Shown here piece after piece: positions 1-64,000 of a stretch of 64,000 nt of DNA. Under the pieces are notes generated by a model that was not told the origin of the DNA, did no database searches, and saw nothing but the letters and a program-made list of their open reading frames with translations. The stretch's first letter is position 1, and the number at the start of each line of letters is the position of its first letter. The stretch lies in the NCBI RefSeq assembly GCF_018860665.1, contig NZ_JAHKPK010000051.1, forward strand, positions 1 through 64,000, written 5' to 3'. A program made the translations under genes and the position numbers. The DNA is from Pacificibacter marinus. GTDB lineage: Bacteria > Pseudomonadota > Alphaproteobacteria > Rhodobacterales > Rhodobacteraceae.

Positions 1-262
1 GTCCCGGGCCCAATTGCCCGCAAAGCTGTAAGGGACTTGGTTTGCGGAACCCATCAGGGCCAGCGGTCAAAGCCGCGTAAACAGGCCGGACACATGACCG
101 CTTCTGACAAATGCACAAATCTGATCAAAAATGTCTTGCTATGCAGGAGCCATCCACACAGGACTTTCGGGGTGCGGCATCCCGCCTTTCATAAAACTGT
201 TGGCTGGACGCCGCATTTATCTGTGCTAGACCTAAGACGACACATTAAAATGGAGAACCCCA
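1..262. other. Intergenic leader before dsbA-like gene
   Basis: No convincing gene is seen. One frame is open across it and into the next gene, but the translation resembles no protein I know. A weak promoter candidate for the downstream gene is TTGGCT at 200-205 followed, about 18 bases later, by TGTGCTAGA (222-230), a -10 shape common in this group. The promoter reading is inference. Confidence 0.3.
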
Positions 263-1030
263 ATGCGTTTCACCCGCCCTCTTTTGACCCTAAGTGCCTG
301 CGCGCTTACGGCTTTGTCTGTGGCGAGTGCCGCTTGGTCCAGCGATCTGACCGATTTGAGTGACGCCGATCGTGACGCCTTTCGCGCTGAAGTGCGTGCC
401 TATCTTTTGGACAATCCAGAAGTCTTGATGGAAGCCATTGCCGTGTTGGAGCAACGCAATGCGCAAACGGCCGAAGAAACAGACCGCAACTTGGTTTCAG
501 CAAATGCGGTTGCCTTATTCGAATCCCCTGCGGATTTGGTTTTGGGCAACCCTGAAGGCGACATCACATTGGTCGAGTTTCTCGATTACCGCTGCGGTTA
601 CTGTAAAAAAGCTCACCCTGATGTCTCTGCGCTACTTGAAAATGACGGCAATATTAAACTGATCGTTAAAGAATTCCCGATCCTTGGAGAAGATTCCATT
701 TTGGCCTCGCGCTTTGCCATCGCCACACATTTGGTGGCCGGTGATGAAGCCTACGCGCAGGTGCATGAGGCTTTGATGTCCGGCGGTAACAACGTCTCGG
801 AAGGCAGCTTGAAGCGCCTGTTGCGCGGCACGGATGTCGATGTTGACGCTGTGATAGAGCGGATGAATTCCGAAGAGGTCACCCAAATCATCGCACAAAA
901 TCATGCGCTGGGTCAGGCGATGCAAATCAATGGCACGCCCGCTTTCATCATGGAATCTGAAATTGTACGTGGATATGTGCCCTACGATAGCATGGTCGAA
1001 ATCGTGGCCGAACTACGCGCGCAAGGCTAA
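263..1030 (+). CDS. DsbA-family thiol:disulfide interchange protein
   Basis: Exported thioredoxin-fold oxidoreductase of 255 residues, expected to make or reshuffle disulfides in periplasmic proteins. Residues 1-24 form a signal peptide (Arg pair, hydrophobic core, Ala-rich end). A helical stretch (about 30-80) precedes the thioredoxin domain, whose active site CGYC lies at residues 111-114; a cis-proline motif GTPAF is near residue 222. This N-terminal helical extension plus CGYC matches the DsbA/Com1-like family of alphaproteobacteria (ScsC/BdbD-like) rather than classical DsbA (CPHC). The start is supported by GGAG seven bases upstream of ATG. It is a single gene, convergent with ispG, sharing a terminator. 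Substrate proteins cannot be told from sequence. Confidence 0.9.
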   Translation: MRFTRPLLTLSACALTALSVASAAWSSDLTDLSDADRDAFRAEVRAYLLDNPEVLMEAIAVLEQRNAQTAEETDRNLVSANAVALFESPADLVLGNPEGDITLVEFLDYRCGYCKKAHPDVSALLENDGNIKLIVKEFPILGEDSILASRFAIATHLVAGDEAYAQVHEALMSGGNNVSEGSLKRLLRGTDVDVDAVIERMNSEEVTQIIAQNHALGQAMQINGTPAFIMESEIVRGYVPYDSMVEIVAELRAQG

Positions 1031-1060
1031 GGGCCTTAGCACATGAGTTTTTGAATTGAC

Positions 1061-1089
1061 AAAACCCCGCCAATCAAGCGGGGTTTTTC
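1061..1089. terminator. Bidirectional intrinsic terminator between dsbA-like gene and ispG
   Basis: AAAACCCCGC, a 7-base loop, then GCGGGGTTTTT. The A-tract and T-tract flank a GC-rich stem, so it can end both convergent transcripts. Confidence 0.85.
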
Positions 1090-1107
1090 TTTAGACTATA
1101 ACCAAGC

Positions 1108-2244
1108 TTACTCGGCTGCGGCCATGTCTTCCTCGGCCATACGCTTGGCAATTTCAGCCGCCTTTTTTTCAACCTGTTCGACGATATGATCGACCATATC
1201 CTCGTTGGATTGCTTGTGCGATTGCTTGCCCGCCAAATACACCATACCTGACCCAGCGCCGCCGCCCGTCCAGCCAACATCGGTCATCAACGCCTCGCCT
1301 GGACCATTCACAACACAGCCGATGATAGACAGGCTCATCGGTGTTTTGATGTGCTCAAGGCGCTTTTCCAAGGTCTCGACGGTTTTGATCACGTCAAAAC
1401 CTTGGCGTGCGCAAGACGGACAGGAAATGATGTTCACGCCGCGGTGACGCAGGCCCAAAGATTTCAGGATTTCATAGCCAACCTTGACCTCTTCCACAGG
1501 GTCAGCAGACAAAGACACACGGATCGTATCGCCGATTCCCATCCACAACAACTGCCCCATTCCGATGGCAGATTTGATCGTGCCGGATGTCAGCCCGCCC
1601 GCCTCAGTGATGCCCAAATGGATCGGCGCATCTGTGGCCTCGGACAATTGTTGATAGGCGGCAGAAGCCATAAAAACGTCAGAGGCTTTCACTGAGATCT
1701 TGAATTCGTGAAAGTCGTTGTCTTGCAAAATCTTGATGTGATCCATGCCGCTTTCGACCATCGCGTCGGGGCAAGGCTCACCGTATTTGTCCAAAAGATG
1801 CTTTTCTAAAGACCCTGCGTTCACGCCAATACGGATCGCACATCCATAGTCTTTCGCAGCCTTGATCACATCTTTCACGCGCTTTTCATCACCGATATTC
1901 CCGGGATTGATCCGCAGACAGGCCACCCCTGCCTCAGCAGCTTCAATGGCGCGTTTGTAGTGAAAATGAATGTCAGCCACGATGGGCACGGGGCTTTCGC
2001 GGCAAATTTCTTTGAGGGCTTTCGTGGCGCCCTCATCGGGTGCTGAAATGCGCACAATATCCGCACCCGCTTCAGCTGAGCGCAACACTTGATCCAAAGT
2101 CGCACACACATCTGAACTGTCAGTGTTGGTCATGGTCTGAACCGAAATCGGTGCATCACCGCCAACGGGCACATTGCCCACCATAATTTGGCGGCTGGTC
2201 CGACGATAAATATTACGCCACGGACGGATATGGTTCAGGGACAT
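1108..2244 (-). CDS. ispG: 4-hydroxy-3-methylbut-2-enyl diphosphate synthase (GcpE)
   Basis: Converts methylerythritol cyclodiphosphate to HMBPP, the penultimate step of the MEP isoprenoid pathway, using a [4Fe-4S] cluster. The 378-residue protein starts with the family's [16 protein letters not shown] segment, has a TIM-barrel first half ([26 protein letters not shown]) and a C-terminal cluster-binding domain with SCPSCAR and [10 protein letters not shown], which supply the three conserved cysteines and the glutamate. Length is normal for bacterial IspG. The next gene upstream on the same strand is the RodZ-like gene, a common pairing in Rhodobacteraceae, with a 233-base gap. No oddities. 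Confidence 0.97.
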
Positions 2245-2477
2245 GGGGCACCTTTCGGAACGTTTTGTGTCGTTGCCCTATAGATAGTTTGTGTAAACGT
2301 TGGGGGCAATGGGACAAAGCACACAATCGCAGACAACACAGGTGGTTTGCCACGCACAAAAGCATGTTACGGATGAGGCAAACTCAAGTTATAATATGTG
2401 CATGACGGTCAAATTATTCAGCGGTGTGAATGACAGGTGATTTGAGTGACTGACCGTTTGAATAACTGGCGGTTTGA

Positions 2478-3692
2478 TTATTCTGCGGTGGTGTTTTGAG
2501 CCACCTTGAACATCTCAGCAACAAAATCGTTGGCCGCAAGATCGACGGCCTCGAAGCTGTCTGAAATATCAAGCTCCGACAAGGCAATGTTTTTCACCAC
2601 GGAACCGGATTTACCTGCAGGGCCATAAGCTTGGCCGTTCAAAGCAAAATAGACTCCGCCACCATTGCCGGTACGTAAAAGCGGGGCTTCTTCGGTCGCA
2701 GGCAAAATGTAACGTTCACCCGCATCAAGAATTTTTTCAAGTAAAACAGAACCATCTGCGGAGCTGACACGCACCCAAGACGGGCGCACAGCAATCAATG
2801 CCAGTTCTGGCGCGGGTTCTTCAACTACTTGGATCACCGAAGCATCAGGACCAGCAATCGCAGCAGAGGCCAACTGACGCGACATCGCCTCAAGTCGATC
2901 TTCAGCGCTTTCTTGCACCAATGCACCACCGGTACGAGGATCAAGAGAAACAATTGGGCCATCACGCGGCACAAGAACCGGCGTGGTCAAGGCTTGCGGA
3001 CGATAAAGACGGTCAAGCGCCTCGGATGAGGGGGTAAAAACACCTACGCTTTCATCCAAACCCGCGACAACAACAGAGGTCTCAGCAAGTGTTGTAGTTT
3101 CAGAAGCAACACCCGGCGCTTGATCAACAGGCGCAAGTTGCACTTTTTGAATTTCTTGTAAAACAGACCAGCCACCATAGCCAATCACCCCAACTAGGGC
3201 GAGCAAAACAGCTGTCGATCCAATCGCACCGGGTTCGATACGCGCAAAAAAGCTTTCGCCACGGGGAACAAAAGAGGCGTTTGGATCAGCATAAGGATCG
3301 TCGGATTTACGCTTTGATGTAGACAAAGCCATCGCTGAAGGTTTGCGTGCAGAAGAGGCTGCGGGCGACATGCCATGCGCAACAGCGAAACCGCTTTCAG
3401 CACTGAAACGGGCGAACGCCCACTCAGGATCAAGGTCAAGATAACGCGCGTAAGAGCGTACATATCCCGCGATAAAGCCTTGGGTTTCAAAAACGGAAGG
3501 ATCAGCGTTTTCAATCGCAGCAACATAAGTCGCTTTGATTTTCAATTCGCGTTGGACATCAAGAAGCGATTTGCCAAGGGTTGCTCTTTCCCCGCGCATG
3601 ACGTCACCAAGCTTGAGCTCGAAATCGTCAAAACCGCGTGGCTGCTGTTCTTCCTCGACTGGAGGTTTACTCCAACGCCCCAACATCCGCAT
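2478..3692 (-). CDS. RodZ-like helix-turn-helix membrane protein (DUF4115)
   Basis: A 404-residue protein with an N-terminal Xre-type HTH domain (about 25-95, containing GKSLLDVQRELKIK and FIAGYVRSYARYLDL), a single membrane segment near residues 156-175 (GSTAVLLALVGVIGYGGW), a low-complexity linker and a C-terminal beta domain of the DUF4115 type (about 305-385, SWVRVSSADGSVL). This order defines RodZ/YmfM proteins that tie MreB to the inner membrane and shape the cell. The start could be 3692 or the ATG two codons later (3686), which has AGG eight bases upstream. Transcribed toward ispG. The family call is firm; a cell-shape role is inferred. Confidence 0.88.
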   Translation of the reverse strand: MRMLGRWSKPPVEEEQQPRGFDDFELKLGDVMRGERATLGKSLLDVQRELKIKATYVAAIENADPSVFETQGFIAGYVRSYARYLDLDPEWAFARFSAESGFAVAHGMSPAASSARKPSAMALSTSKRKSDDPYADPNASFVPRGESFFARIEPGAIGSTAVLLALVGVIGYGGWSVLQEIQKVQLAPVDQAPGVASETTTLAETSVVVAGLDESVGVFTPSSEALDRLYRPQALTTPVLVPRDGPIVSLDPRTGGALVQESAEDRLEAMSRQLASAAIAGPDASVIQVVEEPAPELALIAVRPSWVRVSSADGSVLLEKILDAGERYILPATEEAPLLRTGNGGGVYFALNGQAYGPAGKSGSVVKNIALSELDISDSFEAVDLAANDFVAEMFKVAQNTTAE

Positions 3693-3785
3693 ACCTAGAT
3701 AGCCCCAATTCGATTTAGCGATTCGTTCGCTCTATCTCTATTTAATTAGCATATGGTCAAAGGCAGCGCACAGAGTGAAAAACGG

Positions 3786-5009
3786 TTAACCGGCCAATTC
3801 GGCACGATTCAGCGCACAATGGGCCCATAGTTCATCCAAAGCGCCAACAAGAGCATCCATTTCACGCGGTCCGTGAACCGGAGAAGGCGTAAACCGCAGA
3901 CGCTCAGTGCCACGCGGCACAGTTGGATAGTTGATCGGCTGGACGTAGATGCCAAAGCCTTCAAGCATCATATCCGACATGAGCTTTGTGTGTTTAGGGT
4001 CACCAACGATCAGCGGCACAATATGGCTGCCATGATCGACAATAGGCAAGCCAAGGCCCTTGAGACGCAATTTCAGGATCGCGGCTTGGGTTTGATGCTG
4101 TGCGCGCAAGGCCTGATCCGTTTTGAGATGGGCGATAGAGGCCGCGGCGCCCGCCACGACGGCTGGGGGCAGTGATGTGGTAAAAATGAAACCGGGCGCG
4201 TAAGACCGCACAGCGTCACACATTTTCGCAGAGGCCGCGATGTAGCCGCCAAAGACACCAACAGCTTTGCCAAGTGTGCCGTTAATAATATCAAGACGAT
4301 CCAGCAGACCGTCTCGTTCCGCAATCCCTGCCCCACGCGCGCCGTACATGCCAACAGCATGGACTTCATCTATATAGGTCAGCGCGTTGAATTCATCGGC
4401 CAGATCGCAAATTTCTTCGATCGGACCAAAATCGCCATCCATAGAATAAACAGATTCGAAGGCGATCAGTTTGGGCACATTAGGGTCGTCGGCTTGCAGC
4501 AACTCACGCAGGTGTTCAACATCATTGTGACGGAACACGCGTTTTGCACCACCGTTGCGGCGCACGCCTTCGATCATGGAGGCATGATTGAGCGCATCGG
4601 AATAAATGATCAGACCAGGAAATAGTTTCGGCAAAGTCGACAGCGTTGCGTCATTGGCGATATAGGCCGATGAAAACACCAAGGCCGCTTCTTTTTGATG
4701 CCAATCGGCCAATTCGGCCTCAAGACGTTTGTGATAAACCGTCGTGCCAGAAATATTGCGTGTGCCGCCAGACCCCGCGCCCGTCGCATCCACCGCTTCT
4801 TTCATCGCATCAAGAACAACGGGATGCTGCCCCATGCCCAGATAATCATTGCCGCACCAAACGGTGACAGGCTGCTTTGTGCCATCAGGTTTATTCCATA
4901 CAGCATGCGGGAAATTCCCACGCTCGCGCTCGATGTCAATGAAGGTCCGGTAACGATCTTCGTCATGCAGGCGCTGGAGCGCGTCATCGAGCTGTGCTGT
5001 ATAGTTCAC
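3786..5009 (-). CDS. hemA: 5-aminolevulinate synthase
   Basis: PLP enzyme joining glycine and succinyl-CoA to give 5-aminolevulinate, first step of the C4 route to heme and bacteriochlorophyll. I choose the GTG at 5009, not the ATG at 5069: GAGAGGA lies six bases before GTG, the protein then begins like other alphaproteobacterial HemA ([10 protein letters not shown]), and the length becomes 407, the family's usual size. Visible motifs: [26 protein letters not shown], the [13 protein letters not shown] segment, and the Schiff-base lysine in [11 protein letters not shown]. An FnrL-type box lies 152-165 bases upstream of the start, so oxygen control as described for Rhodobacter hemA is likely. 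Confidence 0.97.
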
Positions 5010-5160
5010 GGGTCGTCCTCTCATTCGGTCTTTCATCGCTTTTGACAGCGGCGGTTGCTTAACTTGCAAAACATATTCAAAAAACGCAAGATATTTAAGC
5101 AGTCAGGTCAGCGGTTGTATAAGCGCCCTTTGATGTAGCTTCTAGCAAATACATTTAGGA

Positions 5161-5174
5161 ATGATCTATATCAA
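5161..5174. promoter_or_regulatory. FnrL/FNR-type box upstream of hemA
   Basis: ATGAT-CTAT-ATCAA matches the FNR consensus TTGAT-N4-ATCAA with one mismatch. Reading toward hemA, a -10-like GCTAGAAG lies about 17-22 bases beyond the box, roughly the class II activator arrangement. It also lies 84 bases before the divergent M20 dipeptidase gene. FnrL control of hemA is known in Rhodobacter; binding here is inference. Confidence 0.6.
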
Positions 5175-5257
5175 ACTGCCCCCCGCGACTGGACACCGCA
5201 GTTTGGCGCGGTAAGTTGTGGCGAAACCTCCCCCTTTGACCAAAGCGAGTCCCCTCC

Positions 5258-6652
5258 ATGACCTCACGCCTGTCTCCCGTATTGTCGCGTATTGACGCAG
5301 ACTTGCCCGCCTCGATGGATCGCCTGTTGGACCTTATGCGTCTGAAATCTATTTCAACGGATCCGGCTTATAAAGAAGACTGTACTGCTGCGGCAGATTG
5401 GCTTGTCGCGGATTTGTCCTCAATCGGCATCGATGCAAAAATCTATACCACGCCAGGTCACCCTATGGTGATGGGGCACGTCGACGGGCCTGACAATTCA
5501 AATGTACCACATTTGGTGTTCTACGGCCACTATGACGTTCAACCTGTTGATCCCATTGACCTTTGGAACTCCGACCCTTTCGATCCACAAATCGAAGACA
5601 CAGCCAAAGGACAGGTTATTCGCGGGCGTGGGTCATCTGATGACAAAGGCCAGTTGATGACCTTTATCGAGGCCTGCCGCGCTTGGAAAGCCGAACATGG
5701 CGAACTGCCTTGCGAAATCACATTCTTCTTTGAGGGCGAAGAGGAAAGCGGGTCACCGTCATTGGTGCCCTTCATGGAAGAGCATAAAGACAAGCTGAAA
5801 GGCGATGTGGCCTTGATCTGCGATACAGGTCTTTTCGGCCACGACACGCCTGCGATTGTCACCATGCTGCGCGGGTTGATGAGCGACGAGATCACCATCA
5901 CTGCCGCCAATAAAGACCTGCATTCTGGCATGTTTGGCGGCATCGCTCGCAATCCCATTCGGGTTCTCACCAAAATTCTTGCCGGACTGCATGACGACTC
6001 AGGTCGTGTCACCCTGCCCGGCTTTTATGATGGTGTACCGGAGTTGTCCGATGAATTGCGCAACCAATGGGACGCCTTGGGGTTTGATTCAGAAGCCTTC
6101 TTGGGCGAGGTCGGCCTGAAAAATCCCGCTGGCGAAGATGGCAAGACGGGGCTGCAAATGATCTGGTCCGAACCCACGCTGGAATTCAACGGCATCAATG
6201 GCGGCTATACTGGCAAAGGGTTCAAAACAGTGCTGCCATCACAAGCCTCGGTCAAGCTGTCCGCACGTTTGGTGGGCGATCAAGACCCTCACAAAATTCG
6301 TGCTGCACTGCATGACTACGTGCGCGCCAACCTGCCAGATGATTGCACAGTAGACTTTAATCCACACGGCGCCTCAAAAGCCTCAACCATGGCCACAGAT
6401 CACCCCGCGTTCGAGAAAGCCCGTGCAGCCCTGTCTGATGAATGGCCGAATGAAGCGGCGTTCATCGGCTGTGGCGGCTCTATCCCCATTGCGGGGCATT
6501 TCAAACGGATCGTGGGTGTCGATGCGATGCTTGCGGGATTTGCCCGCGATGATGATCAAATTCATTCACCAAATGAAAAATATGATGTGGAAAGTTTTCA
6601 CAAAGGCATTCGGTCATGGGCTCGCGTGTTGGATGCGGTGTCAAAGGACTAA
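5258..6652 (+). CDS. M20-family dipeptidase (metallopeptidase)
   Basis: Zinc-dependent cytosolic peptidase of 464 residues, in the M20 dipeptidase branch (PepV/CNDP-like). Metal ligands are visible in order: YGHYDVQP (His, Asp), RGSSDDKGQ (bridging Asp), EGEEESGS (catalytic Glu and ligand Glu), and the final His in DDQIHSPNEKYD. A dimerisation lid domain (about 210-375) interrupts the catalytic domain, with HSGMFGG as its conserved entry. It has no signal peptide. It is divergent from hemA and shares its upstream region; the histidine phosphatase gene converges on it three bases after the stop. Exact peptide specificity is unknown. Confidence 0.9.
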   Translation: MTSRLSPVLSRIDADLPASMDRLLDLMRLKSISTDPAYKEDCTAAADWLVADLSSIGIDAKIYTTPGHPMVMGHVDGPDNSNVPHLVFYGHYDVQPVDPIDLWNSDPFDPQIEDTAKGQVIRGRGSSDDKGQLMTFIEACRAWKAEHGELPCEITFFFEGEEESGSPSLVPFMEEHKDKLKGDVALICDTGLFGHDTPAIVTMLRGLMSDEITITAANKDLHSGMFGGIARNPIRVLTKILAGLHDDSGRVTLPGFYDGVPELSDELRNQWDALGFDSEAFLGEVGLKNPAGEDGKTGLQMIWSEPTLEFNGINGGYTGKGFKTVLPSQASVKLSARLVGDQDPHKIRAALHDYVRANLPDDCTVDFNPHGASKASTMATDHPAFEKARAALSDEWPNEAAFIGCGGSIPIAGHFKRIVGVDAMLAGFARDDDQIHSPNEKYDVESFHKGIRSWARVLDAVSKD

Positions 6653-6655
6653 AGC

Positions 6656-7279
6656 CTAAATGAGATAAGCGCGGATGCTGGCCAGATATAGTTCTGCATC
6701 TGCGCGCGTTTCCAACATCACCTCAGCCCCGTCGTGCAACGCAAAAACGACGCCTTGGTTGTGCGACAGCCTTGCGATGTCAGCGATACCCAGCCCACGC
6801 ACCAATCCACGCAAGAAGGCAGAGACAACCCCATGTGAAACGATAACTGCCGGCCCGTTCAAAGCGGCCAAAGCCCTGCGACAGCGCTGCTCGAGGGCGG
6901 CGGCCCCTTCCCCGTCTGGTGCGGATAAGAACAACTCGAACATATCGTCTTCAGCTGCCGATCCACCGCATTCTGCGACGATGTCGGCGCGCAGGCGGCC
7001 TTCCCAACTGCCAGCAAACACTTCTTTCAGCACATCATTTTGAGACACAGGATGGCCATCTGCGGCGGTGACTGCCGTATCCCAAGCGCGGCCCAAAGGA
7101 CTGGCTTGAAAATCAATCTGAGGGAAAGCCGCAAACACGGGTTTCAATATATCACGCTGCGCCAGAGCTTGCGCCCGCCCTTTCGCCGTCAATGGACTGT
7201 CAAGCTGCCCTTGCATGCGGCCCTCTAAGTTCCATTCCGTCTGGCCGTGTCGCAAAAGAAATATGGGATGTTTTATCAT
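6656..7279 (-). CDS. Histidine phosphatase family protein
   Basis: A 207-residue member of the phosphoglycerate mutase-like (GpmB/CobC) superfamily. The phosphoacceptor motif RHGQTEWN is at residues 10-17, with GRMQGQLDSPLT after it, and the second catalytic histidine sits in VIVSHGVVSAFLRG. The substrate cannot be assigned; no cobalamin gene is nearby, so I do not call it CobC. It stands alone, convergent with the M20 peptidase, with tRNA-Val and its terminator upstream on the same strand. Confidence 0.88.
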   Translation of the reverse strand: MIKHPIFLLRHGQTEWNLEGRMQGQLDSPLTAKGRAQALAQRDILKPVFAAFPQIDFQASPLGRAWDTAVTAADGHPVSQNDVLKEVFAGSWEGRLRADIVAECGGSAAEDDMFELFLSAPDGEGAAALEQRCRRALAALNGPAVIVSHGVVSAFLRGLVRGLGIADIARLSHNQGVVFALHDGAEVMLETRADAELYLASIRAYLI

Positions 7280-7315
7280 GCCTGTGGGGTAAACCCTGAG
7301 ACGATGTCACGCAAC

Positions 7316-7346
7316 GAAAAAAGGCACACTCTGCAGTGTGCCTTTT
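7316..7346 (-). terminator. Intrinsic terminator after tRNA-Val
   Basis: On the minus strand GGCACACT-GCAG-AGTGTGCC is followed by a run of seven T. It lies just downstream of the tRNA and ends its transcript. Confidence 0.9.
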
Positions 7347-7355
7347 GAATTCTGA

Positions 7356-7431
<76 letters not shown>

Positions 7432-7497
7432 GCCGTGGCGCGGTGTTTAGACCTAGGACGCACATGATGCAAGAGGCATCACACCACTTTTTTCGCT

Positions 7498-7923
7498 TTA
7501 TTCAGTTTCGGTTGTGTCAACGTCTTCACTGGATGCGTCTTCTCCTTCACCAGCTGGTGATTTACCGGCAAGCATGCCTTTGGCGCGACGCAATTTTGCG
7601 ATCAAAATAAACGCGTTTGCGACCTCTTTTTGACGATTGATCGACACTTTACCAAGTGGCGGCAGATTCATCTCTGTGCCTTCTTGCATAATATCGCCCA
7701 TTTCCTTGAGCGTTGCTTCGATCACTTTTTTCGCGATGCCTTTTTTGATGCCGGAGGCCTCAGACACACGTTCAATAAGCTCTTTTTTCTTCACAACATG
7801 TACAAGGCTGGCCTCAGGCGCTTCGACGTCAGCGGCGGGCGTAGACGTTGCAACAGTTGTCGGAGCCGTGATTTTGCTCGGCTCTTCAGTTGTGATCGTT
7901 GTCGTTGTGCGGCGCGTTGCCAT
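7498..7923 (-). CDS. HU-family DNA-binding protein with extended tails
   Basis: A 141-residue nucleoid-type protein. The centre (about 46-115) is an HU/IHF-like fold: KKKELIERVSEASGIKKGIA, then NLPPLGKVSINRQKE in place of the beta-arm entry. The usual long DNA-wrapping arm is reduced. A Thr/Ala/Pro-rich tail of about 40 residues precedes it and an acidic Glu/Asp tail of about 25 follows. This layout is typical of a divergent HU group in Rhodobacterales. The start has AAAGG about nine bases upstream. Role in chromosome compaction or regulation is inferred from the fold only. Confidence 0.8.
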   Translation of the reverse strand: MATRRTTTTITTEEPSKITAPTTVATSTPAADVEAPEASLVHVVKKKELIERVSEASGIKKGIAKKVIEATLKEMGDIMQEGTEMNLPPLGKVSINRQKEVANAFILIAKLRRAKGMLAGKSPAGEGEDASSEDVDTTETE

Positions 7924-8238
7924 GATACAGACCTTTAGGTTGTTTCTTTTATAGAAACATTAACCTTTCTACGCCCCCAGTTGCAAATGGGAAATGGCTA
8001 CAATGCCCCACCAATTCGCATTGGACATAAATCAGGCAGGTCAAGATCAAATTTCATCCTAAATGATTGAATATGACACAAAATATTAAAGGGCAGTTAA
8101 AATAACCATCATTTTTGCGACATTACAAATGCATTAAATCCAACACCAATATGACAAAGGCGCCCCAAATATTGGAACGCCTTTGTTTTGACTTCATAAT
8201 CAATTTAGAATTTGGGGCACGCAACACGCGTCCCAAGA
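7924..8238. other. Intergenic region between HU-like gene and lon
   Basis: Holds the promoter region of the HU-like gene (TATAAA near 7943-7950 reading on the minus strand is a candidate -10) and, near lon, an inverted repeat listed separately. AT-rich; no further gene seen. Confidence 0.4.
8155..8189. terminator. Inverted repeat, probable terminator downstream of lon
   Basis: CAAAGGCG (8155-8162) and CGCCTTTG (8178-8185) form an 8-bp stem with a 15-base loop. The T-run follows on the plus strand, while lon approaches on the minus strand, so termination of lon is likely but the U-tract on that side is poor. Confidence 0.5.
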
Positions 8239-10644
8239 TTAATGCGCAACAGGAACAGCCTCTGCGGCAGGTGCTGTGGCTTTGGCCAAACGTGCTGCAT
8301 CGTCGGCCTCATGGTCCCATTCAATAGGCTCAGGTGCACGCACCAACGCGTGTTTGAGAACCTCGGACACATGAGACACAGGAATGATTTCCAAGCCCTC
8401 TTTGACATTGTTTGGAATGTCCGCGAGATCTTTGACGTTTTCCTCGGGAATCAACACCGTGGTGATGCCCCCGCGCAAAGCCGCCAAAAGCTTTTCTTTC
8501 AAGCCACCGATGGCCGTCGCATTGCCGCGCAAGCTGACCTCACCCGTCATCGCAATATCTTTACGCACCGGAATTTTGGTGAGCACCGACACAATCGTGG
8601 TGACCATAGCCAGACCTGCAGAGGGTCCATCTTTCGGTGTCGCCCCATCAGGCACGTGAACGTGAATGTCCAAGGTGTCAAACACGGGCGGTTTCAACCC
8701 AATTTCTGGCGCGATTGAACGCACATAGCTGGACGCCGCGTCGATGGATTCCTTCATCACATCGCCAAGCTTACCTGTGGTTTTCATCCGCCCTTTACCT
8801 GGCAGACGCAGGGCTTCGATTTGCAACAGATCGCCGCCCACAGAAGTATAGGCCAATCCAGTCACGACACCGATTTGGTCTTCTTTCTCGGCCAAACCAT
8901 AACGCATCTTTTTCACGCCTAAGAAGTCTTCCAAATTGTCAGGCGTCACCTGAACTGATGTGACTTCTTTTTTGACGATCTTTGTCAAAGACTTACGCGC
9001 GACTTTGGCCATTTCACGTTCCAAGTTCCGCACACCTGCTTCACGGGTGTAGTAACGGATCACATCGGATACAGCCTCATCAGAGATCGAAAATTCAGCC
9101 GCTTTCAAGCCATGGTTTTTGATCTGTTTGGGGATCAAATGCTGTTTGGCAATCTCTGCTTTTTCGTCTTCGGTGTAGCCAGACAACGGAATGATTTCCA
9201 TCCGGTCCAGCAATGGCCCCGGCATGTTATAGCTGTTGGACGTGGTCAAGAACATCACGTTGGATAGATCGTATTCGACCTCCATGTAGTGATCCACAAA
9301 GGTGGAGTTTTGTTCAGGATCAAGCACTTCAAGCATCGCAGACGCGGGGTCGCCACGCATATCTTGGCCCATCTTATCGATTTCATCGAGCAAGATCAGC
9401 GGATTGGTGGTTTTGGCTTTTTTCAACGCCTGAATGATCTTACCGGGCATAGACCCGATGTAGGTTCTACGGTGACCGCGAATTTCAGATTCATCACGCA
9501 CGCCACCCAAAGAGATGCGAATAAATTCACGCCCCGTGGCTTTGGCAACAGATTTCCCAAGTGACGTTTTACCCACACCAGGAGGCCCCACGAGGCACAT
9601 GATCGGGCCTTTGAGTTTTTGGCTGCGCTGCTGCACGGCAAGGTATTCAACGATGCGTTCTTTGACCTTTTCCAGACCGTAGTGATCTTTATCCAAGACC
9701 TCTTCGGCACGTTTCAGGTCTTTTTTCACACGGGATTTGACGCCCCATGGAATAGACAGCATCCAATCCAGATAATTGCGCACCACTGTGGCTTCCGCCG
9801 ACATTGGGCTCATGGATTTGAGTTTTTTCAGCTCGGCGGCAACTTTTTCAGCGGCCTCTTTAGAGAATTTGGTCTTGGCAATTTTCTCTTCAAGCTCGTT
9901 AATCTCATTCGCGCCCTCTTCGCCATCGCCGAGCTCTTTCTGAATGGCTTTCATTTGCTCATTCAAATAATACTCGCGCTGGGTACGCTCCATCTGGGAT
10001 TTGACGCGGGTTTTGATCTTTTTCTCGACCTGAAGCACGGACATTTCGCCCTGCATCATGCCATAGATCGCCTCAAGACGCGCCTCGACCGACAAGGTTT
10101 CCAGCAGATCTTGTTTCTGCGCAACTTCGACGCCCAGATGACCCGCGACAAGATCGGCCATTTTGCTGGGGTCTTTGGTGTCATCGACGGCGGTCAATGC
10201 CTCTTCGGGGATGTTCTTTTTGATCTTGGCGTAATGTGCGAATTCTTCTGCCACAGAACGCACCAAGGCGATCACAGCGGCGGGGTCGCCTTCGACCTCG
10301 AACAACTCGGCTGTTGCAGCCTCAAAAAAACGGTCGTTTTCAACAAATTCTGTAATTTGAACGCGTTTATCGCCCTCGACCAGCACTTTTACGGTGCCGT
10401 CAGGCAATTTGAGCAATTGCAAAACATTTGCCAAAACCCCCATGCGGTAGATGCCATCCGCTTCAGGATCATCAACAGATGGATCGATTTGCGCGCTCAA
10501 AAGGATTTGCTTGTCTTGCGACATCACTTCCTCAAGCGCTTTAACGGATTTGTCACGACCGACGAACAAGGGCACGACCATATGGGGGAAAACCACGATG
10601 TCGCGCAAAGGCAGTACGGGATATGAGTGAAGTTGCTCGTGCAT
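8239..10644 (-). CDS. lon: ATP-dependent protease Lon (endopeptidase La)
   Basis: Cytosolic AAA+ serine protease (801 residues) that degrades misfolded and short-lived regulatory proteins. Domains in order: N-terminal substrate-recognition domain (about 1-200, starting LPLRDIVVFPHMVVPLFVGR), coiled-coil middle region, AAA+ module with Walker A GPPGVGKTS and Walker B ILLDEIDK, and a C-terminal protease domain with the catalytic serine in PKDGPSAGLAM and the lysine in GGLKEKLLAALRGG. Length and motifs are standard. Upstream, a heat-shock-like promoter is visible. Monocistronic, 315 bases from the HU-like gene. Confidence 0.98.
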   Translation of the reverse strand: MHEQLHSYPVLPLRDIVVFPHMVVPLFVGRDKSVKALEEVMSQDKQILLSAQIDPSVDDPEADGIYRMGVLANVLQLLKLPDGTVKVLVEGDKRVQITEFVENDRFFEAATAELFEVEGDPAAVIALVRSVAEEFAHYAKIKKNIPEEALTAVDDTKDPSKMADLVAGHLGVEVAQKQDLLETLSVEARLEAIYGMMQGEMSVLQVEKKIKTRVKSQMERTQREYYLNEQMKAIQKELGDGEEGANEINELEEKIAKTKFSKEAAEKVAAELKKLKSMSPMSAEATVVRNYLDWMLSIPWGVKSRVKKDLKRAEEVLDKDHYGLEKVKERIVEYLAVQQRSQKLKGPIMCLVGPPGVGKTSLGKSVAKATGREFIRISLGGVRDESEIRGHRRTYIGSMPGKIIQALKKAKTTNPLILLDEIDKMGQDMRGDPASAMLEVLDPEQNSTFVDHYMEVEYDLSNVMFLTTSNSYNMPGPLLDRMEIIPLSGYTEDEKAEIAKQHLIPKQIKNHGLKAAEFSISDEAVSDVIRYYTREAGVRNLEREMAKVARKSLTKIVKKEVTSVQVTPDNLEDFLGVKKMRYGLAEKEDQIGVVTGLAYTSVGGDLLQIEALRLPGKGRMKTTGKLGDVMKESIDAASSYVRSIAPEIGLKPPVFDTLDIHVHVPDGATPKDGPSAGLAMVTTIVSVLTKIPVRKDIAMTGEVSLRGNATAIGGLKEKLLAALRGGITTVLIPEENVKDLADIPNNVKEGLEIIPVSHVSEVLKHALVRAPEPIEWDHEADDAARLAKATAPAAEAVPVAH

Positions 10645-10720
10645 TTTGTGTCCTTATTTTGCAAAAGAACCGGATCCCGCTTGGCGGCAATCTTTGGCCC
10701 TTTCCTGACTTGGTTCATCA

Positions 10721-10749
10721 TATTTGGGGCCCTGCGCCCCCAATTTCAA
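10721..10749 (-). promoter_or_regulatory. Sigma-32-like heat-shock promoter of lon
   Basis: On the minus strand TTGAAA (10749-10744), 14 bases, then CCCCAAATA (10729-10721), close to the sigma-32 pattern CTTGAAA-N11-16-CCCCATNT. It lies about 77 bases before the lon start. lon is a classic heat-shock gene; the assignment here is inference from pattern. Confidence 0.5.
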
Positions 10750-10910
10750 CCAAGTGCAGTTGGATTTGGACTTAGTTTGCCCGCCTTCGCGCCGACCCGC
10801 AAGCACTGAAATAGGTTAATTCGGTATGTTTTCGCTAAGGCAACGATAATTTTTCAAGCGTACCCGTGATGCAAAGACGGAACCAAAGCCGTCACAGGCA
10901 TGTGCAAACA

Positions 10911-11183
10911 TTATTTCATCGAAGCGTCTACCGAAGGGCCTATGGTGCATTGAGCAATCTGATGCCTCGCAGCCAGAGGCATAGCGCAAGCGACGGTCAC
11001 ATTCGGAATCGGTTCCATGTGCGACTGCGCCCTTATGCGTTGAAAAGCCGCGGCTTCTGGCGACAGCAGCACTTGGGGCGCTTTTGCACTTTTGGGCATG
11101 GCGGCAGATAACTGCAACGTCGATGCCAAGACACATATAAAGAACAGGCCGATGGCCAAACTCCACATTTTCGATACGGACAT
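10911..11183 (-). CDS. Small exported protein of unknown function
   Basis: A 90-residue product if the ATG at 11183 is used; this start has CAGGGG about seven bases upstream, whereas a longer reading from 11267 has none. Residues 1-28 look like a signal peptide (Lys at 5, hydrophobic LAIGLFFICVLAS, Ala-rich end). The mature part is short, with two cysteines near the C-terminus that could form a disulfide, and two Met-Pro turns. I recognise no family. It stands alone between tgt and lon. Composition and start support a real gene, but only moderately. Confidence 0.5.
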   Translation of the reverse strand: MSVSKMWSLAIGLFFICVLASTLQLSAAMPKSAKAPQVLLSPEAAAFQRIRAQSHMEPIPNVTVACAMPLAARHQIAQCTIGPSVDASMK

Positions 11184-11310
11184 GATATACCCCTGAGTCA
11201 TCTGATGCCCCAAAGCTATTTTTATGCTTGGTCCATAATGTGGCAAAATCCAGATAGATAAAGACAAGGATAACAGTAAGTTAACTGTAAAATTCTATGG
11301 AGATTTTCAC

Positions 11311-11345
11311 AAAAAAAGGCCGCTCCAACATTATGTGAGCGGCCT
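11311..11345 (-). terminator. Intrinsic terminator after tgt
   Basis: On the minus strand AGGCCGCTC and GAGCGGCCT pair around a 14-base loop, followed by TTTTTT. It lies 26 bases after the tgt stop. Confidence 0.88.
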
Positions 11346-11370
11346 CAATAGCTTGCGTTAAACTCTACAG

Positions 11371-12558
<1,188 letters not shown>

Positions 12559-12596
12559 TTATGGAACGTCGGTTTTGTTTCTTTCTATTCAGCAAC

Positions 12597-12635
12597 AAAA
12601 AGCCCGCCTGAACATTCAAACGGGCCTTTCTTTTT
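12597..12635 (-). terminator. Intrinsic terminator after the purine permease gene
   Basis: AAAAAGCCCGCCTGAA and TTCAAACGGGCCTTTC form an inverted repeat; on the minus strand the stem ends in GGGCTTTTTG. It lies 30 bases past the permease stop. Confidence 0.85.
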
Positions 12636-12664
12636 CTATATGTAAGCAGCCCGACCTGGTCCGC

Positions 12665-14002
12665 TTACTCTTTGTCTTCAGGGATCGCCAAAGACAGGAT
12701 GATCGCAGAGAGACCCGCCAAGGTGATGGGCGCTGCAAACACTTGCTTCATAAAGTTTGGCAAATGCTGCGTGGCATCGGGCACCAAGGTCACGCCCAAA
12801 GCCAGACCAAAGGACACAGCCATGATATAGATGCGGCGCAGGGTCATCTCTTGCGAGGCAAGAATGCGAATACCTGCAACAGCGATTGACGCAAACAGCA
12901 CCACGGTGGCCCCACCCAAAACGGGTTTAGGAATAATCAAGAAAAACGCGCCAATGACAGGAAACAGCCCCATCAACGCTAACATGCCACCGATCCACAT
13001 GCCGACATGGCGGCTGGCCACGCCTGTCATTTGGATCACGCCGTTGTTTTGCGAAAACGTGGTGTTTGGAAAGGTGTTGAACACAGCAGCAATCGCAGAA
13101 TTCACGCCATCGCCCAAGACACCGCCCTTGATGCGGCCCATGTAAACATCGCCCTCAACAGGTTCGCCTGAAATCACAGAGTTCGCAGTCAAATCGCCAG
13201 AGGTTTCAATCGCTGTCACGAAATACAAAAACGCGATCGGCACAAACAAAGCGAAATCAAAGTCGATGCCGTATTTAAACGGAACAGGCAGCGCGAACAG
13301 TTTTGCACTGCCAAGCGCGCTCACATCCACCATACCAAAGAAGCTGGCCACAATTGTCCCCACAACGAGACCAATCATGATGGCAGCAATGCGCAACATA
13401 GGATTGCCCAAAAACGTCACAAACAAAATCACGGCCACAACCAAAAGGCCCAAGAGCAAGAACAATGGCTTGCCCAGATCTTCGCCTGCACGCGCACCAC
13501 CAGCAAAGTCGGTAAAGCCCGCTTTGATCAAACTCAGACCAATCACGGTGATCACCACACCCGTCACCGTTGGCGTGATCACGCGTTTGAGTTTGTCCAA
13601 AAACTGCGACAGAATGATTTCAATCACAGAGCCAGCCAGACACAGACCGAAAATCATCGCCAAAATATCTTCGGGCGTGCCGCCTTGACCTTTCACCGCA
13701 AAGCCTGCGGCCAAAATCGCACCGAGAAAGGCAAAGGACGTGCCTTGAACACTCAGCAAACCAGAGCCAACCGGCCCCACGCGCCTGCATTGAATAAACG
13801 TCGCAACCCCAGAGACGAAAAACGCCATCGCGATGAGATAGGACACATGTTCTCCCAATCCCAAAACGCCACCGATGATCAAAGACGGCGTGGCAATGCC
13901 GACGATGGACGCCAAGACGTGCTGAAAGGCCGCCAAGGCCGCTTTGGGCGGCGGCGGAACGTCGTTTAAGTTGTACACCAACTGCGTATTTTGTTCTGAC
14001 AT
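12665..14002 (-). CDS. Uracil/xanthine-type nucleobase:cation symporter (NCS2)
   Basis: Inner-membrane permease of 445 residues with about 12-14 hydrophobic segments. NCS2 features: QHVLASIVGIATPSLIIGG near the start, QGTSFAFLGAI, and the signature TPTVTGVVITVIGLSLIKAG. The segment around GVNSAIAAVFNTFPNTTFSQNNG is characteristic of xanthine/urate members (PbuX, XanQ, UacT) rather than UraA, so a purine, probably xanthine or urate, is the likely substrate. No purine catabolic gene is adjacent. A strong inverted repeat 64-91 bases upstream may regulate it. Confidence 0.88.
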   Translation of the reverse strand: MSEQNTQLVYNLNDVPPPPKAALAAFQHVLASIVGIATPSLIIGGVLGLGEHVSYLIAMAFFVSGVATFIQCRRVGPVGSGLLSVQGTSFAFLGAILAAGFAVKGQGGTPEDILAMIFGLCLAGSVIEIILSQFLDKLKRVITPTVTGVVITVIGLSLIKAGFTDFAGGARAGEDLGKPLFLLLGLLVVAVILFVTFLGNPMLRIAAIMIGLVVGTIVASFFGMVDVSALGSAKLFALPVPFKYGIDFDFALFVPIAFLYFVTAIETSGDLTANSVISGEPVEGDVYMGRIKGGVLGDGVNSAIAAVFNTFPNTTFSQNNGVIQMTGVASRHVGMWIGGMLALMGLFPVIGAFFLIIPKPVLGGATVVLFASIAVAGIRILASQEMTLRRIYIMAVSFGLALGVTLVPDATQHLPNFMKQVFAAPITLAGLSAIILSLAIPEDKE

Positions 14003-14363
14003 AGTCTTCCCCTTTGTCGTATTGAGAAAGACTGCGCGCGGATGCGTCTTATGAAAAGACTTTGACCCTGAGGGCTTAAGTTACCCTTAGGGCAAAGCCT
14101 GTTTTGGTGTAAATCTTGTGCAGTTTAACGAGTTTCCCCACAGTTTCGCCCAATTGATAAGCGAAATCAGGTCGTCACGCTGCGCAGCATGCTGAGGGCG
14201 CGACACCAATTCTCGCGTGTCAAACGCGCGCCAAAGGCATAGAAAAACCCGGCTCTGTCACAAAACTCACAAACCCTATTGCTAGAATCGTGAATAGGTG
14301 AGAGAGGGCGTCTCTGGCGGCATCATACCGAACCGCCTTCCCTTTCAGATGTGAGATAAAACG
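14003..14363. other. Divergent promoter region, permease and RimK fusion
   Basis: Contains the stem-loop listed separately near the permease. Toward the plus-strand gene, GCTAGAAT at 14281-14288 is a good -10 candidate about 75 bases before the start, with TGTCAC as a poor -35. No further gene is seen. Confidence 0.35.
14060..14097. promoter_or_regulatory. Inverted repeat upstream of purine permease
   Basis: CCCTGAGGG (14066-14074) and CCCTTAGGG (14084-14092) are two near-copies of the short palindrome CCCTNAGGG, 18 bases apart, and also pair with each other to make a 9-bp stem. Outside, CTTTG (14060) and CAAAG (14093) extend the stem by five pairs with a one-base bulge. It may be an operator pair or a 5' UTR hairpin. 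No known purine riboswitch core was recognised. Confidence 0.5.
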
Positions 14364-15767
14364 ATGACGGACAAAGCTCCTTTCGCTTTGGGCTGGGAAG
14401 AGTGGGCAAAGCTGCCCGCGCTTGGTCTGCCTGCCCTCAAGGTTAAAGTTGACACAGGCGCGCGCACCTCTGCGCTGCACGCGTTCGACATTGAACCTTT
14501 TGGCCCTGCAAACGCCCCAATGGTGCGGTTTAACATCCATCCAGTGCCTGCGCGCGAAGACATCGTCATCGCCTGCTCTGCAAAAGTGGTGGATCGTCGT
14601 GAAGTCACATCATCCAATGGCGAAACCGAACTGCGTTATGTGATCACCACCGATATTTCCATCGGCGATCGCACATGGCCGATCGAGATCACTCTGACCA
14701 ATCGCACCAATATGGCCTATCGTATGCTATTGGGTCGCCAAGCCATAGATGACGACATGATCGTCACCCCGAACGAGAGTTTTTGCCAAACCGAGCTTGA
14801 CGACAGCGCCTATTTTTCTGCGGCCATCCGCACCTCAAGCGCGCCGCGGGCATTGCGCATCGCTGTGCTGTCACGCGAACCCGAAAGCTATTCCACCCAG
14901 CGCCTTGTGGCCGAAGGCCAAGAGCGCGGGCATGTGATCGAAGTGATTGACACCACGCGCTGCTACATGGCGATCAACGCGATGGCGCCTGAAATCTATT
15001 ACGATGGCAAACGCCTGCCCCGCTATGATGCGGTGATCCCGCGTGTCGGTGCCTCTATCACCTCTTATGGCTGTGCTGTGATCCGTCAATTCGAAACCAT
15101 TGGCACCTATTGTCTCAATTCTGCCGATGGCATCGCCAAATCGCGGGACAAATTACATGCGCATCAAGTCTTGGCGCGTCATGGCATCGACATGCCGACC
15201 ACGGCCTTTGCCGCCTCTCCTAAAGATACGGACAATCTGATCGATTTGGCGGGACAAGCACCGCTGATTGTCAAATTGTTGGAAAGCACCCAAGGGCGCG
15301 GCGTTGTGCTGGCTGAGACCAAGAAAGCCGCGCAATCTGTGATTTCTGCCTTTCGTGGCCTCAAAGCCAACTTTCTGGTGCAGCATTTTGTCAAAGAAGC
15401 CTCAGGCGTCGATATCCGCTGTGTTGTTGTCGATGGCAAAGTGGTCGCCGCGATCAAACGCAGCTCAAGCGGTGGCGATTTCCGCTCGAACCTGCATTTA
15501 GGCGGCTCAGCCACAGCGGTGCGGATCACCAAAGCCGAACGCGATGCGGCCGTCAGATCGGCCAAAGCCTTTGGTCTGCGCATGGCAGGTGTGGATCTGC
15601 TGCGCGCTGATGATGGTCCGAAAGTGCTAGAGGTCAATTCTTCGCCCGGTTTGGAGGGGGCTGAAAAGACCACCGAGAAAAACATCGCGGGTCTTTTGTA
15701 TGACACCATCGAAAAACGGGTCCGTCCAATGCCAGCGCGCAAAGGCGCCAGCAAGAAAACAGCCTAG
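14364..15767 (+). CDS. RimK-like ATP-grasp ligase fused to an N-terminal RimK/LysX-type protease domain
   Basis: A 467-residue two-domain protein. Residues about 1-150 are the retropepsin-like domain of PF05618 (KVDTGARTSALHAF with DTGA at 30-33; LLGRQAIDDD). Residues about 165-460 are a RimK-type ATP-grasp ligase: LRIAVLSREPESYST, RVGASITSYGCAVIRQFE, IVKLLESTQGRGVVL, ANFLVQHFVKEASGVDIR, and the metal/ATP end VLEVNSSPGLEGAEKTTEKN. RimK ligases add amino acids, often glutamate, to a C-terminus or small peptide; the partner protease is usually a separate gene. Fusion suggests one protein both adds and trims a tail. The substrate is unknown; ribosomal protein S6 is one candidate. Confidence 0.9.
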   Translation: MTDKAPFALGWEEWAKLPALGLPALKVKVDTGARTSALHAFDIEPFGPANAPMVRFNIHPVPAREDIVIACSAKVVDRREVTSSNGETELRYVITTDISIGDRTWPIEITLTNRTNMAYRMLLGRQAIDDDMIVTPNESFCQTELDDSAYFSAAIRTSSAPRALRIAVLSREPESYSTQRLVAEGQERGHVIEVIDTTRCYMAINAMAPEIYYDGKRLPRYDAVIPRVGASITSYGCAVIRQFETIGTYCLNSADGIAKSRDKLHAHQVLARHGIDMPTTAFAASPKDTDNLIDLAGQAPLIVKLLESTQGRGVVLAETKKAAQSVISAFRGLKANFLVQHFVKEASGVDIRCVVVDGKVVAAIKRSSSGGDFRSNLHLGGSATAVRITKAERDAAVRSAKAFGLRMAGVDLLRADDGPKVLEVNSSPGLEGAEKTTEKNIAGLLYDTIEKRVRPMPARKGASKKTA

Positions 15768-15816
15768 CAGACCAATCTATCCGCGCCGTTACAGTTCTTT
15801 GGGTCCAGCCCTTTGG

Positions 15817-16116
15817 TTACAGCCCATCAACTGTGCGGCGCGGCACAAATTCGGTCACGGTCAGGGCAATAAGTCCTTCGGTGACAAAAGGATCGCGCGC
15901 TAAAAATGTTTCCAACATCTCGCGGTCGGGCGCAGTCGCCAAAATCGCACCGCCAGTGCGTGGCACCTTCGGACCAGAGGCCAAAAAGAATCCACGATCA
16001 TACCCTTCATCAACAAAGGCCAGATGCGCTTGCATATGCGGTTCAACCAGCGCCAAATCGACTTTATATTCGATATCGACATGAAACAGATTTTGATCGG
16101 CGGCGAGAATTGACAT
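15817..16116 (-). CDS. YciI-family protein
   Basis: A 99-residue YCII-domain protein (dimeric ferredoxin-like fold). The ATG at 16116 is chosen because the product then begins like other family members (VDIEYKVDLALVEPHMQAHLAFV) and has the usual length; AGGG lies about ten bases upstream. The family's His/Asp active-site pair is suggested by AHLAFVDEG and FLARDPFV. YciI proteins are poorly characterised and sometimes act as small dehalogenase- or muconolactone-isomerase-like enzymes; no function is assigned here. Divergent from sufT. Confidence 0.8.
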   Translation of the reverse strand: MSILAADQNLFHVDIEYKVDLALVEPHMQAHLAFVDEGYDRGFFLASGPKVPRTGGAILATAPDREMLETFLARDPFVTEGLIALTVTEFVPRRTVDGL

Positions 16117-16242
16117 GGCAATGGCCCTTTTTGTGCTCAACGGCCCAATCAATAGCCTCGCACGCACAAAAGACCAAGCCAAGGTCTGGACCTTACCCCA
16201 GCCAAACCCTATATCTTTGGTCAAGTTTACACGAGGACAGAC

Positions 16243-16605
16243 ATGACAGATTCAGACGCTCCCGTCGAAGGCACTCCGCTGATCAAGCCTTCCAACACGG
16301 AACACCCGCTTCACGAAGCCATCGTGGAAGCCTGCCGATCCGTCTACGACCCTGAAATTCCCGTGAACATTTATGATCTCGGGTTGATCTACACGATCGA
16401 AATCAACGCAGAGAACGAAGTGCATGTGATCATGTCCCTAACCGCGCCGGGCTGTCCTGTTGCGGGCGAAATGCCGGGTTGGGTCGCCGATGCGATTGAA
16501 CCGCTGCCCGGCGTCAAACAAGTTGACGTCGATCTGGCGTGGGAACCCCCGTGGGGCATGGAAATGATGTCAGATGAAGCGCGCCTAGAGCTTGGCTTTA
16601 TGTAA
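16243..16605 (+). CDS. sufT: SufT-like iron-sulfur assembly protein (DUF59/MIP18)
   Basis: A 120-residue MIP18-domain protein involved in maturation or transfer of Fe-S clusters. Diagnostic features are VYDPEIPVNIYDLGLIY, MSLTAPGCPVAGEMPGW with the single conserved cysteine, and VDLAWEPPWGMEMMSDEARLEL-type C-terminus, of which I see WEPPWGMEMMS. In related genomes this gene is usually next to a SufA/HesB gene; here they are separated by three genes (lysR, satD, DUF3307). The ATG at 16243 follows ACACGAGGACAG, giving a GAGGA site six bases away. Ends in a strong terminator. Confidence 0.92.
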   Translation: MTDSDAPVEGTPLIKPSNTEHPLHEAIVEACRSVYDPEIPVNIYDLGLIYTIEINAENEVHVIMSLTAPGCPVAGEMPGWVADAIEPLPGVKQVDVDLAWEPPWGMEMMSDEARLELGFM

Positions 16606-16631
16606 TCGCTCACATTGTTGATTTTACGCTT

Positions 16632-16820
16632 TCAAAACGGTCCTTCGGGGCCGTTTTTCGTTTCCCGCCTCAACATCCTCAAGCACCATTGCACGCGCCT
16701 TGCGCGCCTGTCCTTTTTAAACTGCTGATAGAGCGCGCGGTAGTGCGCTTGCTCTGACTGAAACCCTGTTGGCGTTTGAGATTTTGAAGGTGATAAAAAA
16801 ATCGCTAAACGGTCATTCAT
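16632..16820 (-). CDS. Small basic protein of unknown function
   Basis: A 62-residue reading frame with an excellent start: AAGAGGTG lies seven bases before ATG at 16820. The product is Arg/Lys/Gln-rich (QQFKKDRRARRVQWCLRML) with no membrane segment. Its last codons run through the sufT terminator hairpin, which is either an overlap of gene end and terminator or a sign that the frame is not real. No family recognised. Confidence 0.4.
   Translation of the reverse strand: MNDRLAIFLSPSKSQTPTGFQSEQAHYRALYQQFKKDRRARRVQWCLRMLRRETKNGPEGPF
16634..16658. terminator. Intrinsic terminator after sufT
   Basis: AAAACGGTCC, tetraloop TTCG, GGGCCGTTTTT. Ten base pairs capped by a stable UUCG-type loop; works in both directions. 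Confidence 0.92.
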
Positions 16821-16915
16821 CAAGACACCTCTTGCATTATTGAAATCTATATGCAGAGATTACCGCACAAAAACCTGTCGAAATACGCCCAGAAACTGCA
16901 TTTGGACTTTCAAAA

Positions 16916-17791
16916 ATGAAAGACAAACCCAAACTCAAAACCGCCCCCAAGCTAGACGACTATATGCTGTTTCTCGCTGTCGCCGACGGCGGTGGCCTTG
17001 TGGGGGCTGAGCAGGCCACAGGCACCCCCTCGCCTACATTGTCGCGCAGGATGACGGCTTTAGAGCGCACTTTGGGCAAGCGCTTGTTTGAACGTGGCGC
17101 ACGGGGGTACACGCTGACCAGCGATGGGCGCGCCCTTGCCGCCGAGGTCGAACATCTGCGCGCCGCCGCGCAACACTTGGCCGCCTTCAACGCCAAGCAA
17201 ACGCGCCCCCTTGTGCGCATCACCGCAGGCCATTGGACCACACAATACATCGCACGGCATTTTGGTGAGGTTTGGTCTCAAGACGCCTCTTTGGTGCCAT
17301 CTGTTCCGTGGGTGCCCGAGCTCGTTTCTTCAGACGCCATGGTCGACATCGCGCGGCGCGAAGCCGACATCGGCATTCGCAACAGGCGTCCCGATCAAAC
17401 ATGGCTGGCAGGGCGGCGCACCGCGCGCATTGCTTATGCTGAATTCGCCCGTGGTCCCGAAGTAACGGGCTATATCACCCTGCCCGAATCTCTTGCCACG
17501 ACGCCCTCGAAACGGTGGTTGCGGCACAACAAACCTGATGAGATCGTCAGCACCGCCTCTGATCCCCGCGCTGAGGCCGATTTGGCCATTGGCGGCATAG
17601 CCCGCGTGATTTTGCCTATTTTCGCCGGGCGCGCCATGCCCGAACTGGTGCAGGTTTCGCCCGAGATTGACGCACTCACCCATGAAGAATGGTTGGTCAG
17701 CCATCATGACGCCCGCCACGACCCGCCCATCCGCGCCGCTTTGGACGCGATTGGCACATTGTTGAGTGCGCCGACGCGGTTTGGGCCTTAA
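16916..17791 (+). CDS. LysR-family transcriptional regulator
   Basis: A 291-residue regulator with an N-terminal winged HTH at about 15-75 (MLFLAVADGGGLVGAEQATG, TPSPTLSRRMTALERTLGKRLFER) and a LysR-type ligand-binding domain after about 95. The inducer domain is divergent (IRNRRPDQTWLAGRRTARI is the readable core) and gives no ligand. It begins about 310 bases after sufT and ends 19 bases before the first dyad of the satD array, so it is a candidate binder of that array, although the array's proximity to satD points to satD control. Part of the three-gene segment between sufT and the sufA-like gene. Confidence 0.9.
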   Translation: MKDKPKLKTAPKLDDYMLFLAVADGGGLVGAEQATGTPSPTLSRRMTALERTLGKRLFERGARGYTLTSDGRALAAEVEHLRAAAQHLAAFNAKQTRPLVRITAGHWTTQYIARHFGEVWSQDASLVPSVPWVPELVSSDAMVDIARREADIGIRNRRPDQTWLAGRRTARIAYAEFARGPEVTGYITLPESLATTPSKRWLRHNKPDEIVSTASDPRAEADLAIGGIARVILPIFAGRAMPELVQVSPEIDALTHEEWLVSHHDARHDPPIRAALDAIGTLLSAPTRFGP

Positions 17792-17810
17792 TGTGGCCCC
17801 CAAGCTGACG

Positions 17811-17920
17811 CGCAACCCAAATCGGCTGCGCACTTCCAAACGCAACCTAAATAGGGTGCGAAATGATCAACGCATCCTAAATAGGTTGCATATCACAAAA
17901 CGCAGCCTATATTGGCTGCA
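17811..17920. repeat. Four 20-bp dyads at exact 30-bp spacing upstream of satD
   Basis: Copies start at 17811, 17841, 17871 and 17901, each 20 bases with 10-base unrelated spacers. The shared form is CGCANCC-TAAAT-NGGNTGCR, a near-palindrome with arms GCANCC and GGNTGC. Copy 4 has perfect 6-bp arms (GCAGCC/GGCTGC). The last copy ends two bases before the satD ATG. The 30-bp period equals about three helical turns, so all copies face one side of the DNA. This is an operator array, not a CRISPR. Confidence 0.9.
17886..17913 (+). promoter_or_regulatory. Probable satD promoter embedded in dyads 3 and 4
   Basis: TTGCAT (17886-17891, in the right arm of dyad 3) and TATATT (17908-17913, centre of dyad 4) are 16 bases apart. 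Transcription would begin near 17919-17923, at or just before the satD ATG, so the message would be leaderless; no Shine-Dalgarno fits before this ATG. Pattern-based inference. Confidence 0.45.
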
Positions 17921-17922
17921 TC

Positions 17923-18561
17923 ATGACAGATGAAACACGCAAAATAGCCGTCCTCACCGGCGATATCGTCGGCTCCACCGCGCTGGGCCCCGAAAAACTT
18001 GAACGCGCTTTCGATGCGCTCAAAGATTGCGCCGAGACGCAAGCCGAGTGGATGGGAGAAAGCTTGCATTTCACACGCCACCGCGGCGACGGCTGGCAAG
18101 TGGCACTGGCCGAGCCGAAATATGCACTGCGGTCAGCTTTGATGTTTAGAGCAGCTTTGCGTAGCTTAGGGGCAGAATTTGATAGCTATATTGGAATTGC
18201 TGTTGGTCCTATTTCGACTGACCTTGCGCCAAACTTAAATTCAGAAAACGCTGAAGTATTTGTGTCCTCAGGAAGAGCACTAGAAATAGCAAAGAGGCAG
18301 GGTACATATTTTCTTCATGATAGCGGGGGAATGGTCGACGCCCTAACTCTATCAATGGAGTTAATGAGCCACGGATGGACTAAAGCGCAATCCCAAGCAG
18401 CAATGTATTCCCTACCACCACATAGCGACCTAAGTTTTACGGAAATTAGCGATATCCTCGAAAAATCACGGCAAACTGTAACAAAGGCTTTGAATAGCAT
18501 AGCAATAGAACAGATCAGGATGATCCTAACACAATTCGAAAGTGACAAGTCACATGTTTGA
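17923..18561 (+). CDS. SatD-family protein with C-terminal HTH
   Basis: A 212-residue protein. Residues 8-19 (AVLTGDIVGSTA) recall the metal-binding strand of class III nucleotide cyclases, as in SatD/PF16264 proteins; a cyclase-like core extends to about residue 140. Residues about 160-195 (SFTEISDILEKSRQTVTKAL) form a helix-turn-helix, so it may bind the dyad array directly upstream. SatD is recurrently paired with a DUF3307 membrane protein, as here (8-base overlap). By hand count 17941-18120 is 62% GC but 18121-18540 is 43%, a sharp break inside the gene that suggests a recombinant. Function in gene control or nucleotide sensing is inference. Confidence 0.82.
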   Translation: MTDETRKIAVLTGDIVGSTALGPEKLERAFDALKDCAETQAEWMGESLHFTRHRGDGWQVALAEPKYALRSALMFRAALRSLGAEFDSYIGIAVGPISTDLAPNLNSENAEVFVSSGRALEIAKRQGTYFLHDSGGMVDALTLSMELMSHGWTKAQSQAAMYSLPPHSDLSFTEISDILEKSRQTVTKALNSIAIEQIRMILTQFESDKSHV

Positions 18562-19318
18562 AACCCTGTCTGCCCTCTTCTTCGCTCATGTCCTTGCCGA
18601 CTACGTGTTTCAAACCACCAAGATGGCGCAGAGCAAGGATCGCTATGCCACCCTGCTCATCCATACGTTTGCAGTTTATCTTTGTGCCGTGATCGCTTTG
18701 GGGTCTATCGCATGGCAGGTCGCTGTGCTTGCAGGACTGCACTTCATCATAGATGGATTGAAAGCCATCTGGGTCAAAACCCGCAAAGATGAGGGAATCA
18801 AACCCTACTTAATCGATCAGCTCACACATCTAGCCACCATCGCCGCGATCGCAGCCTTTGCCCCGACCCTTTGGGCAGATGGCGTTTGGAGCAAAGATCT
18901 GGCGGCAGGCGGCTTATTGGACATCAGCCCTTGGGCACCGAAAGCGATGTTGCTGACGGCCGGTATTTTATACACGACCCGCGCGGGTGGCTTTGCCGTC
19001 GGAAAATTGATGGTGCCATTTGCAGAAGGTGCCCCCGAGAAAAGCTTGCCCAAAGGCGGCATGATGATCGGCGTCCTTGAACGTGGGCTGATTTTCTTGA
19101 TGTTTCTCGCAGGTCAGCCCGCTGGTATCGGTTTTTTGATCGCTGCAAAGTCAATTTTGCGCTTTGATTCCGCGTCAAAGAATGAAAAGGCCGAATATGT
19201 GATCATCGGCACGCTGGCCTCGTTCAGCTGGGCGATTGCGATCGCAATCTTAACTCTTGCGATCAACAATGGGTTAAACGGTGATCCGCTTCTTGAGATC
19301 ATGGCCGCAAAGCCCTAA
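18554..19318 (+). CDS. DUF3307 membrane protein, SatD partner
   Basis: A 254-residue membrane protein. The N-terminus (FETLSALFFAHVLADYVFQT) is the DUF3307 signature, with LLIHTFAVYLCAVIALGS, HFIIDGLKAIWVKTR and LIDQLTHLATIAAIAAF completing that domain. Further hydrophobic segments follow (about 160-180, 190-205, 225-245), giving six to seven in total. I use the ATG at 18554, eight bases inside satD; a GTG at 18542 is possible. Overlap means translational coupling with satD. Its high GC returns to the window's norm, unlike satD's tail. No activity is known for the family; the conserved charged residues in membrane helices (HxLxD) suggest an enzyme or transporter. Confidence 0.85.
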   Translation: MFETLSALFFAHVLADYVFQTTKMAQSKDRYATLLIHTFAVYLCAVIALGSIAWQVAVLAGLHFIIDGLKAIWVKTRKDEGIKPYLIDQLTHLATIAAIAAFAPTLWADGVWSKDLAAGGLLDISPWAPKAMLLTAGILYTTRAGGFAVGKLMVPFAEGAPEKSLPKGGMMIGVLERGLIFLMFLAGQPAGIGFLIAAKSILRFDSASKNEKAEYVIIGTLASFSWAIAIAILTLAINNGLNGDPLLEIMAAKP

Positions 19319-19340
19319 GTTAGGGGAAAGGAGAACGCAT

Positions 19341-19712
19341 ATGTTCGGTATTCCAGGCAAACAAGCCGTCACCATCACGCCCAAAGCGGCGGCACAAATC
19401 GCAAAACTGATGGAGAAAGATGGCTCCAAAGGTTTGCGCATTGGCGTCAAAAAGGGCGGCTGCGCAGGCATGGAATACACCATGGACTATGTGAATGAAA
19501 TCGATCCTCTGGACGAAGTGGTCGAACAAGATGGCGGTCGCGTGATGATCGCGCCCATGGCGCAGATGTTCTTGTTTGGCACCGAGATCGATTACGAAGT
19601 GTCCTTGCTGGAAGCTGGCTTTAAGTTCCGCAATCCCAATGTGGTTGACGCTTGCGGCTGTGGCGAAAGCATCAAGTTCGATGAAAATCTGTCTGCACAA
19701 AGCCGCGCGTAA
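19341..19712 (+). CDS. sufA: HesB/IscA-family iron-sulfur scaffold (SufA-like)
   Basis: A 123-residue A-type carrier that receives and delivers Fe-S clusters. The three conserved cysteines are present: one in KKGGCAGMEYTMDY and two in DACGCGES. The start at 19341 is set by AAAGGAG seven bases upstream; longer readings lack a site. The TfoX gene starts immediately after its stop, so transcription probably continues. It lies 2.7 kb from sufT, with lysR-satD-DUF3307 between. The remaining SUF genes are not in this window, so the symbol rests on family likeness. Confidence 0.88.
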   Translation: MFGIPGKQAVTITPKAAAQIAKLMEKDGSKGLRIGVKKGGCAGMEYTMDYVNEIDPLDEVVEQDGGRVMIAPMAQMFLFGTEIDYEVSLLEAGFKFRNPNVVDACGCGESIKFDENLSAQSRA

Positions 19713-20108
19713 ATGCCAGCGCCCGCTGAGCTTATCGCCCATGCCCGCGATCTGTTCGCCGATATAGGCGAGATCACAGTTGGCGGGCTTTTCGGGGGCA
19801 GTGCTTTATATGTTGAAGGCGATGTGATGTTCGCCTGTATCATCGGCGGCACGATTTATATGAAATCCGATGAGACAACTGTCGAGGCCTTTGTTGACGC
19901 GGGGTCCGAGCCTTTCACCTATCCCAAAAAAGACGGCGAAACCGTTGTGACCTCTTTGATGTCACTACCCGAAAGCGCGAGTGATGATCCTGACGAGGCC
20001 CGCGATTGGGCGCGCCTGTCCTATGCGCCAGCGTTGAAAGCCACCGAGAAAAAGCGCATTGCGAAAGCCAAAAAAGCGGCACGCAAACAAAAGGCTGACA
20101 AGCCATGA
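19713..20108 (+). CDS. TfoX/Sxy N-terminal domain protein (copy 1)
   Basis: A 131-residue protein of the TfoX N-terminal family: ARDLFADIGEITVGGLFGGSALYVEG, then IGGTIYMKSD and EARDWARLSYAPAL. The last 25 residues are a Lys/Ala-rich basic tail. Sxy/TfoX proteins switch on competence genes in gammaproteobacteria, but this short form lacks the C-terminal domain and has no demonstrated role in Rhodobacteraceae. Its ATG abuts the sufA-like stop, and its stop overlaps the next gene (ATGA). Confidence 0.85.
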   Translation: MPAPAELIAHARDLFADIGEITVGGLFGGSALYVEGDVMFACIIGGTIYMKSDETTVEAFVDAGSEPFTYPKKDGETVVTSLMSLPESASDDPDEARDWARLSYAPALKATEKKRIAKAKKAARKQKADKP

Positions 20109-20413
20109 GCATCACACCGAGTATGATCACTTTTGCCGAAGAACTGTTTGCACCGCTCGGGACGATCTCAACACGTAAGATGATGGGGGGATTGGCCATT
20201 TATTGCGACGGGGTCATCTTTGCCTCGCTTGATCGCGACGGCACGGTGTATCTGAAAGCAAAAGGCGATTTTGCGGACAGTCTTGCCAGCGCAGGTGCCG
20301 CGCAATTTCAAACGCCCCGTGGCCCAATGGGCTATTGGACTTTGCCAAATGCGGCATTGGATGACGCAGATCTTGCCTGTGACTGGGCCAAAAAGGCCTT
20401 GGCTGCGCTTTAA
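20105..20413 (+). CDS. TfoX/Sxy N-terminal domain protein (copy 2)
   Basis: A 102-residue second TfoX-N protein, overlapping copy 1 by four bases. Readable features: AEELFAPLGTISTRKMMGGLAIYCDG, DRDGTVYLKAKG and YWTLPNAALDD. Compared with copy 1 it lacks the basic tail and keeps the canonical RKMMGG segment, so the two have clearly diverged after duplication or come from different subfamilies. Co-transcription with the sufA-like gene is likely. No function assigned. Confidence 0.85.
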   Translation: MSITPSMITFAEELFAPLGTISTRKMMGGLAIYCDGVIFASLDRDGTVYLKAKGDFADSLASAGAAQFQTPRGPMGYWTLPNAALDDADLACDWAKKALAAL

Positions 20414-20506
20414 AACCATCCGCAGGCGGCCCTCAGGTTTGCTATCCACTTGACGGCGCTTTCAACGCTGCAATGATGTGCGAAACGTATTTGAGGAGAG
20501 CGCGAC

Positions 20507-21253
20507 ATGGCACGCAAACTGGCTGCAGGCAATTGGAAGATGAATGGCGTCACCGCCAGCTTAGGCGAGGCCGTCACTCTGGCCAAAACCTTCGACAGCC
20601 CAAGTGTCGATATTTTGCTTTGTCCCCCTGCCACGCTGATCACATCCATGGCCGCGATCCTCAAAGACAGCCCCATCGCCATAGGCGGACAAGATTGCCA
20701 TTCCAATGAAAGTGGCGCGCATACGGGCGATATCTCTGCCGCGCAATTGGCGGATGCTGGTGCGACCTATGTGATCACGGGCCACTCGGAACGCCGCGCC
20801 GATCACAGCGAAAGCGACGCGGATGTGCGCTCTAAAACCGAAGCCGTTTGCGCAGCAGGTCTGACCGCAATTGTCTGTGTTGGCGAAACGCTGGAACAAC
20901 GCGAAGCGGGCGATGCGCTTAAAGTGGTGCACGGGCAGCTTTTGCGGTCCCTGCCCGATGAAATCGATGCCAGCAAACTGGTGATCGCCTATGAACCGGT
21001 TTGGGCCATCGGCACGGGGAAAGTGCCAACTCTTGATGAGATTGCAGAAATCCATGCTGATATGCGCGCCACTCTCACTGCGCGTTTTGGTGATATCGCA
21101 GCTGATCTGCCGCTGCTCTATGGTGGGTCTGTCAAGTCAAGCAACGCGGCTGACATTTTCGCTGTCCCAGATGTGGACGGTGCGCTGGTTGGCGGCGCGT
21201 CTTTGAAAGCTGCTGATTTCTCTGGAATTATTTCAGCGTTAGAGACCTCTTAA
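20507..21253 (+). CDS. tpiA: Triosephosphate isomerase
   Basis: Interconverts dihydroxyacetone phosphate and glyceraldehyde 3-phosphate in the cytosol. The 248-residue barrel contains NWKMNG (substrate Lys), VITGHSERR (catalytic His), AYEPVWAIGTG (catalytic Glu) and the phosphate loop LYGGSVKSSNA. AGGAGAGCGAC precedes the ATG, giving a good ribosome site. With edd and eda in the window, it fits glycolytic flow from glyceraldehyde 3-phosphate. A strong terminator follows. Confidence 0.98.
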   Translation: MARKLAAGNWKMNGVTASLGEAVTLAKTFDSPSVDILLCPPATLITSMAAILKDSPIAIGGQDCHSNESGAHTGDISAAQLADAGATYVITGHSERRADHSESDADVRSKTEAVCAAGLTAIVCVGETLEQREAGDALKVVHGQLLRSLPDEIDASKLVIAYEPVWAIGTGKVPTLDEIAEIHADMRATLTARFGDIAADLPLLYGGSVKSSNAADIFAVPDVDGALVGGASLKAADFSGIISALETS

Positions 21254-21271
21254 CCTCTCATCTGATACAAA

Positions 21272-21309
21272 CAACCGCCGCCCTGTTGATATGGGCCGCG
21301 GTTTTTTTT
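21272..21309 (+). terminator. Intrinsic terminator after tpiA
   Basis: ACCGCCGCCC and GGGCCGCGGT pair around TGTTGATAT, followed by eight T. Confidence 0.92.
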
Positions 21310-21316
21310 GCGAGAT

Positions 21317-22483
21317 TTAACTGACATCCCGCGTGACGTCATGGTCGTAAAGCCAGCTAAACCTATCCACCACCGCGCGCGGCGCGATTTTTCCGCCCGC
21401 ACGCAACACCATATGGGCTGCCATACGTTTCGGGCCACGCAAGTGATAATTGCGCGCATTGGCCGTAGCCGCATCGATCGCGCGCACCACGCGGGCACGG
21501 CGGCGCAGTTGATAGGCGGGCAGCGCTTGATCAAGCGGCATATTTGCCAAACAATCAGCCAAAACCCAAGCGTCTTCTAAGGCCAGATTGGCCCCCTGCG
21601 CCAAGAACGGCAAGGTGGGATGTGCAGCATCGCCAATCAACGCTGTGCCTGCGCCGTACCAATTTTGCGCCACGGGATGACGAAACAAGCCCCATCTTGA
21701 GACCTCAGTGACTCGCGCCAAAAGACTGGTCACACCGCCACCGAAGGCTTTGAAATGTTCTCTCAGCTGGTCAGGATCACCTGCGAGATGCCAGCCCTCA
21801 TCGGTCCAATCGGCGCGTTCTTCGACGGCGACAATATTGATTAACGTCCCATCGCGCAGCGGATAACACACCACATGTTGACCCGCCGCCATATGGATCA
21901 TCGCAATCGGATCTTCGCCACCCAAAGCGGGCACGGTGGCGCGCCAAGCCGTTTGTCCGGTGAAAAAGGGGGCAGCCTCGCCGTTCAATGTCTTGCGTAA
22001 GCGTGACTGCAATCCATCAGCCCCCACAACCACATCATGAACGCACTGCGCGCCGCCTTCAAACCGCAGCGTTACAGCGTCACCATCGTCAACAACCGTC
22101 TCGACGCTATGTGACAGCTTGATCTGAACGCCTGAATCCTGAGCCCCCTTGAGCAAAACATCAATCAAATCAGCGCGGTGCACCATCAGAAAATCTGCAT
22201 CAGGCTTAAAGCCTTTAAAATCCATATGCAAAACCTTGCGCCCGGAATATCCATCAAGCAATAACACCCCTGTGGAGCGCATGGCATTCAGGCCTGCATC
22301 CAACCCAAGCGCAGACAAGACCGCCACGCCATTTGGCGACAGTTGCAACCCCGCACCCACTTCCTTGACCTCGGATGCGCGTTCATAAACGGTCACACGC
22401 GCGCCGCGCAGCGCCAAAGCGCGCGCAGCAGCCAACCCCGCCACGCCAGCGCCCAAAATGGCGATATCTTGCCCAATCAACAT
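21317..22483 (-). CDS. FAD-dependent aromatic-type monooxygenase
   Basis: A 388-residue class A flavoprotein hydroxylase (salicylate 1-monooxygenase/UbiH-like). The Rossmann motif AILGAGVAGLAAARALALRG is at residues 8-27, the DG-type motif VVGADGLQSRLRK is in the middle, and the FAD-binding GD motif ALIGDAAHPTLPFLAQGAN lies near residue 285. Such enzymes hydroxylate an aromatic ring with NAD(P)H and oxygen. No catabolic genes sit beside it, so the substrate is open. It reads away from dksA and ends against the tpiA terminator. Confidence 0.88.
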   Translation of the reverse strand: MLIGQDIAILGAGVAGLAAARALALRGARVTVYERASEVKEVGAGLQLSPNGVAVLSALGLDAGLNAMRSTGVLLLDGYSGRKVLHMDFKGFKPDADFLMVHRADLIDVLLKGAQDSGVQIKLSHSVETVVDDGDAVTLRFEGGAQCVHDVVVGADGLQSRLRKTLNGEAAPFFTGQTAWRATVPALGGEDPIAMIHMAAGQHVVCYPLRDGTLINIVAVEERADWTDEGWHLAGDPDQLREHFKAFGGGVTSLLARVTEVSRWGLFRHPVAQNWYGAGTALIGDAAHPTLPFLAQGANLALEDAWVLADCLANMPLDQALPAYQLRRRARVVRAIDAATANARNYHLRGPKRMAAHMVLRAGGKIAPRAVVDRFSWLYDHDVTRDVS

Positions 22484-22513
22484 ATGAAACCCTCATGCAA
22501 AGCCAGCGCAACG

Positions 22514-22543
22514 AAAAACACCGAAGCGATTGCTTCGGTGTTT
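22514..22543 (-). terminator. Intrinsic terminator after dksA
   Basis: ACACCGAAGC-GATT-GCTTCGGTGT; on the minus strand the stem is followed by TTTTTCG. It separates dksA from the monooxygenase gene. Confidence 0.88.
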
Positions 22544-22619
22544 GGCATAGATTCAATGACAGGTCACCTGCGCGCAATGCCGCGCGACGCGTACTCCCTG
22601 TCTAAAACACACGATCAGA

Positions 22620-23051
22620 TCAATCGTCGCGGTGTACTTTTTCGCGGCGCTCGTGACGCTCTTGCGCCTCAAGGCTCAAGGTCGCGATGGGGCGTGCATC
22701 AAGACGTTTAAGCGAAATCGGCTCGCCCGTTTCTTCGCAATACCCAAACTCGTCAGCTTCGATGCGACGCAAGGCAGCGTCAATTTTTGTAACGAGCTTG
22801 CGTTGACGATCCCGCGTGCGCAATTCAAGGGCGCGGTCGGTTTCTTCAGACGCACGATCCGCAATGTCTGGAATGCTTCGGGTTCCGTCTTGCAAACCTT
22901 CAAGCGTGTTGCGGCTTTCATCCAGCAGCTCTGCTTTCCAATTTTCAAGTTTCCGACGAAAATATTCGATCTGACGTTCGTTCATAAAGGGTTCGTCCAC
23001 CGATGGACGATAATCGTCAGGCAGGGTTAATTCGGCCGTCATAGTGCTCAC
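22620..23051 (-). CDS. dksA: RNA polymerase-binding transcription factor DksA (low-cysteine form)
   Basis: A 143-residue RNA polymerase secondary-channel factor that works with ppGpp in the stringent response. The coiled-coil region (about 25-105) holds RKLENWKAELLDESRNTLEGL and the tip with DRASEETDRALELRTRDRQ, where the Asp/Ala tip residues are kept. The zinc-finger region reads YCEETGEPI and IATLSLEAQ: only the first of four classical cysteines remains, so it should not bind zinc in the E. coli manner, as in other alphaproteobacterial DksA. Divergent from the moxR operon. Confidence 0.92.
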   Translation of the reverse strand: MSTMTAELTLPDDYRPSVDEPFMNERQIEYFRRKLENWKAELLDESRNTLEGLQDGTRSIPDIADRASEETDRALELRTRDRQRKLVTKIDAALRRIEADEFGYCEETGEPISLKRLDARPIATLSLEAQERHERREKVHRDD

Positions 23052-23225
23052 CTCATTGTCGCCGACAGCTCAAGTGCTATCACTTTTGACTGGTCGGCAC
23101 CTCCAATTGCCGCTCATTTACCTGCTTTGCAAGCGGATGTCACTAGGTGATCTACCACGCGTTGTACCTTTGTGATCCGCTGCTATGATTGGCATGAAAA
23201 TTCGTTAGATTGGGGCCCTTTACAT

Positions 23226-24068
23226 ATGAAATTCGCATCAACCGACACTTATATCGCGCCCAAAGACCTGACAGTTGCTGTGAACGCGGCCATCACGCTT
23301 GAGCGGCCTCTTTTGGTCAAAGGCGAACCGGGGACAGGCAAAACCGAACTGGCACGCCAAGTGGCCGCCAGCATGGGGTTGCAGATGATCGAATGGAATA
23401 TCAAATCCACCACCCGCGCCCAACAAGGACTGTACGAATATGACGCGGTGTCGCGCCTGCGTGACAGCCAACTGGGCGATCCAAAGGTTGAGGATGTGAG
23501 CAATTACATCAAGAAAGGCAAGCTATGGCAGGCCTTTGAGGCGGGCGAAAAGGTGGTCTTGCTGATTGATGAAATCGACAAGGCCGACATCGAATTTCCC
23601 AATGATTTGCTGCAAGAACTCGATAAGATGGAATTTCATGTCTATGAGACGGGCGAAACTGTGCGCGCGCGCCATCGCCCTGTGATCATCATCACCTCAA
23701 ACAACGAAAAGGAACTGCCTGACGCATTTTTACGGCGCTGTTTTTTCCATTACATCCGCTTTCCAGACATGGAGGTGATGCGCCAAATCGTCGACGTTCA
23801 CTTCCCGAACCTGAAAGACCGTCTTTTGACCACGGCTTTGACACAGTTCTATACCATAAGAGAGACTCAAGGGCTCAAAAAGAAACCCTCGACCTCGGAA
23901 GTATTGGATTGGCTTAAATTGTTGTTGGCAGAAGATTTGACACCAGAAGACCTTGCGATGGACAGTGCAAACGCGCTGCCCAAACTGCATGGTGCCTTGT
24001 TGAAAAACGAACAAGACGTCGCACTGTTCGAACGTTTGGCCTTTTTAGACCGTAAAGGACGTCGCTGA
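23226..24068 (+). CDS. MoxR-family AAA+ ATPase
   Basis: A 280-residue AAA+ chaperone-like ATPase. Walker A GEPGTGKTELARQ is at about residues 33-45, Walker B VVLLIDEIDKADIE near 120, sensor I as IITSNNEKELPDAF, and an arginine finger in LRRCFFHYIRFP. MoxR proteins act with VWA-domain partners to load metals or remodel complexes; the partner here is the CoxE-type VWA gene 2.2 kb downstream. The ATG at 23226 starts the conserved KFASTDTYIAP; the longer reading has no ribosome site. First gene of a same-strand run reaching the DUF6434 gene. Confidence 0.92.
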   Translation: MKFASTDTYIAPKDLTVAVNAAITLERPLLVKGEPGTGKTELARQVAASMGLQMIEWNIKSTTRAQQGLYEYDAVSRLRDSQLGDPKVEDVSNYIKKGKLWQAFEAGEKVVLLIDEIDKADIEFPNDLLQELDKMEFHVYETGETVRARHRPVIIITSNNEKELPDAFLRRCFFHYIRFPDMEVMRQIVDVHFPNLKDRLLTTALTQFYTIRETQGLKKKPSTSEVLDWLKLLLAEDLTPEDLAMDSANALPKLHGALLKNEQDVALFERLAFLDRKGRR

Positions 24069-24069
24069 G

Positions 24070-24516
24070 ATGGCCATCACCATTCGTGCAATGACGCGTG
24101 CAGATCAAGAGGCTTGGAAACCGCTTTGGCAGGCCTATTTGACGTTTTACGAGTCTGCAGTGCCCGACACCGTATCAGAAGCCACGTTCGATCGGCTGAC
24201 GAACCCTGCGCAGGCAGACCGCGCAGCCTTTGTGGCCGTCTTAGACGATAAGATCATTGGCTTTGTGCATTACATCACTCATGCCCATAATTGGCGGCTG
24301 GAAGATGTGGTTTACCTACAAGACCTATACGTGACGCAAAGCGCACGTGGCAAAGGGGCCGCGCGGGCCTTGATCAACCGCGTTTACAGCGCCGCAGATG
24401 AAAATGAGACGCCATCGGTCTATTGGATGACGCAAGAGACCAATTTTACGGCCCGCCATCTCTACGACCAAGTCGCCACTTTAACCCCGTTTGTGAAATA
24501 CCAAAGGCCATATTAA
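24070..24516 (+). CDS. GNAT-family N-acetyltransferase
   Basis: A 148-residue acetyl-CoA-dependent acetyltransferase. The acetyl-CoA loop is seen in LQDLYVTQSARGKGAARALIN, and IIGFVHYITHAHNW precedes it as strand beta-4 region; the C-terminus has ARHLYDQVATLTPFVKY. It begins one base after the moxR stop, so it is co-translated, but GNAT proteins are not a known part of MoxR-VWA systems. Substrate unknown. Confidence 0.9.
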   Translation: MAITIRAMTRADQEAWKPLWQAYLTFYESAVPDTVSEATFDRLTNPAQADRAAFVAVLDDKIIGFVHYITHAHNWRLEDVVYLQDLYVTQSARGKGAARALINRVYSAADENETPSVYWMTQETNFTARHLYDQVATLTPFVKYQRPY

Positions 24517-25947
24517 GTGTTTAAATCAGCGCCCTTTTCCAATCCTATGTTTGTTACGCGTTCGCTAAAGGCGCGGGGCGTTTTGCGACTGGGGGTGGCA
24601 GCTTTGGCCATGGGGCTTTTGGTCGGCTGCGGCGCGCCGGAACTGCGAGTCCCACAGCGCGACACGACCCGTGCGCCCTCGATCTTGCTTGATTTGCCTC
24701 CGATGAAGCTTTTTTCATCCCTAAGACCCGCCACGACAACCCGTTCAAACACCTCTATCGCGCGTGATTTTATGGCGCTGAGTTTTCAACTTGAAAATGG
24801 CACCGAGCTGTCACAATTCACCCGATTTGACGGGCCGATCACCCTGCGCGTGACGGGGACTGCGATTCCTGCATCTTTGGGGCCAGATCTGGAACTGTTG
24901 ATCTCGCGGCTGCGCCGAGAAGCGGGCATTGATATCACTCGCGTCGGACCAAATGTGGACGCGAATATCACCATCGAGACCCTGCCCCATGCAGACTTGC
25001 GCCAACGCATTCCCAATGCGGCTTGCATCGTTGCGCCCAATATTTCCAGTTGGGCGTCCTACCGCCATGCGGGCCGTGCTGATTTGAGCTGGACCAACGT
25101 CACACAGCGTGAAAAGCTATCGATCTTCATCCCCAATGATGAAGCACCGCAAGAAATTCGCGACTGTCTGCACGAAGAGTTGGCGCAAGCCTTGGGACCG
25201 CTCAACGATCTGTATAGCTTGACCGACAGTGTCTATAATGATGACAATATCCATTCGATATTGACTGAATTTGATATGCTGATTTTACGCGCGACCTATG
25301 ACCCTGCGCTGCGCAATGGCATGTCGCGCACGCAAGTGGCACAGCGTTTGCCAGCCATTTTAAGTAAAATAAACCCAGCCGGAAATCGCGTGAGCACACC
25401 GCCCTTCACGCCGACGCCACGCGCCTGGATCAATGATGTCGAGGCCGCAATGGGCGCACAACCATCGCTGGACGCGCGCCGTGCTGCAGCTGCACGCGCT
25501 GTCAACTATGCGCTGTCCCAAGGGTGGAATGACTCGCGCACCGGGTTTTCATTATTCTTGCTTGGCCGTTTGTCTGTTGGGGCTAATCGCGGACTTGCAA
25601 AGGCAGCATTATCAGACGCCTACGCCATTTATACCGCACGCAGCGATACCACCTATCATGCTGCTCATGTCGCCTTGCAGCTTTCGGCCATTGCTTTGCT
25701 TGATTACAATTTTGACGAAGCCTTACGCCTCACCAACACTGCGATCCCGATCGCGCGCACCGCTGGCAATGCAACCTTGCTCGCCTCTTTGATGATGACC
25801 AAAGCCGAAGCCCTGACCGCTCTTGGTCGCGCCTCTGAGGCACGGCTGGTTCGGCTCGACAGTCTGGGCTGGGCGCGGTATGGATTTGGCACAGATGAAC
25901 AGGTCCTGGCGCGTTCCAGCGAAATCGCAAGCCTCGCGCGGCGTTAA
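24517..25947 (+). CDS. DUF2927 lipoprotein
   Basis: A 476-residue protein with a lipoprotein signal: hydrophobic VAALAMGLLVG followed by the lipobox cysteine (LVGCG) about residue 38. The middle (about 80-290) is the DUF2927 region with FQLENGTELSQFTRFDGPI, FIPNDEAPQEIRDCLHEEL and LNDLYSLTDSVYNDDNIH; HEEL and the Asp-rich end recall a metallopeptidase-like site but this is only a suggestion. The C-terminal third (about 310-470) looks like helical TPR-type repeats. GTG at 24517 has AAAGG nine bases upstream. Lies between the moxR and vwa genes, as in related genomes. Confidence 0.82.
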   Translation: MFKSAPFSNPMFVTRSLKARGVLRLGVAALAMGLLVGCGAPELRVPQRDTTRAPSILLDLPPMKLFSSLRPATTTRSNTSIARDFMALSFQLENGTELSQFTRFDGPITLRVTGTAIPASLGPDLELLISRLRREAGIDITRVGPNVDANITIETLPHADLRQRIPNAACIVAPNISSWASYRHAGRADLSWTNVTQREKLSIFIPNDEAPQEIRDCLHEELAQALGPLNDLYSLTDSVYNDDNIHSILTEFDMLILRATYDPALRNGMSRTQVAQRLPAILSKINPAGNRVSTPPFTPTPRAWINDVEAAMGAQPSLDARRAAAARAVNYALSQGWNDSRTGFSLFLLGRLSVGANRGLAKAALSDAYAIYTARSDTTYHAAHVALQLSAIALLDYNFDEALRLTNTAIPIARTAGNATLLASLMMTKAEALTALGRASEARLVRLDSLGWARYGFGTDEQVLARSSEIASLARR

Positions 25948-26023
25948 GACGGCTCTGTTTCGCAAAACAGCCCAAAGAGTGACGCAGGTCTGCGCGCGTT
26001 TTGGCAGATGAAGGACATAAACT

Positions 26024-26188
26024 ATGATCGTCATTCTATTGGCAATTGTCGGCGCAACACTTGGATGGCGCATCGCCGCAAAACGGGACGGAAACCGATT
26101 GGATAAGTTGCAATATGCTGCGGCTTTGATGCTGGGGTTTTCTGTGATCGGTTTATTTCTAACCCTGATCATCGATATTTTGATCTAA
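26024..26188 (+). CDS. Small two-helix membrane protein
   Basis: A 54-residue protein that begins MIVILLAIVGATLGWRIAAK and ends in LGFSVIGLFLTLIIDILI, with a charged loop RDGNRLDKLQ between. AAGGA sits eight bases before the ATG at 26024, and its place between DUF2927 and vwa is retained in related genomes as far as I recall. Two short membrane helices, both ends probably on the periplasmic side. Function unknown; possibly a membrane anchor for the MoxR/VWA system. Confidence 0.7.
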   Translation: MIVILLAIVGATLGWRIAAKRDGNRLDKLQYAAALMLGFSVIGLFLTLIIDILI

Positions 26189-26241
26189 GATCCATGGACC
26201 CGCGGCGCGCAGGCCAGCCCCTTTAATATGAGGGACCTTTG

Positions 26242-27426
26242 ATGTTTTTACCCTTTTTTCAAGCCTTACGCAGCCACAACGTGCCTGTGTCCTTGCGCGA
26301 ATATCTTGCGTTTTTGGAGGCTATGTCCACGGGTCTGGCACAGTATGACATCGAAGAATTCTATTTTCTGGCCCGCGCAATCATGGTCAAAGATGAACGC
26401 AATATCGACAGGTTTGATCAAGCCTTTTCAAAATCTTTTCAGGGACTTGAAAGCATATCTTCGGAACAGGTTATCGATGCGATTGATCTGCCCGAAGACT
26501 GGCTGCGTAAGGAAATAGAGAAACATCTAAGTGCCGAAGAGCGCGCCGAAATTGACGCCTCGGGTGGGTTTGATGCGCTGATGGAGACACTCAAAAAACG
26601 CTTGGAAGAGCAAAAAAACCGTCACCAAGGTGGCTCTAAATGGATAGGCACCGGCGGCACCTCACCCTTTGGCGCATACGGCTATAATCCCGAAGGCATC
26701 CGCATCGGCCAAGACCAATCGCGTCACCGCAAAGCTGTCAAAGTCTGGGATAAGCGGGACTTCAAGAACCTTGATGACACGGCCCAACTGGGCACCCGCA
26801 ACATCAAAATTGCGATGAAACGTCTGCGGTCTTGGGCCAGAGACGGCGCTCATGACGAGCTGGATTTGGACAGCACCATTCGCGCGACGGCTGAGAACGG
26901 CTATCTTGATGTGAAAACGCGACCAGAGCGGCGCAATGCCGTCAAAGTCTTGATGTTTTTCGATGTGGGCGGCTCGATGGACGATCACATCAAGGTGGTC
27001 GAAGAATTGTTTTCTGCCGCGCGCTCGGAATTCAAACATCTTGAATATTATTACTTCCACAATTGTCTTTATGAGGGCGTTTGGCGCGACAATATCCGTC
27101 GTTGGAACGGGCAAACCCCGACCCAAGACGTTTTCAACACCTATGGCAAAGACTACAAAGTGATTTTTGTTGGCGATGCGTCGATGTCACCTTACGAAAT
27201 CGCGATGCGCGGTGGTGCCAACGAGCATTACAACGATGAAAGCGGCGAAGTTTGGCTATCGCGTGCCCGCGCCCATTGGCCCGATCACCTCTGGTTGAAC
27301 CCTGTTCCGCAAGAGCATTGGCGCTACACCCATTCTATTGGCATGATCAACGAAATTTTCGACAACCGCATGGTGCCGATGACGCTTGACGGGCTGACAA
27401 AGGGTATGAAACTGTTGGGGTCGTAA
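26242..27426 (+). CDS. CoxE-like VWA domain protein
   Basis: A 394-residue protein of the COG3825 group, MoxR partner. The N-terminus (FFQALRSHNVPVSLREYLAF) and a charged middle precede a C-terminal von Willebrand A domain (about 230-390). The MIDAS reads FDVGGSMDDH: DxGGS rather than the classical DxSxS, a variant normal in this group, which still offers Asp and Ser ligands. GNEIF-type end is seen as MINEIFDNRMVPMTLDGL. ATG at 26242 has AGGGA seven bases upstream. Role in metal-cofactor insertion or complex remodelling is inferred from CoxD/CoxE. Confidence 0.9.
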   Translation: MFLPFFQALRSHNVPVSLREYLAFLEAMSTGLAQYDIEEFYFLARAIMVKDERNIDRFDQAFSKSFQGLESISSEQVIDAIDLPEDWLRKEIEKHLSAEERAEIDASGGFDALMETLKKRLEEQKNRHQGGSKWIGTGGTSPFGAYGYNPEGIRIGQDQSRHRKAVKVWDKRDFKNLDDTAQLGTRNIKIAMKRLRSWARDGAHDELDLDSTIRATAENGYLDVKTRPERRNAVKVLMFFDVGGSMDDHIKVVEELFSAARSEFKHLEYYYFHNCLYEGVWRDNIRRWNGQTPTQDVFNTYGKDYKVIFVGDASMSPYEIAMRGGANEHYNDESGEVWLSRARAHWPDHLWLNPVPQEHWRYTHSIGMINEIFDNRMVPMTLDGLTKGMKLLGS

Positions 27427-27501
27427 GACACATGCCCTGCGCGACGGAATATTGCGGAGCCTGCGTATAATACCCACAAAACGCCCGAAAAGGATCGCGT
27501 C

Positions 27502-27903
27502 ATACCACAGTTTTTCAAACGTTTTTGGCAAAATGCGCCAATCGCCACGGTTGTCTTGGTGGTCTCACTGGCAGTCGCGGGCTTTTTCACTGTACGCTCT
27601 GTCGCGCTTTGGGTCTATTGGAATGATCCACAACATCGCGCGCAAGCGATAGAGCCATGGATGACGCCAAAATATATAGCGCACTCTTGGGCCGTTCCGC
27701 CTCATGTTGTTTTAGATGCCTTAGGTGAATTTCAACGCCGCAAAAAAGGCCCTATGAGCTTGGACCAAATCGCCGCAGCGCAGAATATTTCAACCAGCGA
27801 CTTGATCACATCTGTCGAAGCCTCGATTGACAGTTTCAATATGACACGCCCTTCCCCTCCGTCCTCTCCACCACAGGGCTCTGCGCCAAAGGATGGATCA
27901 TGA
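27502..27903 (+). CDS. Single-pass membrane protein with Pro-rich tail, possible ATA start
   Basis: Unrecognised family. The frame has no ATG at its front: the first usable codon on the consensus list is TTG at 27556, inside the membrane segment. Seven bases after AAAAGGA (27489-27494) stands ATA at 27502, which would give a 133-residue protein starting IPQFFKRFWQNAPIATVVLV, a natural basic-then-hydrophobic N-in anchor. A cytosolic or periplasmic domain (IAHSWAVPPHVVLDALGEFQ, MSLDQIAAAQNIS, HTH-like) and a Pro/Ser-rich tail follow. The stop overlaps dedA by four bases. Confidence 0.6.
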   Translation: MPQFFKRFWQNAPIATVVLVVSLAVAGFFTVRSVALWVYWNDPQHRAQAIEPWMTPKYIAHSWAVPPHVVLDALGEFQRRKKGPMSLDQIAAAQNISTSDLITSVEASIDSFNMTRPSPPSSPPQGSAPKDGS

Positions 27904-28574
27904 CGGATAGTATTTTCGTGCTGATCACGACCTACGGCTATTTCGGCGTCTTCATTTGCACCTTTTTTTCATGCCTGTTTATCCCTATCCCCACATCTTT
28001 GATGATGCTGGCTGGCGGCGCTTTGGCGGCCTCAGGCGATATTTCGGTGCCCATTTTGTTGATATCGGCTTTTTCAGGCGCGGTTTTGGGGGACCAAACC
28101 GGTTTCTTTATCGGGCGTAAATTCGGACGACGCGCTTTGACACGGTTGTCGCGCTCGCCTGCCCGCGCGCGTGTGATCGCACGAGCAGAGGCAACCGTGG
28201 ACAGGCGTGGCGGATATGGTGTGTTTTTCTCAACATGGCTTGTCGCGCCCCTTGGACCCTATGTAAATGTGGTCGCGGGCGCTGCGGGTTTGAATTGGTT
28301 TCGTTTCACTATTGCCGACGTTTTGGGCGAAGCGATTTGGGTCAATCTGTACATCTGGATTGGTTTTGCATTCGCGGGCAGTTTGGCATTGGTGTCCGAA
28401 CTGGTGAGTGATGTCATGGGCTTGATCGCAGCATTGGCTATTGCAGCCGTTGCAGGCCTTTGGATCACCCAAGTCCTGCGCGCGCAACGTGCCACGGATA
28501 AAGCCCGCGAGCGTGAGCAAAATCAAGAAACACCCCCCGCCCCCTTTGCCAAACAATCCGAGAGCACCATATAA
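27900..28574 (+). CDS. DedA-family membrane protein (VTT domain)
   Basis: A 224-residue inner-membrane protein of the DedA/SNARE-associated superfamily, thought to flip or handle undecaprenyl or other phospholipids. Typical features are the N-terminal YGYFGVFICTFFSCLFIPIPTS, GAVLGDQTGFFIGRKFGRR with the GDQ-type acidic site and basic motif, and the re-entrant VAPLGPYVNVVAGAAGLNW. The C-terminus is a charged tail after the last helix. It overlaps the previous gene by four bases and is followed five bases later by the M48 gene. Confidence 0.9.
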   Translation: MTDSIFVLITTYGYFGVFICTFFSCLFIPIPTSLMMLAGGALAASGDISVPILLISAFSGAVLGDQTGFFIGRKFGRRALTRLSRSPARARVIARAEATVDRRGGYGVFFSTWLVAPLGPYVNVVAGAAGLNWFRFTIADVLGEAIWVNLYIWIGFAFAGSLALVSELVSDVMGLIAALAIAAVAGLWITQVLRAQRATDKAREREQNQETPPAPFAKQSESTI

Positions 28575-28579
28575 GTCAT

Positions 28580-29269
28580 ATGCTCAAGTTCCTCCCCATC
28601 CTTTTGGCCCTCATCTACGGCTATGTCATGTACCGCATGTCCGCGGGACGCTCTGCACGCGAATTGGCGTCAAAATCCGCTGAACTGGCTGACGCAACCC
28701 TGCGCGATCAATTCATGCGGCTGGCCCAAGCCCTTGATTTACCGCGTGTTCAGGTGTTTTTATACGACATCGAGCCAGTGAACGGCTTGGCCGCCCCGGA
28801 TGGCAAAGTCTATATCACGCGTGGGTTCTACCAAAAATTCCGTTCTGGCGAAGTCACAGCCGAAGAAATGGCTTCCGTTGTGGCGCATGAATTGGGCCAT
28901 GTCGCTTTGGGTCATTCCAAACGGCGGATGATAGATTTTTCAGGCCAAAACGCTTTGCGCACGGCGCTGGCGATGGGATTGCGTTTTGTGCCACTCATCG
29001 GCCCGTTTGCGATCTATATCGCCTCTGCCATGACCAGCATGCTGGCCGCCAAACTGTCGCGCCGCGATGAATTTGAGGCGGATGCCTATGCCTCTGCCCT
29101 GTTGCATAAATCAGGCATTGGCACGGAGGCGCAGAAGTCTTTGTTTTTGAAACTCAATGCACTGACAGGCGCGCATGGTGCCAAGACACCTGCATGGTTC
29201 ATGAGCCACCCGAAAGTGGAAGACCGGATCAAAGCGATTGAGGTGAACGAGGCAAAGTGGCAGGCTTAG
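28580..29269 (+). CDS. M48-family zinc metallopeptidase
   Basis: A 229-residue membrane-anchored peptidase (HtpX/Oma1/BepA superfamily). The zinc site HELGH lies in VAHELGHVALGHS near residue 110, and the third ligand in DEFEADAYA downstream. An N-terminal hydrophobic segment (FLPILLALIYGYVMYRM) and a second one (PLIGPFAIYIASAMTSML) tether it. The last part (MSHPKVEDRIKAIE) is the usual M48 end. It probably helps membrane or envelope quality control; target unknown. Confidence 0.9.
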   Translation: MLKFLPILLALIYGYVMYRMSAGRSARELASKSAELADATLRDQFMRLAQALDLPRVQVFLYDIEPVNGLAAPDGKVYITRGFYQKFRSGEVTAEEMASVVAHELGHVALGHSKRRMIDFSGQNALRTALAMGLRFVPLIGPFAIYIASAMTSMLAAKLSRRDEFEADAYASALLHKSGIGTEAQKSLFLKLNALTGAHGAKTPAWFMSHPKVEDRIKAIEVNEAKWQA

Positions 29270-29300
29270 CCGTATAAACGCATCAATCGGAGGACGTCAT

Positions 29301-29522
29301 ATGCGGATCGACTGGCATTCAGCCCCTCTCACCCGAGACACGCCCATTACGCCCAACTATAAAAACACGCAGAATGTACGGCGTTTTTTACGGCAAGCCT
29401 GCGGCGAAGACTTCAAATTTGACCGCCCCTTTATGCAATGGATCAAAGATGGAACGGATTTAACCTTGGGCGATGTTGCGGATGAATGGACGCGGCGTCA
29501 GGTGGCAAAAAAGGCCAAATAG
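29301..29522 (+). CDS. DUF6434 small protein
   Basis: A 73-residue protein whose centre, TPNYKNTQNVRRFLRQACG and FKFDRPFMQWIKDGTDLT, matches the DUF6434 family (short helical, SAP-like domain). GGAGGACG sits seven bases before the ATG. Function unknown. Last gene of the plus-strand run starting at moxR; convergent with the PIN gene five bases later. Confidence 0.85.
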   Translation: MRIDWHSAPLTRDTPITPNYKNTQNVRRFLRQACGEDFKFDRPFMQWIKDGTDLTLGDVADEWTRRQVAKKAK

Positions 29523-29526
29523 CAGG

Positions 29527-30069
29527 TCAGCTTAACATCTTCCCCAACCGAGGGAGGCGAGCTTTTTTCATCAGTTTACGCATATCCCAAGGTTGGCCAG
29601 ACAGACGCTCGGCCGTCAAACGCACATCTTCGCAGGCGGCACCGACCAGATCGGGGTGATGCGAGGCGAGTTCCCATAGGAAACCATCAGGATCACGGCG
29701 TTCGACGCCTTCTTCGCGCAGGGTGTTTTGTGGAAAATCGGAAGTATTCATGGTGACAAGCTCATCGGCATTGCCTGCAATCGCGGCAGCCAGAACATGA
29801 ATGTCGTTCTCATCCGGCAGATACAGTCGTGCTTGCAACCCAGCGTGAGGTTTAACGCAAGCCTTTGGCCAAGCAGCTTTTATCAAAGCCACTTCCATGC
29901 GGGCCTGCGCCTCACCTGTAGGGCCAATTTTACGCGCAGCGCGGGCCCATTCTTCTAAAATGCGCTCAGACCATAAAGGCGTAAAGAGCCCCTTGGCGGC
30001 CACGTTCAACAGAACCTCACGCATAACCGTGGGGTACAAAACGCAGGCATCAAGGAGCACTTTTTTCAT
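29527..30069 (-). CDS. PIN-domain protein (possible RNase)
   Basis: A 180-residue PIN-fold protein. The acidic metal-binding residues are visible as LLDACVLYP, LPDENDIHVLAAAI and TMNTSDF. PIN proteins are typically VapC-type endoribonucleases, but no antitoxin gene is adjacent: it follows rlmI by 13 bases on the same strand, so it is probably translated from the rlmI message. A C-terminal helical extension (about 135-180, ending basic) goes beyond a simple VapC. May act in rRNA or tRNA handling; this is inference from the neighbour. Confidence 0.82.
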   Translation of the reverse strand: MKKVLLDACVLYPTVMREVLLNVAAKGLFTPLWSERILEEWARAARKIGPTGEAQARMEVALIKAAWPKACVKPHAGLQARLYLPDENDIHVLAAAIAGNADELVTMNTSDFPQNTLREEGVERRDPDGFLWELASHHPDLVGAACEDVRLTAERLSGQPWDMRKLMKKARLPRLGKMLS

Positions 30070-30082
30070 GTATTTAAAGCCC

Positions 30083-31288
30083 TTAAGACATCATGCGGTA
30101 GAACAGGCCTTTTAGGTATCCGCTTTCCGCAAGCTGCGGCATCAATGGGTGATCGGCACCGGCAAAACCCGTGTGGATCAACTGCGCTGATCGCGTTGCA
30201 CGACCAATGCCACGATTGCACGAATTGCGGAATTTTTCCAAATCAGCGGCATGTGAACAAGAACACAGCCCCAAATATCCGCCATCCACAACCAAAGCCG
30301 CTGCCATTTTCGCCACACGTTCATAAGCCCGCAGACCTTTTTCAAGCGCAGGTTTTGAGGGCGCAAAAGCAGGCGGGTCACAGATCACCACGTCAAACGT
30401 TTCACCCTCGGCCAGCAAAGCTGCCATAGTATCGAAAGCATCGCCTTTGCGGGTGCTAAATTTGTCAGACACGCCCATAGCGGCAGCGCCTTGTGCAGCC
30501 AATTCCAGTGCAGGGGCTGAGCTGTCAACACAGACAACGGAGTCTGCACCAGCCGCCAAAGCCGCCAAGCCGAACCCGCCAACATGGGAAAACACATCCA
30601 AGACACGTTTGCCTTTGACGAGGTTTTGCGCAAAAGCATGATTGTCGCGTTGATCAAAGAACAGGCCGGTCTTTTGTCCGCCCATCAGGTCCGCCATATA
30701 GGTGGCGCCGTTCATGGACACAGGGATTACGCCCTCGACAGCGCCATCAATCACTTCTAGTTTTTCGTCCAAACCTTCCAAAGTGCGCGCGCGGCCAGAG
30801 CCGTTCATCACGATGGTCGTGGCCCCCGTGACAGATTTCAAAGCTGCGACCAAAGGCGCCAGTAAGGCATCAGCCCAAGCCGCATTCGGCTGGATCACCA
30901 AAGTATCGCCAAAACGATCAACGATAACGCCAGGCAGGCCATCGGATTCAGCGTGGATCAAGCGATAAAAGGGCTCAGCATACAACATTTCGCGGTGCTG
31001 TAGGGCATGTTTGACGCGGGGGATAAACCAAGCCTCGTCAATCACCATGTCAGGGTCACGGTCCAACACCCGCGCAAAGATGCGGCTGTTTGGATTGACA
31101 CCAACGAGGGCCAAAAAGTTACGCTCCGCATCCTCAAGCCGCGCAATTGCGCCGGGTGTGAGGTTTTTCGTGCGGCGGTCGAGGACCAGCTCATTGTCAA
31201 ACACCCAAGGGCTGCCGTGGCGCACTGCGCGGGCATTGGCTTTTGGGGTGAGACGAATGGTGGGTAATGATTCAGAAGGGTGCGTCAT
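30083..31288 (-). CDS. rlmI: Class I rRNA methyltransferase RlmI-like (m5C)
   Basis: A 401-residue SAM-dependent RNA methyltransferase of the RlmI/RlmK family. An N-terminal PUA domain (about 10-85: RLTPKANARAVRHGSPWVFDNE) leads to a linking EEHEE-type domain with RLIHAESDGLPGVIVDRFGD, then a Rossmann domain with VLDVFSHVGGFGLAALAAGA (motif I), VVICDPPAFAPSK (motif IV) and LGLCSCSHA (motif VI, with the catalytic Cys). E. coli RlmI makes m5C1962 in 23S rRNA; the same base is the likely target here. Upstream is the DUF6778 lipoprotein gene. Confidence 0.92.
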   Translation of the reverse strand: MTHPSESLPTIRLTPKANARAVRHGSPWVFDNELVLDRRTKNLTPGAIARLEDAERNFLALVGVNPNSRIFARVLDRDPDMVIDEAWFIPRVKHALQHREMLYAEPFYRLIHAESDGLPGVIVDRFGDTLVIQPNAAWADALLAPLVAALKSVTGATTIVMNGSGRARTLEGLDEKLEVIDGAVEGVIPVSMNGATYMADLMGGQKTGLFFDQRDNHAFAQNLVKGKRVLDVFSHVGGFGLAALAAGADSVVCVDSSAPALELAAQGAAAMGVSDKFSTRKGDAFDTMAALLAEGETFDVVICDPPAFAPSKPALEKGLRAYERVAKMAAALVVDGGYLGLCSCSHAADLEKFRNSCNRGIGRATRSAQLIHTGFAGADHPLMPQLAESGYLKGLFYRMMS

Positions 31289-31329
31289 GCACCCCTCTTA
31301 CTTAGGTTTTGCGTTCCATGAAAGGGGGA

Positions 31330-31953
31330 TCAGAAGGCGTAGGGCTGTTGCAGCTCAGTTGTGATCACTTCGGCCAGTCGCTCGATGATCCGAACCTTTT
31401 GGGTCACGCCAGCTTTTTCAGCATTTACGGCGGCGATACCACCCAAAGCATCGAAAGTTGCATCCACGAAACGCGGCGGTACGAGTGTGGCCCCTGTCTG
31501 GGCGTCACGAATGGTCATAGCAAAAATAATTTCGTGTTCGCCACCAAAGGTGTAACGCACTTTTTCGGTTTGCGCGTGAAACTGAACCAGTTGCACATCG
31601 ACAATAACCTCTTGCGCACCATTAAAAGCCTGCGCGCCAGTCGCCAGACCTGTTTCCATAACAGCTTGAACCTGATCATAGCGATTGCCGTAAGCATCCC
31701 CACGCCAGACGATATCTGCGTTTGGTTTATATGTATTGGCTTCGGATACGGTCAAGGTTTTTGGCACCAAGACATTTATCTCGCTGACTTTAAAGTCGGG
31801 CTGAATGTAAATTGGCTTGGCTGAAGCCTGCCCAGAAAGCGGCGCATCGATTGGCGTGGCACGCGATGTTGTTTCAACAGTTGTACAGGCAGCTGCACTG
31901 GCGATGAGACCAATTGCTGCGATCATTTTTACGCATTTAGTGACGTTTTTCAT
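31330..31953 (-). CDS. DUF6778 lipoprotein
   Basis: A 207-residue exported lipoprotein. The signal ends in the lipobox ASAAAC (Cys near 23) after the hydrophobic MIAAIGLIASAA. The mature domain is mixed alpha/beta (FKVSEINVLVPKTLTVSEANTY, VQLVQFHAQTEKVRYTFGGEHEI) as in the DUF6778 family restricted largely to Rhodobacterales. Function unknown. Transcribed 41 bases ahead of rlmI. Confidence 0.82.
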   Translation of the reverse strand: MKNVTKCVKMIAAIGLIASAAACTTVETTSRATPIDAPLSGQASAKPIYIQPDFKVSEINVLVPKTLTVSEANTYKPNADIVWRGDAYGNRYDQVQAVMETGLATGAQAFNGAQEVIVDVQLVQFHAQTEKVRYTFGGEHEIIFAMTIRDAQTGATLVPPRFVDATFDALGGIAAVNAEKAGVTQKVRIIERLAEVITTELQQPYAF

Positions 31954-32022
31954 TGCTCTGCCTCCGGGGTATTCCCCATTAATTCTGTGTTAACCATGAT
32001 GGCGAATTGAGGCAGGAATGAG

Positions 32023-32052
32023 AAAATCCCGCAGCATTTTGCGGGATTTTTC
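32023..32052. terminator. Intrinsic terminator after the RSP_7527-like gene
   Basis: AAAATCCCGC-AGCATTTT-GCGGGATTTTT, usable on both strands; downstream of the small minus-strand gene ending at 32134. Confidence 0.85.
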
Positions 32053-32133
32053 TGGGTTTCTTCGGGAAACCTGTATATCGCTTTTTATTGCAATCCGTTT
32101 AGGCCACCGCTTTCCGGCAGGCCAAGATCAGAT

Positions 32134-32295
32134 TTATGCAGCGTTTTGTGCTGTAGAGGTTGTACCGAATGAAAATTGGCGACGAACCCATTTGGAAACG
32201 GTCGTAACGATGCTAAGAGCAGTTTCCGCACGAAGTTGACGTGCACGCGCTTCGATTGCAATGAGTTCGAGTTGTGAGACTGGTGCGTTTGTCAT
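32134..32295 (-). CDS. Small basic protein, RSP_7527-like
   Basis: A 53-residue protein beginning MTNAPVSQLELIAIEARARQ and continuing with LRAETALSIVTTVSKWVRRQ before a short Ser/Thr tail. AAAAGGA lies eight bases before ATG at 32295, and a terminator follows the stop. The Arg-Ala-rich amphipathic helix with a W-V-R end resembles the small RSP_7527/DUF1127-like proteins abundant in Rhodobacteraceae, some of which bind RNA. Too short for usual gene calling. Function unknown. Confidence 0.72.
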   Translation of the reverse strand: MTNAPVSQLELIAIEARARQLRAETALSIVTTVSKWVRRQFSFGTTSTAQNAA

Positions 32296-32697
32296 GTTAT
32301 ATTTCCTTTTAAGTCGTAATTTTGTTTTGCGCTCTGTATCCTAGGTCAAGGACACTGTCGTATTGCTTGATCCATATCTACGCCTCACCGCCTCAGACCA
32401 CCACTACCCATTGCGAAACCCCGCCATGCGCCTGCTGCATTGCAGCGCAACATGTTGGAAACATCGGATCGTGTTACCACAAACACCTCGCCCTCGCCCG
32501 TTTCCAGATGTCTGTCGATGAAAGAACAGGCAGATGCTATACTGCACGCCGATGTCGTAAATGGTTCTGGACATTTCTGCGCTGCGGCCTTAAGTTAGCG
32601 CTAACACTGTATGGTTTAGCGCTAACGAGATGTATATTAACTCACGCAAGCCCCCAAAACGCAATTCATCCTAAAATTGACCGCAAAGGCCCGCTCC
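32296..32697. other. Divergent intergenic region before edd
   Basis: Contains the promoter of the small minus-strand gene and the paired CceR-type operators near edd. Long plus-strand frames here look random in composition and I reject them. Confidence 0.5.
32594..32626. promoter_or_regulatory. Two tandem LacI-type operators before edd (CceR-like)
   Basis: GTTAGC|GCTAAC at 32594-32605 and GTTTAGC|GCTAAC at 32614-32626 share the 10-bp palindrome TTAGCGCTAA. Their centres are 21 bases apart, two helical turns. The second lies 72 bases before the edd ATG. This is the form of sites bound by LacI-family CceR/PckR, which represses Entner-Doudoroff genes in Rhodobacter and rhizobia; identity of the binder is inference. 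Confidence 0.75.
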
Positions 32698-34503
32698 ATG
32701 TCACTTAATGCACAGATAAAAGCCGTCACAGACCGTATCATAGAGCGCTCACGCCCAACACGTGACACATACTTAGAGCGGATGGGCATTGCAGCAAACG
32801 CGGGTCCTGTGCGCGCACATTTGAGCTGCGGCAACCAAGCGCACGCCTATGCTGCCATGGGTCAAGACAAAGATGCGCTTGTTGCAGAGCGCGCGGCAAA
32901 CCTTGGCATCATCACCGCATATAATGACATGTTGTCCGCGCATAAACCTTATGAGCACTACCCTGATATCATCCGCGATGCGGCACGCTCTGTTGGTGCA
33001 ACAGCCCAAGTCGCAGGTGGCGTTCCAGCGATGTGTGATGGCGTCACCCAAGGTCAACCGGGTATGGAACTGTCTCTCTTCTCTCGTGACGTGATCGCCT
33101 TGGCCGCAGGTGTGGGCCTGTCGCACAATTGCTTTGACGCCGCGGTGTTCTTTGGAATTTGCGACAAAATCGTCCCTGGCCTTGTGATGGCGGCGGCCAC
33201 CTATGGCCACATTCCGTCAGTGTTTGTTCCTGCGGGCCCTATGACCTCAGGCATTCCGAACGATGAGAAAGCCAAAGTACGTCAACAATTTGCAACTGGT
33301 GAAATCGGCCGTGAAGAATTGATGAAGGCTGAAATGGCGTCCTATCATGGGTCTGGCACCTGTACGTTTTACGGCACAGCCAATACCAACCAAATGCTGA
33401 TGGAAATCATGGGGCTGCACCTGCCCGGTGCGTCTTTTGTCAATCCAGGCACCGATCTGCGTGACGCATTGACCACAGCCGCGGCCAAACGCGCCCTTGA
33501 AATCACCAATCTGGGCAATGATTTCCGTCCAACGTCGCAGATTTTGGACGAAAAAGCTTTTGTGAACGGGCTTGTTGGCTTGATGGCCACCGGTGGCTCA
33601 ACCAATCTTGTGTTGCACATGCCAGCCATGGCGCGTGCTGCAGGCATCATTCTGGACCTTCAAGACTTTTCTGATATCTCGGAAGTGATCCCTTTGATGG
33701 CCAAAGTCTATCCGAACGGCTTGGCTGATGTGAACCACTTCCACGCAGCGGGTGGACTTGGCTATATGATTGGGCAGCTATTGGAAAATGGCTTGCTGCA
33801 TGAAGACGTCAAAACCATCGCTGGCGATGGGCTATCACTGTACACCAAAGACCCGAAAATCAAAGATGGCGTCTTGGTGTTTGAGGACGGCTCCAAAGAG
33901 ACGCTGAACGACCGCATTTTACGCCCAGTCTCTGACGCCTTTCAAAAAACCGGTGGCCTGAAAGAGCTTAAAGGCAACCTCGGACGTGGCGTGATGAAAG
34001 TTTCTGCCGTCGCCCCTGAACGCCGTATCGTTGAGGCCAAAGTCCGCATTTTCCACGATCAACGCGATGTGAAACCGGCCTTTAACAATGGTGAATTTAC
34101 CGAAGACACCGTGGTTGTCGTGCGCTTCCAAGGCCCGCGCGCCAACGGAATGCCCGAATTACACTCTTTGACCCCTACTCTATCGATCCTGCAAGACCGC
34201 GGTCTCAAAGTGGCGCTGGTCACGGATGGCCGTATGTCTGGGGCTTCTGGTAAAGTGCCCGCTTGCATTCACGTCTCGCCAGAGGCTGCAAACGGTGGGC
34301 CGATCGCAAAACTGCGCGATGGCGATTTGGTCCGCGTGGACGCGGTTGCAGGCACTTTGGAAGTGCTTGAGGCAGATTTTGACACCCGCGAAGCCGTGCA
34401 AATTGATTTGTCCGCCAACAGCGTCGGCATGGGCCGCGAGCTGTTCGAAGTGTTCCGTCAAAACGCAGGCAACGCCACCGAAGGGGCCGCGACGATCCTA
34501 TAA
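32698..34503 (+). CDS. edd: Phosphogluconate dehydratase
   Basis: Dehydrates 6-phosphogluconate to KDPG, first committed step of the Entner-Doudoroff pathway, with a [4Fe-4S] cluster. The 601-residue protein of the IlvD/Edd family shows [52 protein letters not shown] (cluster cysteines), [19 protein letters not shown] and [22 protein letters not shown] at 32698 has AAAGG eight bases upstream; the TTG seven codons before lacks a site. Followed by eda 190 bases on, which has its own operator-like site. Confidence 0.96.
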
Positions 34504-34649
34504 GATCTCGGCCATCAGGCACATCTGTTCATCAAAGAGTCTGCCGTTCACAGTCCTGTGGGCGGCATTTTCACAAGTTTGACGCATTGTGTGATGCTCA
34601 AACGCGTTGCAAAAGCGACTGTCACTTGACCTGAGCGTGACAATAGGTT

Positions 34650-34663
34650 TGTTAGGGCTAACA
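34650..34663. promoter_or_regulatory. Degenerate CceR-like operator before eda
   Basis: TGTTAG-GG-CTAACA: the same arms as the edd operators but with GG in place of the central CG, 31 bases before the eda ATG. Its position suggests eda can also be controlled separately from edd. Weaker than the other sites. Confidence 0.5.
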
Positions 34664-34693
34664 CCCCTATTTTGCGGCATAAGGAGCCCCACC

Positions 34694-35335
34694 ATGACCC
34701 CACAAGAGGCCAGCATTCTGTGCGCCGAGATTTGCGCACTCGCCCCCGTCGTCCCTGTTCTTGTTGTCAATGACGTCGCCCATGCACGTCCATTGGCCGA
34801 AGCGCTCGTCGCGGGCGGTTTGCCAGCTCTCGAAGTGACCTTGCGCACACCCTGCGCCCTTGACGTTATCAAAGAGATGTCAAAAGTCGAAGGCGGCACC
34901 GTTGGCGCGGGCACGCTTTTGACAGCGCAAGACGTGACAAATGCAAAAGCTGCGGGCGCAAAATTCGGCGTATCCCCTGGGGCGACAGACGCTCTTTTGG
35001 ATGCTTGCGAAGCGCAGGACATGCCATTGTTGGCGGGCACTGCGACATCCTCCGATGTGATGCGCCTACTTGAGCGCGGCTATTCTGTCGCCAAGTTTTT
35101 CCCTGCAGAAGCCAACGGCGGCGCCCCTGCGCTAAAAGCCATCGGCGCTCCTTTACCGCAAATGAAATTCTGCCCAACTGGCGGCATTTCAGTGAAGACA
35201 GCGCACCAGTATTTGTCTTTGCCCAACGCGCTTTGCGTTGGCGGCTCATGGGTTGCACCGAATGATCTGGTGAACAAAGGCGACTGGAAAGCCATCGAAG
35301 AACTGGCACGCGAGGCCGCTGCACTGTCGCGCTAA
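34694..35335 (+). CDS. eda: KDPG aldolase (2-keto-3-deoxy-6-phosphogluconate aldolase)
   Basis: Splits KDPG to pyruvate and glyceraldehyde 3-phosphate, second Entner-Doudoroff step. The 213-residue barrel has PVVPVLVVNDVAHARPLAEA, the catalytic Glu segment ALEVTLRTPCAL, GAGTLLTAQD, and the Schiff-base lysine in VAKFFPAEANGG; KFCPTGGIS binds phosphate. ATG at 34694 is preceded by AAGGAG, seven to eight bases away. Standard size. Feeds triose phosphate to the tpiA/lower-glycolysis route. Confidence 0.97.
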   Translation: MTPQEASILCAEICALAPVVPVLVVNDVAHARPLAEALVAGGLPALEVTLRTPCALDVIKEMSKVEGGTVGAGTLLTAQDVTNAKAAGAKFGVSPGATDALLDACEAQDMPLLAGTATSSDVMRLLERGYSVAKFFPAEANGGAPALKAIGAPLPQMKFCPTGGISVKTAHQYLSLPNALCVGGSWVAPNDLVNKGDWKAIEELAREAAALSR

Positions 35336-35362
35336 CACTGTCTCATTCCAAAAAACACTTAC

Positions 35363-35395
35363 ATAAGCTGCGGATCAATTCGATCTGCGGCTTAT
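35363..35395. terminator. Long stem-loop between eda and the TIGR01244 gene
   Basis: ATAAGCTGCGGATC and GATCTGCGGCTTAT form a 14-bp stem (two wobbles) with a 5-base loop. No T-run on the plus side; on the minus strand TTTTTT begins about eight bases past the stem. It overlaps the last codons of the minus-strand gene, which hints that this gene once ended earlier. Confidence 0.6.
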
Positions 35396-35881
35396 ACGCG
35401 ATGCCGCCGATCCGATCGTTGTGGTGGCACTCAGCCTTGGCCCGCTGAAACCTGCGGCATAAGCCATGCTTGCGGCAGGTTGCGCTGACAGTGCACCAGA
35501 TCGCATTGCATCAACACGGCGTTCTGGGCCACCTTCATGTCCACCGTTACGTGCAACATCGAATTTAGCCCAAAGCCCTGCCGAGCGCGTGCCCGAGCGG
35601 CAGTAGGCGACAATCGGTTTTGGACATTCAAGTATATGTTTTTCGAACGCGGCTTGATCCTGCTCGGTTGCACCACTCTCATGAATCGGCAAGTAAATCG
35701 CTTTTAGACCAAGTTTCTGCGCCTCGGCTGCGACCACTTTAAAGTCCGCTTGATCACGGTCTTCATGATTTGGCCGATTGCAAATGACTGTTTTATAACT
35801 AGCTTTTGCCAGATCACGGACCGTGTTCACCTCAACCTGATTGGCAATTGCGAAGATTCCGTTAAGCCTTCTGATACGCAT
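35375..35881 (-). CDS. TIGR01244-family sulfurtransferase/phosphatase-like protein, unusual C-terminus
   Basis: Residues 1-105 match the TIGR01244 (beta-lactamase-hydrolase-like) domain: IFAIANQVEVNTVRDLAKA, TVICNRPNHED, and the catalytic P-loop cysteine in IVAYCRSGTRSAGLWA. GGAG sits six to seven bases before the ATG. After LWA the expected AGYDL-type ending is absent; instead about 60 residues of Gly/Arg/Ser-rich, random-looking sequence run through a terminator-like hairpin. A frameshift near 35560-35580 is possible, since another frame stops at 35431, before the hairpin. N-terminal assignment firm, C-terminus doubtful. Confidence 0.7.
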   Translation of the reverse strand: MRIRRLNGIFAIANQVEVNTVRDLAKASYKTVICNRPNHEDRDQADFKVVAAEAQKLGLKAIYLPIHESGATEQDQAAFEKHILECPKPIVAYCRSGTRSAGLWAKFDVARNGGHEGGPERRVDAMRSGALSAQPAASMAYAAGFSGPRLSATTTIGSAASRISRRSN

Positions 35882-36127
35882 TTAAAACTCCATTTCCAAA
35901 ACCGGCGCAGGCGCGTCCTTCGCAACAGCGATTTGGTAAAATCTCAGGATGTATCAGGGCCTATTGACTGCCCAGCCCCCTCGATATCTGCGGTCTTTTT
36001 GTTCTAATGCTCGAAATCTTACTGAAACTGCTTACGAATACGTTACCCTATTTCAGCAATAAAACGCGAAATTTAGTTAAATGATCACAGCATGAGTCTA
36101 TTGCGCATATCGAAAGTATCGCGCGCT
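35882..36127. other. Intergenic region, no gene seen
   Basis: AT-rich stretch holding the promoter of the TIGR01244 gene. Nothing else recognisable. Confidence 0.4.
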
Positions 36128-36421
36128 TTAACCGCGCCGCGCACGAGAACCGCCACGCCGCCCGCTTGGGCCGATCAAACTGCCCAAACCTTCACGCAAG
36201 ACCAAAGTCATCGGGTGTTGGTCTGCGGCCCCTTGTTCATATAGGCCAATCAAACGTCGGATCGCGATATCTGGTCGCAAATCCGGTCCGAGCTTAATCG
36301 CCCAATCCAAAAAGATCGACCGCGCCTCTTGGATCGTGATGTTTTCAATGCGGTAGGATTCGCGGATCAATCCCCCCGGATCGAGCGCTTCATCGTAATC
36401 AAGTGTTTCGCGGCGCGACAT
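36128..36421 (-). CDS. Conserved hypothetical protein downstream of glnE
   Basis: A 97-residue mostly helical, acidic-then-basic protein: ALDPGGLIRESYRIENITIQ, SIFLDWAIKLGPDLRPDIAI, RRLIGLYEQGAADQHPMT and a Gly/Arg tail. It follows glnE by 69 bases on the same strand. It resembles the short uncharacterised proteins often seen beside glnE in Rhodobacteraceae. No function assigned. Confidence 0.72.
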   Translation of the reverse strand: MSRRETLDYDEALDPGGLIRESYRIENITIQEARSIFLDWAIKLGPDLRPDIAIRRLIGLYEQGAADQHPMTLVLREGLGSLIGPSGRRGGSRARRG

Positions 36422-36490
36422 GGGCGGTTCTCCTGTTTTCAGCTTTCATCAGCTAGGGTGCGCCAAGGCTCTGCGCAAGAGCCATAGCGT

Positions 36491-39295
36491 TTATGATGAC
36501 ACAGCAGGGCGTGCCAGAACACGGTCCAGTACATCAGCAGCCGCAGCACTGGCCTGTGCGATCTGTATCGACAAGGCCTCTATGCTATCGGTTTCGGTGG
36601 AGCGCATCAAAAACGCGCGCCCATCCGTGCCGATGGCCGTCGGATCAAGTTTATCCCCCGTCAACAATCGCGCAGCCGACTGCAAGCGCCATGTGAGCTT
36701 GTAGGTTGTGCGTAAAACGTCGTGTTCATCTTGCGCCAACCAACCAAAGTCCCGCCCCGATTGCAACTGCGCATAAACGTCTTGCGCGGGACAGCCCGCG
36801 ATCAAAGCCGCCGCCTCGGCCACCAATTCGATGTCCATCATCCGTCCGGCCCCGCTTTTGGGGTCCCAAGATGACCCCGGCTTGGCCTCTGCCAAACGTC
36901 TGCGCATGTCGTTGGTCTCGAACCGGATCGCGGCTTCGTCATGCCGTGTTTGCAGCAAATCGATGCGAAACTGCTCTACCGCCGCAGACAAATCAGGCGC
37001 ACCCGCAACAACGCGAGCGCGCGTCAACGCCAAGTGTTCCCAAACCCATGCCTCGTTTTTTTGATAGGCGACAAAACTGTCAAAAGAGGTGGCGACGGGG
37101 CCTTGTTTGCCTGAGGGTCGCAGTCGCATATCAACTTCGTACAGTCGACCCTGCGCGGTCTGCGCGGTTACAGCCGTGATCAAAGCCTGCGTTAAGCGCG
37201 CGTAATAAGCCCTTGAGGCTAAAGGACGTTTTCCATCCGAATACTCAACACCATCTGCATCATATATCACAATCATATCCAGATCGGAGGCGGCCGTTAA
37301 GCGTCCTGCCCCGAGCGATCCCATGCCCAAAACCAGCGCGCCGCGCCCAGGCGGCACCCCGTGTTTTTGTGCAAAAGCATCGACCACCACATCGTAAAGC
37401 GCCGCAATCGACGCCGATGCCAAATCACAATATTGCTGCCCCGCCTCATCCGCAGAAATAAGCCCACGCAATTGGTGAACGCCAATGCGGAAATGCCATT
37501 CTTTGGCCCAGCGACGCGAATTGTCCAAGGCCAACTCGTAATCTTCGGATTTGGCCAAGGTCTGCGCCAGCTCGGCACGCAAAGCATCGCGTCCGGGCCA
37601 TGGCGCAAAGAAAGCGCCGCCAATGACGGCATCCAAGACGCCAGAGTTTCGTGACAAGTATCGTCCCAAATGCGGTGCTGTGGCGACGATATCGAGGATC
37701 AGATCTATCAACTGAGGATTGGCCTCAAAAAGCGCAAAAAGTTGTACGCCAGCGGGCAATCCACGCAAGAAACCATCCAAATTGGCCGCCACTTCCAATG
37801 GGCGATCTTGGGCTTGAATGCGGATCAAAATGTCACGTTTCAGGCGATCAAAAATTTCCTGTGCGCGCTCTGAGCGCAGTGCCGGATAGCTTTGCCAACG
37901 CGATGTGATTTCGCGCAACTCATCGGATTGCTCGATTTCAGGTGCCTGCACCTCGGAGGGGGCAAAAAAGCCCTCTGTCACCTCATGCACGCGGGCACAG
38001 CGTTGTAAAATATCTGCACGCATGGCCTCTGTGTCCATGCCCATCAAATGCGCCAATCGATCGAATTCTTCCGGTGTGGATGGCAGGCTATGCGTTTGCT
38101 GGTCACGCAGCATTTGCAAACGATGCTCAACCTCTCTATGCGCGGTATAATCGGCGGTCAAAATATCACAAATATCGTTTTCTATCCAAGACTTATCTGC
38201 CAATCCTTTCAAGGCATCACAGGTGCCACGCATACGCAAATCTTTGTCGCGTCCCCCTGCGATCAACTGTCGCGTTTGGGCGAAAAATTCAATTTCTCGA
38301 ATACCGCCAAGTCCCAATTTGATATTGTGATCCTCAAGTTTCAGCGCACCACCTAACCCTTTATGTTTGCGGATTTTCAGCCGCATATCATGGGTTTCCT
38401 GAATGGCCGCAAAATCAAGATGTTTGCGCCAGACGAAAGGCGTGAGCGTCTCTAAAAATTGTTGACCTGCAACCATATCACCCGCAGCGGCGCGCGCCTT
38501 GATATAGGCGGCACGCTCCCACGTGCGGCCAACGCTTTCGTAATACCGCTCGGCCGCATCCATAGCAAAACACACAGGTGTCACAGATGGATCGGGGCGC
38601 AGACGCAAATCCGTGCGAAACACATAACCATCCGCAGTGAGTTCCGACAAAGACGCCATGGCTTTGCGTGTGGCGCGGATAAAGCCTGCACGCGCGTCCA
38701 TACGGTCCACAGGATCAAATCGGGTCTCGTCAAACAGGCAAATGAGATCAATATCAGAGGAGTAATTGAGTTCCCCTGCCCCATGTTTGCCCATGGCCAA
38801 GACCACCATCCCAGCACAGCTCTCGATGTCATCTTGGGTCTGGCCTGGTAATTTCCCGCGCTCGATCTCGCGCGCGACATGCGCCCGCAGTGCTGTATGC
38901 GTCGTGTGATCGGCCAGATCCGACAGGGCCCCTGTGACCTGATGCAGCGGCCAGACGCCTGCCAAATCGCATAGGCCCGCAAGCAAGGCAACACGTCGTT
39001 TGGCGCGGCGCAACTCTGCGTTCAATGTGCCAATCTGCGTATCAGGAGCCAAGGACGCAATGCGCATCAATTCAGAGGCCAATGCCGATTCAGGATCATT
39101 GATCGCCTGTGATATCCAGTCGGATTCGCGACCGATTAACCCATGCAAATAGGGCGCACTGCCCCCTGCACCCATGATCAAATCACGCGTTTGCCCTGTC
39201 AAATCGGGCACAAATGCCGCCGCTTCTGCTCCTCGGTCCCTATCATAGGCCCGTGGCAGCCGCGTTATTTTACTTGCAAAGGACGTGCTAGACAT
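36491..39295 (-). CDS. glnE: Glutamine synthetase adenylyltransferase/deadenylase
   Basis: Bifunctional enzyme of 934 residues that adds AMP to, and removes it from, glutamine synthetase under control of PII. Two nucleotidyltransferase modules are seen, each with the G-S-D-x-D site: NYSSDIDLICLFDE in the N-terminal deadenylase half and TAASDLDMIVIYDADG in the C-terminal adenylase half. Characteristic segments include GGIREIEFFAQTRQL, EHRLQMLRDQQTHSLP and EVDMRLRPSGKQGP. ATG at 39295 has GGAG eight bases upstream; the longer ORF lacks a site. Length normal. Confidence 0.97.
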   Translation of the reverse strand: MSSTSFASKITRLPRAYDRDRGAEAAAFVPDLTGQTRDLIMGAGGSAPYLHGLIGRESDWISQAINDPESALASELMRIASLAPDTQIGTLNAELRRAKRRVALLAGLCDLAGVWPLHQVTGALSDLADHTTHTALRAHVAREIERGKLPGQTQDDIESCAGMVVLAMGKHGAGELNYSSDIDLICLFDETRFDPVDRMDARAGFIRATRKAMASLSELTADGYVFRTDLRLRPDPSVTPVCFAMDAAERYYESVGRTWERAAYIKARAAAGDMVAGQQFLETLTPFVWRKHLDFAAIQETHDMRLKIRKHKGLGGALKLEDHNIKLGLGGIREIEFFAQTRQLIAGGRDKDLRMRGTCDALKGLADKSWIENDICDILTADYTAHREVEHRLQMLRDQQTHSLPSTPEEFDRLAHLMGMDTEAMRADILQRCARVHEVTEGFFAPSEVQAPEIEQSDELREITSRWQSYPALRSERAQEIFDRLKRDILIRIQAQDRPLEVAANLDGFLRGLPAGVQLFALFEANPQLIDLILDIVATAPHLGRYLSRNSGVLDAVIGGAFFAPWPGRDALRAELAQTLAKSEDYELALDNSRRWAKEWHFRIGVHQLRGLISADEAGQQYCDLASASIAALYDVVVDAFAQKHGVPPGRGALVLGMGSLGAGRLTAASDLDMIVIYDADGVEYSDGKRPLASRAYYARLTQALITAVTAQTAQGRLYEVDMRLRPSGKQGPVATSFDSFVAYQKNEAWVWEHLALTRARVVAGAPDLSAAVEQFRIDLLQTRHDEAAIRFETNDMRRRLAEAKPGSSWDPKSGAGRMMDIELVAEAAALIAGCPAQDVYAQLQSGRDFGWLAQDEHDVLRTTYKLTWRLQSAARLLTGDKLDPTAIGTDGRAFLMRSTETDSIEALSIQIAQASAAAADVLDRVLARPAVSS

Positions 39296-39855
39296 CTGGT
39301 GGTCTCCAATGGATTGGCAGCCTATATGACCCCTTTCACAAGACATTGTGCAAGGTCAAAACAGCATCTGATTTTGAGTTACGACAAAATGATTTCGAGA
39401 CCAAAACTGGAACACGGATTTTACGACTTCTGGATGCTGCGCGGATAAGTTTTCTTTGCGGGTTATGACTCTGCTCTGCACATATATAGTTGCAAGCCGG
39501 TGCACGCAGAAAAGTCGAAACCATGATCCGCCATGATCTAAGGGATAATCGCTTGATTCGCACACATCGCGAAAAGGCGGACGGTCAAACTGCGCTCCTC
39601 TCGAAATACGAACATTGGCGTCAACTGCGGTTTGCAGATCTGCTAATCTTGGAGGCGATGAGACCGTTAATGAACTCGCCAGTCGTTTCGGGACATAAAT
39701 CAATTGTCTTGCCACAACGTGGATTTGGGCTCTCTTCAAAATATTTGAAAAATTAGCGCTAACACAGACATGTATGCAATCGTATACATTGCAAGCCCTC
39801 CCACAAAAGCGTATATCCAACCCAAATTATGGCTTCGCACCAAGGGAGAGCCCCC
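39296..39855. other. Large intergenic region between glnE and fumC
   Basis: About 560 bases. Open frames on both strands (39356-39820 minus, 39490-39756 plus) have no family likeness and poor start sites. Near fumC are a CceR-type operator (listed) and ATGTAT-GCAATCGT-ATACAT (39770-39789), a 6+6 dyad with an 8-base gap that may be another operator. Possibly a decayed gene. Confidence 0.5.
39752..39763. promoter_or_regulatory. CceR-type operator before fumC
   Basis: ATTAGC|GCTAAC, the same TTAGCGCTAA core as at edd, about 93 bases before the fumC ATG. A site set well upstream of a TCA-cycle gene would fit activation, as reported for CceR on gluconeogenic and TCA genes. Inference. Confidence 0.65.
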
Positions 39856-41250
39856 ATGACCACCACCCGTACAGAAACCGACAGCTTTGGCCCACTAGAG
39901 GTCCCTGCAGACAAATATTGGGGGGCGCAAACACAGCGGTCCATCATGAATTTCCCCATCGGTTGGGAAAAACAGCCCGTGCCGATCATTCGCGCCCTTG
40001 GTGTGGTGAAAAAAGCCTGTGCGATGGAAAACTTTGCCCAAGGTAATCTCGATAAAAATCTCGCCGACGCGATCATTGCCGCCGCCACCGAAGTGATCGA
40101 CGGCAAATTCGACGACAACTTCCCTCTGGTCGTCTGGCAAACGGGGTCTGGCACACAGTCCAACATGAACGCCAACGAAGTGATTTCGAACCGCGCGATT
40201 GAAATGTTGGGTGGCGAATTGGCCTCTAAAAAACCAGTGCACCCCAACGATCACTGCAACATGGGTCAGTCGTCTAACGACACCTTCCCCACAGCCATGC
40301 ATGTCGCCATCGGTATGCAAGCGCGTGATGTTTTGCTGCCCGGTCTCGACAAATTGGCCTCAGCTTTGGAAGCCAAATCCGAGCAGTTCAAAGACATCAT
40401 CAAAATTGGCCGCACGCATACACAAGACGCGACCCCTTTGACCTTGGGCCAAGAATTCGGCGGCTACGCGCATCAAGTGCGCAAAGGCATCGAACGCGTC
40501 AACGCCTGCTTGCCTGACATTTACGAGCTTGCCCAAGGTGGTACAGCCGTTGGCACAGGTTTGAACACGAAAAAAGGCTGGTCCGAAGCCGTCGCCAAAC
40601 ATATGGCCGACATCACAGGCCTGCCTTTCGTGACTGCGCCAAACAAATTCGAATCCTTGGCCGCACATGACGCGATGGTGATGTTCTCTGGCGCTTTGAA
40701 AACTGTGGCCGCAAGCCTGTTCAAAATCGCCAATGACATGCGCCTTTTGGGCTCTGGTCCGCGCTCGGGTCTGGGCGAATTGATCTTGCCAGAAAACGAG
40801 CCTGGCTCGTCCATCATGCCGGGCAAAGTGAACCCGACCCAAGCCGAAGCACTTACAATGGTCTGCTGCCACGTTATGGGCAATGACGCGGCTGTTGGCA
40901 TGGCTGGATCGCAAGGCCATTTTGAGTTGAACGTCTACAACCCAATGATGTCTTATAACGTCCTACAATCTATGCAGCTTTTGGGCGACAGCGCCTCTGC
41001 CTTTACCGACAATATGGTTGTGGGCACCGAAGCCAATATCGATCGCATCGACAAGTTGATGAAAGAAAGCTTGATGCTGGTCACAGCGCTTGCGCCGACC
41101 ATCGGCTATGACAATGCGACGAAGGTGGCCAAAACCGCTCATAAAAACGGTACGACTCTTAAAGAAGAAGCGATTGCTTTGGGCTTTGTGGACGCCGAAA
41201 CCTTTGACGCCGTTGTGCGCCCTGAGCAAATGATTGGTCCAAAAGACTAA
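39856..41250 (+). CDS. fumC: Class II fumarate hydratase
   Basis: Iron-free fumarase of 464 residues, interconverting fumarate and malate in the TCA cycle. Signature motifs: [56 protein letters not shown] and the superfamily signature [16 protein letters not shown] at 39856 follows GGGAGAGCCCCC; a reading nine codons longer has no better site. Usual length (E. coli FumC 467). Followed by a terminator, then the DUF4169-RHH pair, an arrangement common in Rhodobacterales. Confidence 0.98.
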
Positions 41251-41276
41251 ATCGCCATTTTGTTCAACACATTTGG

Positions 41277-41301
41277 GGGCGGCCTTCGGGTCGCCCTTTT
41301 C
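41277..41301 (+). terminator. Intrinsic terminator after fumC
   Basis: GGGCGGCC-TTCG-GGTCGCCC followed by TTTTCTTT. Confidence 0.88.
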
Positions 41302-41359
41302 TTTGCCTGTCGCTATAAAACCTTGGCTTTGCCACTTATGGATGGTAATATACCACCCC

Positions 41360-41542
41360 ATGAGCACCGTTATAAATCTCAACAAGTTTCGCAAACAAAA
41401 GGCCCGCGCAGACAAGCGCGCGCAGGCTGAGCAAAACTCTGTGAAATTCGGGCGCACAAAAGCGCAAAAGGACTTGGAAAAGGCCGAGAAATCCAAGGCA
41501 AAGACCCTGCTCGACGGGCATAAAACGGATCAAGGCGAATGA
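41360..41542 (+). CDS. DUF4169 family protein
   Basis: A 60-residue, very basic helical protein starting MSTVINLNKFRKQKARADKR, then AEQNSVKFGRTKAQKDLEKA. This NLNKFRKQKAR opening defines DUF4169 of Rhodobacterales. Likely nucleic-acid binding by charge, function unproven. Overlaps the RHH gene by four bases (ATGA), so the two are coupled. Confidence 0.88.
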   Translation: MSTVINLNKFRKQKARADKRAQAEQNSVKFGRTKAQKDLEKAEKSKAKTLLDGHKTDQGE

Positions 41543-41784
41543 TCGCCCCTTTGATAGGACGCCCCGTCAAACGCTCACTCACCCTACATGGTCACCGCAC
41601 ATCCGTGTCACTGGAAGATCCATTTTGGACAGCCTTTCGCGACATAGCACGCGAAACGGGCAAGCCAATCAATGTCTTAGCGGCAGAAATTGACAATATG
41701 CGTGGCGTTGAAAGCGGGCTGGCTTCGGCCATTCGCGTTTACGTTTTGGGCTATTATCAAACGAAAGCCCAAGACGGCGCCTGA
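41539..41784 (+). CDS. Ribbon-helix-helix domain protein
   Basis: An 81-residue RHH_4-type protein: RSLTLHGHRTSVSLEDPFWT forms the beta strand and first helix, DIARETGKPINVLAAEID the helix-turn, and GLASAIRVYVLGYYQ the last helix. Probable small DNA-binding regulator. Its last 28 bases overlap the end of the convergent squalene/phytoene synthase-like gene. Confidence 0.88.
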   Translation: MIAPLIGRPVKRSLTLHGHRTSVSLEDPFWTAFRDIARETGKPINVLAAEIDNMRGVESGLASAIRVYVLGYYQTKAQDGA

Positions 41785-42548
41785 GAAACAAGCGCCAAAC
41801 GCAAAGATTGGCGCAGCGGCGTCATGCTTAGTCGGCCGTCAATCACTGCGCTCGGATCTTTCACCGCAGCCTTCAACAGTGGCAGATGGGTCATCGCATC
41901 ATTCATCGGTGCGCGAGCGGTTTTGCTGAGCCCTGCCAATACGTCTCCAGACCCGCGCACTAAGTCGAGAGCCTCACCTGCGAGGTCCGCAACAGCACTC
42001 AATCGCCCGTCAACAAGCGGCACGCGACCTGCCTCTTGCAGCTTAGGCACCGCTGCAAAATAGCGCACCAATGCACCTGCATACCCTAATCTTTCCAATA
42101 CCTTACAGTCCTCAATTGAGGCACCAAGCAAGCGAGATGCCTGTACCAAAGGCAACGCATAGCTGTTGGTTAAATAGGTTTTGAACGCAGTGATATCGTC
42201 ATGCGGGTCTTTATAAATATCCCATTGGCGTGCGGTCACAGTCGCATCCAAGGCCTGTGCCGCCTCTGCGTCCAAAATCCCCGCAAGTGGCCGCGCAACC
42301 TCATGGGCACGCGGGTCTTTGCCGTCGATTTTCTCTTGCAAGACATCACGCCAGAACTGCAATCGCATCTCGGCAATCATACTTTCTTTGGTCAACCAAG
42401 GCGCTTTCGCCACTTCCAAGCAAAAGGCATGGATCGGAAACAACACATCACGCGCAGGCACAGGTGCGGCCATCGTGGCGCGAAACCGTTCTTGATCAGC
42501 GGTTTTCACCAATTCAGCACAGGCTTGGATGTCTTGCGCTTGCACCAT
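41757..42548 (-). CDS. Squalene/phytoene synthase-family protein (NDUFAF6-like)
   Basis: A 263-residue protein of the isoprenyl-synthase superfamily. Head-to-head prenyl synthase features are reduced: FPIHAFCLEVAKAPW, MIAEMRLQFWRDVL and ARPLAGIL are readable, but the DxxxD metal-binding motifs of true phytoene/squalene synthases are not intact, which points to the NDUFAF6-like complex I assembly branch common in alphaproteobacteria. Start ATG overlaps the cimA stop by one base, so it is translated with cimA. Role in respiration assembly is inference. Confidence 0.78.
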   Translation of the reverse strand: MVQAQDIQACAELVKTADQERFRATMAAPVPARDVLFPIHAFCLEVAKAPWLTKESMIAEMRLQFWRDVLQEKIDGKDPRAHEVARPLAGILDAEAAQALDATVTARQWDIYKDPHDDITAFKTYLTNSYALPLVQASRLLGASIEDCKVLERLGYAGALVRYFAAVPKLQEAGRVPLVDGRLSAVADLAGEALDLVRGSGDVLAGLSKTARAPMNDAMTHLPLLKAAVKDPSAVIDGRLSMTPLRQSLRLALVSQAPSWAFV

Positions 42549-44185
42549 TATTCCGCACCAAGGGCTTGCGCCCCGTCACGCACAAGTTTCCAATTGATCG
42601 CATCAAGTAACGCTTCAAAGGACGCGTCTATGATATTGGACGACACGCCCACTGTGGACCAACGCCGCCCTATGCTGTCCTCGTGATCAATGATCACGCG
42701 GGTGCGCGCCTCTGTCCCGCCTTGGGTTATTCTGACTTTATAATCAACGAGTTCCATGTCTTCTATCAAGCTTTGGTATGGCCCAAGATCTTTGACCAAG
42801 GCTTTGGCCAAGGCGTTCACTGGCCCACCGTCAGTGCCATCCGCCATGATACCTTCCGAAACCGACAACAACCGTTCGCCGCCTATATTGACCACCACAG
42901 TCGCCTCGGACAGGTGGTTCATTTCCCCGCGCGCATCCAAGCGCCGTTCGACAGTGGCGCGATAGCGTTCGACAGAAAAGAACACAGGCAGCAGACCGAT
43001 TTCTTGGCGCGCGAGCAATTCAAACGAGGCCTGCGCGGTGTCAAAGGAATAGCCAACCCCCTCTAAGTCTTTGATGCGGTCCAGAATACGCCCCATCGCA
43101 GGATCACCTTTGGGCAGGTTCAGCCCCATATCGCCAAGACGTTTGCGCAGGTTTGATTGCCCCGCTTGGTTCGACATCGGCACGATCCGCGCATTGCCGA
43201 CCAGCTCTGGCGGGACGTGTTCGTATGTGGTCGGGTCTTTCAAAATCGCTGAGGCATGCAGGCCCGCTTTATGCGCAAACGCCGACGCCCCAACATAGGG
43301 CGCGGAGCGTTGCGGCACGCGGTTTAAGATATCGTCCAACATGCGCGAGACCTGCACGAGACCTTCCAACGCGTCCATTGTCACGCCAGTTTCCAGTGTC
43401 GATTTATAGGGGTCTTTGAGCAGCAATGTCGGGATCAGCGAGACCAAATTCGCATTGCCACAGCGTTCGCCCAAACCGTTCAGCGTGCCTTGGATTTGGC
43501 GCGCGCCCGCATTGACCGCCGCCAAGGAATTGGCGATGGCATTGCCCGTGTCGTCATGGGTGTGAATGCCCAAATGATCGCCAGGAATACCGCTTGCGAT
43601 CACGTCCAAAGTGATTTTGTAGACTTCGGCGGGCAAGGTGCCGCCATTGGTATCGCAGAGCACAATCCAGCGTGCACCCGCGTTATAGGCCGCTTTCAGG
43701 CATGACAGCGCATAGTCAGGGTTGGCTTTGTAGCCGTCAAAGAAATGTTCCGCGTCGAACAAGGCCTCGCGTCCATGTTTGACAAGATGTTTGAACGACG
43801 CCGAGATGTTTTCAAGGTTTTCGTCCAAGGTGATGCCAAGGGCGGTGGTCACGTGGAAATCATGGGTTTTGCCGACCAGACAAACAGCATCTGTGCCCGC
43901 GTTCATCACACCTGCCAGCACCTCGTCATTCTCAGCCGAGCGCCCTGCCCGTTTGGTCATACCGAACGCAAGAAACGTCGCTTTGGTCTTGGGCGCTTGA
44001 TCGAAAAATTCGGAATCTGTCGGATTGGCACCGGGCCAACCGCCCTCGATATAATCCACCCCAAGCGCATCAAGCGCATCTGTGATCTGGTATTTCTCAG
44101 GTGTCGAAAACTGCACGCCTTGGGTCTGCTGACCATCACGCAATGTGGTGTCGAAGAGGTAGAGGCGGTCTTTTTGCGTGGTCAT
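42548..44185 (-). CDS. cimA: (R)-citramalate synthase
   Basis: Condenses pyruvate and acetyl-CoA to citramalate, entry to threonine-independent isoleucine synthesis. The 545-residue protein of the HMGL/LeuA family has [53 protein letters not shown] and [15 protein letters not shown], and a C-terminal regulatory LeuA dimer domain (about 420-545). ATG at 44185 has GGAAGG six bases upstream and overlaps the cysS stop. TIGR00977-type long form, distinct from 2-isopropylmalate synthase. Operon cysS-cimA-SQS/PSY-like. Confidence 0.94.
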
Positions 44186-45750
44186 AGCAAGCCTTCCAGT
44201 TTGGAGGGATCGAAGTTCTGCATCAACTCCCAAGAAACGCCATCAGAAGTATCGCTTACTGCGACACCTGAATTTGCAAATGCGTCCCTCAATTCATCCG
44301 CTCTGGCCCAATCTTTATCTTGTCTAGCTTTTCGCCGTTCCTCTAGAAGTGCTTCGATTAGCTTTGACACATCCGTGTTTATACTAACTGATTTTAACTT
44401 TTCAGACCAAACACTGTGCCGAAGGGAATTAATGCCATCAAGCGTAAAGCCTAAAATTTCAAAGCCTTCATTGAACCACAGAATCTCCTGGCTCCGATCA
44501 TTGTTTCCAGAAACTACGGTGCCCGACAAATAAGGCTCAGAAAGAAACGAATGCAGTTTGTCCATTTCTGAAATTGCTTTTGAAGTATTTAAATCGTCCG
44601 CGAGCGCAAGAATAACTGGGTTGGGCTCCGAAACGATGCTTTTGTTTACAGAAAACGACTCAAGTATTCTCGCCCAATTGTCGAGCTTAACAGCAGCATC
44701 CTCTATAGACTGGCCAGTAACATCCATCGGTGAGCGATAATGAGTTTGAAGAAAACGAAGGCGAATAGCGGGTCCAATATTGTCAATTGCAAATTGACGT
44801 TGATATTTTTCTAACAAATCCCGCACAGTGAAAAAATTGCCCAAAGACTTGGACATTTTCTTGCCTTCAACCTGAAGCATCTCGTTGTGCAGCCAGTAAT
44901 TGGCAAAGCCTGCGCCGTCTTCTGCGTGGCCGCTTGCGCAGCAACTTTGCGCGATCTCGTTTTCGTGATGCGGAAACATTAAATCATTGCCGCCGCCGTG
45001 AATATCAAAGGTATGTGGATGCGCGAGTGCACTGTCGCTCAACTCACCTGCTTCAAGTGGTTTTTTCCACAAAATATCCTCTGCCATGGCAGAACATTCG
45101 ATATGCCAACCGGGGCGACCTTTGCCCCATGGGCTGTCCCAACCAGGGGTCTCCGCATCTGAGGGTTTCCACAGCACGAAATCCATCGGATCAAGTTTAT
45201 TATCGGCAATCTCGACCCGCGCGCCAGCGATCATGTCGTCTGTGTTGCGGCCAGACAGGTCACCATAATGCGGATAACTGTTCACGGAAAACAACACATG
45301 ACCCGCGCCGTCAGGATAGGCGTGTTTTTTGGCGATCAAGCCTTCGATCATCGTGATCATTTGATCGATATATTCTGTCGCGCGGGGCATGTGATCGGGG
45401 TCCATGGCGCCAACGGCTTGCATATCATCCAGATACCACTGGGTTGTCTCATCCGTGATGTCGCGAATAGATCGGCCTGTTTCGGCGGCCTTGGCGTTGA
45501 TTTTATCATCCACGTCGGTGAAATTGCGCACATAAGTGACGTGATCAGCCCCGTAAACATGACGCAGCAAGCGATTGAGCACATCGAATACGATCACAGG
45601 CCGCGCATTGCCGATATGGGCGCGATCATAGACCGTTGGCCCACAGACATACATCCGCACATTTTGCGCATCGATGGGTGTAAACACCTCTTTCTTGCGG
45701 GTTTTCGTGTTCGTCAAACGGATGACTGTCTCGGTGTTCGCGTTGGTCAT
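44182..45750 (-). CDS. cysS: Cysteinyl-tRNA synthetase, mosaic composition
   Basis: Class I synthetase of 522 residues charging tRNA-Cys. Motifs: [20 protein letters not shown] (HIGH-type and zinc Cys), [10 protein letters not shown] and [17 protein letters not shown] (zinc ligands), [13 protein letters not shown] (KMSKS); a DALR and anticodon region fills the C-terminal third. By hand count 44341-44880 is about 41% GC, while 44881-44940 and 45121-45180 are 60-63%. The break falls at the conserved KMSKS segment, as expected if the C-terminal part was replaced by homologous recombination. All catalytic residues are present. ATG at 45750 has GGAAGA five bases upstream. Confidence 0.96.
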
Positions 45751-45937
45751 AGCTCTTCCTTCGGGTGTCCCCGCGGGCATATCAGCTTCATTCAATAGAG
45801 AAAAGAGACCAGAGACCCGCGTGACAATGTCAGCGGATAATGCAGCAAATAATAAGGGTGCAATCTTGGGTCATGGCATTTGTTTAGCAGCGCAAACTGG
45901 ACTTGCAAAGCCCCCTATTTGACCGCAATTTAGCGCC

Positions 45938-46771
45938 ATGACACAAAATCCAAATCGCGATCCTATTTTCGAGGTGCCCGAGGGCATCGAACAATTGCTT
46001 GAGATTATGAAGCGTCTGCGCGACCCAGAGGGCGGCTGCCCGTGGGATATCGAGCAAACCTTTGAAACCATTGCGCCCTATTCCATAGAAGAAGCCTATG
46101 AGGTCGAGGATGCGATCAAACGCGGCGACATGACGGATTTGCAGTCAGAGCTTGGGGATTTGTTGTTTCAATCGGTGTTTCAATCGCAAATCGCTGCCGA
46201 CAAGGGCCTATTCGATTTTCAAGATGTGGCCAAAACCATCGCAGCAAAGATGATTGATCGGCATCCACATGTGTTTGGCGACCAAAGCAATCAAAAGTCG
46301 TCCGAACAACAAACCATTGATTGGGAAGTGCAAAAAGCCGCCGAACGCGAGCGCAGAGGCGAAACGCGGGTGCTGGACGGGGTCGCCATGGGCTTGCCCG
46401 CCTTGATGCGCGCGCAAAAATTGCAAAAGCGCGCCGCCCGCGTCGGCTTTGACTGGCCGGACGTCCGCCATGTGATCGACAAAATTGTTGAGGAATCCGC
46501 CGAACTGGTCGAGGCCCGCGACAGTAAAACACCCGAAGATGTCTATGAAGAATACGGGGATTTGCTGTTTGTCATGGTCAATTTGGGGCGCCATTTGGGC
46601 ATCGAGACTGAGGAAGCCTTGCGTGCAGCGAATGCTAAATTCACCAGACGTTTCAATGCGGTAGAAGACAGGCTTACACAGATTGGCAAAGCGCCATCTG
46701 ACAGTGACTTGGCTGAGATGGATAAACTTTGGGACGAGGTTAAGGTGATCGACAAGCAGGGGCTTTTGTAG
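45938..46771 (+). CDS. mazG: Nucleoside triphosphate pyrophosphohydrolase MazG
   Basis: All-alpha NTP pyrophosphatase of 277 residues that clears non-canonical or excess NTPs. Two MazG repeats are present: RLRDPEGGCPWDIEQTF with SIEEAYEVEDAI and SELGDLLFQSVFQ in the first, and KIVEESAELVEARD with EEYGDLLFVMVNLGRHL in the second, each with the E-E-x-x-E/D metal motifs. The ATG has no strong ribosome site. Divergent from cysS. Confidence 0.94.
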   Translation: MTQNPNRDPIFEVPEGIEQLLEIMKRLRDPEGGCPWDIEQTFETIAPYSIEEAYEVEDAIKRGDMTDLQSELGDLLFQSVFQSQIAADKGLFDFQDVAKTIAAKMIDRHPHVFGDQSNQKSSEQQTIDWEVQKAAERERRGETRVLDGVAMGLPALMRAQKLQKRAARVGFDWPDVRHVIDKIVEESAELVEARDSKTPEDVYEEYGDLLFVMVNLGRHLGIETEEALRAANAKFTRRFNAVEDRLTQIGKAPSDSDLAEMDKLWDEVKVIDKQGLL

Positions 46772-46871
46772 CGACATTTCACCACAAGCGACAATACCCG
46801 ATTTTTATAATCAGGTATTGACCCGAGCGATTTTGTCAGATTAAAAGTCGCCAACAACATAGGAGCCCTTT

Positions 46872-47873
46872 ATGACCCTTCGGACAACAATCCTCGCCAC
46901 AACACTTTTGGCGGCCACCCCTGCGCTTGCAGATGTAAACGTATACTCATACCGCCAGCCTGAGCTGATTGCCCCTTTGACAGAGGCCTTTACAGCGCAA
47001 ACAGGTATCCCGGTAAATGTTGCCTTTCTTGACTCAGGCCTCACCGAGCGTTTGAAAGCCGAAGGCGACCGTTCACCTGCCGATGTGATCCTGACAGTCG
47101 ATATTTCGCGTTTGGCCGAAGCCGTAGACGCAGGCGTGACCCAGTCGATTGAGACAGAGACACTGAAAGCCAACGTCCCTGCCGCCTACCATGATCCAGC
47201 GGGTCACTGGTGGGGCGTGACCACCCGCGCACGTGTTGTTTACGCATCTAAAGAAGCCATCGCGGATGGTGAGATCACAACTTACGAAGACCTGGCAGAC
47301 CCCAAATGGGCGGGCCGCATCTGTACGCGCTCAGGCACCAACTCTTATATGATCGGCCTGACATCTGCTTATCTCGTTCACCACGGCGCAGAAGAAACCA
47401 AAACATGGCTCGAAGGTTTGAAATCGAACCTTGCACGCAAGCCACAGGGCAATGACCGCGCACAAGTGAAAGCGATCTGGGCTGGCGAATGCGACATCTC
47501 AATCGGCAACACATACTACATGGGCCAAATGCTGGCCGACCCAGAGCAAAAAGAATGGGCAGATGCAGTGCGTCTTGAATTCCCGGTCTTTGAAGGCGGC
47601 GGAACGCATGTCAACATCTCAGGTGTGGCACTGACAAAAGCATCAAAGAACATCGAGGAAGCCACTCAATTTATTGAGTTTTTGACCTCCCCTGCGGCGC
47701 AAGAAATCTATGCAGAAGCCAATAGCGAATACCCAATCGCACCGGGATCATCCCCAACAGAATTGGTTGCGAGCTGGGGATCATTTGAACCTGATGATCT
47801 GAACTTGATGACCATTGCTGGCGCGCGTGCAGAAGCCCTGCGCCTGACCCAAGAAGTCGATTACGACGGCTAA
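46872..47873 (+). CDS. Fe(3+) ABC transporter substrate-binding protein
   Basis: Periplasmic iron-binding protein of 333 residues (FutA/IdiA/FbpA family). A signal peptide (residues 1-20, ending ALA) precedes VNVYSYRQPELIAPLTEAF, LDSGLTERLKAEGDRSPADV, RICTRSGTNSYMIGL and the iron-tyrosine segment IGNTYYMGQM; NDRAQVKAIWAGECD is typical. No permease or ATPase gene is adjacent, so it is an orphan that must work with a transporter elsewhere. A loose promoter (TTGACC 46818, TTAAAA 46841) lies upstream. Iron-dependent control is likely but no Irr/RirA/Fur box is clear. Confidence 0.93.
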   Translation: MTLRTTILATTLLAATPALADVNVYSYRQPELIAPLTEAFTAQTGIPVNVAFLDSGLTERLKAEGDRSPADVILTVDISRLAEAVDAGVTQSIETETLKANVPAAYHDPAGHWWGVTTRARVVYASKEAIADGEITTYEDLADPKWAGRICTRSGTNSYMIGLTSAYLVHHGAEETKTWLEGLKSNLARKPQGNDRAQVKAIWAGECDISIGNTYYMGQMLADPEQKEWADAVRLEFPVFEGGGTHVNISGVALTKASKNIEEATQFIEFLTSPAAQEIYAEANSEYPIAPGSSPTELVASWGSFEPDDLNLMTIAGARAEALRLTQEVDYDG

Positions 47874-47907
47874 GCCAAACGCAGGCCTCTTTGAAATGAG
47901 ATGCAAG

Positions 47908-47944
47908 CCCGCCTTGTGTAAAAGCACGAGGCGGGTCTTTTTTT
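47908..47944 (+). terminator. Intrinsic terminator after the iron-binding protein gene
   Basis: CCCGCCTTGTG-TAAAAG-CACGAGGCGGG followed by TCTTTTTTT. Confidence 0.92.
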
Positions 47945-47982
47945 GCCTTGACCTGCCCGCAATCCTTGGGCAGGTTCAGCGC

Positions 47983-48030
47983 ATGAAAACAGCATTCGTC
48001 ACAACGCAGTATTATTTCCGTTCCTCATAG
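47983..48030 (+). CDS. 15-residue ORF (possible leader peptide)
   Basis: Reads MKTAFVTTQYYFRSS then TAG. GCAGG lies eight bases before ATG at 47983. The first hairpin arm of the structured RNA (47998-48006) is inside it, so a ribosome on this ORF would open that hairpin. Two adjacent Tyr codons, no regulatory run of one amino acid. Confidence 0.35.
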   Translation: MKTAFVTTQYYFRSS

Positions 48031-48054
48031 GGTGCGGCTATCGTTGTGACATAA

Positions 48055-48085
48055 CAAAAGCCGCCGCAGCAGGGCGGCTTTTTGT
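48055..48085 (+). terminator. Intrinsic terminator of the small transcript
   Basis: AAAAGCCGCC-GCAGCAG-GGCGGCTTTTT, 37 bases before the acetyltransferase ATG. No annotated gene other than the 15-codon ORF lies between it and the previous terminator. Confidence 0.88.
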
Positions 48086-48121
48086 ATTTTGGGCTCTTGC
48101 ATGCGGCAACAGGAGACCAAA

Positions 48122-48607
48122 ATGATCGATACTTTAGAACGCAAGACCGCAACATCAGACATCACCATTCGCCCTGCCCGACGATCCGATTGTCGTGCCC
48201 TTGCGCGGATGATCGAAGAACTGGCCAAACACCACGGCGACGTGCCATTGATTTCTGAAGACGCCCTACGCGCCAGCGTGTTCACGACTGAACCTTGGCT
48301 GACAATCCTTGTGGCCGAGCGCGAAGAACGACTGGTGGGCTACGCAGGATTGGTGCGCGGTTTTAAACTACACTTCGGGCAACGCACATTGGACCTGCAT
48401 CACCTTTTCATTGCGCCCAACATGCGCGGCAAAGGTGTTGGGCGCCAGCTGATTGACGCATCTATCAGTACCGCTCGCGCGCTTGATTGTGTGGAATTGA
48501 CCGTGAGCACGCAAAGCCACAATACAGCCGCGCAAAACGCATATTCCGCCTGTGGGTTTGCGAAAATGCAAAACGCGGGCGATGCTCAATTTGTAATGAA
48601 CCTGTAA
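48122..48607 (+). CDS. GNAT-family N-acetyltransferase
   Basis: A 161-residue acetyltransferase, related to the diamine/aminoglycoside-type group. ITIRPARRSDCRALARMIEE opens the domain, and the acetyl-CoA loop is LHHLFIAPNMRGKGVGRQLI; NTAAQNAYSACGF closes it. ATG at 48122 has AGGAG six bases upstream. Preceded by the small structured transcript and terminator, which may act as an attenuator. Substrate unknown. Confidence 0.9.
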   Translation: MIDTLERKTATSDITIRPARRSDCRALARMIEELAKHHGDVPLISEDALRASVFTTEPWLTILVAEREERLVGYAGLVRGFKLHFGQRTLDLHHLFIAPNMRGKGVGRQLIDASISTARALDCVELTVSTQSHNTAAQNAYSACGFAKMQNAGDAQFVMNL

Positions 48608-48617
48608 TCAGGCAAGC

Positions 48618-48660
48618 AAAAGGCGCAAAACAGTCAAATGCTGACCGGTTTTGCGCCTTT
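48618..48660. terminator. Bidirectional terminator between acetyltransferase and rnd
   Basis: AAAAGGCGCAAAAC and GTTTTGCGCCTTT pair around a 16-base loop, between convergent genes. Confidence 0.85.
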
Positions 48661-48685
48661 CAATTATCGAACAAGACCATTGCCC

Positions 48686-49843
48686 TTAGAGCGCAATGAC
48701 ATCAACTCTTTGACCTTTGACTGCCAAACCGATTTCGCCTTTGCACAATCGCATCGCATCATCGCCAAAGACTTCGGCACGCCAACCGCTGAGTGAGGGC
48801 ACATCGCGCTTGCCAGCTGCGATCATATCCAGCTCGGCTGATGAGGCGATCATTTTTGCCGCCACATTGGCATTGTCGGATTTGGCTTTCAGCAACACCC
48901 GCAGCATATCGGCCAAAGCAGGGTTCACCTGCAATTTGTCGCGATCCATATCCACTTTGGGCATTTGGTCAGGGGTGTATTTGGCGGCCGCCGCGATTGC
49001 CGCGATGATACCATCAGCGATGTCACCCTTGCGGGCTTCACGCAGCAACAGGCGAGACCGCGATAGATCCTCTGCATTTTTGGGCTTGGTCGAGGCCAAT
49101 TCCAGCATCGCATCGTCTTTGTAAACGCGGTTGCGGGGAATGTCGCGTGTCTGCGAATACTCTTCACGAAAGGCTGCCAGCTCTTTCACGGCAGCCAAGA
49201 ATTTACCAGAGCTGGTGCGGGTTTTCACTCGCTTCCAAGCGTCTTCCGGTTTGACCACATAGGTGCCAGGCGTCAACAAAACCTGCATTTCTTCGGCGAC
49301 CCACTTTTCGCGGCCTGCTTTTTTAACCTCAGCGTCCAAGAATTCGTAAATCATCCGCAAATGCGTCACATCGGCCAGCGCATACGTTTCTTGCGCAGGT
49401 GTCAGCGGGCGGCGCGACCAATCGGTGAAGCGCGATGTTTTGTCTAAGCTTTCCTTGGCGATTTTGCGCACCAAAGTCTCATAGCCCACCTGTTCGCCAA
49501 ATCCGCAGACCATCGCCGCCACTTGAGTGTCGAACAAAGGCTTGGGGATCACGCCACCTTGGATGTAGAAAATTTCCAAATCTTGGCGCGCGGCATGGAA
49601 CACTTTGACCACGTTTTCATCGCGAAACAGCGCGTAAAGTGGTTCCAAATCGATGTCTTTGGCCAGCGGGTCCACCAAAACGGCGTCTTCTTCGTTATCG
49701 CCAGTGACCGCCAACTGCACGAGGCACAGCTTGGAATAATAGGTCCGCTCTCGAAGGAATTCAGTGTCCACAGTCACAAAAGGATATTTTTTGGCGTGGT
49801 CGCAAAAGGCTTGAAGCGCCTCAGTCGTTTTGATGGTGATCAT
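48686..49843 (-). CDS. rnd: Ribonuclease D
   Basis: 3'-to-5' exoribonuclease of 385 residues acting in tRNA 3' maturation. The DEDD exonuclease domain shows VTVDTEFLRERTYYSKLCLV, KVFHAARQDLEIFY, DTQVAAMVCGFGEQVGYETL and the final YALADVTHLRMIYE. HRDC-like helical domains follow (about 210-290 and 300-380). Standard length. Single gene, convergent with the acetyltransferase. Confidence 0.95.
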   Translation of the reverse strand: MITIKTTEALQAFCDHAKKYPFVTVDTEFLRERTYYSKLCLVQLAVTGDNEEDAVLVDPLAKDIDLEPLYALFRDENVVKVFHAARQDLEIFYIQGGVIPKPLFDTQVAAMVCGFGEQVGYETLVRKIAKESLDKTSRFTDWSRRPLTPAQETYALADVTHLRMIYEFLDAEVKKAGREKWVAEEMQVLLTPGTYVVKPEDAWKRVKTRTSSGKFLAAVKELAAFREEYSQTRDIPRNRVYKDDAMLELASTKPKNAEDLSRSRLLLREARKGDIADGIIAAIAAAAKYTPDQMPKVDMDRDKLQVNPALADMLRVLLKAKSDNANVAAKMIASSAELDMIAAGKRDVPSLSGWRAEVFGDDAMRLCKGEIGLAVKGQRVDVIAL

Positions 49844-49940
49844 GATGTCTTTTCTAAAGTATACGGGGTCATCCCGCAGATCGTTCCCAATTTCTACGCA
49901 ACTCGGACCAGAATGAAAAGCAGATAGGTCTAAATGTCGA

Positions 49941-49968
49941 AAACGCGCCCCGATATGGTGCGCGTTTG
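49941..49968 (-). terminator. Intrinsic terminator after purN
   Basis: AAACGCGC and GCGCGTTT with an 11-base loop; on the minus strand TTTT follows. It abuts the purN stop. Confidence 0.75.
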
Positions 49969-49969
49969 C

Positions 49970-50557
49970 CTAAACATCAACCCGTGTGCGATCCCCCGAC
50001 ACAAAGCGTCGCAAGGTCTCAGGATAAAGCCTGTGCTCGACCGGCAAGACCCGTGCGGCCAAGGCGTCAGCAGTATCACCTGCCAAGATAGGCACGCGGC
50101 CCTGCGCCAAAATAGGCCCGCCATCCAACTCGGCTGTGACTTCGTGCACGGAACAGCCAGCGGCATCGTCGCCCGCATCAATTGCCCGCTGATGGGTGTG
50201 CAAACCTTTGTATTTGGGCAGCAAAGACGGGTGAATGTTCAGCATCTTACCTGCGAAATGCGCGATGAACTCAGGCGTGAGAATGCGCATGAACCCAGCC
50301 AAAGCCACCACGTCAGGATCGTAAGGCGCAAGCGCAGCCATAACCGCCGCGTCAAAAGCTGCACGATCCCCTTTGTAGTCTTTATGATCCACAACCACTG
50401 TCGGAATGCCCAAGGCCTCAGCCTTGGCCAGCCCCCCCGCATCGGGACGGTTGGACAGCACAACACAAGGCCGTGCAGGGTGATCGCCGGTCATAGACTG
50501 CGCCAGCGTCACCATGTTAGAGCCACTGCCAGAGATCAGGATCGCAACTTTTTTCAC
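49970..50557 (-). CDS. purN: Phosphoribosylglycinamide formyltransferase
   Basis: Transfers a formyl group from 10-formyl-THF to GAR, third step of purine synthesis. The 195-residue protein has ISGSGSNMVTLAQSM near the start, LAGFMRILTPEF, the catalytic Asn-His in MLNIHPSLLPKYKGLHTH and the Asp in VTAELDGGPILAQ. It follows purM by 12 bases on the same message and ends in a terminator. Confidence 0.96.
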   Translation of the reverse strand: MKKVAILISGSGSNMVTLAQSMTGDHPARPCVVLSNRPDAGGLAKAEALGIPTVVVDHKDYKGDRAAFDAAVMAALAPYDPDVVALAGFMRILTPEFIAHFAGKMLNIHPSLLPKYKGLHTHQRAIDAGDDAAGCSVHEVTAELDGGPILAQGRVPILAGDTADALAARVLPVEHRLYPETLRRFVSGDRTRVDV

Positions 50558-50569
50558 GAACCTTCGCCC

Positions 50570-51616
50570 TTAGACCAAGCTGCCAGTGTAGCGCACGCCC
50601 GCGCCCGCCGTCACTGTGCCAAGGGTGTAAACGGTTTCCCCTTCACCTTGCAGCAATGCGATGATCGCGTCAGCTTTGTCCGCATCCACAGATAAGACCA
50701 TACCAACGCCAGCGTTAAAGGTTTTGAGCATTTCAGATTCGGCCAAACCAGCCACATCAGCGATCCATGCGAACACAGGCGGCAAGGTCCAAGAGGTCAG
50801 GTCGATATCTGCACCAAGGCCTTCGGGCAACACGCGTGGCAGGTTTTCTGTCAAACCGCCGCCAGTGATATGTGCCAATGCGTGAACGCCACCAGCACGG
50901 ACCGCTGCCAAGGTTTGTTTCACGTACAAACGTGTCGGCTTCAACAGCTCTTCGCCCAAGGCCCCCTCGCCGAATGGCGCTTTGTCATCCCAACCAAGAC
51001 CAGAGACTTCAACCGTTTTGCGCACCAAAGAATAGCCGTTGGAATGCACGCCATCTGACGCCAGACCAATCAACACGTCGCCTTCTTTGACGCCCGCAGG
51101 CAAGTCTTCGCCGCGCTCCATCGCTCCGACAGAAAAGCCTGCAAGATCGAAATCGCCATCGTGGTACATGCCAGGCATCTCAGCCGTTTCGCCGCCAATC
51201 AAAGCACAACCAGACAGTTCACAGCCTTTGGCGATGCCTTCGATGATCGCTGTGGCTTGGTCCAGCTCAAGCTTGCCCGTGGCAAAGTAGTCGAGAAAGA
51301 ACAAAGGCTCCGCACCCTGACAGACCAGATCGTTCACGCACATAGCCACCAGATCGATGCCGATGGTAGACACATTGCCTGTGTCAATCGCGATGCGCAG
51401 CTTGGTGCCAACACCGTCTGTCGCCGCCACAAGGATCGGATCGGTGTAGCCTGCCCCTTTGAGGTCAAACAAAGCACCAAAACCGCCCAAACCCGCCATC
51501 ACGCCAGAGCGCGCCGTTTTCTTGGCCGCGGGTTTGATCCGCTCAACAAGCGCATTGCCCGCGTCAATATCCACACCGGCGTCTGCATATGTTAGGCCGT
51601 TTTTTGCGTCGCTCAT
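50570..51616 (-). CDS. purM: Phosphoribosylformylglycinamidine cyclo-ligase (AIR synthetase)
   Basis: Closes the imidazole ring to give AIR, fifth step of purine synthesis. The 348-residue protein shows [73 protein letters not shown] and [16 protein letters not shown]. First gene of purM-purN. Length usual. Confidence 0.97.
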
Positions 51617-52071
51617 GATCTATAGTCCCCAAACTCACCTGCGGCATGCTCGTGTTCTCGGTTTGAACAGACCGCTTTGTCATCATTTGCCCCGCGCTTT
51701 ATCGCAGTTCGTGGCGTAAGGAAAGCAAAAGCACCGATTGCTTGTCATTGTCATGCGTACAGGTATTCCCCAAGCGCAGCGCTGTTTTCATTTTAGCACT
51801 GTGCTCCTTGCCACTTTGTTCGATTAATCAACAGCCATAAAGGCAGTTTTGACGGATAGAGCTGGCAGTTTCCCCGCGCTTTTTGTCTTAAACGTATCGA
51901 CCTTGATCGCATTGCTCTTGATCATAAACATGTTCACCTTGTGCCGAAATGTCCAAGAAAGGCGTTTACAATTCTAGGAGTTGCTCACGTCTGTCCGCCC
52001 AGTTTCACAGTCGTCACTCGTTGATGTGCTTTTGCCCTTGGCCGTTGATGCTGACGATGAAGGCGGTTCAC
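51617..52071. other. Intergenic region between purM and the accessory operon
   Basis: About 455 bases with the purM promoter. No credible ORF, RNA or repeat seen; a plus-strand frame at 51949 has no likeness and no ribosome site. No terminator for the minus-strand operon ending at 52072 is obvious. May be a junction of an inserted block. Confidence 0.45.
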
Positions 52072-53184
52072 TTACATTTCAGCAAAATCAGTCAAAATCG
52101 CGCCATAAATCTCAACAGCTTGAGTGATGTTGTCCACGATACAATATTCATCGGTTTGATGCGCCAAAGCCGGATCACCGGGGCCGAGTATCACTGTTGG
52201 GGCATTTTGTAATGCGGGTTGTAACAGCGCTGCATCGGTAAAGTAGCTGACACTGGCTTGGCGCATCGGCGCAGCAGTGCGGGCCGCGCAAATGTCCCCG
52301 ATACGTTTCACAATCGGCACATTCGGATCGGTCCAAACGGGCGGAAGATCTAAGAGTGTGGAGATTTCGGCATCATCATTGGCAAGTTGCGCAATCTGAG
52401 TTGTCAGCTCGGCGTGTTGCATTGGCGGAACGCTGCGCAGGTCAATTTCTATTTCCGCAAGATCAGGCACCGAATTAACATTTAGCCCGCCCTTTATTGT
52501 TCCAACGTTGATCGTAGGCCGCCCCATCACGGGATGCGTGGGGGTATCGAACGTAAAGTTTTCGAGCCTTGTGATAAATCGAGCCGCTTTCGCGATGGCA
52601 TTGTCACCGCGTTCGGGCATAGACCCATGCGCTGTCACGCCACGACTTGTCGCCTTGAGCCATAACACGCCTTTATGCCCATGCGCAGGACGGTTCAAAG
52701 TGGGTTCAGCAACGATCAGACCTGCAACAGGCGGCAAGGCTATCGATTGCACCAGATGGCGCGCGCCGTCACATCCCGTTTCTTCGCCGCAAGTGATCAG
52801 CAGTAAGACACCCGGACCTTGCTTCAATCGACCTGCCCCAGCGATAGCGGCGCTGACAAACGCGGCAACGCCTGCTTTCATATCTGTACTGCCACGCCCA
52901 TACAGACGCCCGTCAATAATATCACCAGCGAAAGGGTTCACCTGCCACGGCTGATGGCCCAAAGGGACAGTGTCTAGATGGCCCGTGAAGGCCAGCGGCT
53001 TGCCAGTGCCATTGCCCATATAAGCAACTAGATTTGTACGGCCATCAGGCATTGGATGAAGCTGCGCCTCAAACCCTGCGGCTGCAAGCAGATCATACAA
53101 AAAGGCCGCACAGGAAGATTCGTTACCCGGTGGATTGACGGTGTCGAACGCCAGTAAGCGCTGTGTCAGCGTAATAACATCCAT
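52072..53184 (-). CDS. M20-family deacylase (ArgE/DapE-like)
   Basis: A 370-residue metallohydrolase, likely removing an acyl group from an amine. Metal ligands: FTGHLDTVP (His, Asp), YGRGSTDMKAGVAAF (bridging Asp), TCGEETGCDG (Glu pair) and the closing ALAHQTDEYC. The dimerisation lid is about 165-280. Branch nearest acetylornithine deacetylase, but no arginine gene is near; it is the last gene of the transporter operon, so it probably acts on a breakdown product. An M20 dipeptidase elsewhere (5258) is from another branch. Confidence 0.88.
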   Translation of the reverse strand: MDVITLTQRLLAFDTVNPPGNESSCAAFLYDLLAAAGFEAQLHPMPDGRTNLVAYMGNGTGKPLAFTGHLDTVPLGHQPWQVNPFAGDIIDGRLYGRGSTDMKAGVAAFVSAAIAGAGRLKQGPGVLLLITCGEETGCDGARHLVQSIALPPVAGLIVAEPTLNRPAHGHKGVLWLKATSRGVTAHGSMPERGDNAIAKAARFITRLENFTFDTPTHPVMGRPTINVGTIKGGLNVNSVPDLAEIEIDLRSVPPMQHAELTTQIAQLANDDAEISTLLDLPPVWTDPNVPIVKRIGDICAARTAAPMRQASVSYFTDAALLQPALQNAPTVILGPGDPALAHQTDEYCIVDNITQAVEIYGAILTDFAEM

Positions 53185-53221
53185 ATGCGGCCCTCGTTGA
53201 TGTGTTTAAGGATCAATGCGC

Positions 53222-53989
53222 TTAAATATCGCCTGCGACCCATGCGACCATATTGCCGAACAGTTTGTCATAGCCATCCCATGCCAAAAATGCTGGTGGC
53301 AACCAATGTTCGCTCATGTCTGAGGTCCAAGCGAGGGTACGCCCTTCGCCGTATGATCCTGTCGCAAGCAAAGGAAGGCTGCGCTGGTCATCAGGCAAAG
53401 ACAGAACGAGTTTCACATCAGCATCCTCTTTCAAGACGACTTCATTCACCCCCAAAAGATAAGGCCATTCGCCAGTGATCCCGCTTAGGACAGGATGATC
53501 CGCATCGTTGACAACAGGCGTGCAGCCTTCTGGAATCTCCATACGGTCATCACAACTTAGGCATGTAACTGGCAGTGCTGCCTCAACCGCAGTTTTGTGC
53601 CAGCGCGCTTTTCCATCGATCCCTTGGAACGAGAAATAGCCACCAATCATGATCAAACCACCGCCTTTGCGCGTCCATTCAGCAAGCAGGTTGACACGGT
53701 TTGCGACGCGTTCCCCTTTGAGCCAAACATCAGGATGCAATAGCAACGTGTTCGCGCCAAGGTCAGACACGATGATGACATCATATTTATCGAGACCTTC
53801 CATCGTTGTAGGAAACTCGGATGCAGCCTCATGGGCTGGCATATGGGTCACGTCATAGTTTGACCCTTCCATACCGGCCATAAAGCGTTTGTTGCCGGCG
53901 TGGAATGTGACGCTGCCGAACTGGTCAAAGCCTTTGAAATGGGTCGAAGAACTCATCCAAGTTTCGCCAACGAGAAGTACTTTTTTCAT
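53222..53989 (-). CDS. Glutamine amidotransferase-like protein (DUF1355)
   Basis: A 255-residue protein with a class I amidotransferase-like fold (PF07090). It reads KKVLLVGETWMSSSTHFKGF at the start, DVIIVSDLGANTLLLHPDVW in the middle, GGGLIMIGGYFSFQGI and YGEGRTLAWTSDMSEHWLPP near the end. No clear nucleophile-elbow Cys-His-Glu triad, so it may not release ammonia. ATG at 53989 is chosen; longer readings are out of family. It starts seven bases after the phosphotriesterase-related stop. Role in the pathway unknown. Confidence 0.78.
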   Translation of the reverse strand: MKKVLLVGETWMSSSTHFKGFDQFGSVTFHAGNKRFMAGMEGSNYDVTHMPAHEAASEFPTTMEGLDKYDVIIVSDLGANTLLLHPDVWLKGERVANRVNLLAEWTRKGGGLIMIGGYFSFQGIDGKARWHKTAVEAALPVTCLSCDDRMEIPEGCTPVVNDADHPVLSGITGEWPYLLGVNEVVLKEDADVKLVLSLPDDQRSLPLLATGSYGEGRTLAWTSDMSEHWLPPAFLAWDGYDKLFGNMVAWVAGDI

Positions 53990-53996
53990 CTGAGTA

Positions 53997-55055
53997 TTAT
54001 CCTGAAATAATTTTGCGTGCCAAAGCACGACGTGGATTTGCGACAACAAGTGTCGAAAGATCTGCATCAGTAAGGCCATGACGCAAAAGACGAGGCAGGA
54101 AATGACGCTGCACATGGGCGTAGCCATTGCCGCCATATTCACAGAGCATCATTTTGATAAAGACATCCTGCGAAAGCAGAATTTGCGTGCCATAGCCAAG
54201 GCCAAACAGATTGCTGATAGCTGCAGCACTGTCTTCATCCGACGGACATTGGACTGCTTGATCCGCATACCAAAAGTCCATGCCAATCATGTCGTATTCC
54301 AAATATGCCCCACGATCGGCCAAGCTGCGCTGATAGGCGACATCTTTACCTGACGGGTTCATATGACACAGGATGACACGGTCCAAAGACAGACCGTTTT
54401 GCGCGACCAGATCAAGCACCTCATGCGCCAAGCGGAACCATGCTGGCAGGTGAATCATCAAAGGCAAACCGGTTTCAACGGCCGCGATTGCAGAGGCGGC
54501 CAGAACGGTGCGCTCTGTCGCGGTGAAATCTGCACTGACGCCAATCTCACCGATGATGCCAATTTTGGCGTGATGCGTGCCAATACCCTGCGTGGCTTCT
54601 GCAATCAGTTCGTCCGTGATATCACGTTGCGACATCTTAGGCAGATAATCGGGATGCGAGGACTGCAAGTAATATCCAGCCCCCATGACGATGTTCAAAC
54701 CGGTTGCAAGGGAAATGCGCATCAAGGCATCAGGATTGCGCCCAATGCCTTTGCACGTGGGATCGACCACAGTGGCACCGCCTTCTGCGGCAAAAAGCAT
54801 CAGTTCTTTCACAGCCAGTTCTTCATCATCCAAGGCGCAATTGCTGCGATTGGCAAAGGGGTCGTTGCGCAGTTCTGACAGAATGCTTGGCGTGATCGGA
54901 ACATTCATAATCGGAGAGGTAAAATCCGGCTCATGCCCGCGCCACCAACACGAACAGTCATTCAAGATATGTTCATGCATCAAGGTAACCCCAAGATCAT
55001 TGAGCGGTACTGGCCCTAACACAGTCATAACGGTGTCGTCGAAAGCAGCAGTCAT
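53997..55055 (-). CDS. Phosphotriesterase-related metal-dependent hydrolase
   Basis: A 352-residue amidohydrolase-superfamily barrel of the PTE/PLL type. Metal ligands are visible as LMHEHILND (two His), the barrel Lys position near GIIGEIGVSADFT, the His in MIHLPAWF and VILCHMNPSG, and the terminal Asp in ILLSQDVFIKMM. These enzymes usually open lactones or cleave phospho- or N-acyl rings. AAGGA is eight bases before ATG, and the start overlaps the tenA stop by four bases. The substrate is likely an intermediate of the imported compound. Confidence 0.85.
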   Translation of the reverse strand: MTAAFDDTVMTVLGPVPLNDLGVTLMHEHILNDCSCWWRGHEPDFTSPIMNVPITPSILSELRNDPFANRSNCALDDEELAVKELMLFAAEGGATVVDPTCKGIGRNPDALMRISLATGLNIVMGAGYYLQSSHPDYLPKMSQRDITDELIAEATQGIGTHHAKIGIIGEIGVSADFTATERTVLAASAIAAVETGLPLMIHLPAWFRLAHEVLDLVAQNGLSLDRVILCHMNPSGKDVAYQRSLADRGAYLEYDMIGMDFWYADQAVQCPSDEDSAAAISNLFGLGYGTQILLSQDVFIKMMLCEYGGNGYAHVQRHFLPRLLRHGLTDADLSTLVVANPRRALARKIISG

Positions 55056-55696
55056 TGTGATGATCCTTGATCAAGGGAAGGCACGTCGTAAGCTGCCGAA
55101 TGAAAGGCGATCTCAAGACGGGTGACGCGATCAAAAATGGCGCACAACCGGTCCACATCGCATTCATCGCCATAGGTATCGATGGCCTGCTTTAACCATA
55201 GAGCTTGTGCTGCGAATTCGGGTTCTGCATGTAAATCAACCCAAGCACGCAAATCAGGATCGCTGATCTTTCCAGCGGCGGCGGTGCTGCACCATGTCCA
55301 ATACATCCATTCAGCCGCGAACATAGCCGTCAAAATATCCACTATCGGACCCCTGCGCGCGATGTCCAACATGCCTTTTCCAAAACCAGACTGGTCTTGC
55401 GGCATGGGCGGAATATCAAGACGGGCAAATACCTCTTCAAAATAGGTGACTTGCGTATTGGCGAGCGCATCTAAAACGCCAATCAACCAACGCTGTGCCG
55501 TGATATCAGGCGCGTAAGCCACCGCATAGGCAAAGATGGAAATCGCAGTTTCAACGAATTGCCCTTCATAGGCCAAATAACGGTGAAAGACACTTTGCTC
55601 CAACCGATCCGCACAGATATCTGCGACAAATCGATGGGTCAGCATCTCATTCAACACCGTTTCATTGGCTGCAAGTATTTTATCTGACAGCAGCAT
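55052..55696 (-). CDS. TenA-family hydrolase (TenA_E-like)
   Basis: A 214-residue all-helical heme-oxygenase-fold protein. TenA hydrolyses amino-HMP in thiamine salvage; the motif FHRYLAYEGQFVETAISIF and the region around FAAEWMYWTWCST are readable. Where Cys-type TenA has LPCxW, this one has AAEW, so it looks like the TenA_E class in which Glu replaces the cysteine. No thiamine genes are in the window. Here it sits in a sugar-transporter operon, between btpA (2 bases) and the PTE-like gene (4-base overlap), so a different C-N hydrolysis is plausible. Confidence 0.82.
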   Translation of the reverse strand: MLLSDKILAANETVLNEMLTHRFVADICADRLEQSVFHRYLAYEGQFVETAISIFAYAVAYAPDITAQRWLIGVLDALANTQVTYFEEVFARLDIPPMPQDQSGFGKGMLDIARRGPIVDILTAMFAAEWMYWTWCSTAAAGKISDPDLRAWVDLHAEPEFAAQALWLKQAIDTYGDECDVDRLCAIFDRVTRLEIAFHSAAYDVPSLDQGSSQ

Positions 55697-55698
55697 GA

Positions 55699-56541
55699 TT
55701 AAGCGCCCAAAGCAGGCTTGGCGGCGGCAACAAAGCTTTGAACGCGTTTTGCTTCAACGGGGTTCCACCACACGCCGCCTTCTTTAAGCGATGAGGCCAC
55801 AATCACAGCACTCGCAATGCTCAAAATGTCTGTGATGTTATCTTCCGTGACGCCTGACCCCACCAAAACAGGCAGGCTGGTTGCTTCTGCAACTTCGGCG
55901 ATTTCATCCATCGAGGCGCTGTTGCCTGTGCGCTGCCCCGTTGCGATCACTGCGTCGACGTCGAAAAACGCCAAATCGCGGGTCAGTTCTGCCACGCTGC
56001 GATCCGCCGTGATGGAATGGCTGCCGTGTTTGACGTGGCTATCTGCGAAGACCTTAATGCCTTCACCGCGCAAGGCAGAGCGATAGCGCATTGCTTCTGC
56101 GGCGCGACCTTCCATAAAACCTTCGTTCGCCACATAGGCATTGGCCCATTGATTGACGCGAATGAAAGACGCGCCTGTGGCACGGGCAATCGCAAAGGCA
56201 GGAATGGGCGCATTGGCAAGAACGTTTATCCCGATCGGCACGTCGAATTCGCGCTTAATTCTGTCGACAACGACAGCCATGAAAGACGCAGTTTCGTAGC
56301 CTATGTCATCGGGCTTGGAAAAAGGCACATCTCCATGGTTTTCCACAACAAGCCCGTGAAGGCCGTTGCTAATCAAAGCGTCTGCATCGCGCATACATGC
56401 GTCATAGATTTGATCCAAGGTTTCACCTTTGTAACGCGGAGAACCGGGAAAAGGTGGGCAATGGATCATACCGATGAGCGCCTTTGAGCGCCCAAAAGTT
56501 TGCTCGATAGCATTGCCTGAATTGTCAGAGATTGTTTGCAT
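55699..56541 (-). CDS. BtpA/SgcQ-family TIM-barrel protein
   Basis: A 280-residue protein of COG0434. Signatures: ALIGMIHCPPFPGSPRY, GLHGLVVENHGDVPFSKPD, GINVLANAPIPAFAIARATG and VLVGSGVTEDNITDIL. The fold is a TIM barrel, and BtpA was named for photosystem I biogenesis in cyanobacteria; in heterotrophs the family (SgcQ) occurs in sugar and nucleoside operons and is uncharacterised. ATG at 56541 has AAAGGA about ten bases upstream. A strong hairpin separates it from the permease gene. It may cleave or rearrange a phosphorylated sugar derivative. Confidence 0.85.
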   Translation of the reverse strand: MQTISDNSGNAIEQTFGRSKALIGMIHCPPFPGSPRYKGETLDQIYDACMRDADALISNGLHGLVVENHGDVPFSKPDDIGYETASFMAVVVDRIKREFDVPIGINVLANAPIPAFAIARATGASFIRVNQWANAYVANEGFMEGRAAEAMRYRSALRGEGIKVFADSHVKHGSHSITADRSVAELTRDLAFFDVDAVIATGQRTGNSASMDEIAEVAEATSLPVLVGSGVTEDNITDILSIASAVIVASSLKEGGVWWNPVEAKRVQSFVAAAKPALGA

Positions 56542-56557
56542 GTTCGGTGTATCCTTT

Positions 56558-56593
56558 GCCGTAGCTGCAAGCTGTTGAAAATGCAGCCACGGC
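56558..56593 (-). other. Intercistronic stem-loop between permease and btpA
   Basis: GCCGTAGCTGCA and TGCAGCCACGGC pair over 12 positions with one mismatch around a 12-base loop, followed (minus strand) by AAAGGA, the btpA ribosome site. No T-run. Such hairpins often stabilise the upstream part of a transporter message and lower the downstream part. Confidence 0.75.
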
Positions 56594-56606
56594 GATATTT
56601 TGAGAT

Positions 56607-57608
56607 TTAAGATTTGCGCGAAAATTTGAAATTCGCCGTGAAAATCCGCGTGTTCAGCCAGATGGCAATAAGAATGATGGCACCGGTGACGATTTGCGTG
56701 AAAAACGGAGAAATATGCATCAAAATCAAACCATTACCAATGACAGCGATGGTCAAAGTGCCCAAAAGCGTGCCCAAAATCGATCCACGCCCACCAAAGA
56801 GCGATGTTCCGCCAAGAACCACGGCTGCAATCACTTGCAACTCGAACCCAACCGCTGCGTTGGACGACCCTGACCCAAGACGTGCCGCGATCAACAAAGC
56901 TGCAATTGCACAGGCGATACCAGACAGCATGTAAACAGATGCTATAACCCATTTGGATGGCATGCCAACGCGGCGCGCGGCTTCGGGATTTGACCCAACG
57001 GCGACAACTTGGCGACCATACATTTGACGACTGATCACGACGGCGGCGATGGCTGCAATCAGCAAGGCAATTATCGCTGGCACCGGCAAGCCAAAGATAG
57101 TCCCACGCCCCAAAGCAAAGAACCCCGGCACGTCTTTGATCGGAATCGAATAGCCTTGTGTCATGTACAACGCAAAGCCGCGCAAAATGGACAGGCCCGC
57201 CAAGGTGACGATGAATGCAGGAATTCCCTGATAGGCGATAAACCAGCCTTGGGCCAAACCGATTGCAGCCCCAAAGACCAGCATACCAAGCACAACAACA
57301 GGCCATGGCAGACCGTAAGACAATACAATCGCAGCAGTCGCATTAACCAAGGCCACTTGTGAGCCAACCGAAAGGTCGATGCCTGCCGTGATGATCACAA
57401 ATGTCATTGCCACAGCGACAATCAAAATGGGCGCGGCTTGGCGCAAAATATTAAGTAAATTGCCAACGGTTAGAAAAACATCAGTGGCAACCGAGAAGAA
57501 AACGACGCAAACCGTAAAAAAGAATGCAATGGACAACACTTGGGCATTTGTCGTTAGGAAATCCGCAATGGAAGACCCCTGCCCGCGCTCGGTGTAGGAT
57601 GTACTCAT
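56607..57608 (-). CDS. Ribose-type ABC transporter permease
   Basis: A 333-residue inner-membrane permease of the RbsC/XylH family with about eight to ten hydrophobic segments. The signature ITAGIDLSVGSQVALVNATA lies near residue 75; YQGIPAFIVTLAGLSILRG and NPEAARRVGMPSKW are typical. Overlaps the ATPase gene by four bases. Imports a sugar or nucleoside. Confidence 0.92.
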   Translation of the reverse strand: MSTSYTERGQGSSIADFLTTNAQVLSIAFFFTVCVVFFSVATDVFLTVGNLLNILRQAAPILIVAVAMTFVIITAGIDLSVGSQVALVNATAAIVLSYGLPWPVVVLGMLVFGAAIGLAQGWFIAYQGIPAFIVTLAGLSILRGFALYMTQGYSIPIKDVPGFFALGRGTIFGLPVPAIIALLIAAIAAVVISRQMYGRQVVAVGSNPEAARRVGMPSKWVIASVYMLSGIACAIAALLIAARLGSGSSNAAVGFELQVIAAVVLGGTSLFGGRGSILGTLLGTLTIAVIGNGLILMHISPFFTQIVTGAIILIAIWLNTRIFTANFKFSRKS

Positions 57609-58417
57609 ATCTCTTCTCCCTTGCCGACGATGAGCTTAACCAAATCCTCTAGACTGGTGTTTTTGATGTCACGTTCGGCAACTTTCGTTCCTTCGTACAT
57701 GACTGCAATCTTGTCGCAGACACGGAACAAATCCTGTAGGCGATGCGTGATTAAAATAACGGACACACCGCGCGCTTTGACACGGTTGATAAGACGTAGA
57801 ACGGCTTCGACTTCGGCCACAGCAAGGGCTGACGTCGGCTCATCCATGATCAAAACGCGGGGATTAAAGGACGCGGCGCGCGCAATCGCGATGGCCTGTC
57901 TTTGTCCGCCTGAAAGCTGAGCGACTTTTGCGTTCAGTTTCGGAATCCTGATGTCGAGATCATCCAGCATCTCGCGGGCTTTTTCGCGCATTTTAGCGTT
58001 GTCCAAGAACGTGTAATTGGTCATTTCACGGCCCAAAAACAGGTTCCCCATCACATCAATATGATCACATAAGCTCAAGTCCTGAAACACCATTTCGATT
58101 GCGCGATCACGTGCGTCCGCCGGATTGTTAAAGTGGACCTGCTCGCCGTCAATCGAGATCGTGCCACTGTCGGGAACATAGGTCCCTGAGATAATTTTCG
58201 TCAGCGTTGATTTGCCCGCGGCATTGTCACCGATAAGCCCAAGACATTCACCTGGTGCAATATCAAGATCAACACCGCGCAGGGCCTCAATTGACCCAAA
58301 TGTAATGCGAATATCACGCAGAGAAATACGGGGGGGCACGGATGGTTTTATAGGTGTGTCGGAGGGCGCGAGGCCCTCCGATGTCTTAACCATGCTTTGC
58401 GATGGTGTGGAGGTCAT
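57605..58417 (-). CDS. Ribose-type ABC transporter ATP-binding protein
   Basis: A 270-residue ATPase with one nucleotide-binding domain (RbsA has two; FrcA-like proteins have one). Walker A GDNAAGKSTLTK, signature LSGGQRQAIAIARAASF, Walker B VLIMDEPTSAL and the H-loop ILITHRLQD are all present. It overlaps the genes on both sides by four bases. Confidence 0.93.
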   Translation of the reverse strand: MTSTPSQSMVKTSEGLAPSDTPIKPSVPPRISLRDIRITFGSIEALRGVDLDIAPGECLGLIGDNAAGKSTLTKIISGTYVPDSGTISIDGEQVHFNNPADARDRAIEMVFQDLSLCDHIDVMGNLFLGREMTNYTFLDNAKMREKAREMLDDLDIRIPKLNAKVAQLSGGQRQAIAIARAASFNPRVLIMDEPTSALAVAEVEAVLRLINRVKARGVSVILITHRLQDLFRVCDKIAVMYEGTKVAERDIKNTSLEDLVKLIVGKGEEI

Positions 58418-59346
58418 TCGAACATGCCTCGGAAATCGTCAACGTTTTCACTGGTGACAATCGTGATTGGCACAGCGATGGAATATTCAACCGTTCCACC
58501 AGCATTGAGTGTCGCCAAAGCGTCAAATGCTGCTGCGCCCATACCTGCGGGGTCTTGTTGAATAACCGCAGCAACGTATCCTTCGTCGATGCCGTGGATG
58601 GCTTGCGCTGTCAGATCCCAACCAAAGATTTTGACATCATCTTGCTTGCCTTGGCTTTCAACAGCCGCAACGGCACCAAGCAAAGCGGGCTCGCCTGTGG
58701 CGTAAAGCGCCGTCAAGTCTGGGTTGGCTGTGATCATGTTTTCTGCGGCTGTCAGGGCAAGGTCTTGAACGTTCTGACCGTCAACAACACCAGCTTCGAC
58801 GACGCCTTCAGCACCAGTGATCGTTTCTACGAAACCGTCTTGGCGGATGTTTTGAATCGCAGAGTTCAAAGCACCAACAACACCGATTTTTGCAGCGCCA
58901 TCCATGTCAGAGGCAAGGTAGTCAAGAAAGAACGCGCCCATATCCGCGCCAGCGCTTTTGTTGTTCACACCAACCTGAGCAGCCTGCGGGCCCTCGGGCA
59001 AAACCGCATCAACAGCCACAACGGGGATGCCAGCGTCTGCGGCTTGTTGCACCGCTGGCATGATGCCATTTACATCGATTGCAACAACGATGATGCCTGC
59101 AACGCCTTGTTGGATGTATGTCTCGATCGCGCTGTTTTGCGCTGATGGATCATTGTTGGCATTGAAAATAACCAACTCATCGCCAGCCGCTTCAGCTGCG
59201 GCTTGAGCGCCAGCATTCATCTGATTGAAAAACAAAGCTTGTTGGTTGATTTGTACCATAGCGTAAGTTTCTGCATATGCAGAATTTGCCATCAAACAGG
59301 CCGCAGTGGCCGTCGATAGCAGGGCAGTTTTTGTAAAGAGTTTCAT
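58414..59346 (-). CDS. Ribose-type ABC transporter substrate-binding protein
   Basis: A 310-residue periplasmic binding protein (PBP1 fold, RbsB/XylF family). Signal peptide about 1-25 (KLFTKTALLSTATAACLMAN, ending AYA). Mature segments: MVQINQQALFFNQMNAGAQA, FNANNDPSAQNSAIETYIQQ, GIIVVAIDVNGIMPAVQQAA and ALYATGEPALLGAVAAV. ATG at 59346 has GGAG six bases upstream. First gene of the transporter set, 52 bases after the lacI stop. The missing aromatic stack residues cannot be read with confidence, so the ligand is open. Confidence 0.92.
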   Translation of the reverse strand: MKLFTKTALLSTATAACLMANSAYAETYAMVQINQQALFFNQMNAGAQAAAEAAGDELVIFNANNDPSAQNSAIETYIQQGVAGIIVVAIDVNGIMPAVQQAADAGIPVVAVDAVLPEGPQAAQVGVNNKSAGADMGAFFLDYLASDMDGAAKIGVVGALNSAIQNIRQDGFVETITGAEGVVEAGVVDGQNVQDLALTAAENMITANPDLTALYATGEPALLGAVAAVESQGKQDDVKIFGWDLTAQAIHGIDEGYVAAVIQQDPAGMGAAAFDALATLNAGGTVEYSIAVPITIVTSENVDDFRGMFE

Positions 59347-59398
59347 TGGGTTCTCCGTTGGAAAGGGACTTAATTTTGTTGTTGTCTGTCGTTTCTTA

Positions 59399-60418
59399 TT
59401 ATTGGCCGATCCGTTTGACCGAACCACGTTCGATCAATTCAACCGGCAAGAGTTCAGTGCGTGAGGTGAAGTCAGGGTCATCCCACTCAGGACTGAAAAG
59501 GATATCGACGGCACGCGTTCCAAGCATATCAACAGGCTGGCGCACAGCGGTGATTGCCGGTGAAAACAGATGCAATGACCGTGCATCATCAAAACTGATG
59601 AGCGAAAAATCTTCTGGAATACGGATGCCGCGCTCTTTGAACACTTCTAAAATCCCAAGCGTCAGCTCGTCCGACCCAGAGAAAATAGCTGTTTCCTGTG
59701 TCACTTGGCTGAGAAAACGTTCTGCCAATTCTCGACCAGATGTTGGTGAGTGATCGCCTAGGAAAAACGTCGGGGTGATGTCTTCGCTTCCGCCATCGGT
59801 CAATCCGTGCTGCAATCCCGTCAGACGCTTTTGGGTGCTGTGCAAATCGATGCCGCCCCCAAAATATGCAACGTGGCGATGGCCGGCAGAGCGTAAGTGG
59901 CGACCGGCCAACATTCCGCCCAGTTCATTGTCACACAAAAGACGCGGCGCAACGCCGCCGGGGACGTCTTCATCTAAAATCACCGCACGAGAAAATTCGT
60001 TCAACTGCCGCGCCACTTCAGATTCAGGGGTGCGGTTGGTGACGAAAACAACGCCATCGACGCGATTTTGCGAGGCCCGTTTGAGCGCCTCTAATTCTCG
60101 GTCACTTTTATTGAATGTCGCGTGCAGCAAGACCATTGAATTGTGAGAGGTCGCGGCCAACTCGATGGCCGCAGCCAATTTGGCGAAAAACGGATTGGCG
60201 ATATCAGGAAGAATAACAGCAATCGTATCTGATCGCCCTAGACTAAGTCTGCGCGCATGCGGGTTTGGATGGTAGTTCAACTTGATGACAGCCGCATCAA
60301 TGCGGTCGCGTGTCGCCTCCGGCAATTCGAGCGTACCGTTCAAATAGCGCGACACGGTGGTCGTGGAAACGCCTGCTTCTTGAGCGACTGTCTTGAGATT
60401 TGTCCGCGATTTCATCAT
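59399..60418 (-). CDS. LacI-family repressor of the transporter operon
   Basis: A 339-residue regulator. N-terminal LacI HTH (about 8-60): LKTVAQEAGVSTTTVSRYLN, hinge LNYHPNPHARRLSLGRSD. The periplasmic-binding-like effector domain follows (IAVILPDIANPFFAKLAAAI, VDGVVFVTNRTPES, FSGSDELTLGILEVFKERG). Two ATGs stand together at 60418 and 60415; GAAGG suits the second. It is the first gene toward the transporter and lies opposite the kinase gene; the palindrome at 60453 is its probable operator. Confidence 0.92.
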   Translation of the reverse strand: MMKSRTNLKTVAQEAGVSTTTVSRYLNGTLELPEATRDRIDAAVIKLNYHPNPHARRLSLGRSDTIAVILPDIANPFFAKLAAAIELAATSHNSMVLLHATFNKSDRELEALKRASQNRVDGVVFVTNRTPESEVARQLNEFSRAVILDEDVPGGVAPRLLCDNELGGMLAGRHLRSAGHRHVAYFGGGIDLHSTQKRLTGLQHGLTDGGSEDITPTFFLGDHSPTSGRELAERFLSQVTQETAIFSGSDELTLGILEVFKERGIRIPEDFSLISFDDARSLHLFSPAITAVRQPVDMLGTRAVDILFSPEWDDPDFTSRTELLPVELIERGSVKRIGQ

Positions 60419-60452
60419 TTGACCTTCAGGTAAGGGAAAAGACGTTTTTATC

Positions 60453-60470
60453 TAGTAAAGCCGTTTACTA
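60453..60470. promoter_or_regulatory. LacI-type operator between lacI and kinase genes
   Basis: TAGTAAA-GCCG-TTTACTA, perfect 7-bp arms with a 4-base centre, 35 bases before lacI and 117 before the kinase ATG. It is placed to control both directions. The binder is inferred to be the adjacent LacI protein. Confidence 0.8.
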
Positions 60471-60586
60471 AACCCTTTTACCACTGTTACTGTCGATTCT
60501 GTCAAGCAGTCTCAGCAAGAAATGGTTGCCATTTCATGATGTCGCTTAAAACTTATGCAACAACGCGGTCCGCGAAAGGGGTCAAG

Positions 60587-61549
60587 ATGAAAGTCTTTAT
60601 TGTCGGGAATATTGCGATGGATCAAACCATTGAGATCGACGATTTTCCCCGTGAGGGAGAGTCAATTTTTGGCAGCAAGGTCTCTTATGATCTCGGCGGG
60701 AAAGGTGCAAATCAAGCGATTGTTTTGGCACGCACCGGCGTTCGAACAATTTTCATCGCTGCGATCGGGACGGATGCTCAAAGCCATCAAATGCAAGACT
60801 TGCTCGCATGTGAACCTGTTATACCTCGCCTCATCGAACGCCAAAATTACGCCAGTGACACAACAGTGGTGCTTAAGGATTTGGCTGGCGGGAATGCCAA
60901 TATCGCAACTGTTGATTGTGCGCGGAGTGTCGAAATTGTCGATGTCTTACCGCGAATGTCGGATGCAGTCGCGAATGATCTCTTGGTGATTCAAGGCAAT
61001 CTGCAACATTCCACAACAGCTGACCTTATTGCCGAAGCGCGTAAGTTGAACATGCAAATCGCATTCAATCCGTCCCCCTTCAACCCAAACCTTATCCCCC
61101 TTTTGTCGGGCTTGGATGTTTTATTTTTAAACGAACACGAAGCCGAACAGGTCACAGGCAAAACAGGACAGGCTGCCGTACAAGACTTTCTAAATATGAA
61201 CATCGAGACTGTGGTGCTCACATTGGGCGCAAGGGGAGCATTGCTTGGCCAGCGCAACGATGACGGCACCGATATCACACTTGTCCCTGCTCAAAACTGC
61301 GCCGTCGTCGACAGCACTGGTGCAGGCGATACACTTCAAAGTGTCACGATCGGTTCGGCCATGCGACGCGGTGGTAAGATTTGCGTTCATGATCTGGAAC
61401 GCGCAACACGCGCCGCAGCCATTACGGTCACGCGGTCAGGCACAACGGCTGCATTCCCAACGCAAGAAGAATTGAAAACCCTGAACCGCCCCCCTTCCCC
61501 CATCACCAATCCATATACATCCACAGATGGCCGAGACTTACCTCGATAA
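60587..61549 (+). CDS. PfkB-family carbohydrate kinase (ribokinase-like)
   Basis: A 320-residue sugar or nucleoside kinase. Signatures: the first PfkB motif as SYDLGGKGANQAIVLARTG, VFIVGNIAMDQTIEI at the start, and the second motif with catalytic Asp in VVDSTGAGDTLQSVTIG. The N-terminal sequence is closer to ribokinase than to fructokinase. ATG at 60587 follows AAAGGGG. Divergent from lacI and thus likely part of the same regulon, phosphorylating the imported compound. Confidence 0.92.
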   Translation: MKVFIVGNIAMDQTIEIDDFPREGESIFGSKVSYDLGGKGANQAIVLARTGVRTIFIAAIGTDAQSHQMQDLLACEPVIPRLIERQNYASDTTVVLKDLAGGNANIATVDCARSVEIVDVLPRMSDAVANDLLVIQGNLQHSTTADLIAEARKLNMQIAFNPSPFNPNLIPLLSGLDVLFLNEHEAEQVTGKTGQAAVQDFLNMNIETVVLTLGARGALLGQRNDDGTDITLVPAQNCAVVDSTGAGDTLQSVTIGSAMRRGGKICVHDLERATRAAAITVTRSGTTAAFPTQEELKTLNRPPSPITNPYTSTDGRDLPR

Positions 61550-61962
61550 AATCAGCAACTGCTTTCCCAGTGCACCATTACATCTAAGAAAGACGCCGTA
61601 GAAACAAACCGGACTGGTGATACAATTCTCGATATTATATTTTGTAAATAAGAAGCCTTGCGGCACATGCATCTGCAAGGCTCTCTCTTAAAACGTTTTG
61701 CTTATACTTTAAAACAACCGCCATTCGGCACCGGACGCAACTTGACCATCACGGCAACCGAAAAAGGGTAAGCTGTATTCTCTATCCATCACGTATTTGG
61801 ACGTGACGACGTGCAGGCCCGCACCCAATAGCCAACAGCCCCCGACAGTTTCGATCCGGCTGATACGCGTATGGATTTGCATAAGTATAAGCACGAGGCA
61901 GCAAACGACTTGTAAACGAGCATCTAAGGCAACGCTAAAGCGCGACGGGTTCAAATCCGTTT
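61550..61962. other. Intergenic region between kinase gene and nosX
   Basis: Contains the stem AGCCTTGC/GCAAGGCT (61654-61661, 61675-61682), a possible terminator for the kinase gene but with only a mixed C/T tail. The minus strand carries an 85-codon frame, listed separately. A tRNA T-loop-like GGTTCAAATCC near 61950 has a mismatched stem. Confidence 0.45.
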
Positions 61963-61966
61963 TCAA
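61709..61966 (-). CDS. Doubtful 85-codon ORF after nosX
   Basis: Intact frame with Cys/Trp-rich, protein-like content (IETVGGCWLLGAGLHVVTSK, MDREYSLPFFGCRDGQVASG) overlapping the nosX stop by four bases. It starts at TTG with no clear ribosome site. I do not recognise a family; it may be a remnant of a gene or mobile element rather than a working gene. Confidence 0.2.
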   Translation of the reverse strand: MKTDLNPSRFSVALDARLQVVCCLVLILMQIHTRISRIETVGGCWLLGAGLHVVTSKYVMDREYSLPFFGCRDGQVASGAEWRLF

Positions 61967-62871
61967 ACAGACAAAACGGCCTCTATACGGGCCCCCTTGA
62001 AAGACGCGATAAAGCGGCTCATCGCATCGCGGGTCTCAAACAGGCAAGCCGCAGTTGAAAGCGCATCGGCCAGACCAGCAGAGCCTGCTGAGACCGAAAT
62101 TTCCCGCCAAAGCGCGCGTGCAGGCACGCCCGTGCTAGGGTTGATAATATGTCCAACCCGAGCCTCGGCATCAAAGGTCGTTCCCAGAGGGGCGGACGTG
62201 GCCAGCGCGCGTGCGGCCAGCGCGACCTCTCCTCCTGCAGCCAATTTGACCGGCCACGCGCGCCCGTTGGGCTGGCGTCCCAAGGCGCGAAATTCGCCAG
62301 TATCAATCAAGATATCCGTAAGCCCTTCTGCCTCCAACATCCCCGCGATGCGATCCGCGATATAGCCCTGAGCAATACCATTGAGGGTAAGCGCCATGCC
62401 TGATTGCAGTTCAATCGCTGATGTGTCGAACCGAACCTGTTTCCATCCCGTTTGCGAAAGAGCTTTGCTTAACCTTTTTGGGGTGGGCGGTTTGCCCAGC
62501 ATAGATGCCTCGGCATAGCAGGCCCAAAGAGGTTGGATCGTCGGATCAAATTTACCATCACTTGCACGATGCACCGCATCAGCAAGTGAGAGACACTCGA
62601 GCAACTCAAACGGTGGCGCCGTCAAATGCCCCGTGCGGTTCAAGCGCTGCAAACGACTTTCAGGGCGATATAGGCTAAAGATATCTTCGAGCCGCGAAAT
62701 CTCGGCGACCACACGTGCGCTGATCGCTTTTGCGTCAGGATGGTCTAAACGCAAGGTCGCGCGTGCGCCAAGGGCGGTGCCCTGCCACGTATACATGGGT
62801 GTGGCATTCCCTATACTCGGCAAGCAGGCAGCAGAGGCGCAGATGGCAAGAAAACGGCGGCGGGTTGTCAT
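61963..62871 (-). CDS. nosX: NosX, ApbE-family FAD:protein FMN transferase
   Basis: Attaches FMN to a Thr of NosR, needed for electron flow to nitrous-oxide reductase. The 302-residue protein starts with a Tat signal (TTRRRFLAICASAACL). ApbE features: YTWQGTALGARATLRL, LEDIFSLYRPESRLQRLNR, ALTLNGIAQGYIADRIAGML, DTGEFRALG and GHIINPSTGVPA. Context (nosL and nosY upstream on the same strand) identifies it as NosX rather than a general ApbE. Last gene of the visible nos cluster. Confidence 0.9.
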   Translation of the reverse strand: MTTRRRFLAICASAACLPSIGNATPMYTWQGTALGARATLRLDHPDAKAISARVVAEISRLEDIFSLYRPESRLQRLNRTGHLTAPPFELLECLSLADAVHRASDGKFDPTIQPLWACYAEASMLGKPPTPKRLSKALSQTGWKQVRFDTSAIELQSGMALTLNGIAQGYIADRIAGMLEAEGLTDILIDTGEFRALGRQPNGRAWPVKLAAGGEVALAARALATSAPLGTTFDAEARVGHIINPSTGVPARALWREISVSAGSAGLADALSTAACLFETRDAMSRFIASFKGARIEAVLSV

Positions 62872-62875
62872 GGTC

Positions 62876-63442
62876 TTACTCTCCTAATGGACGCGAAAGG
62901 GCGCGCAGGCGTTGTTCAAAATCTGTATCATCGACGTCCCCGTCCAATGCCACAGGGGCCAATACGGCCTCATTAGGTATGGTCTCCAACGACATGACCT
63001 GACCGCCGTTTAGCGCTGCAAATTCATCTGCTTTTTCCAAATCCCTGAACGGCACAATCTCGGGGGCTCCCATCCCGCCAATCACGCGACTGCCAACAAC
63101 GTAATGCGCTTTGCTCGCTTCGATCCAATTGGCAATTCCAGGCTCGGACCACGAAGCGCCAGGCGCGCCCATGTCATTGACCCAGATCGCCAAAATGTCA
63201 TGGGATTGCTCGGGCAAACGCAGGTATGCAACCACATCGCGCACTTGGCTGAAAAACAAAGGCGTCTGAGGCAAGCCACTCAAATGGGCCTGTGCTTTCG
63301 GGCCTTCATGCTCAAACAGGTTCATCTGGCAAAAATGCCCGACGGCTTCGGCGGTCAGCGGAACGGGAGAGGTATCTTGCGCCACCTCCTGCTTGCAGGC
63401 CACCAATATCACCAACGCCAAAATGCTGAGTAGACGGATCAT
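62876..63442 (-). CDS. nosL: NosL copper-binding lipoprotein
   Basis: Cu(I) chaperone for the CuZ centre of nitrous-oxide reductase. The 188-residue protein has a lipoprotein signal (LLSILALVILVAC). The family motif is FCQMNLFEHEGPKAQ, with the Cys-x-Met pair proposed to bind copper, and GGMGAPEIVPF and FAALNGGQVM downstream. It overlaps nosY by four bases and precedes nosX by four. Confidence 0.92.
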   Translation of the reverse strand: MIRLLSILALVILVACKQEVAQDTSPVPLTAEAVGHFCQMNLFEHEGPKAQAHLSGLPQTPLFFSQVRDVVAYLRLPEQSHDILAIWVNDMGAPGASWSEPGIANWIEASKAHYVVGSRVIGGMGAPEIVPFRDLEKADEFAALNGGQVMSLETIPNEAVLAPVALDGDVDDTDFEQRLRALSRPLGE

Positions 63443-64000
63443 GGTTGAACCTTTCTAAACGCCAGAGTGGCAAGTCCGAGGGCGACCAAAGGCCAGCACA
63501 GAACAGACACCAGCGATTGCCAAAGCGCGATTGACGTCGCAGCAGCGCCAATACCAGATGCAGCAGACGTCGCCTGCGATGCTGTGAGATTAAACAAACG
63601 AAAAGCGTCAGCAGGATTGGCAAGCAAGGCAGTGGGGAAAAATTGCGTGGTGAATATGCCGCCATCATCCGCGACAACCGCCGCTAAAAGTGCCAAATCA
63701 TACAACACCACCAGCCCCAGCCAAAGCCCGATGGCCAGCCCCGCCGCCCCCGATGTACGTCGTGCAAGAGACGACAATGCATAGCCAATGCCCAAAAATG
63801 TCGCCCCCAACAGTGCCGATGTCCACGTCAGGCGCCACAGCGCACCGACCCCAGCAGCGGCTGCTGGATCACCAACAACAGCAATAAGAGCGGCGGCACC
63901 GTAGCCTGCCACAAGGGCAATAACCAATATGCCCGTATGCGCCACAAGCTTGCCTGCCAAAATTTCCCAACGCGCCACAGGATAGGTGAGCAACAAAGGC
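63439..64000 (-). CDS. nosY: NosY, ABC permease for nitrous-oxide reductase maturation (partial)
   Basis: C-terminal part (187 residues) of a membrane permease; its start lies beyond the window. About five hydrophobic segments are seen. LLLTYPVARWEILAGKLVAH, GYALSSLARRTSGAAGLAIGLWLG and FFPTALLANPADAFRLFNL are typical of NosY, which works with NosF and NosD to supply sulfur for the CuZ site. Overlap with nosL and the following nosX give the standard nosRZDFYLX order. Confidence 0.9.
   Translation of the reverse strand, partial: PLLLTYPVARWEILAGKLVAHTGILVIALVAGYGAAALIAVVGDPAAAAGVGALWRLTWTSALLGATFLGIGYALSSLARRTSGAAGLAIGLWLGLVVLYDLALLAAVVADDGGIFTTQFFPTALLANPADAFRLFNLTASQATSAASGIGAAATSIALWQSLVSVLCWPLVALGLATLAFRKVQP

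Follow-up and report, generated by a model that had tools for sequence, protein, structure and literature searches.

A tandem dyad array next to a SatD-type gene of Pacificibacter marinus as the probable operator of SatD itself

Introduction

The SatD family (PF16264) was named after the sat operon of Streptococcus mutans. The aspartates of the class III nucleotidyl cyclase fold are metal-binding, and active class III cyclases also have an Asn-x-x-x-Arg helix motif. MarR-type repressors such as ZitR and AdcR are one-component proteins which regulate their own genes by means of dyads lying over the promoter. In Streptococcus pyogenes, according to one report, satD is accessory (178 of 249 genomes) yet was scored as essential where studied (PMC11323703). 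A SatD operator, or binding of DNA by SatD, is undescribed among the literature matches listed, a search whose scope excluded the original sat operon paper (PMC95171).

Here we describe a SatD-type gene of Pacificibacter marinus which is preceded by a tandem array of palindromes, and for which we computed the arrays, their step, the covariation between operator and recognition helix, the gene coupling and the predicted fold. "The window" refers to the whole stretch of DNA analysed, 64,000 nucleotides of contig NZ_JAHKPK010000051.1. Its SatD-type protein resembles the SatD family in aligning over its full length to profiles of family members, which likewise have DUF3307 or a short membrane ORF downstream, but differs in that it and 55 of 58 relatives are missed by the Pfam model. 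Residues 1-150 share the fold of class III cyclases (Ma1120) and of GGDEF domains; unlike the class III cyclases, the protein is fused to a helix-turn-helix (HTH) and appears to have lost the Asn-x-x-x-Arg motif (judged by eye, the Ma1120 alignment ending at profile position 97). The HTH has a weak sequence likeness to MarR-type repressors, which lack the cyclase-fold partner domain and the tandem arrays with a 28-30-bp step. As in Pycsar systems, a cyclase-fold protein is paired with a membrane protein, and one plasmid copy adjoins an annotated Pycsar effector; the HTH and the conserved chromosomal neighbourhood with Fe-S genes set the SatD-type pair apart. An autoregulated repressor with tandem operators is a known kind of system; what appears to be new here is the presence of a cyclase-fold domain, of an array that covaries and keeps a 28-30-bp step, and of a link to DUF3307.

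Results

Four dyads at a 30-bp step precede the SatD-type gene

The features of the locus are as follows.

16243-16605, + strand: DUF59 (FeS_assembly_P) gene, a conserved neighbour
16916-17791, + strand: LysR-type gene, ending 20 bp upstream of the array and judged to be outside the system
17811-17830, no strand: predicted operator dyad 1, CGCAACCCAAATCGGCTGCG
17841-17860, no strand: predicted operator dyad 2, CGCAACCTAAATAGGGTGCG
17871-17890, no strand: predicted operator dyad 3, CGCATCCTAAATAGGTTGCA, its right arm over the -35-like TTGCAT
17886-17891: -35-like TTGCAT, weak (3/6 match), under the right arm of dyad 3
17901-17920, no strand: predicted operator dyad 4, CGCAGCCTATATTGGCTGCA, with a -10-like TATATT at its centre
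17908-17913, + strand: putative -10 TATATT (5/6 match), centred in dyad 4
17923-18561, + strand: SatD-type gene, 212 aa; predicted to comprise a cyclase-fold domain (residues 1-150) and an HTH whose recognition helix spans 183-192
18554-19318, + strand: DUF3307 membrane-protein gene (PF11750, E 1.8e-15, 57.5 bits against a cut-off of 23), overlapping the end of satD by 8 bp
19341-19712, + strand: HesB/IscA-type (Fe-S_biosyn) gene, a conserved neighbour

We confirmed that 17811-17920 holds four 20-bp dyads with start-to-start steps of 30, 30 and 30 bp, and that two bases separate the end of dyad 4 from the satD ATG at 17923, as a sequence-only reading of this DNA had described. The same reading had allowed a spacer of five or six bases within the repeated palindrome; the palindrome stands, and the core of all four dyads is GCANCC-N6-GGNTGC. 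Its statement that all dyads face one side of the helix proved wrong: with 10.5 bp per turn, a 30-bp step makes 2.857 turns, which rotates each successive dyad by about -51 degrees and leaves dyad 4 about 154 degrees away from dyad 1, and the array therefore follows a screw path along the DNA instead of one face.

The 19-base dyad consensus, allowing up to 3 mismatches, gave 4 matches in the window, where shuffled sequence gave a mean of 0.02. The four matches come from three dyads, one of which matches on both strands; dyad 4 has more than 3 mismatches. In the 3.9-Mb assembly the pattern GCANCCNNNATNGGNTGC has no exact match outside the four dyads, of which dyad 4 matches on both strands. When one mismatch was allowed it matched 23 times on the forward and 20 times on the reverse strand, whereas the reversed pattern used as a control gave 6 and 7. 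Eight of these 43 matches are the array itself and the others are scattered; since they exceed the control (43 vs 13), single sites elsewhere in the genome are possible, the closest being at C6:30224 (region L081, one mismatch). A double-dyad pattern with 30-bp spacing and up to 3 mismatches matched inside the array alone across the assembly (control 0), and a second array elsewhere in this genome was accordingly rejected.

The SatD-type protein has a predicted cyclase-like fold and a C-terminal HTH

We rejected "SatD" as a name given by Pfam, because the window protein does not match the PF16264 model: it had no match at E 0.1, and there was none in the genome search at E 0.001. Only 3 of 58 relatives matched (best E 0.004) and 55 of 58 did not even at E 0.1. 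Comparison by hhalign nevertheless gave full-length profile homology to accepted PF16264 members, namely L103 (probability 97.3, E 1.7e-11) and L102 (probability 92.6, E 4.5e-7), both of which exceed the Pfam cut-off; the profile alignment to L104, which is below the cut-off, had a probability of 99.6.

Residues 1-150 are predicted to adopt a cyclase-like fold, and the protein shares both this fold and the metal-binding aspartates with class III cyclases: D14 and the GD at 55-56 are invariant in the 58 relatives (58 of the 73 proteins then collected) and line up with Ma1120 in the sequence alignment. Of five structure models, four had a mean pLDDT of 56-74. Sequence matches for the HTH were weak (5yi0, E 0.003; MarR_2 in 20 of 58 relatives). 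These structure and profile comparisons agree with the cyclase-like N-terminus and C-terminal HTH that had been proposed from the letters, at the level of a prediction.

Tandem arrays recur in Rhodobacteraceae at a step of 28-30 bp

A protein search of 295 family genomes returned 65 matches and a profile search of 394 genomes returned 86, and a class-wide sample of 289 genomes gave 5; the 2 of these that come from outside the family span the cyclase part only. Our set of 92 loci comprises the 65 protein-search matches (including the window copy), 8 from genome contigs and 19 of 20 new regions. Arrays were sought with a detector which asks for tandem dyads of no set sequence, with 200 dinucleotide shuffles per locus.

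A score of at least 8 was reached by 73 of the 92 SatD-type upstream regions and by none of 92 control windows taken further upstream at the same loci. The array was significant at p ≤ 0.01 in 75 loci and weak or missing (p > 0.01) in the remaining 17. Steps between retained dyads in the 75 loci were 29 bp (82), 30 bp (38), 28 bp (20) and 31 bp (1). When the best step was chosen freely from 15-50 bp it fell at 28-30 bp in 78 of 92 loci, compared with 6 of 107 shuffles (one per sequence). It should be noted that a detector chained at 30 bp alone missed the 29-bp class and was replaced; the replacement, on a smaller earlier set, gave p ≤ 0.01 for 65 of 73 loci.

The sequence-only reading had named a lack of dyads before satD homologues as grounds for abandoning its proposal; arrays are present before most of them. 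The GCANCC dyad at 30-bp steps, which it had suggested looking for, is that of the window's own class, among them the eight named loci (Pacificibacter, Celeribacter, Loktanella and Cognatishimia). The other Rhodobacteraceae loci have different half-sites (mostly of CAAG or AAAG type) at 28 or, mostly, 29 bp.

Arrays beyond the family keep the step with dyads of their own

We also examined 19 distant upstream regions from other Proteobacteria (genomes and named plasmids), Segatella (Bacteroidota) and Fusobacterium. This count excludes L132 and L134 (near copies of L131 and L133), L106/L123 and L124 (the same places as L104 and L103) and L129, whose gene start was unusable. The best step was 28-29 bp in 11 of the 19, with dyad sequences of their own, such as TTAGCC..GGCTAA in Vibrio lentus, GTAACC..GTTAC in Pseudoalteromonas and GTCAACC..GGTTGAC in Enterobacter kobei; 9 of the 11 had p ≤ 0.05, the exceptions being L128 and L136. 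The other eight (L107, L125, L126, L127, L130, L133, L137 and L138) had no peak at 28-29 bp, L107 peaking at 21 bp (p 0.03) with 28 bp next; candidate dyads were visible by eye in L107 and L138. These figures come from a scan of even and odd centres, which replaced an even-centre scan (10 of 15 at 28-29 bp); adding odd centres removed the 28-bp peak of L133 and changed p for L136 from 0.033 to 0.109. Arrays, where present, vary less in their step than in their dyad sequence.

For the Pseudomonas fragi plasmid pPFL (L138, 1690-1800), the annotation places the SatD-type start ahead of the candidate dyads. As these precede a likelier start, the annotated gene probably begins too early.

SatD is coupled to DUF3307 and flanked by Fe-S assembly genes

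The coupling of satD to a DUF3307 membrane protein, which had been proposed from the window alone, held widely: DUF3307 lies downstream of satD in 88 of the 92 loci, the pairing seen in the SatD family. Of the four loci without it, the contig or stretch ends early in L074 and L077, while L099 and L100 lack the gene, and in both of these satD is decayed. In L099 the conserved aspartates of satD are lost. In L100 satD runs out of frame before the HTH and the array is still present.

DUF59 is found upstream in 85 of 92 loci and the HesB-type gene downstream in 84 of 92. In the window (16243-19712) the satD-DUF3307 pair is likewise flanked by these Fe-S assembly genes, as in most of the 92 loci. 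No array was seen by eye in L112-L114, which have the order DUF59-DUF3307-HesB and no satD. In a phylum-wide sample DUF3307 was present in 18 of 249 genomes. Of those 18 loci, 11 lacked an adjacent SatD-type ORF, including 5 of the 8 Rhodobacteraceae of that sample.

Seven plasmid records carry a relative of the window protein, and DUF3307 follows in all five which have gene annotation; the L103 protein had no match in plasmids. A plasmid of Sphingomonas insulae (L130, 1983-4072) has a SatD-type gene and DUF3307 beside an annotated Pycsar system effector, and no dyad array was detected upstream. In a Klebsiella ColRNAI plasmid (L140, 260-1937) a SatD-like gene and DUF3307 fill much of the 4,424 bp, which bear 5 annotated features; the SatD-like gene is annotated from 362 and has a better start upstream at 260. 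DUF3307 had no match in phage records, and a PHROG membrane-protein family matches it.

Operator bases covary with residues of the predicted SatD recognition helix

We compared operator bases with 204 alignment columns of the SatD-type protein in 76 loci, this being the 92 minus 13 without a usable array, L011, and two with a broken HTH (L077 and L100). L101, the weak match G229, was left out as it had no match. Residue 183 is Arg in 64 of the 76 loci, all with a majority G at operator position -9, and the 12 loci with another residue have T (11) or A (1) there, a concordance of 76 of 76. The best predictor was column 183 for position -9, 184 for -8, 187 for -10 and 181, followed by 188, for -5; each of these five columns falls within the predicted recognition helix (183-192) or next to it. 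Position -6 was best predicted by column 110, which is outside the HTH, and the almost invariant -7 by column 52; no column stood out for -4.

The agreement is not complete. Three of the seven loci without C at -8 retain Q184, and of the 20 loci that have C at -5, 3 lack K181 and 1 lacks K188; the -5 signal comes largely from a single clade, and a column beyond the HTH (89) scores nearly as high (0.57 vs 0.68). Among the 13 loci without a usable array, residue 183 is Gln in 8 (L020, L055, L057, L066, L070, L085, L088 and L093), Lys in L029, Pro in L098 and Arg in L052, L086 and L099. By eye, and outside the count, L011 and L052 combine Arg183 with G at -9, and L086 combines Arg183 with a mixed T/G.

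These counts are inflated by shared ancestry, and few independent changes lie behind them. On a tree built without the HTH, in which 48 of 87 inner branches are weakly supported, the -9 state changes at least 5 times. There are five independent -9 pairs on all branches and two on starred branches, both agreeing; the sign test was not significant, and with just two starred pairs significance is out of reach. Because the covarying positions fall at the recognition helix, we take the covariation as a strong case, not as proof. It is indirect evidence that the DNA-binding domain contacts a matching operator, and the binder of the array is most likely SatD itself.

The array could instead be bound by another regulator controlling satD-DUF3307, either an unlinked factor or the local LysR protein, which the sequence-only reading had listed as a candidate. 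LysR genes often control neighbouring genes and this one ends close to the array, but just 7 of 92 loci have a LysR gene in the 140 bp preceding the satD start, while arrays are present in most; this makes the LysR protein an unlikely binder. With the operator bases tracking residues of the SatD helix as well, we consider control by another regulator very unlikely.

That the dyads are RNA hairpins, or a repeat element with no DNA-binding role, is extremely unlikely. Such an explanation would account for repeated palindromes and for one terminator-like match on the minus strand (17847-17824), formed from parts of dyads 1 and 2. However, there was no Rfam match up to E 1 within 17500-18300, the paired pattern occurs at one locus per genome, and the dyad sequence varies while the step and the HTH covariation stay.

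The array overlaps a putative promoter with a probable near-leaderless start

The sequence-only reading had placed a -35/-10 pair inside dyads 3 and 4. The array overlaps a plausible promoter with a -10 of 5/6 match, but the -35 is weak and a promoter scan requiring 9/12 reported none. We infer from the sequence a predicted transcription start at about 17920-17923, which would give a leader of 0-3 nt.

Trends across the 76 loci support the earlier suggestion of a leaderless mRNA in the form of a probably near-leaderless one. The centre of the last dyad lies 8-13 nt upstream of the start codon in 55 of 76 loci; -10-like hexamers (at least 5/6) occur in 29 of 76 last dyads compared with 10 of 141 other dyads; and a Shine-Dalgarno-like string precedes the start in 4 of the 55 loci with the last dyad at 8-13 nt, compared with 8 of the remaining 21. 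Together these agree with transcription from a promoter located beneath the array, with a leader of roughly 0-3 nt, in which case bound SatD would block the promoter.

SatD might instead bind the array to activate its own operon, or have a dual role; in favour of this, the upstream dyads lie outside the core promoter and the -35 is weak. The position of the last dyad on the -10, in the window and in many relatives, suits the blocking of polymerase and not its recruitment, and we regard activation or dual control as quite unlikely.

Discussion

We consider it likely that the array is the operator of the adjacent SatD, and that SatD represses its own near-leaderless satD-DUF3307 operon. Each dyad would be bound by a SatD dimer through the C-terminal HTH, with adjacent dimers in contact, probably through their cyclase-fold domains; such contact would explain the fixed step of 28-30 bp. 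As the last dyad would cover the -10 and the right arm of the preceding dyad the -35 region, occupancy would shut off the satD-DUF3307 mRNA. The outcome would be negative autoregulation together with control of the DUF3307 membrane protein, and release may come from a ligand; in view of the cyclase fold this is perhaps a nucleotide. The proposal of a self-regulated module, made from one locus, gains from the operator-helix covariation and the recurring arrays, and also from the decayed satD in the two loci lacking DUF3307 and from the three loci that have neither satD nor a visible array. The weak or absent arrays in some homologues, the exceptions in the covariation and the DUF3307 genes that have no SatD beside them count against it.

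A more far-reaching idea is that SatD-DUF3307 is a nucleotide-sensing guard module, also carried by plasmids, in which a dead cyclase would hold a harmful membrane protein in check through a cooperative operator filament until stress or infection releases it; satD would then act like an antidote gene. The presence of the pair on small plasmids, the copy beside a Pycsar effector and the accessory yet essential status of satD reported for Streptococcus pyogenes (PMC11323703) speak for this. Against it, DUF3307 occurs without SatD in 11 of 18 loci and so is not simply lethal alone, which argues against a strict guard, and the PADLOC 2.0.0 defence-protein models gave 0 matches for the window pair and the L130 pair; the L135 SatD-type protein had 4 weak matches (best E 0.007). 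We therefore think the guard module unlikely.

The repressor model, in which SatD is a DNA-binding autoregulator with a cyclase-fold domain and DUF3307 its regulated partner, would give a testable role to SatD-type proteins and DUF3307, two families of unclear function which are paired in several phyla. The operator-helix covariation provides a ready-made specificity series. The reported status of satD in Streptococcus pyogenes, accessory yet essential, may reflect the loss of a repressor of a harmful partner.
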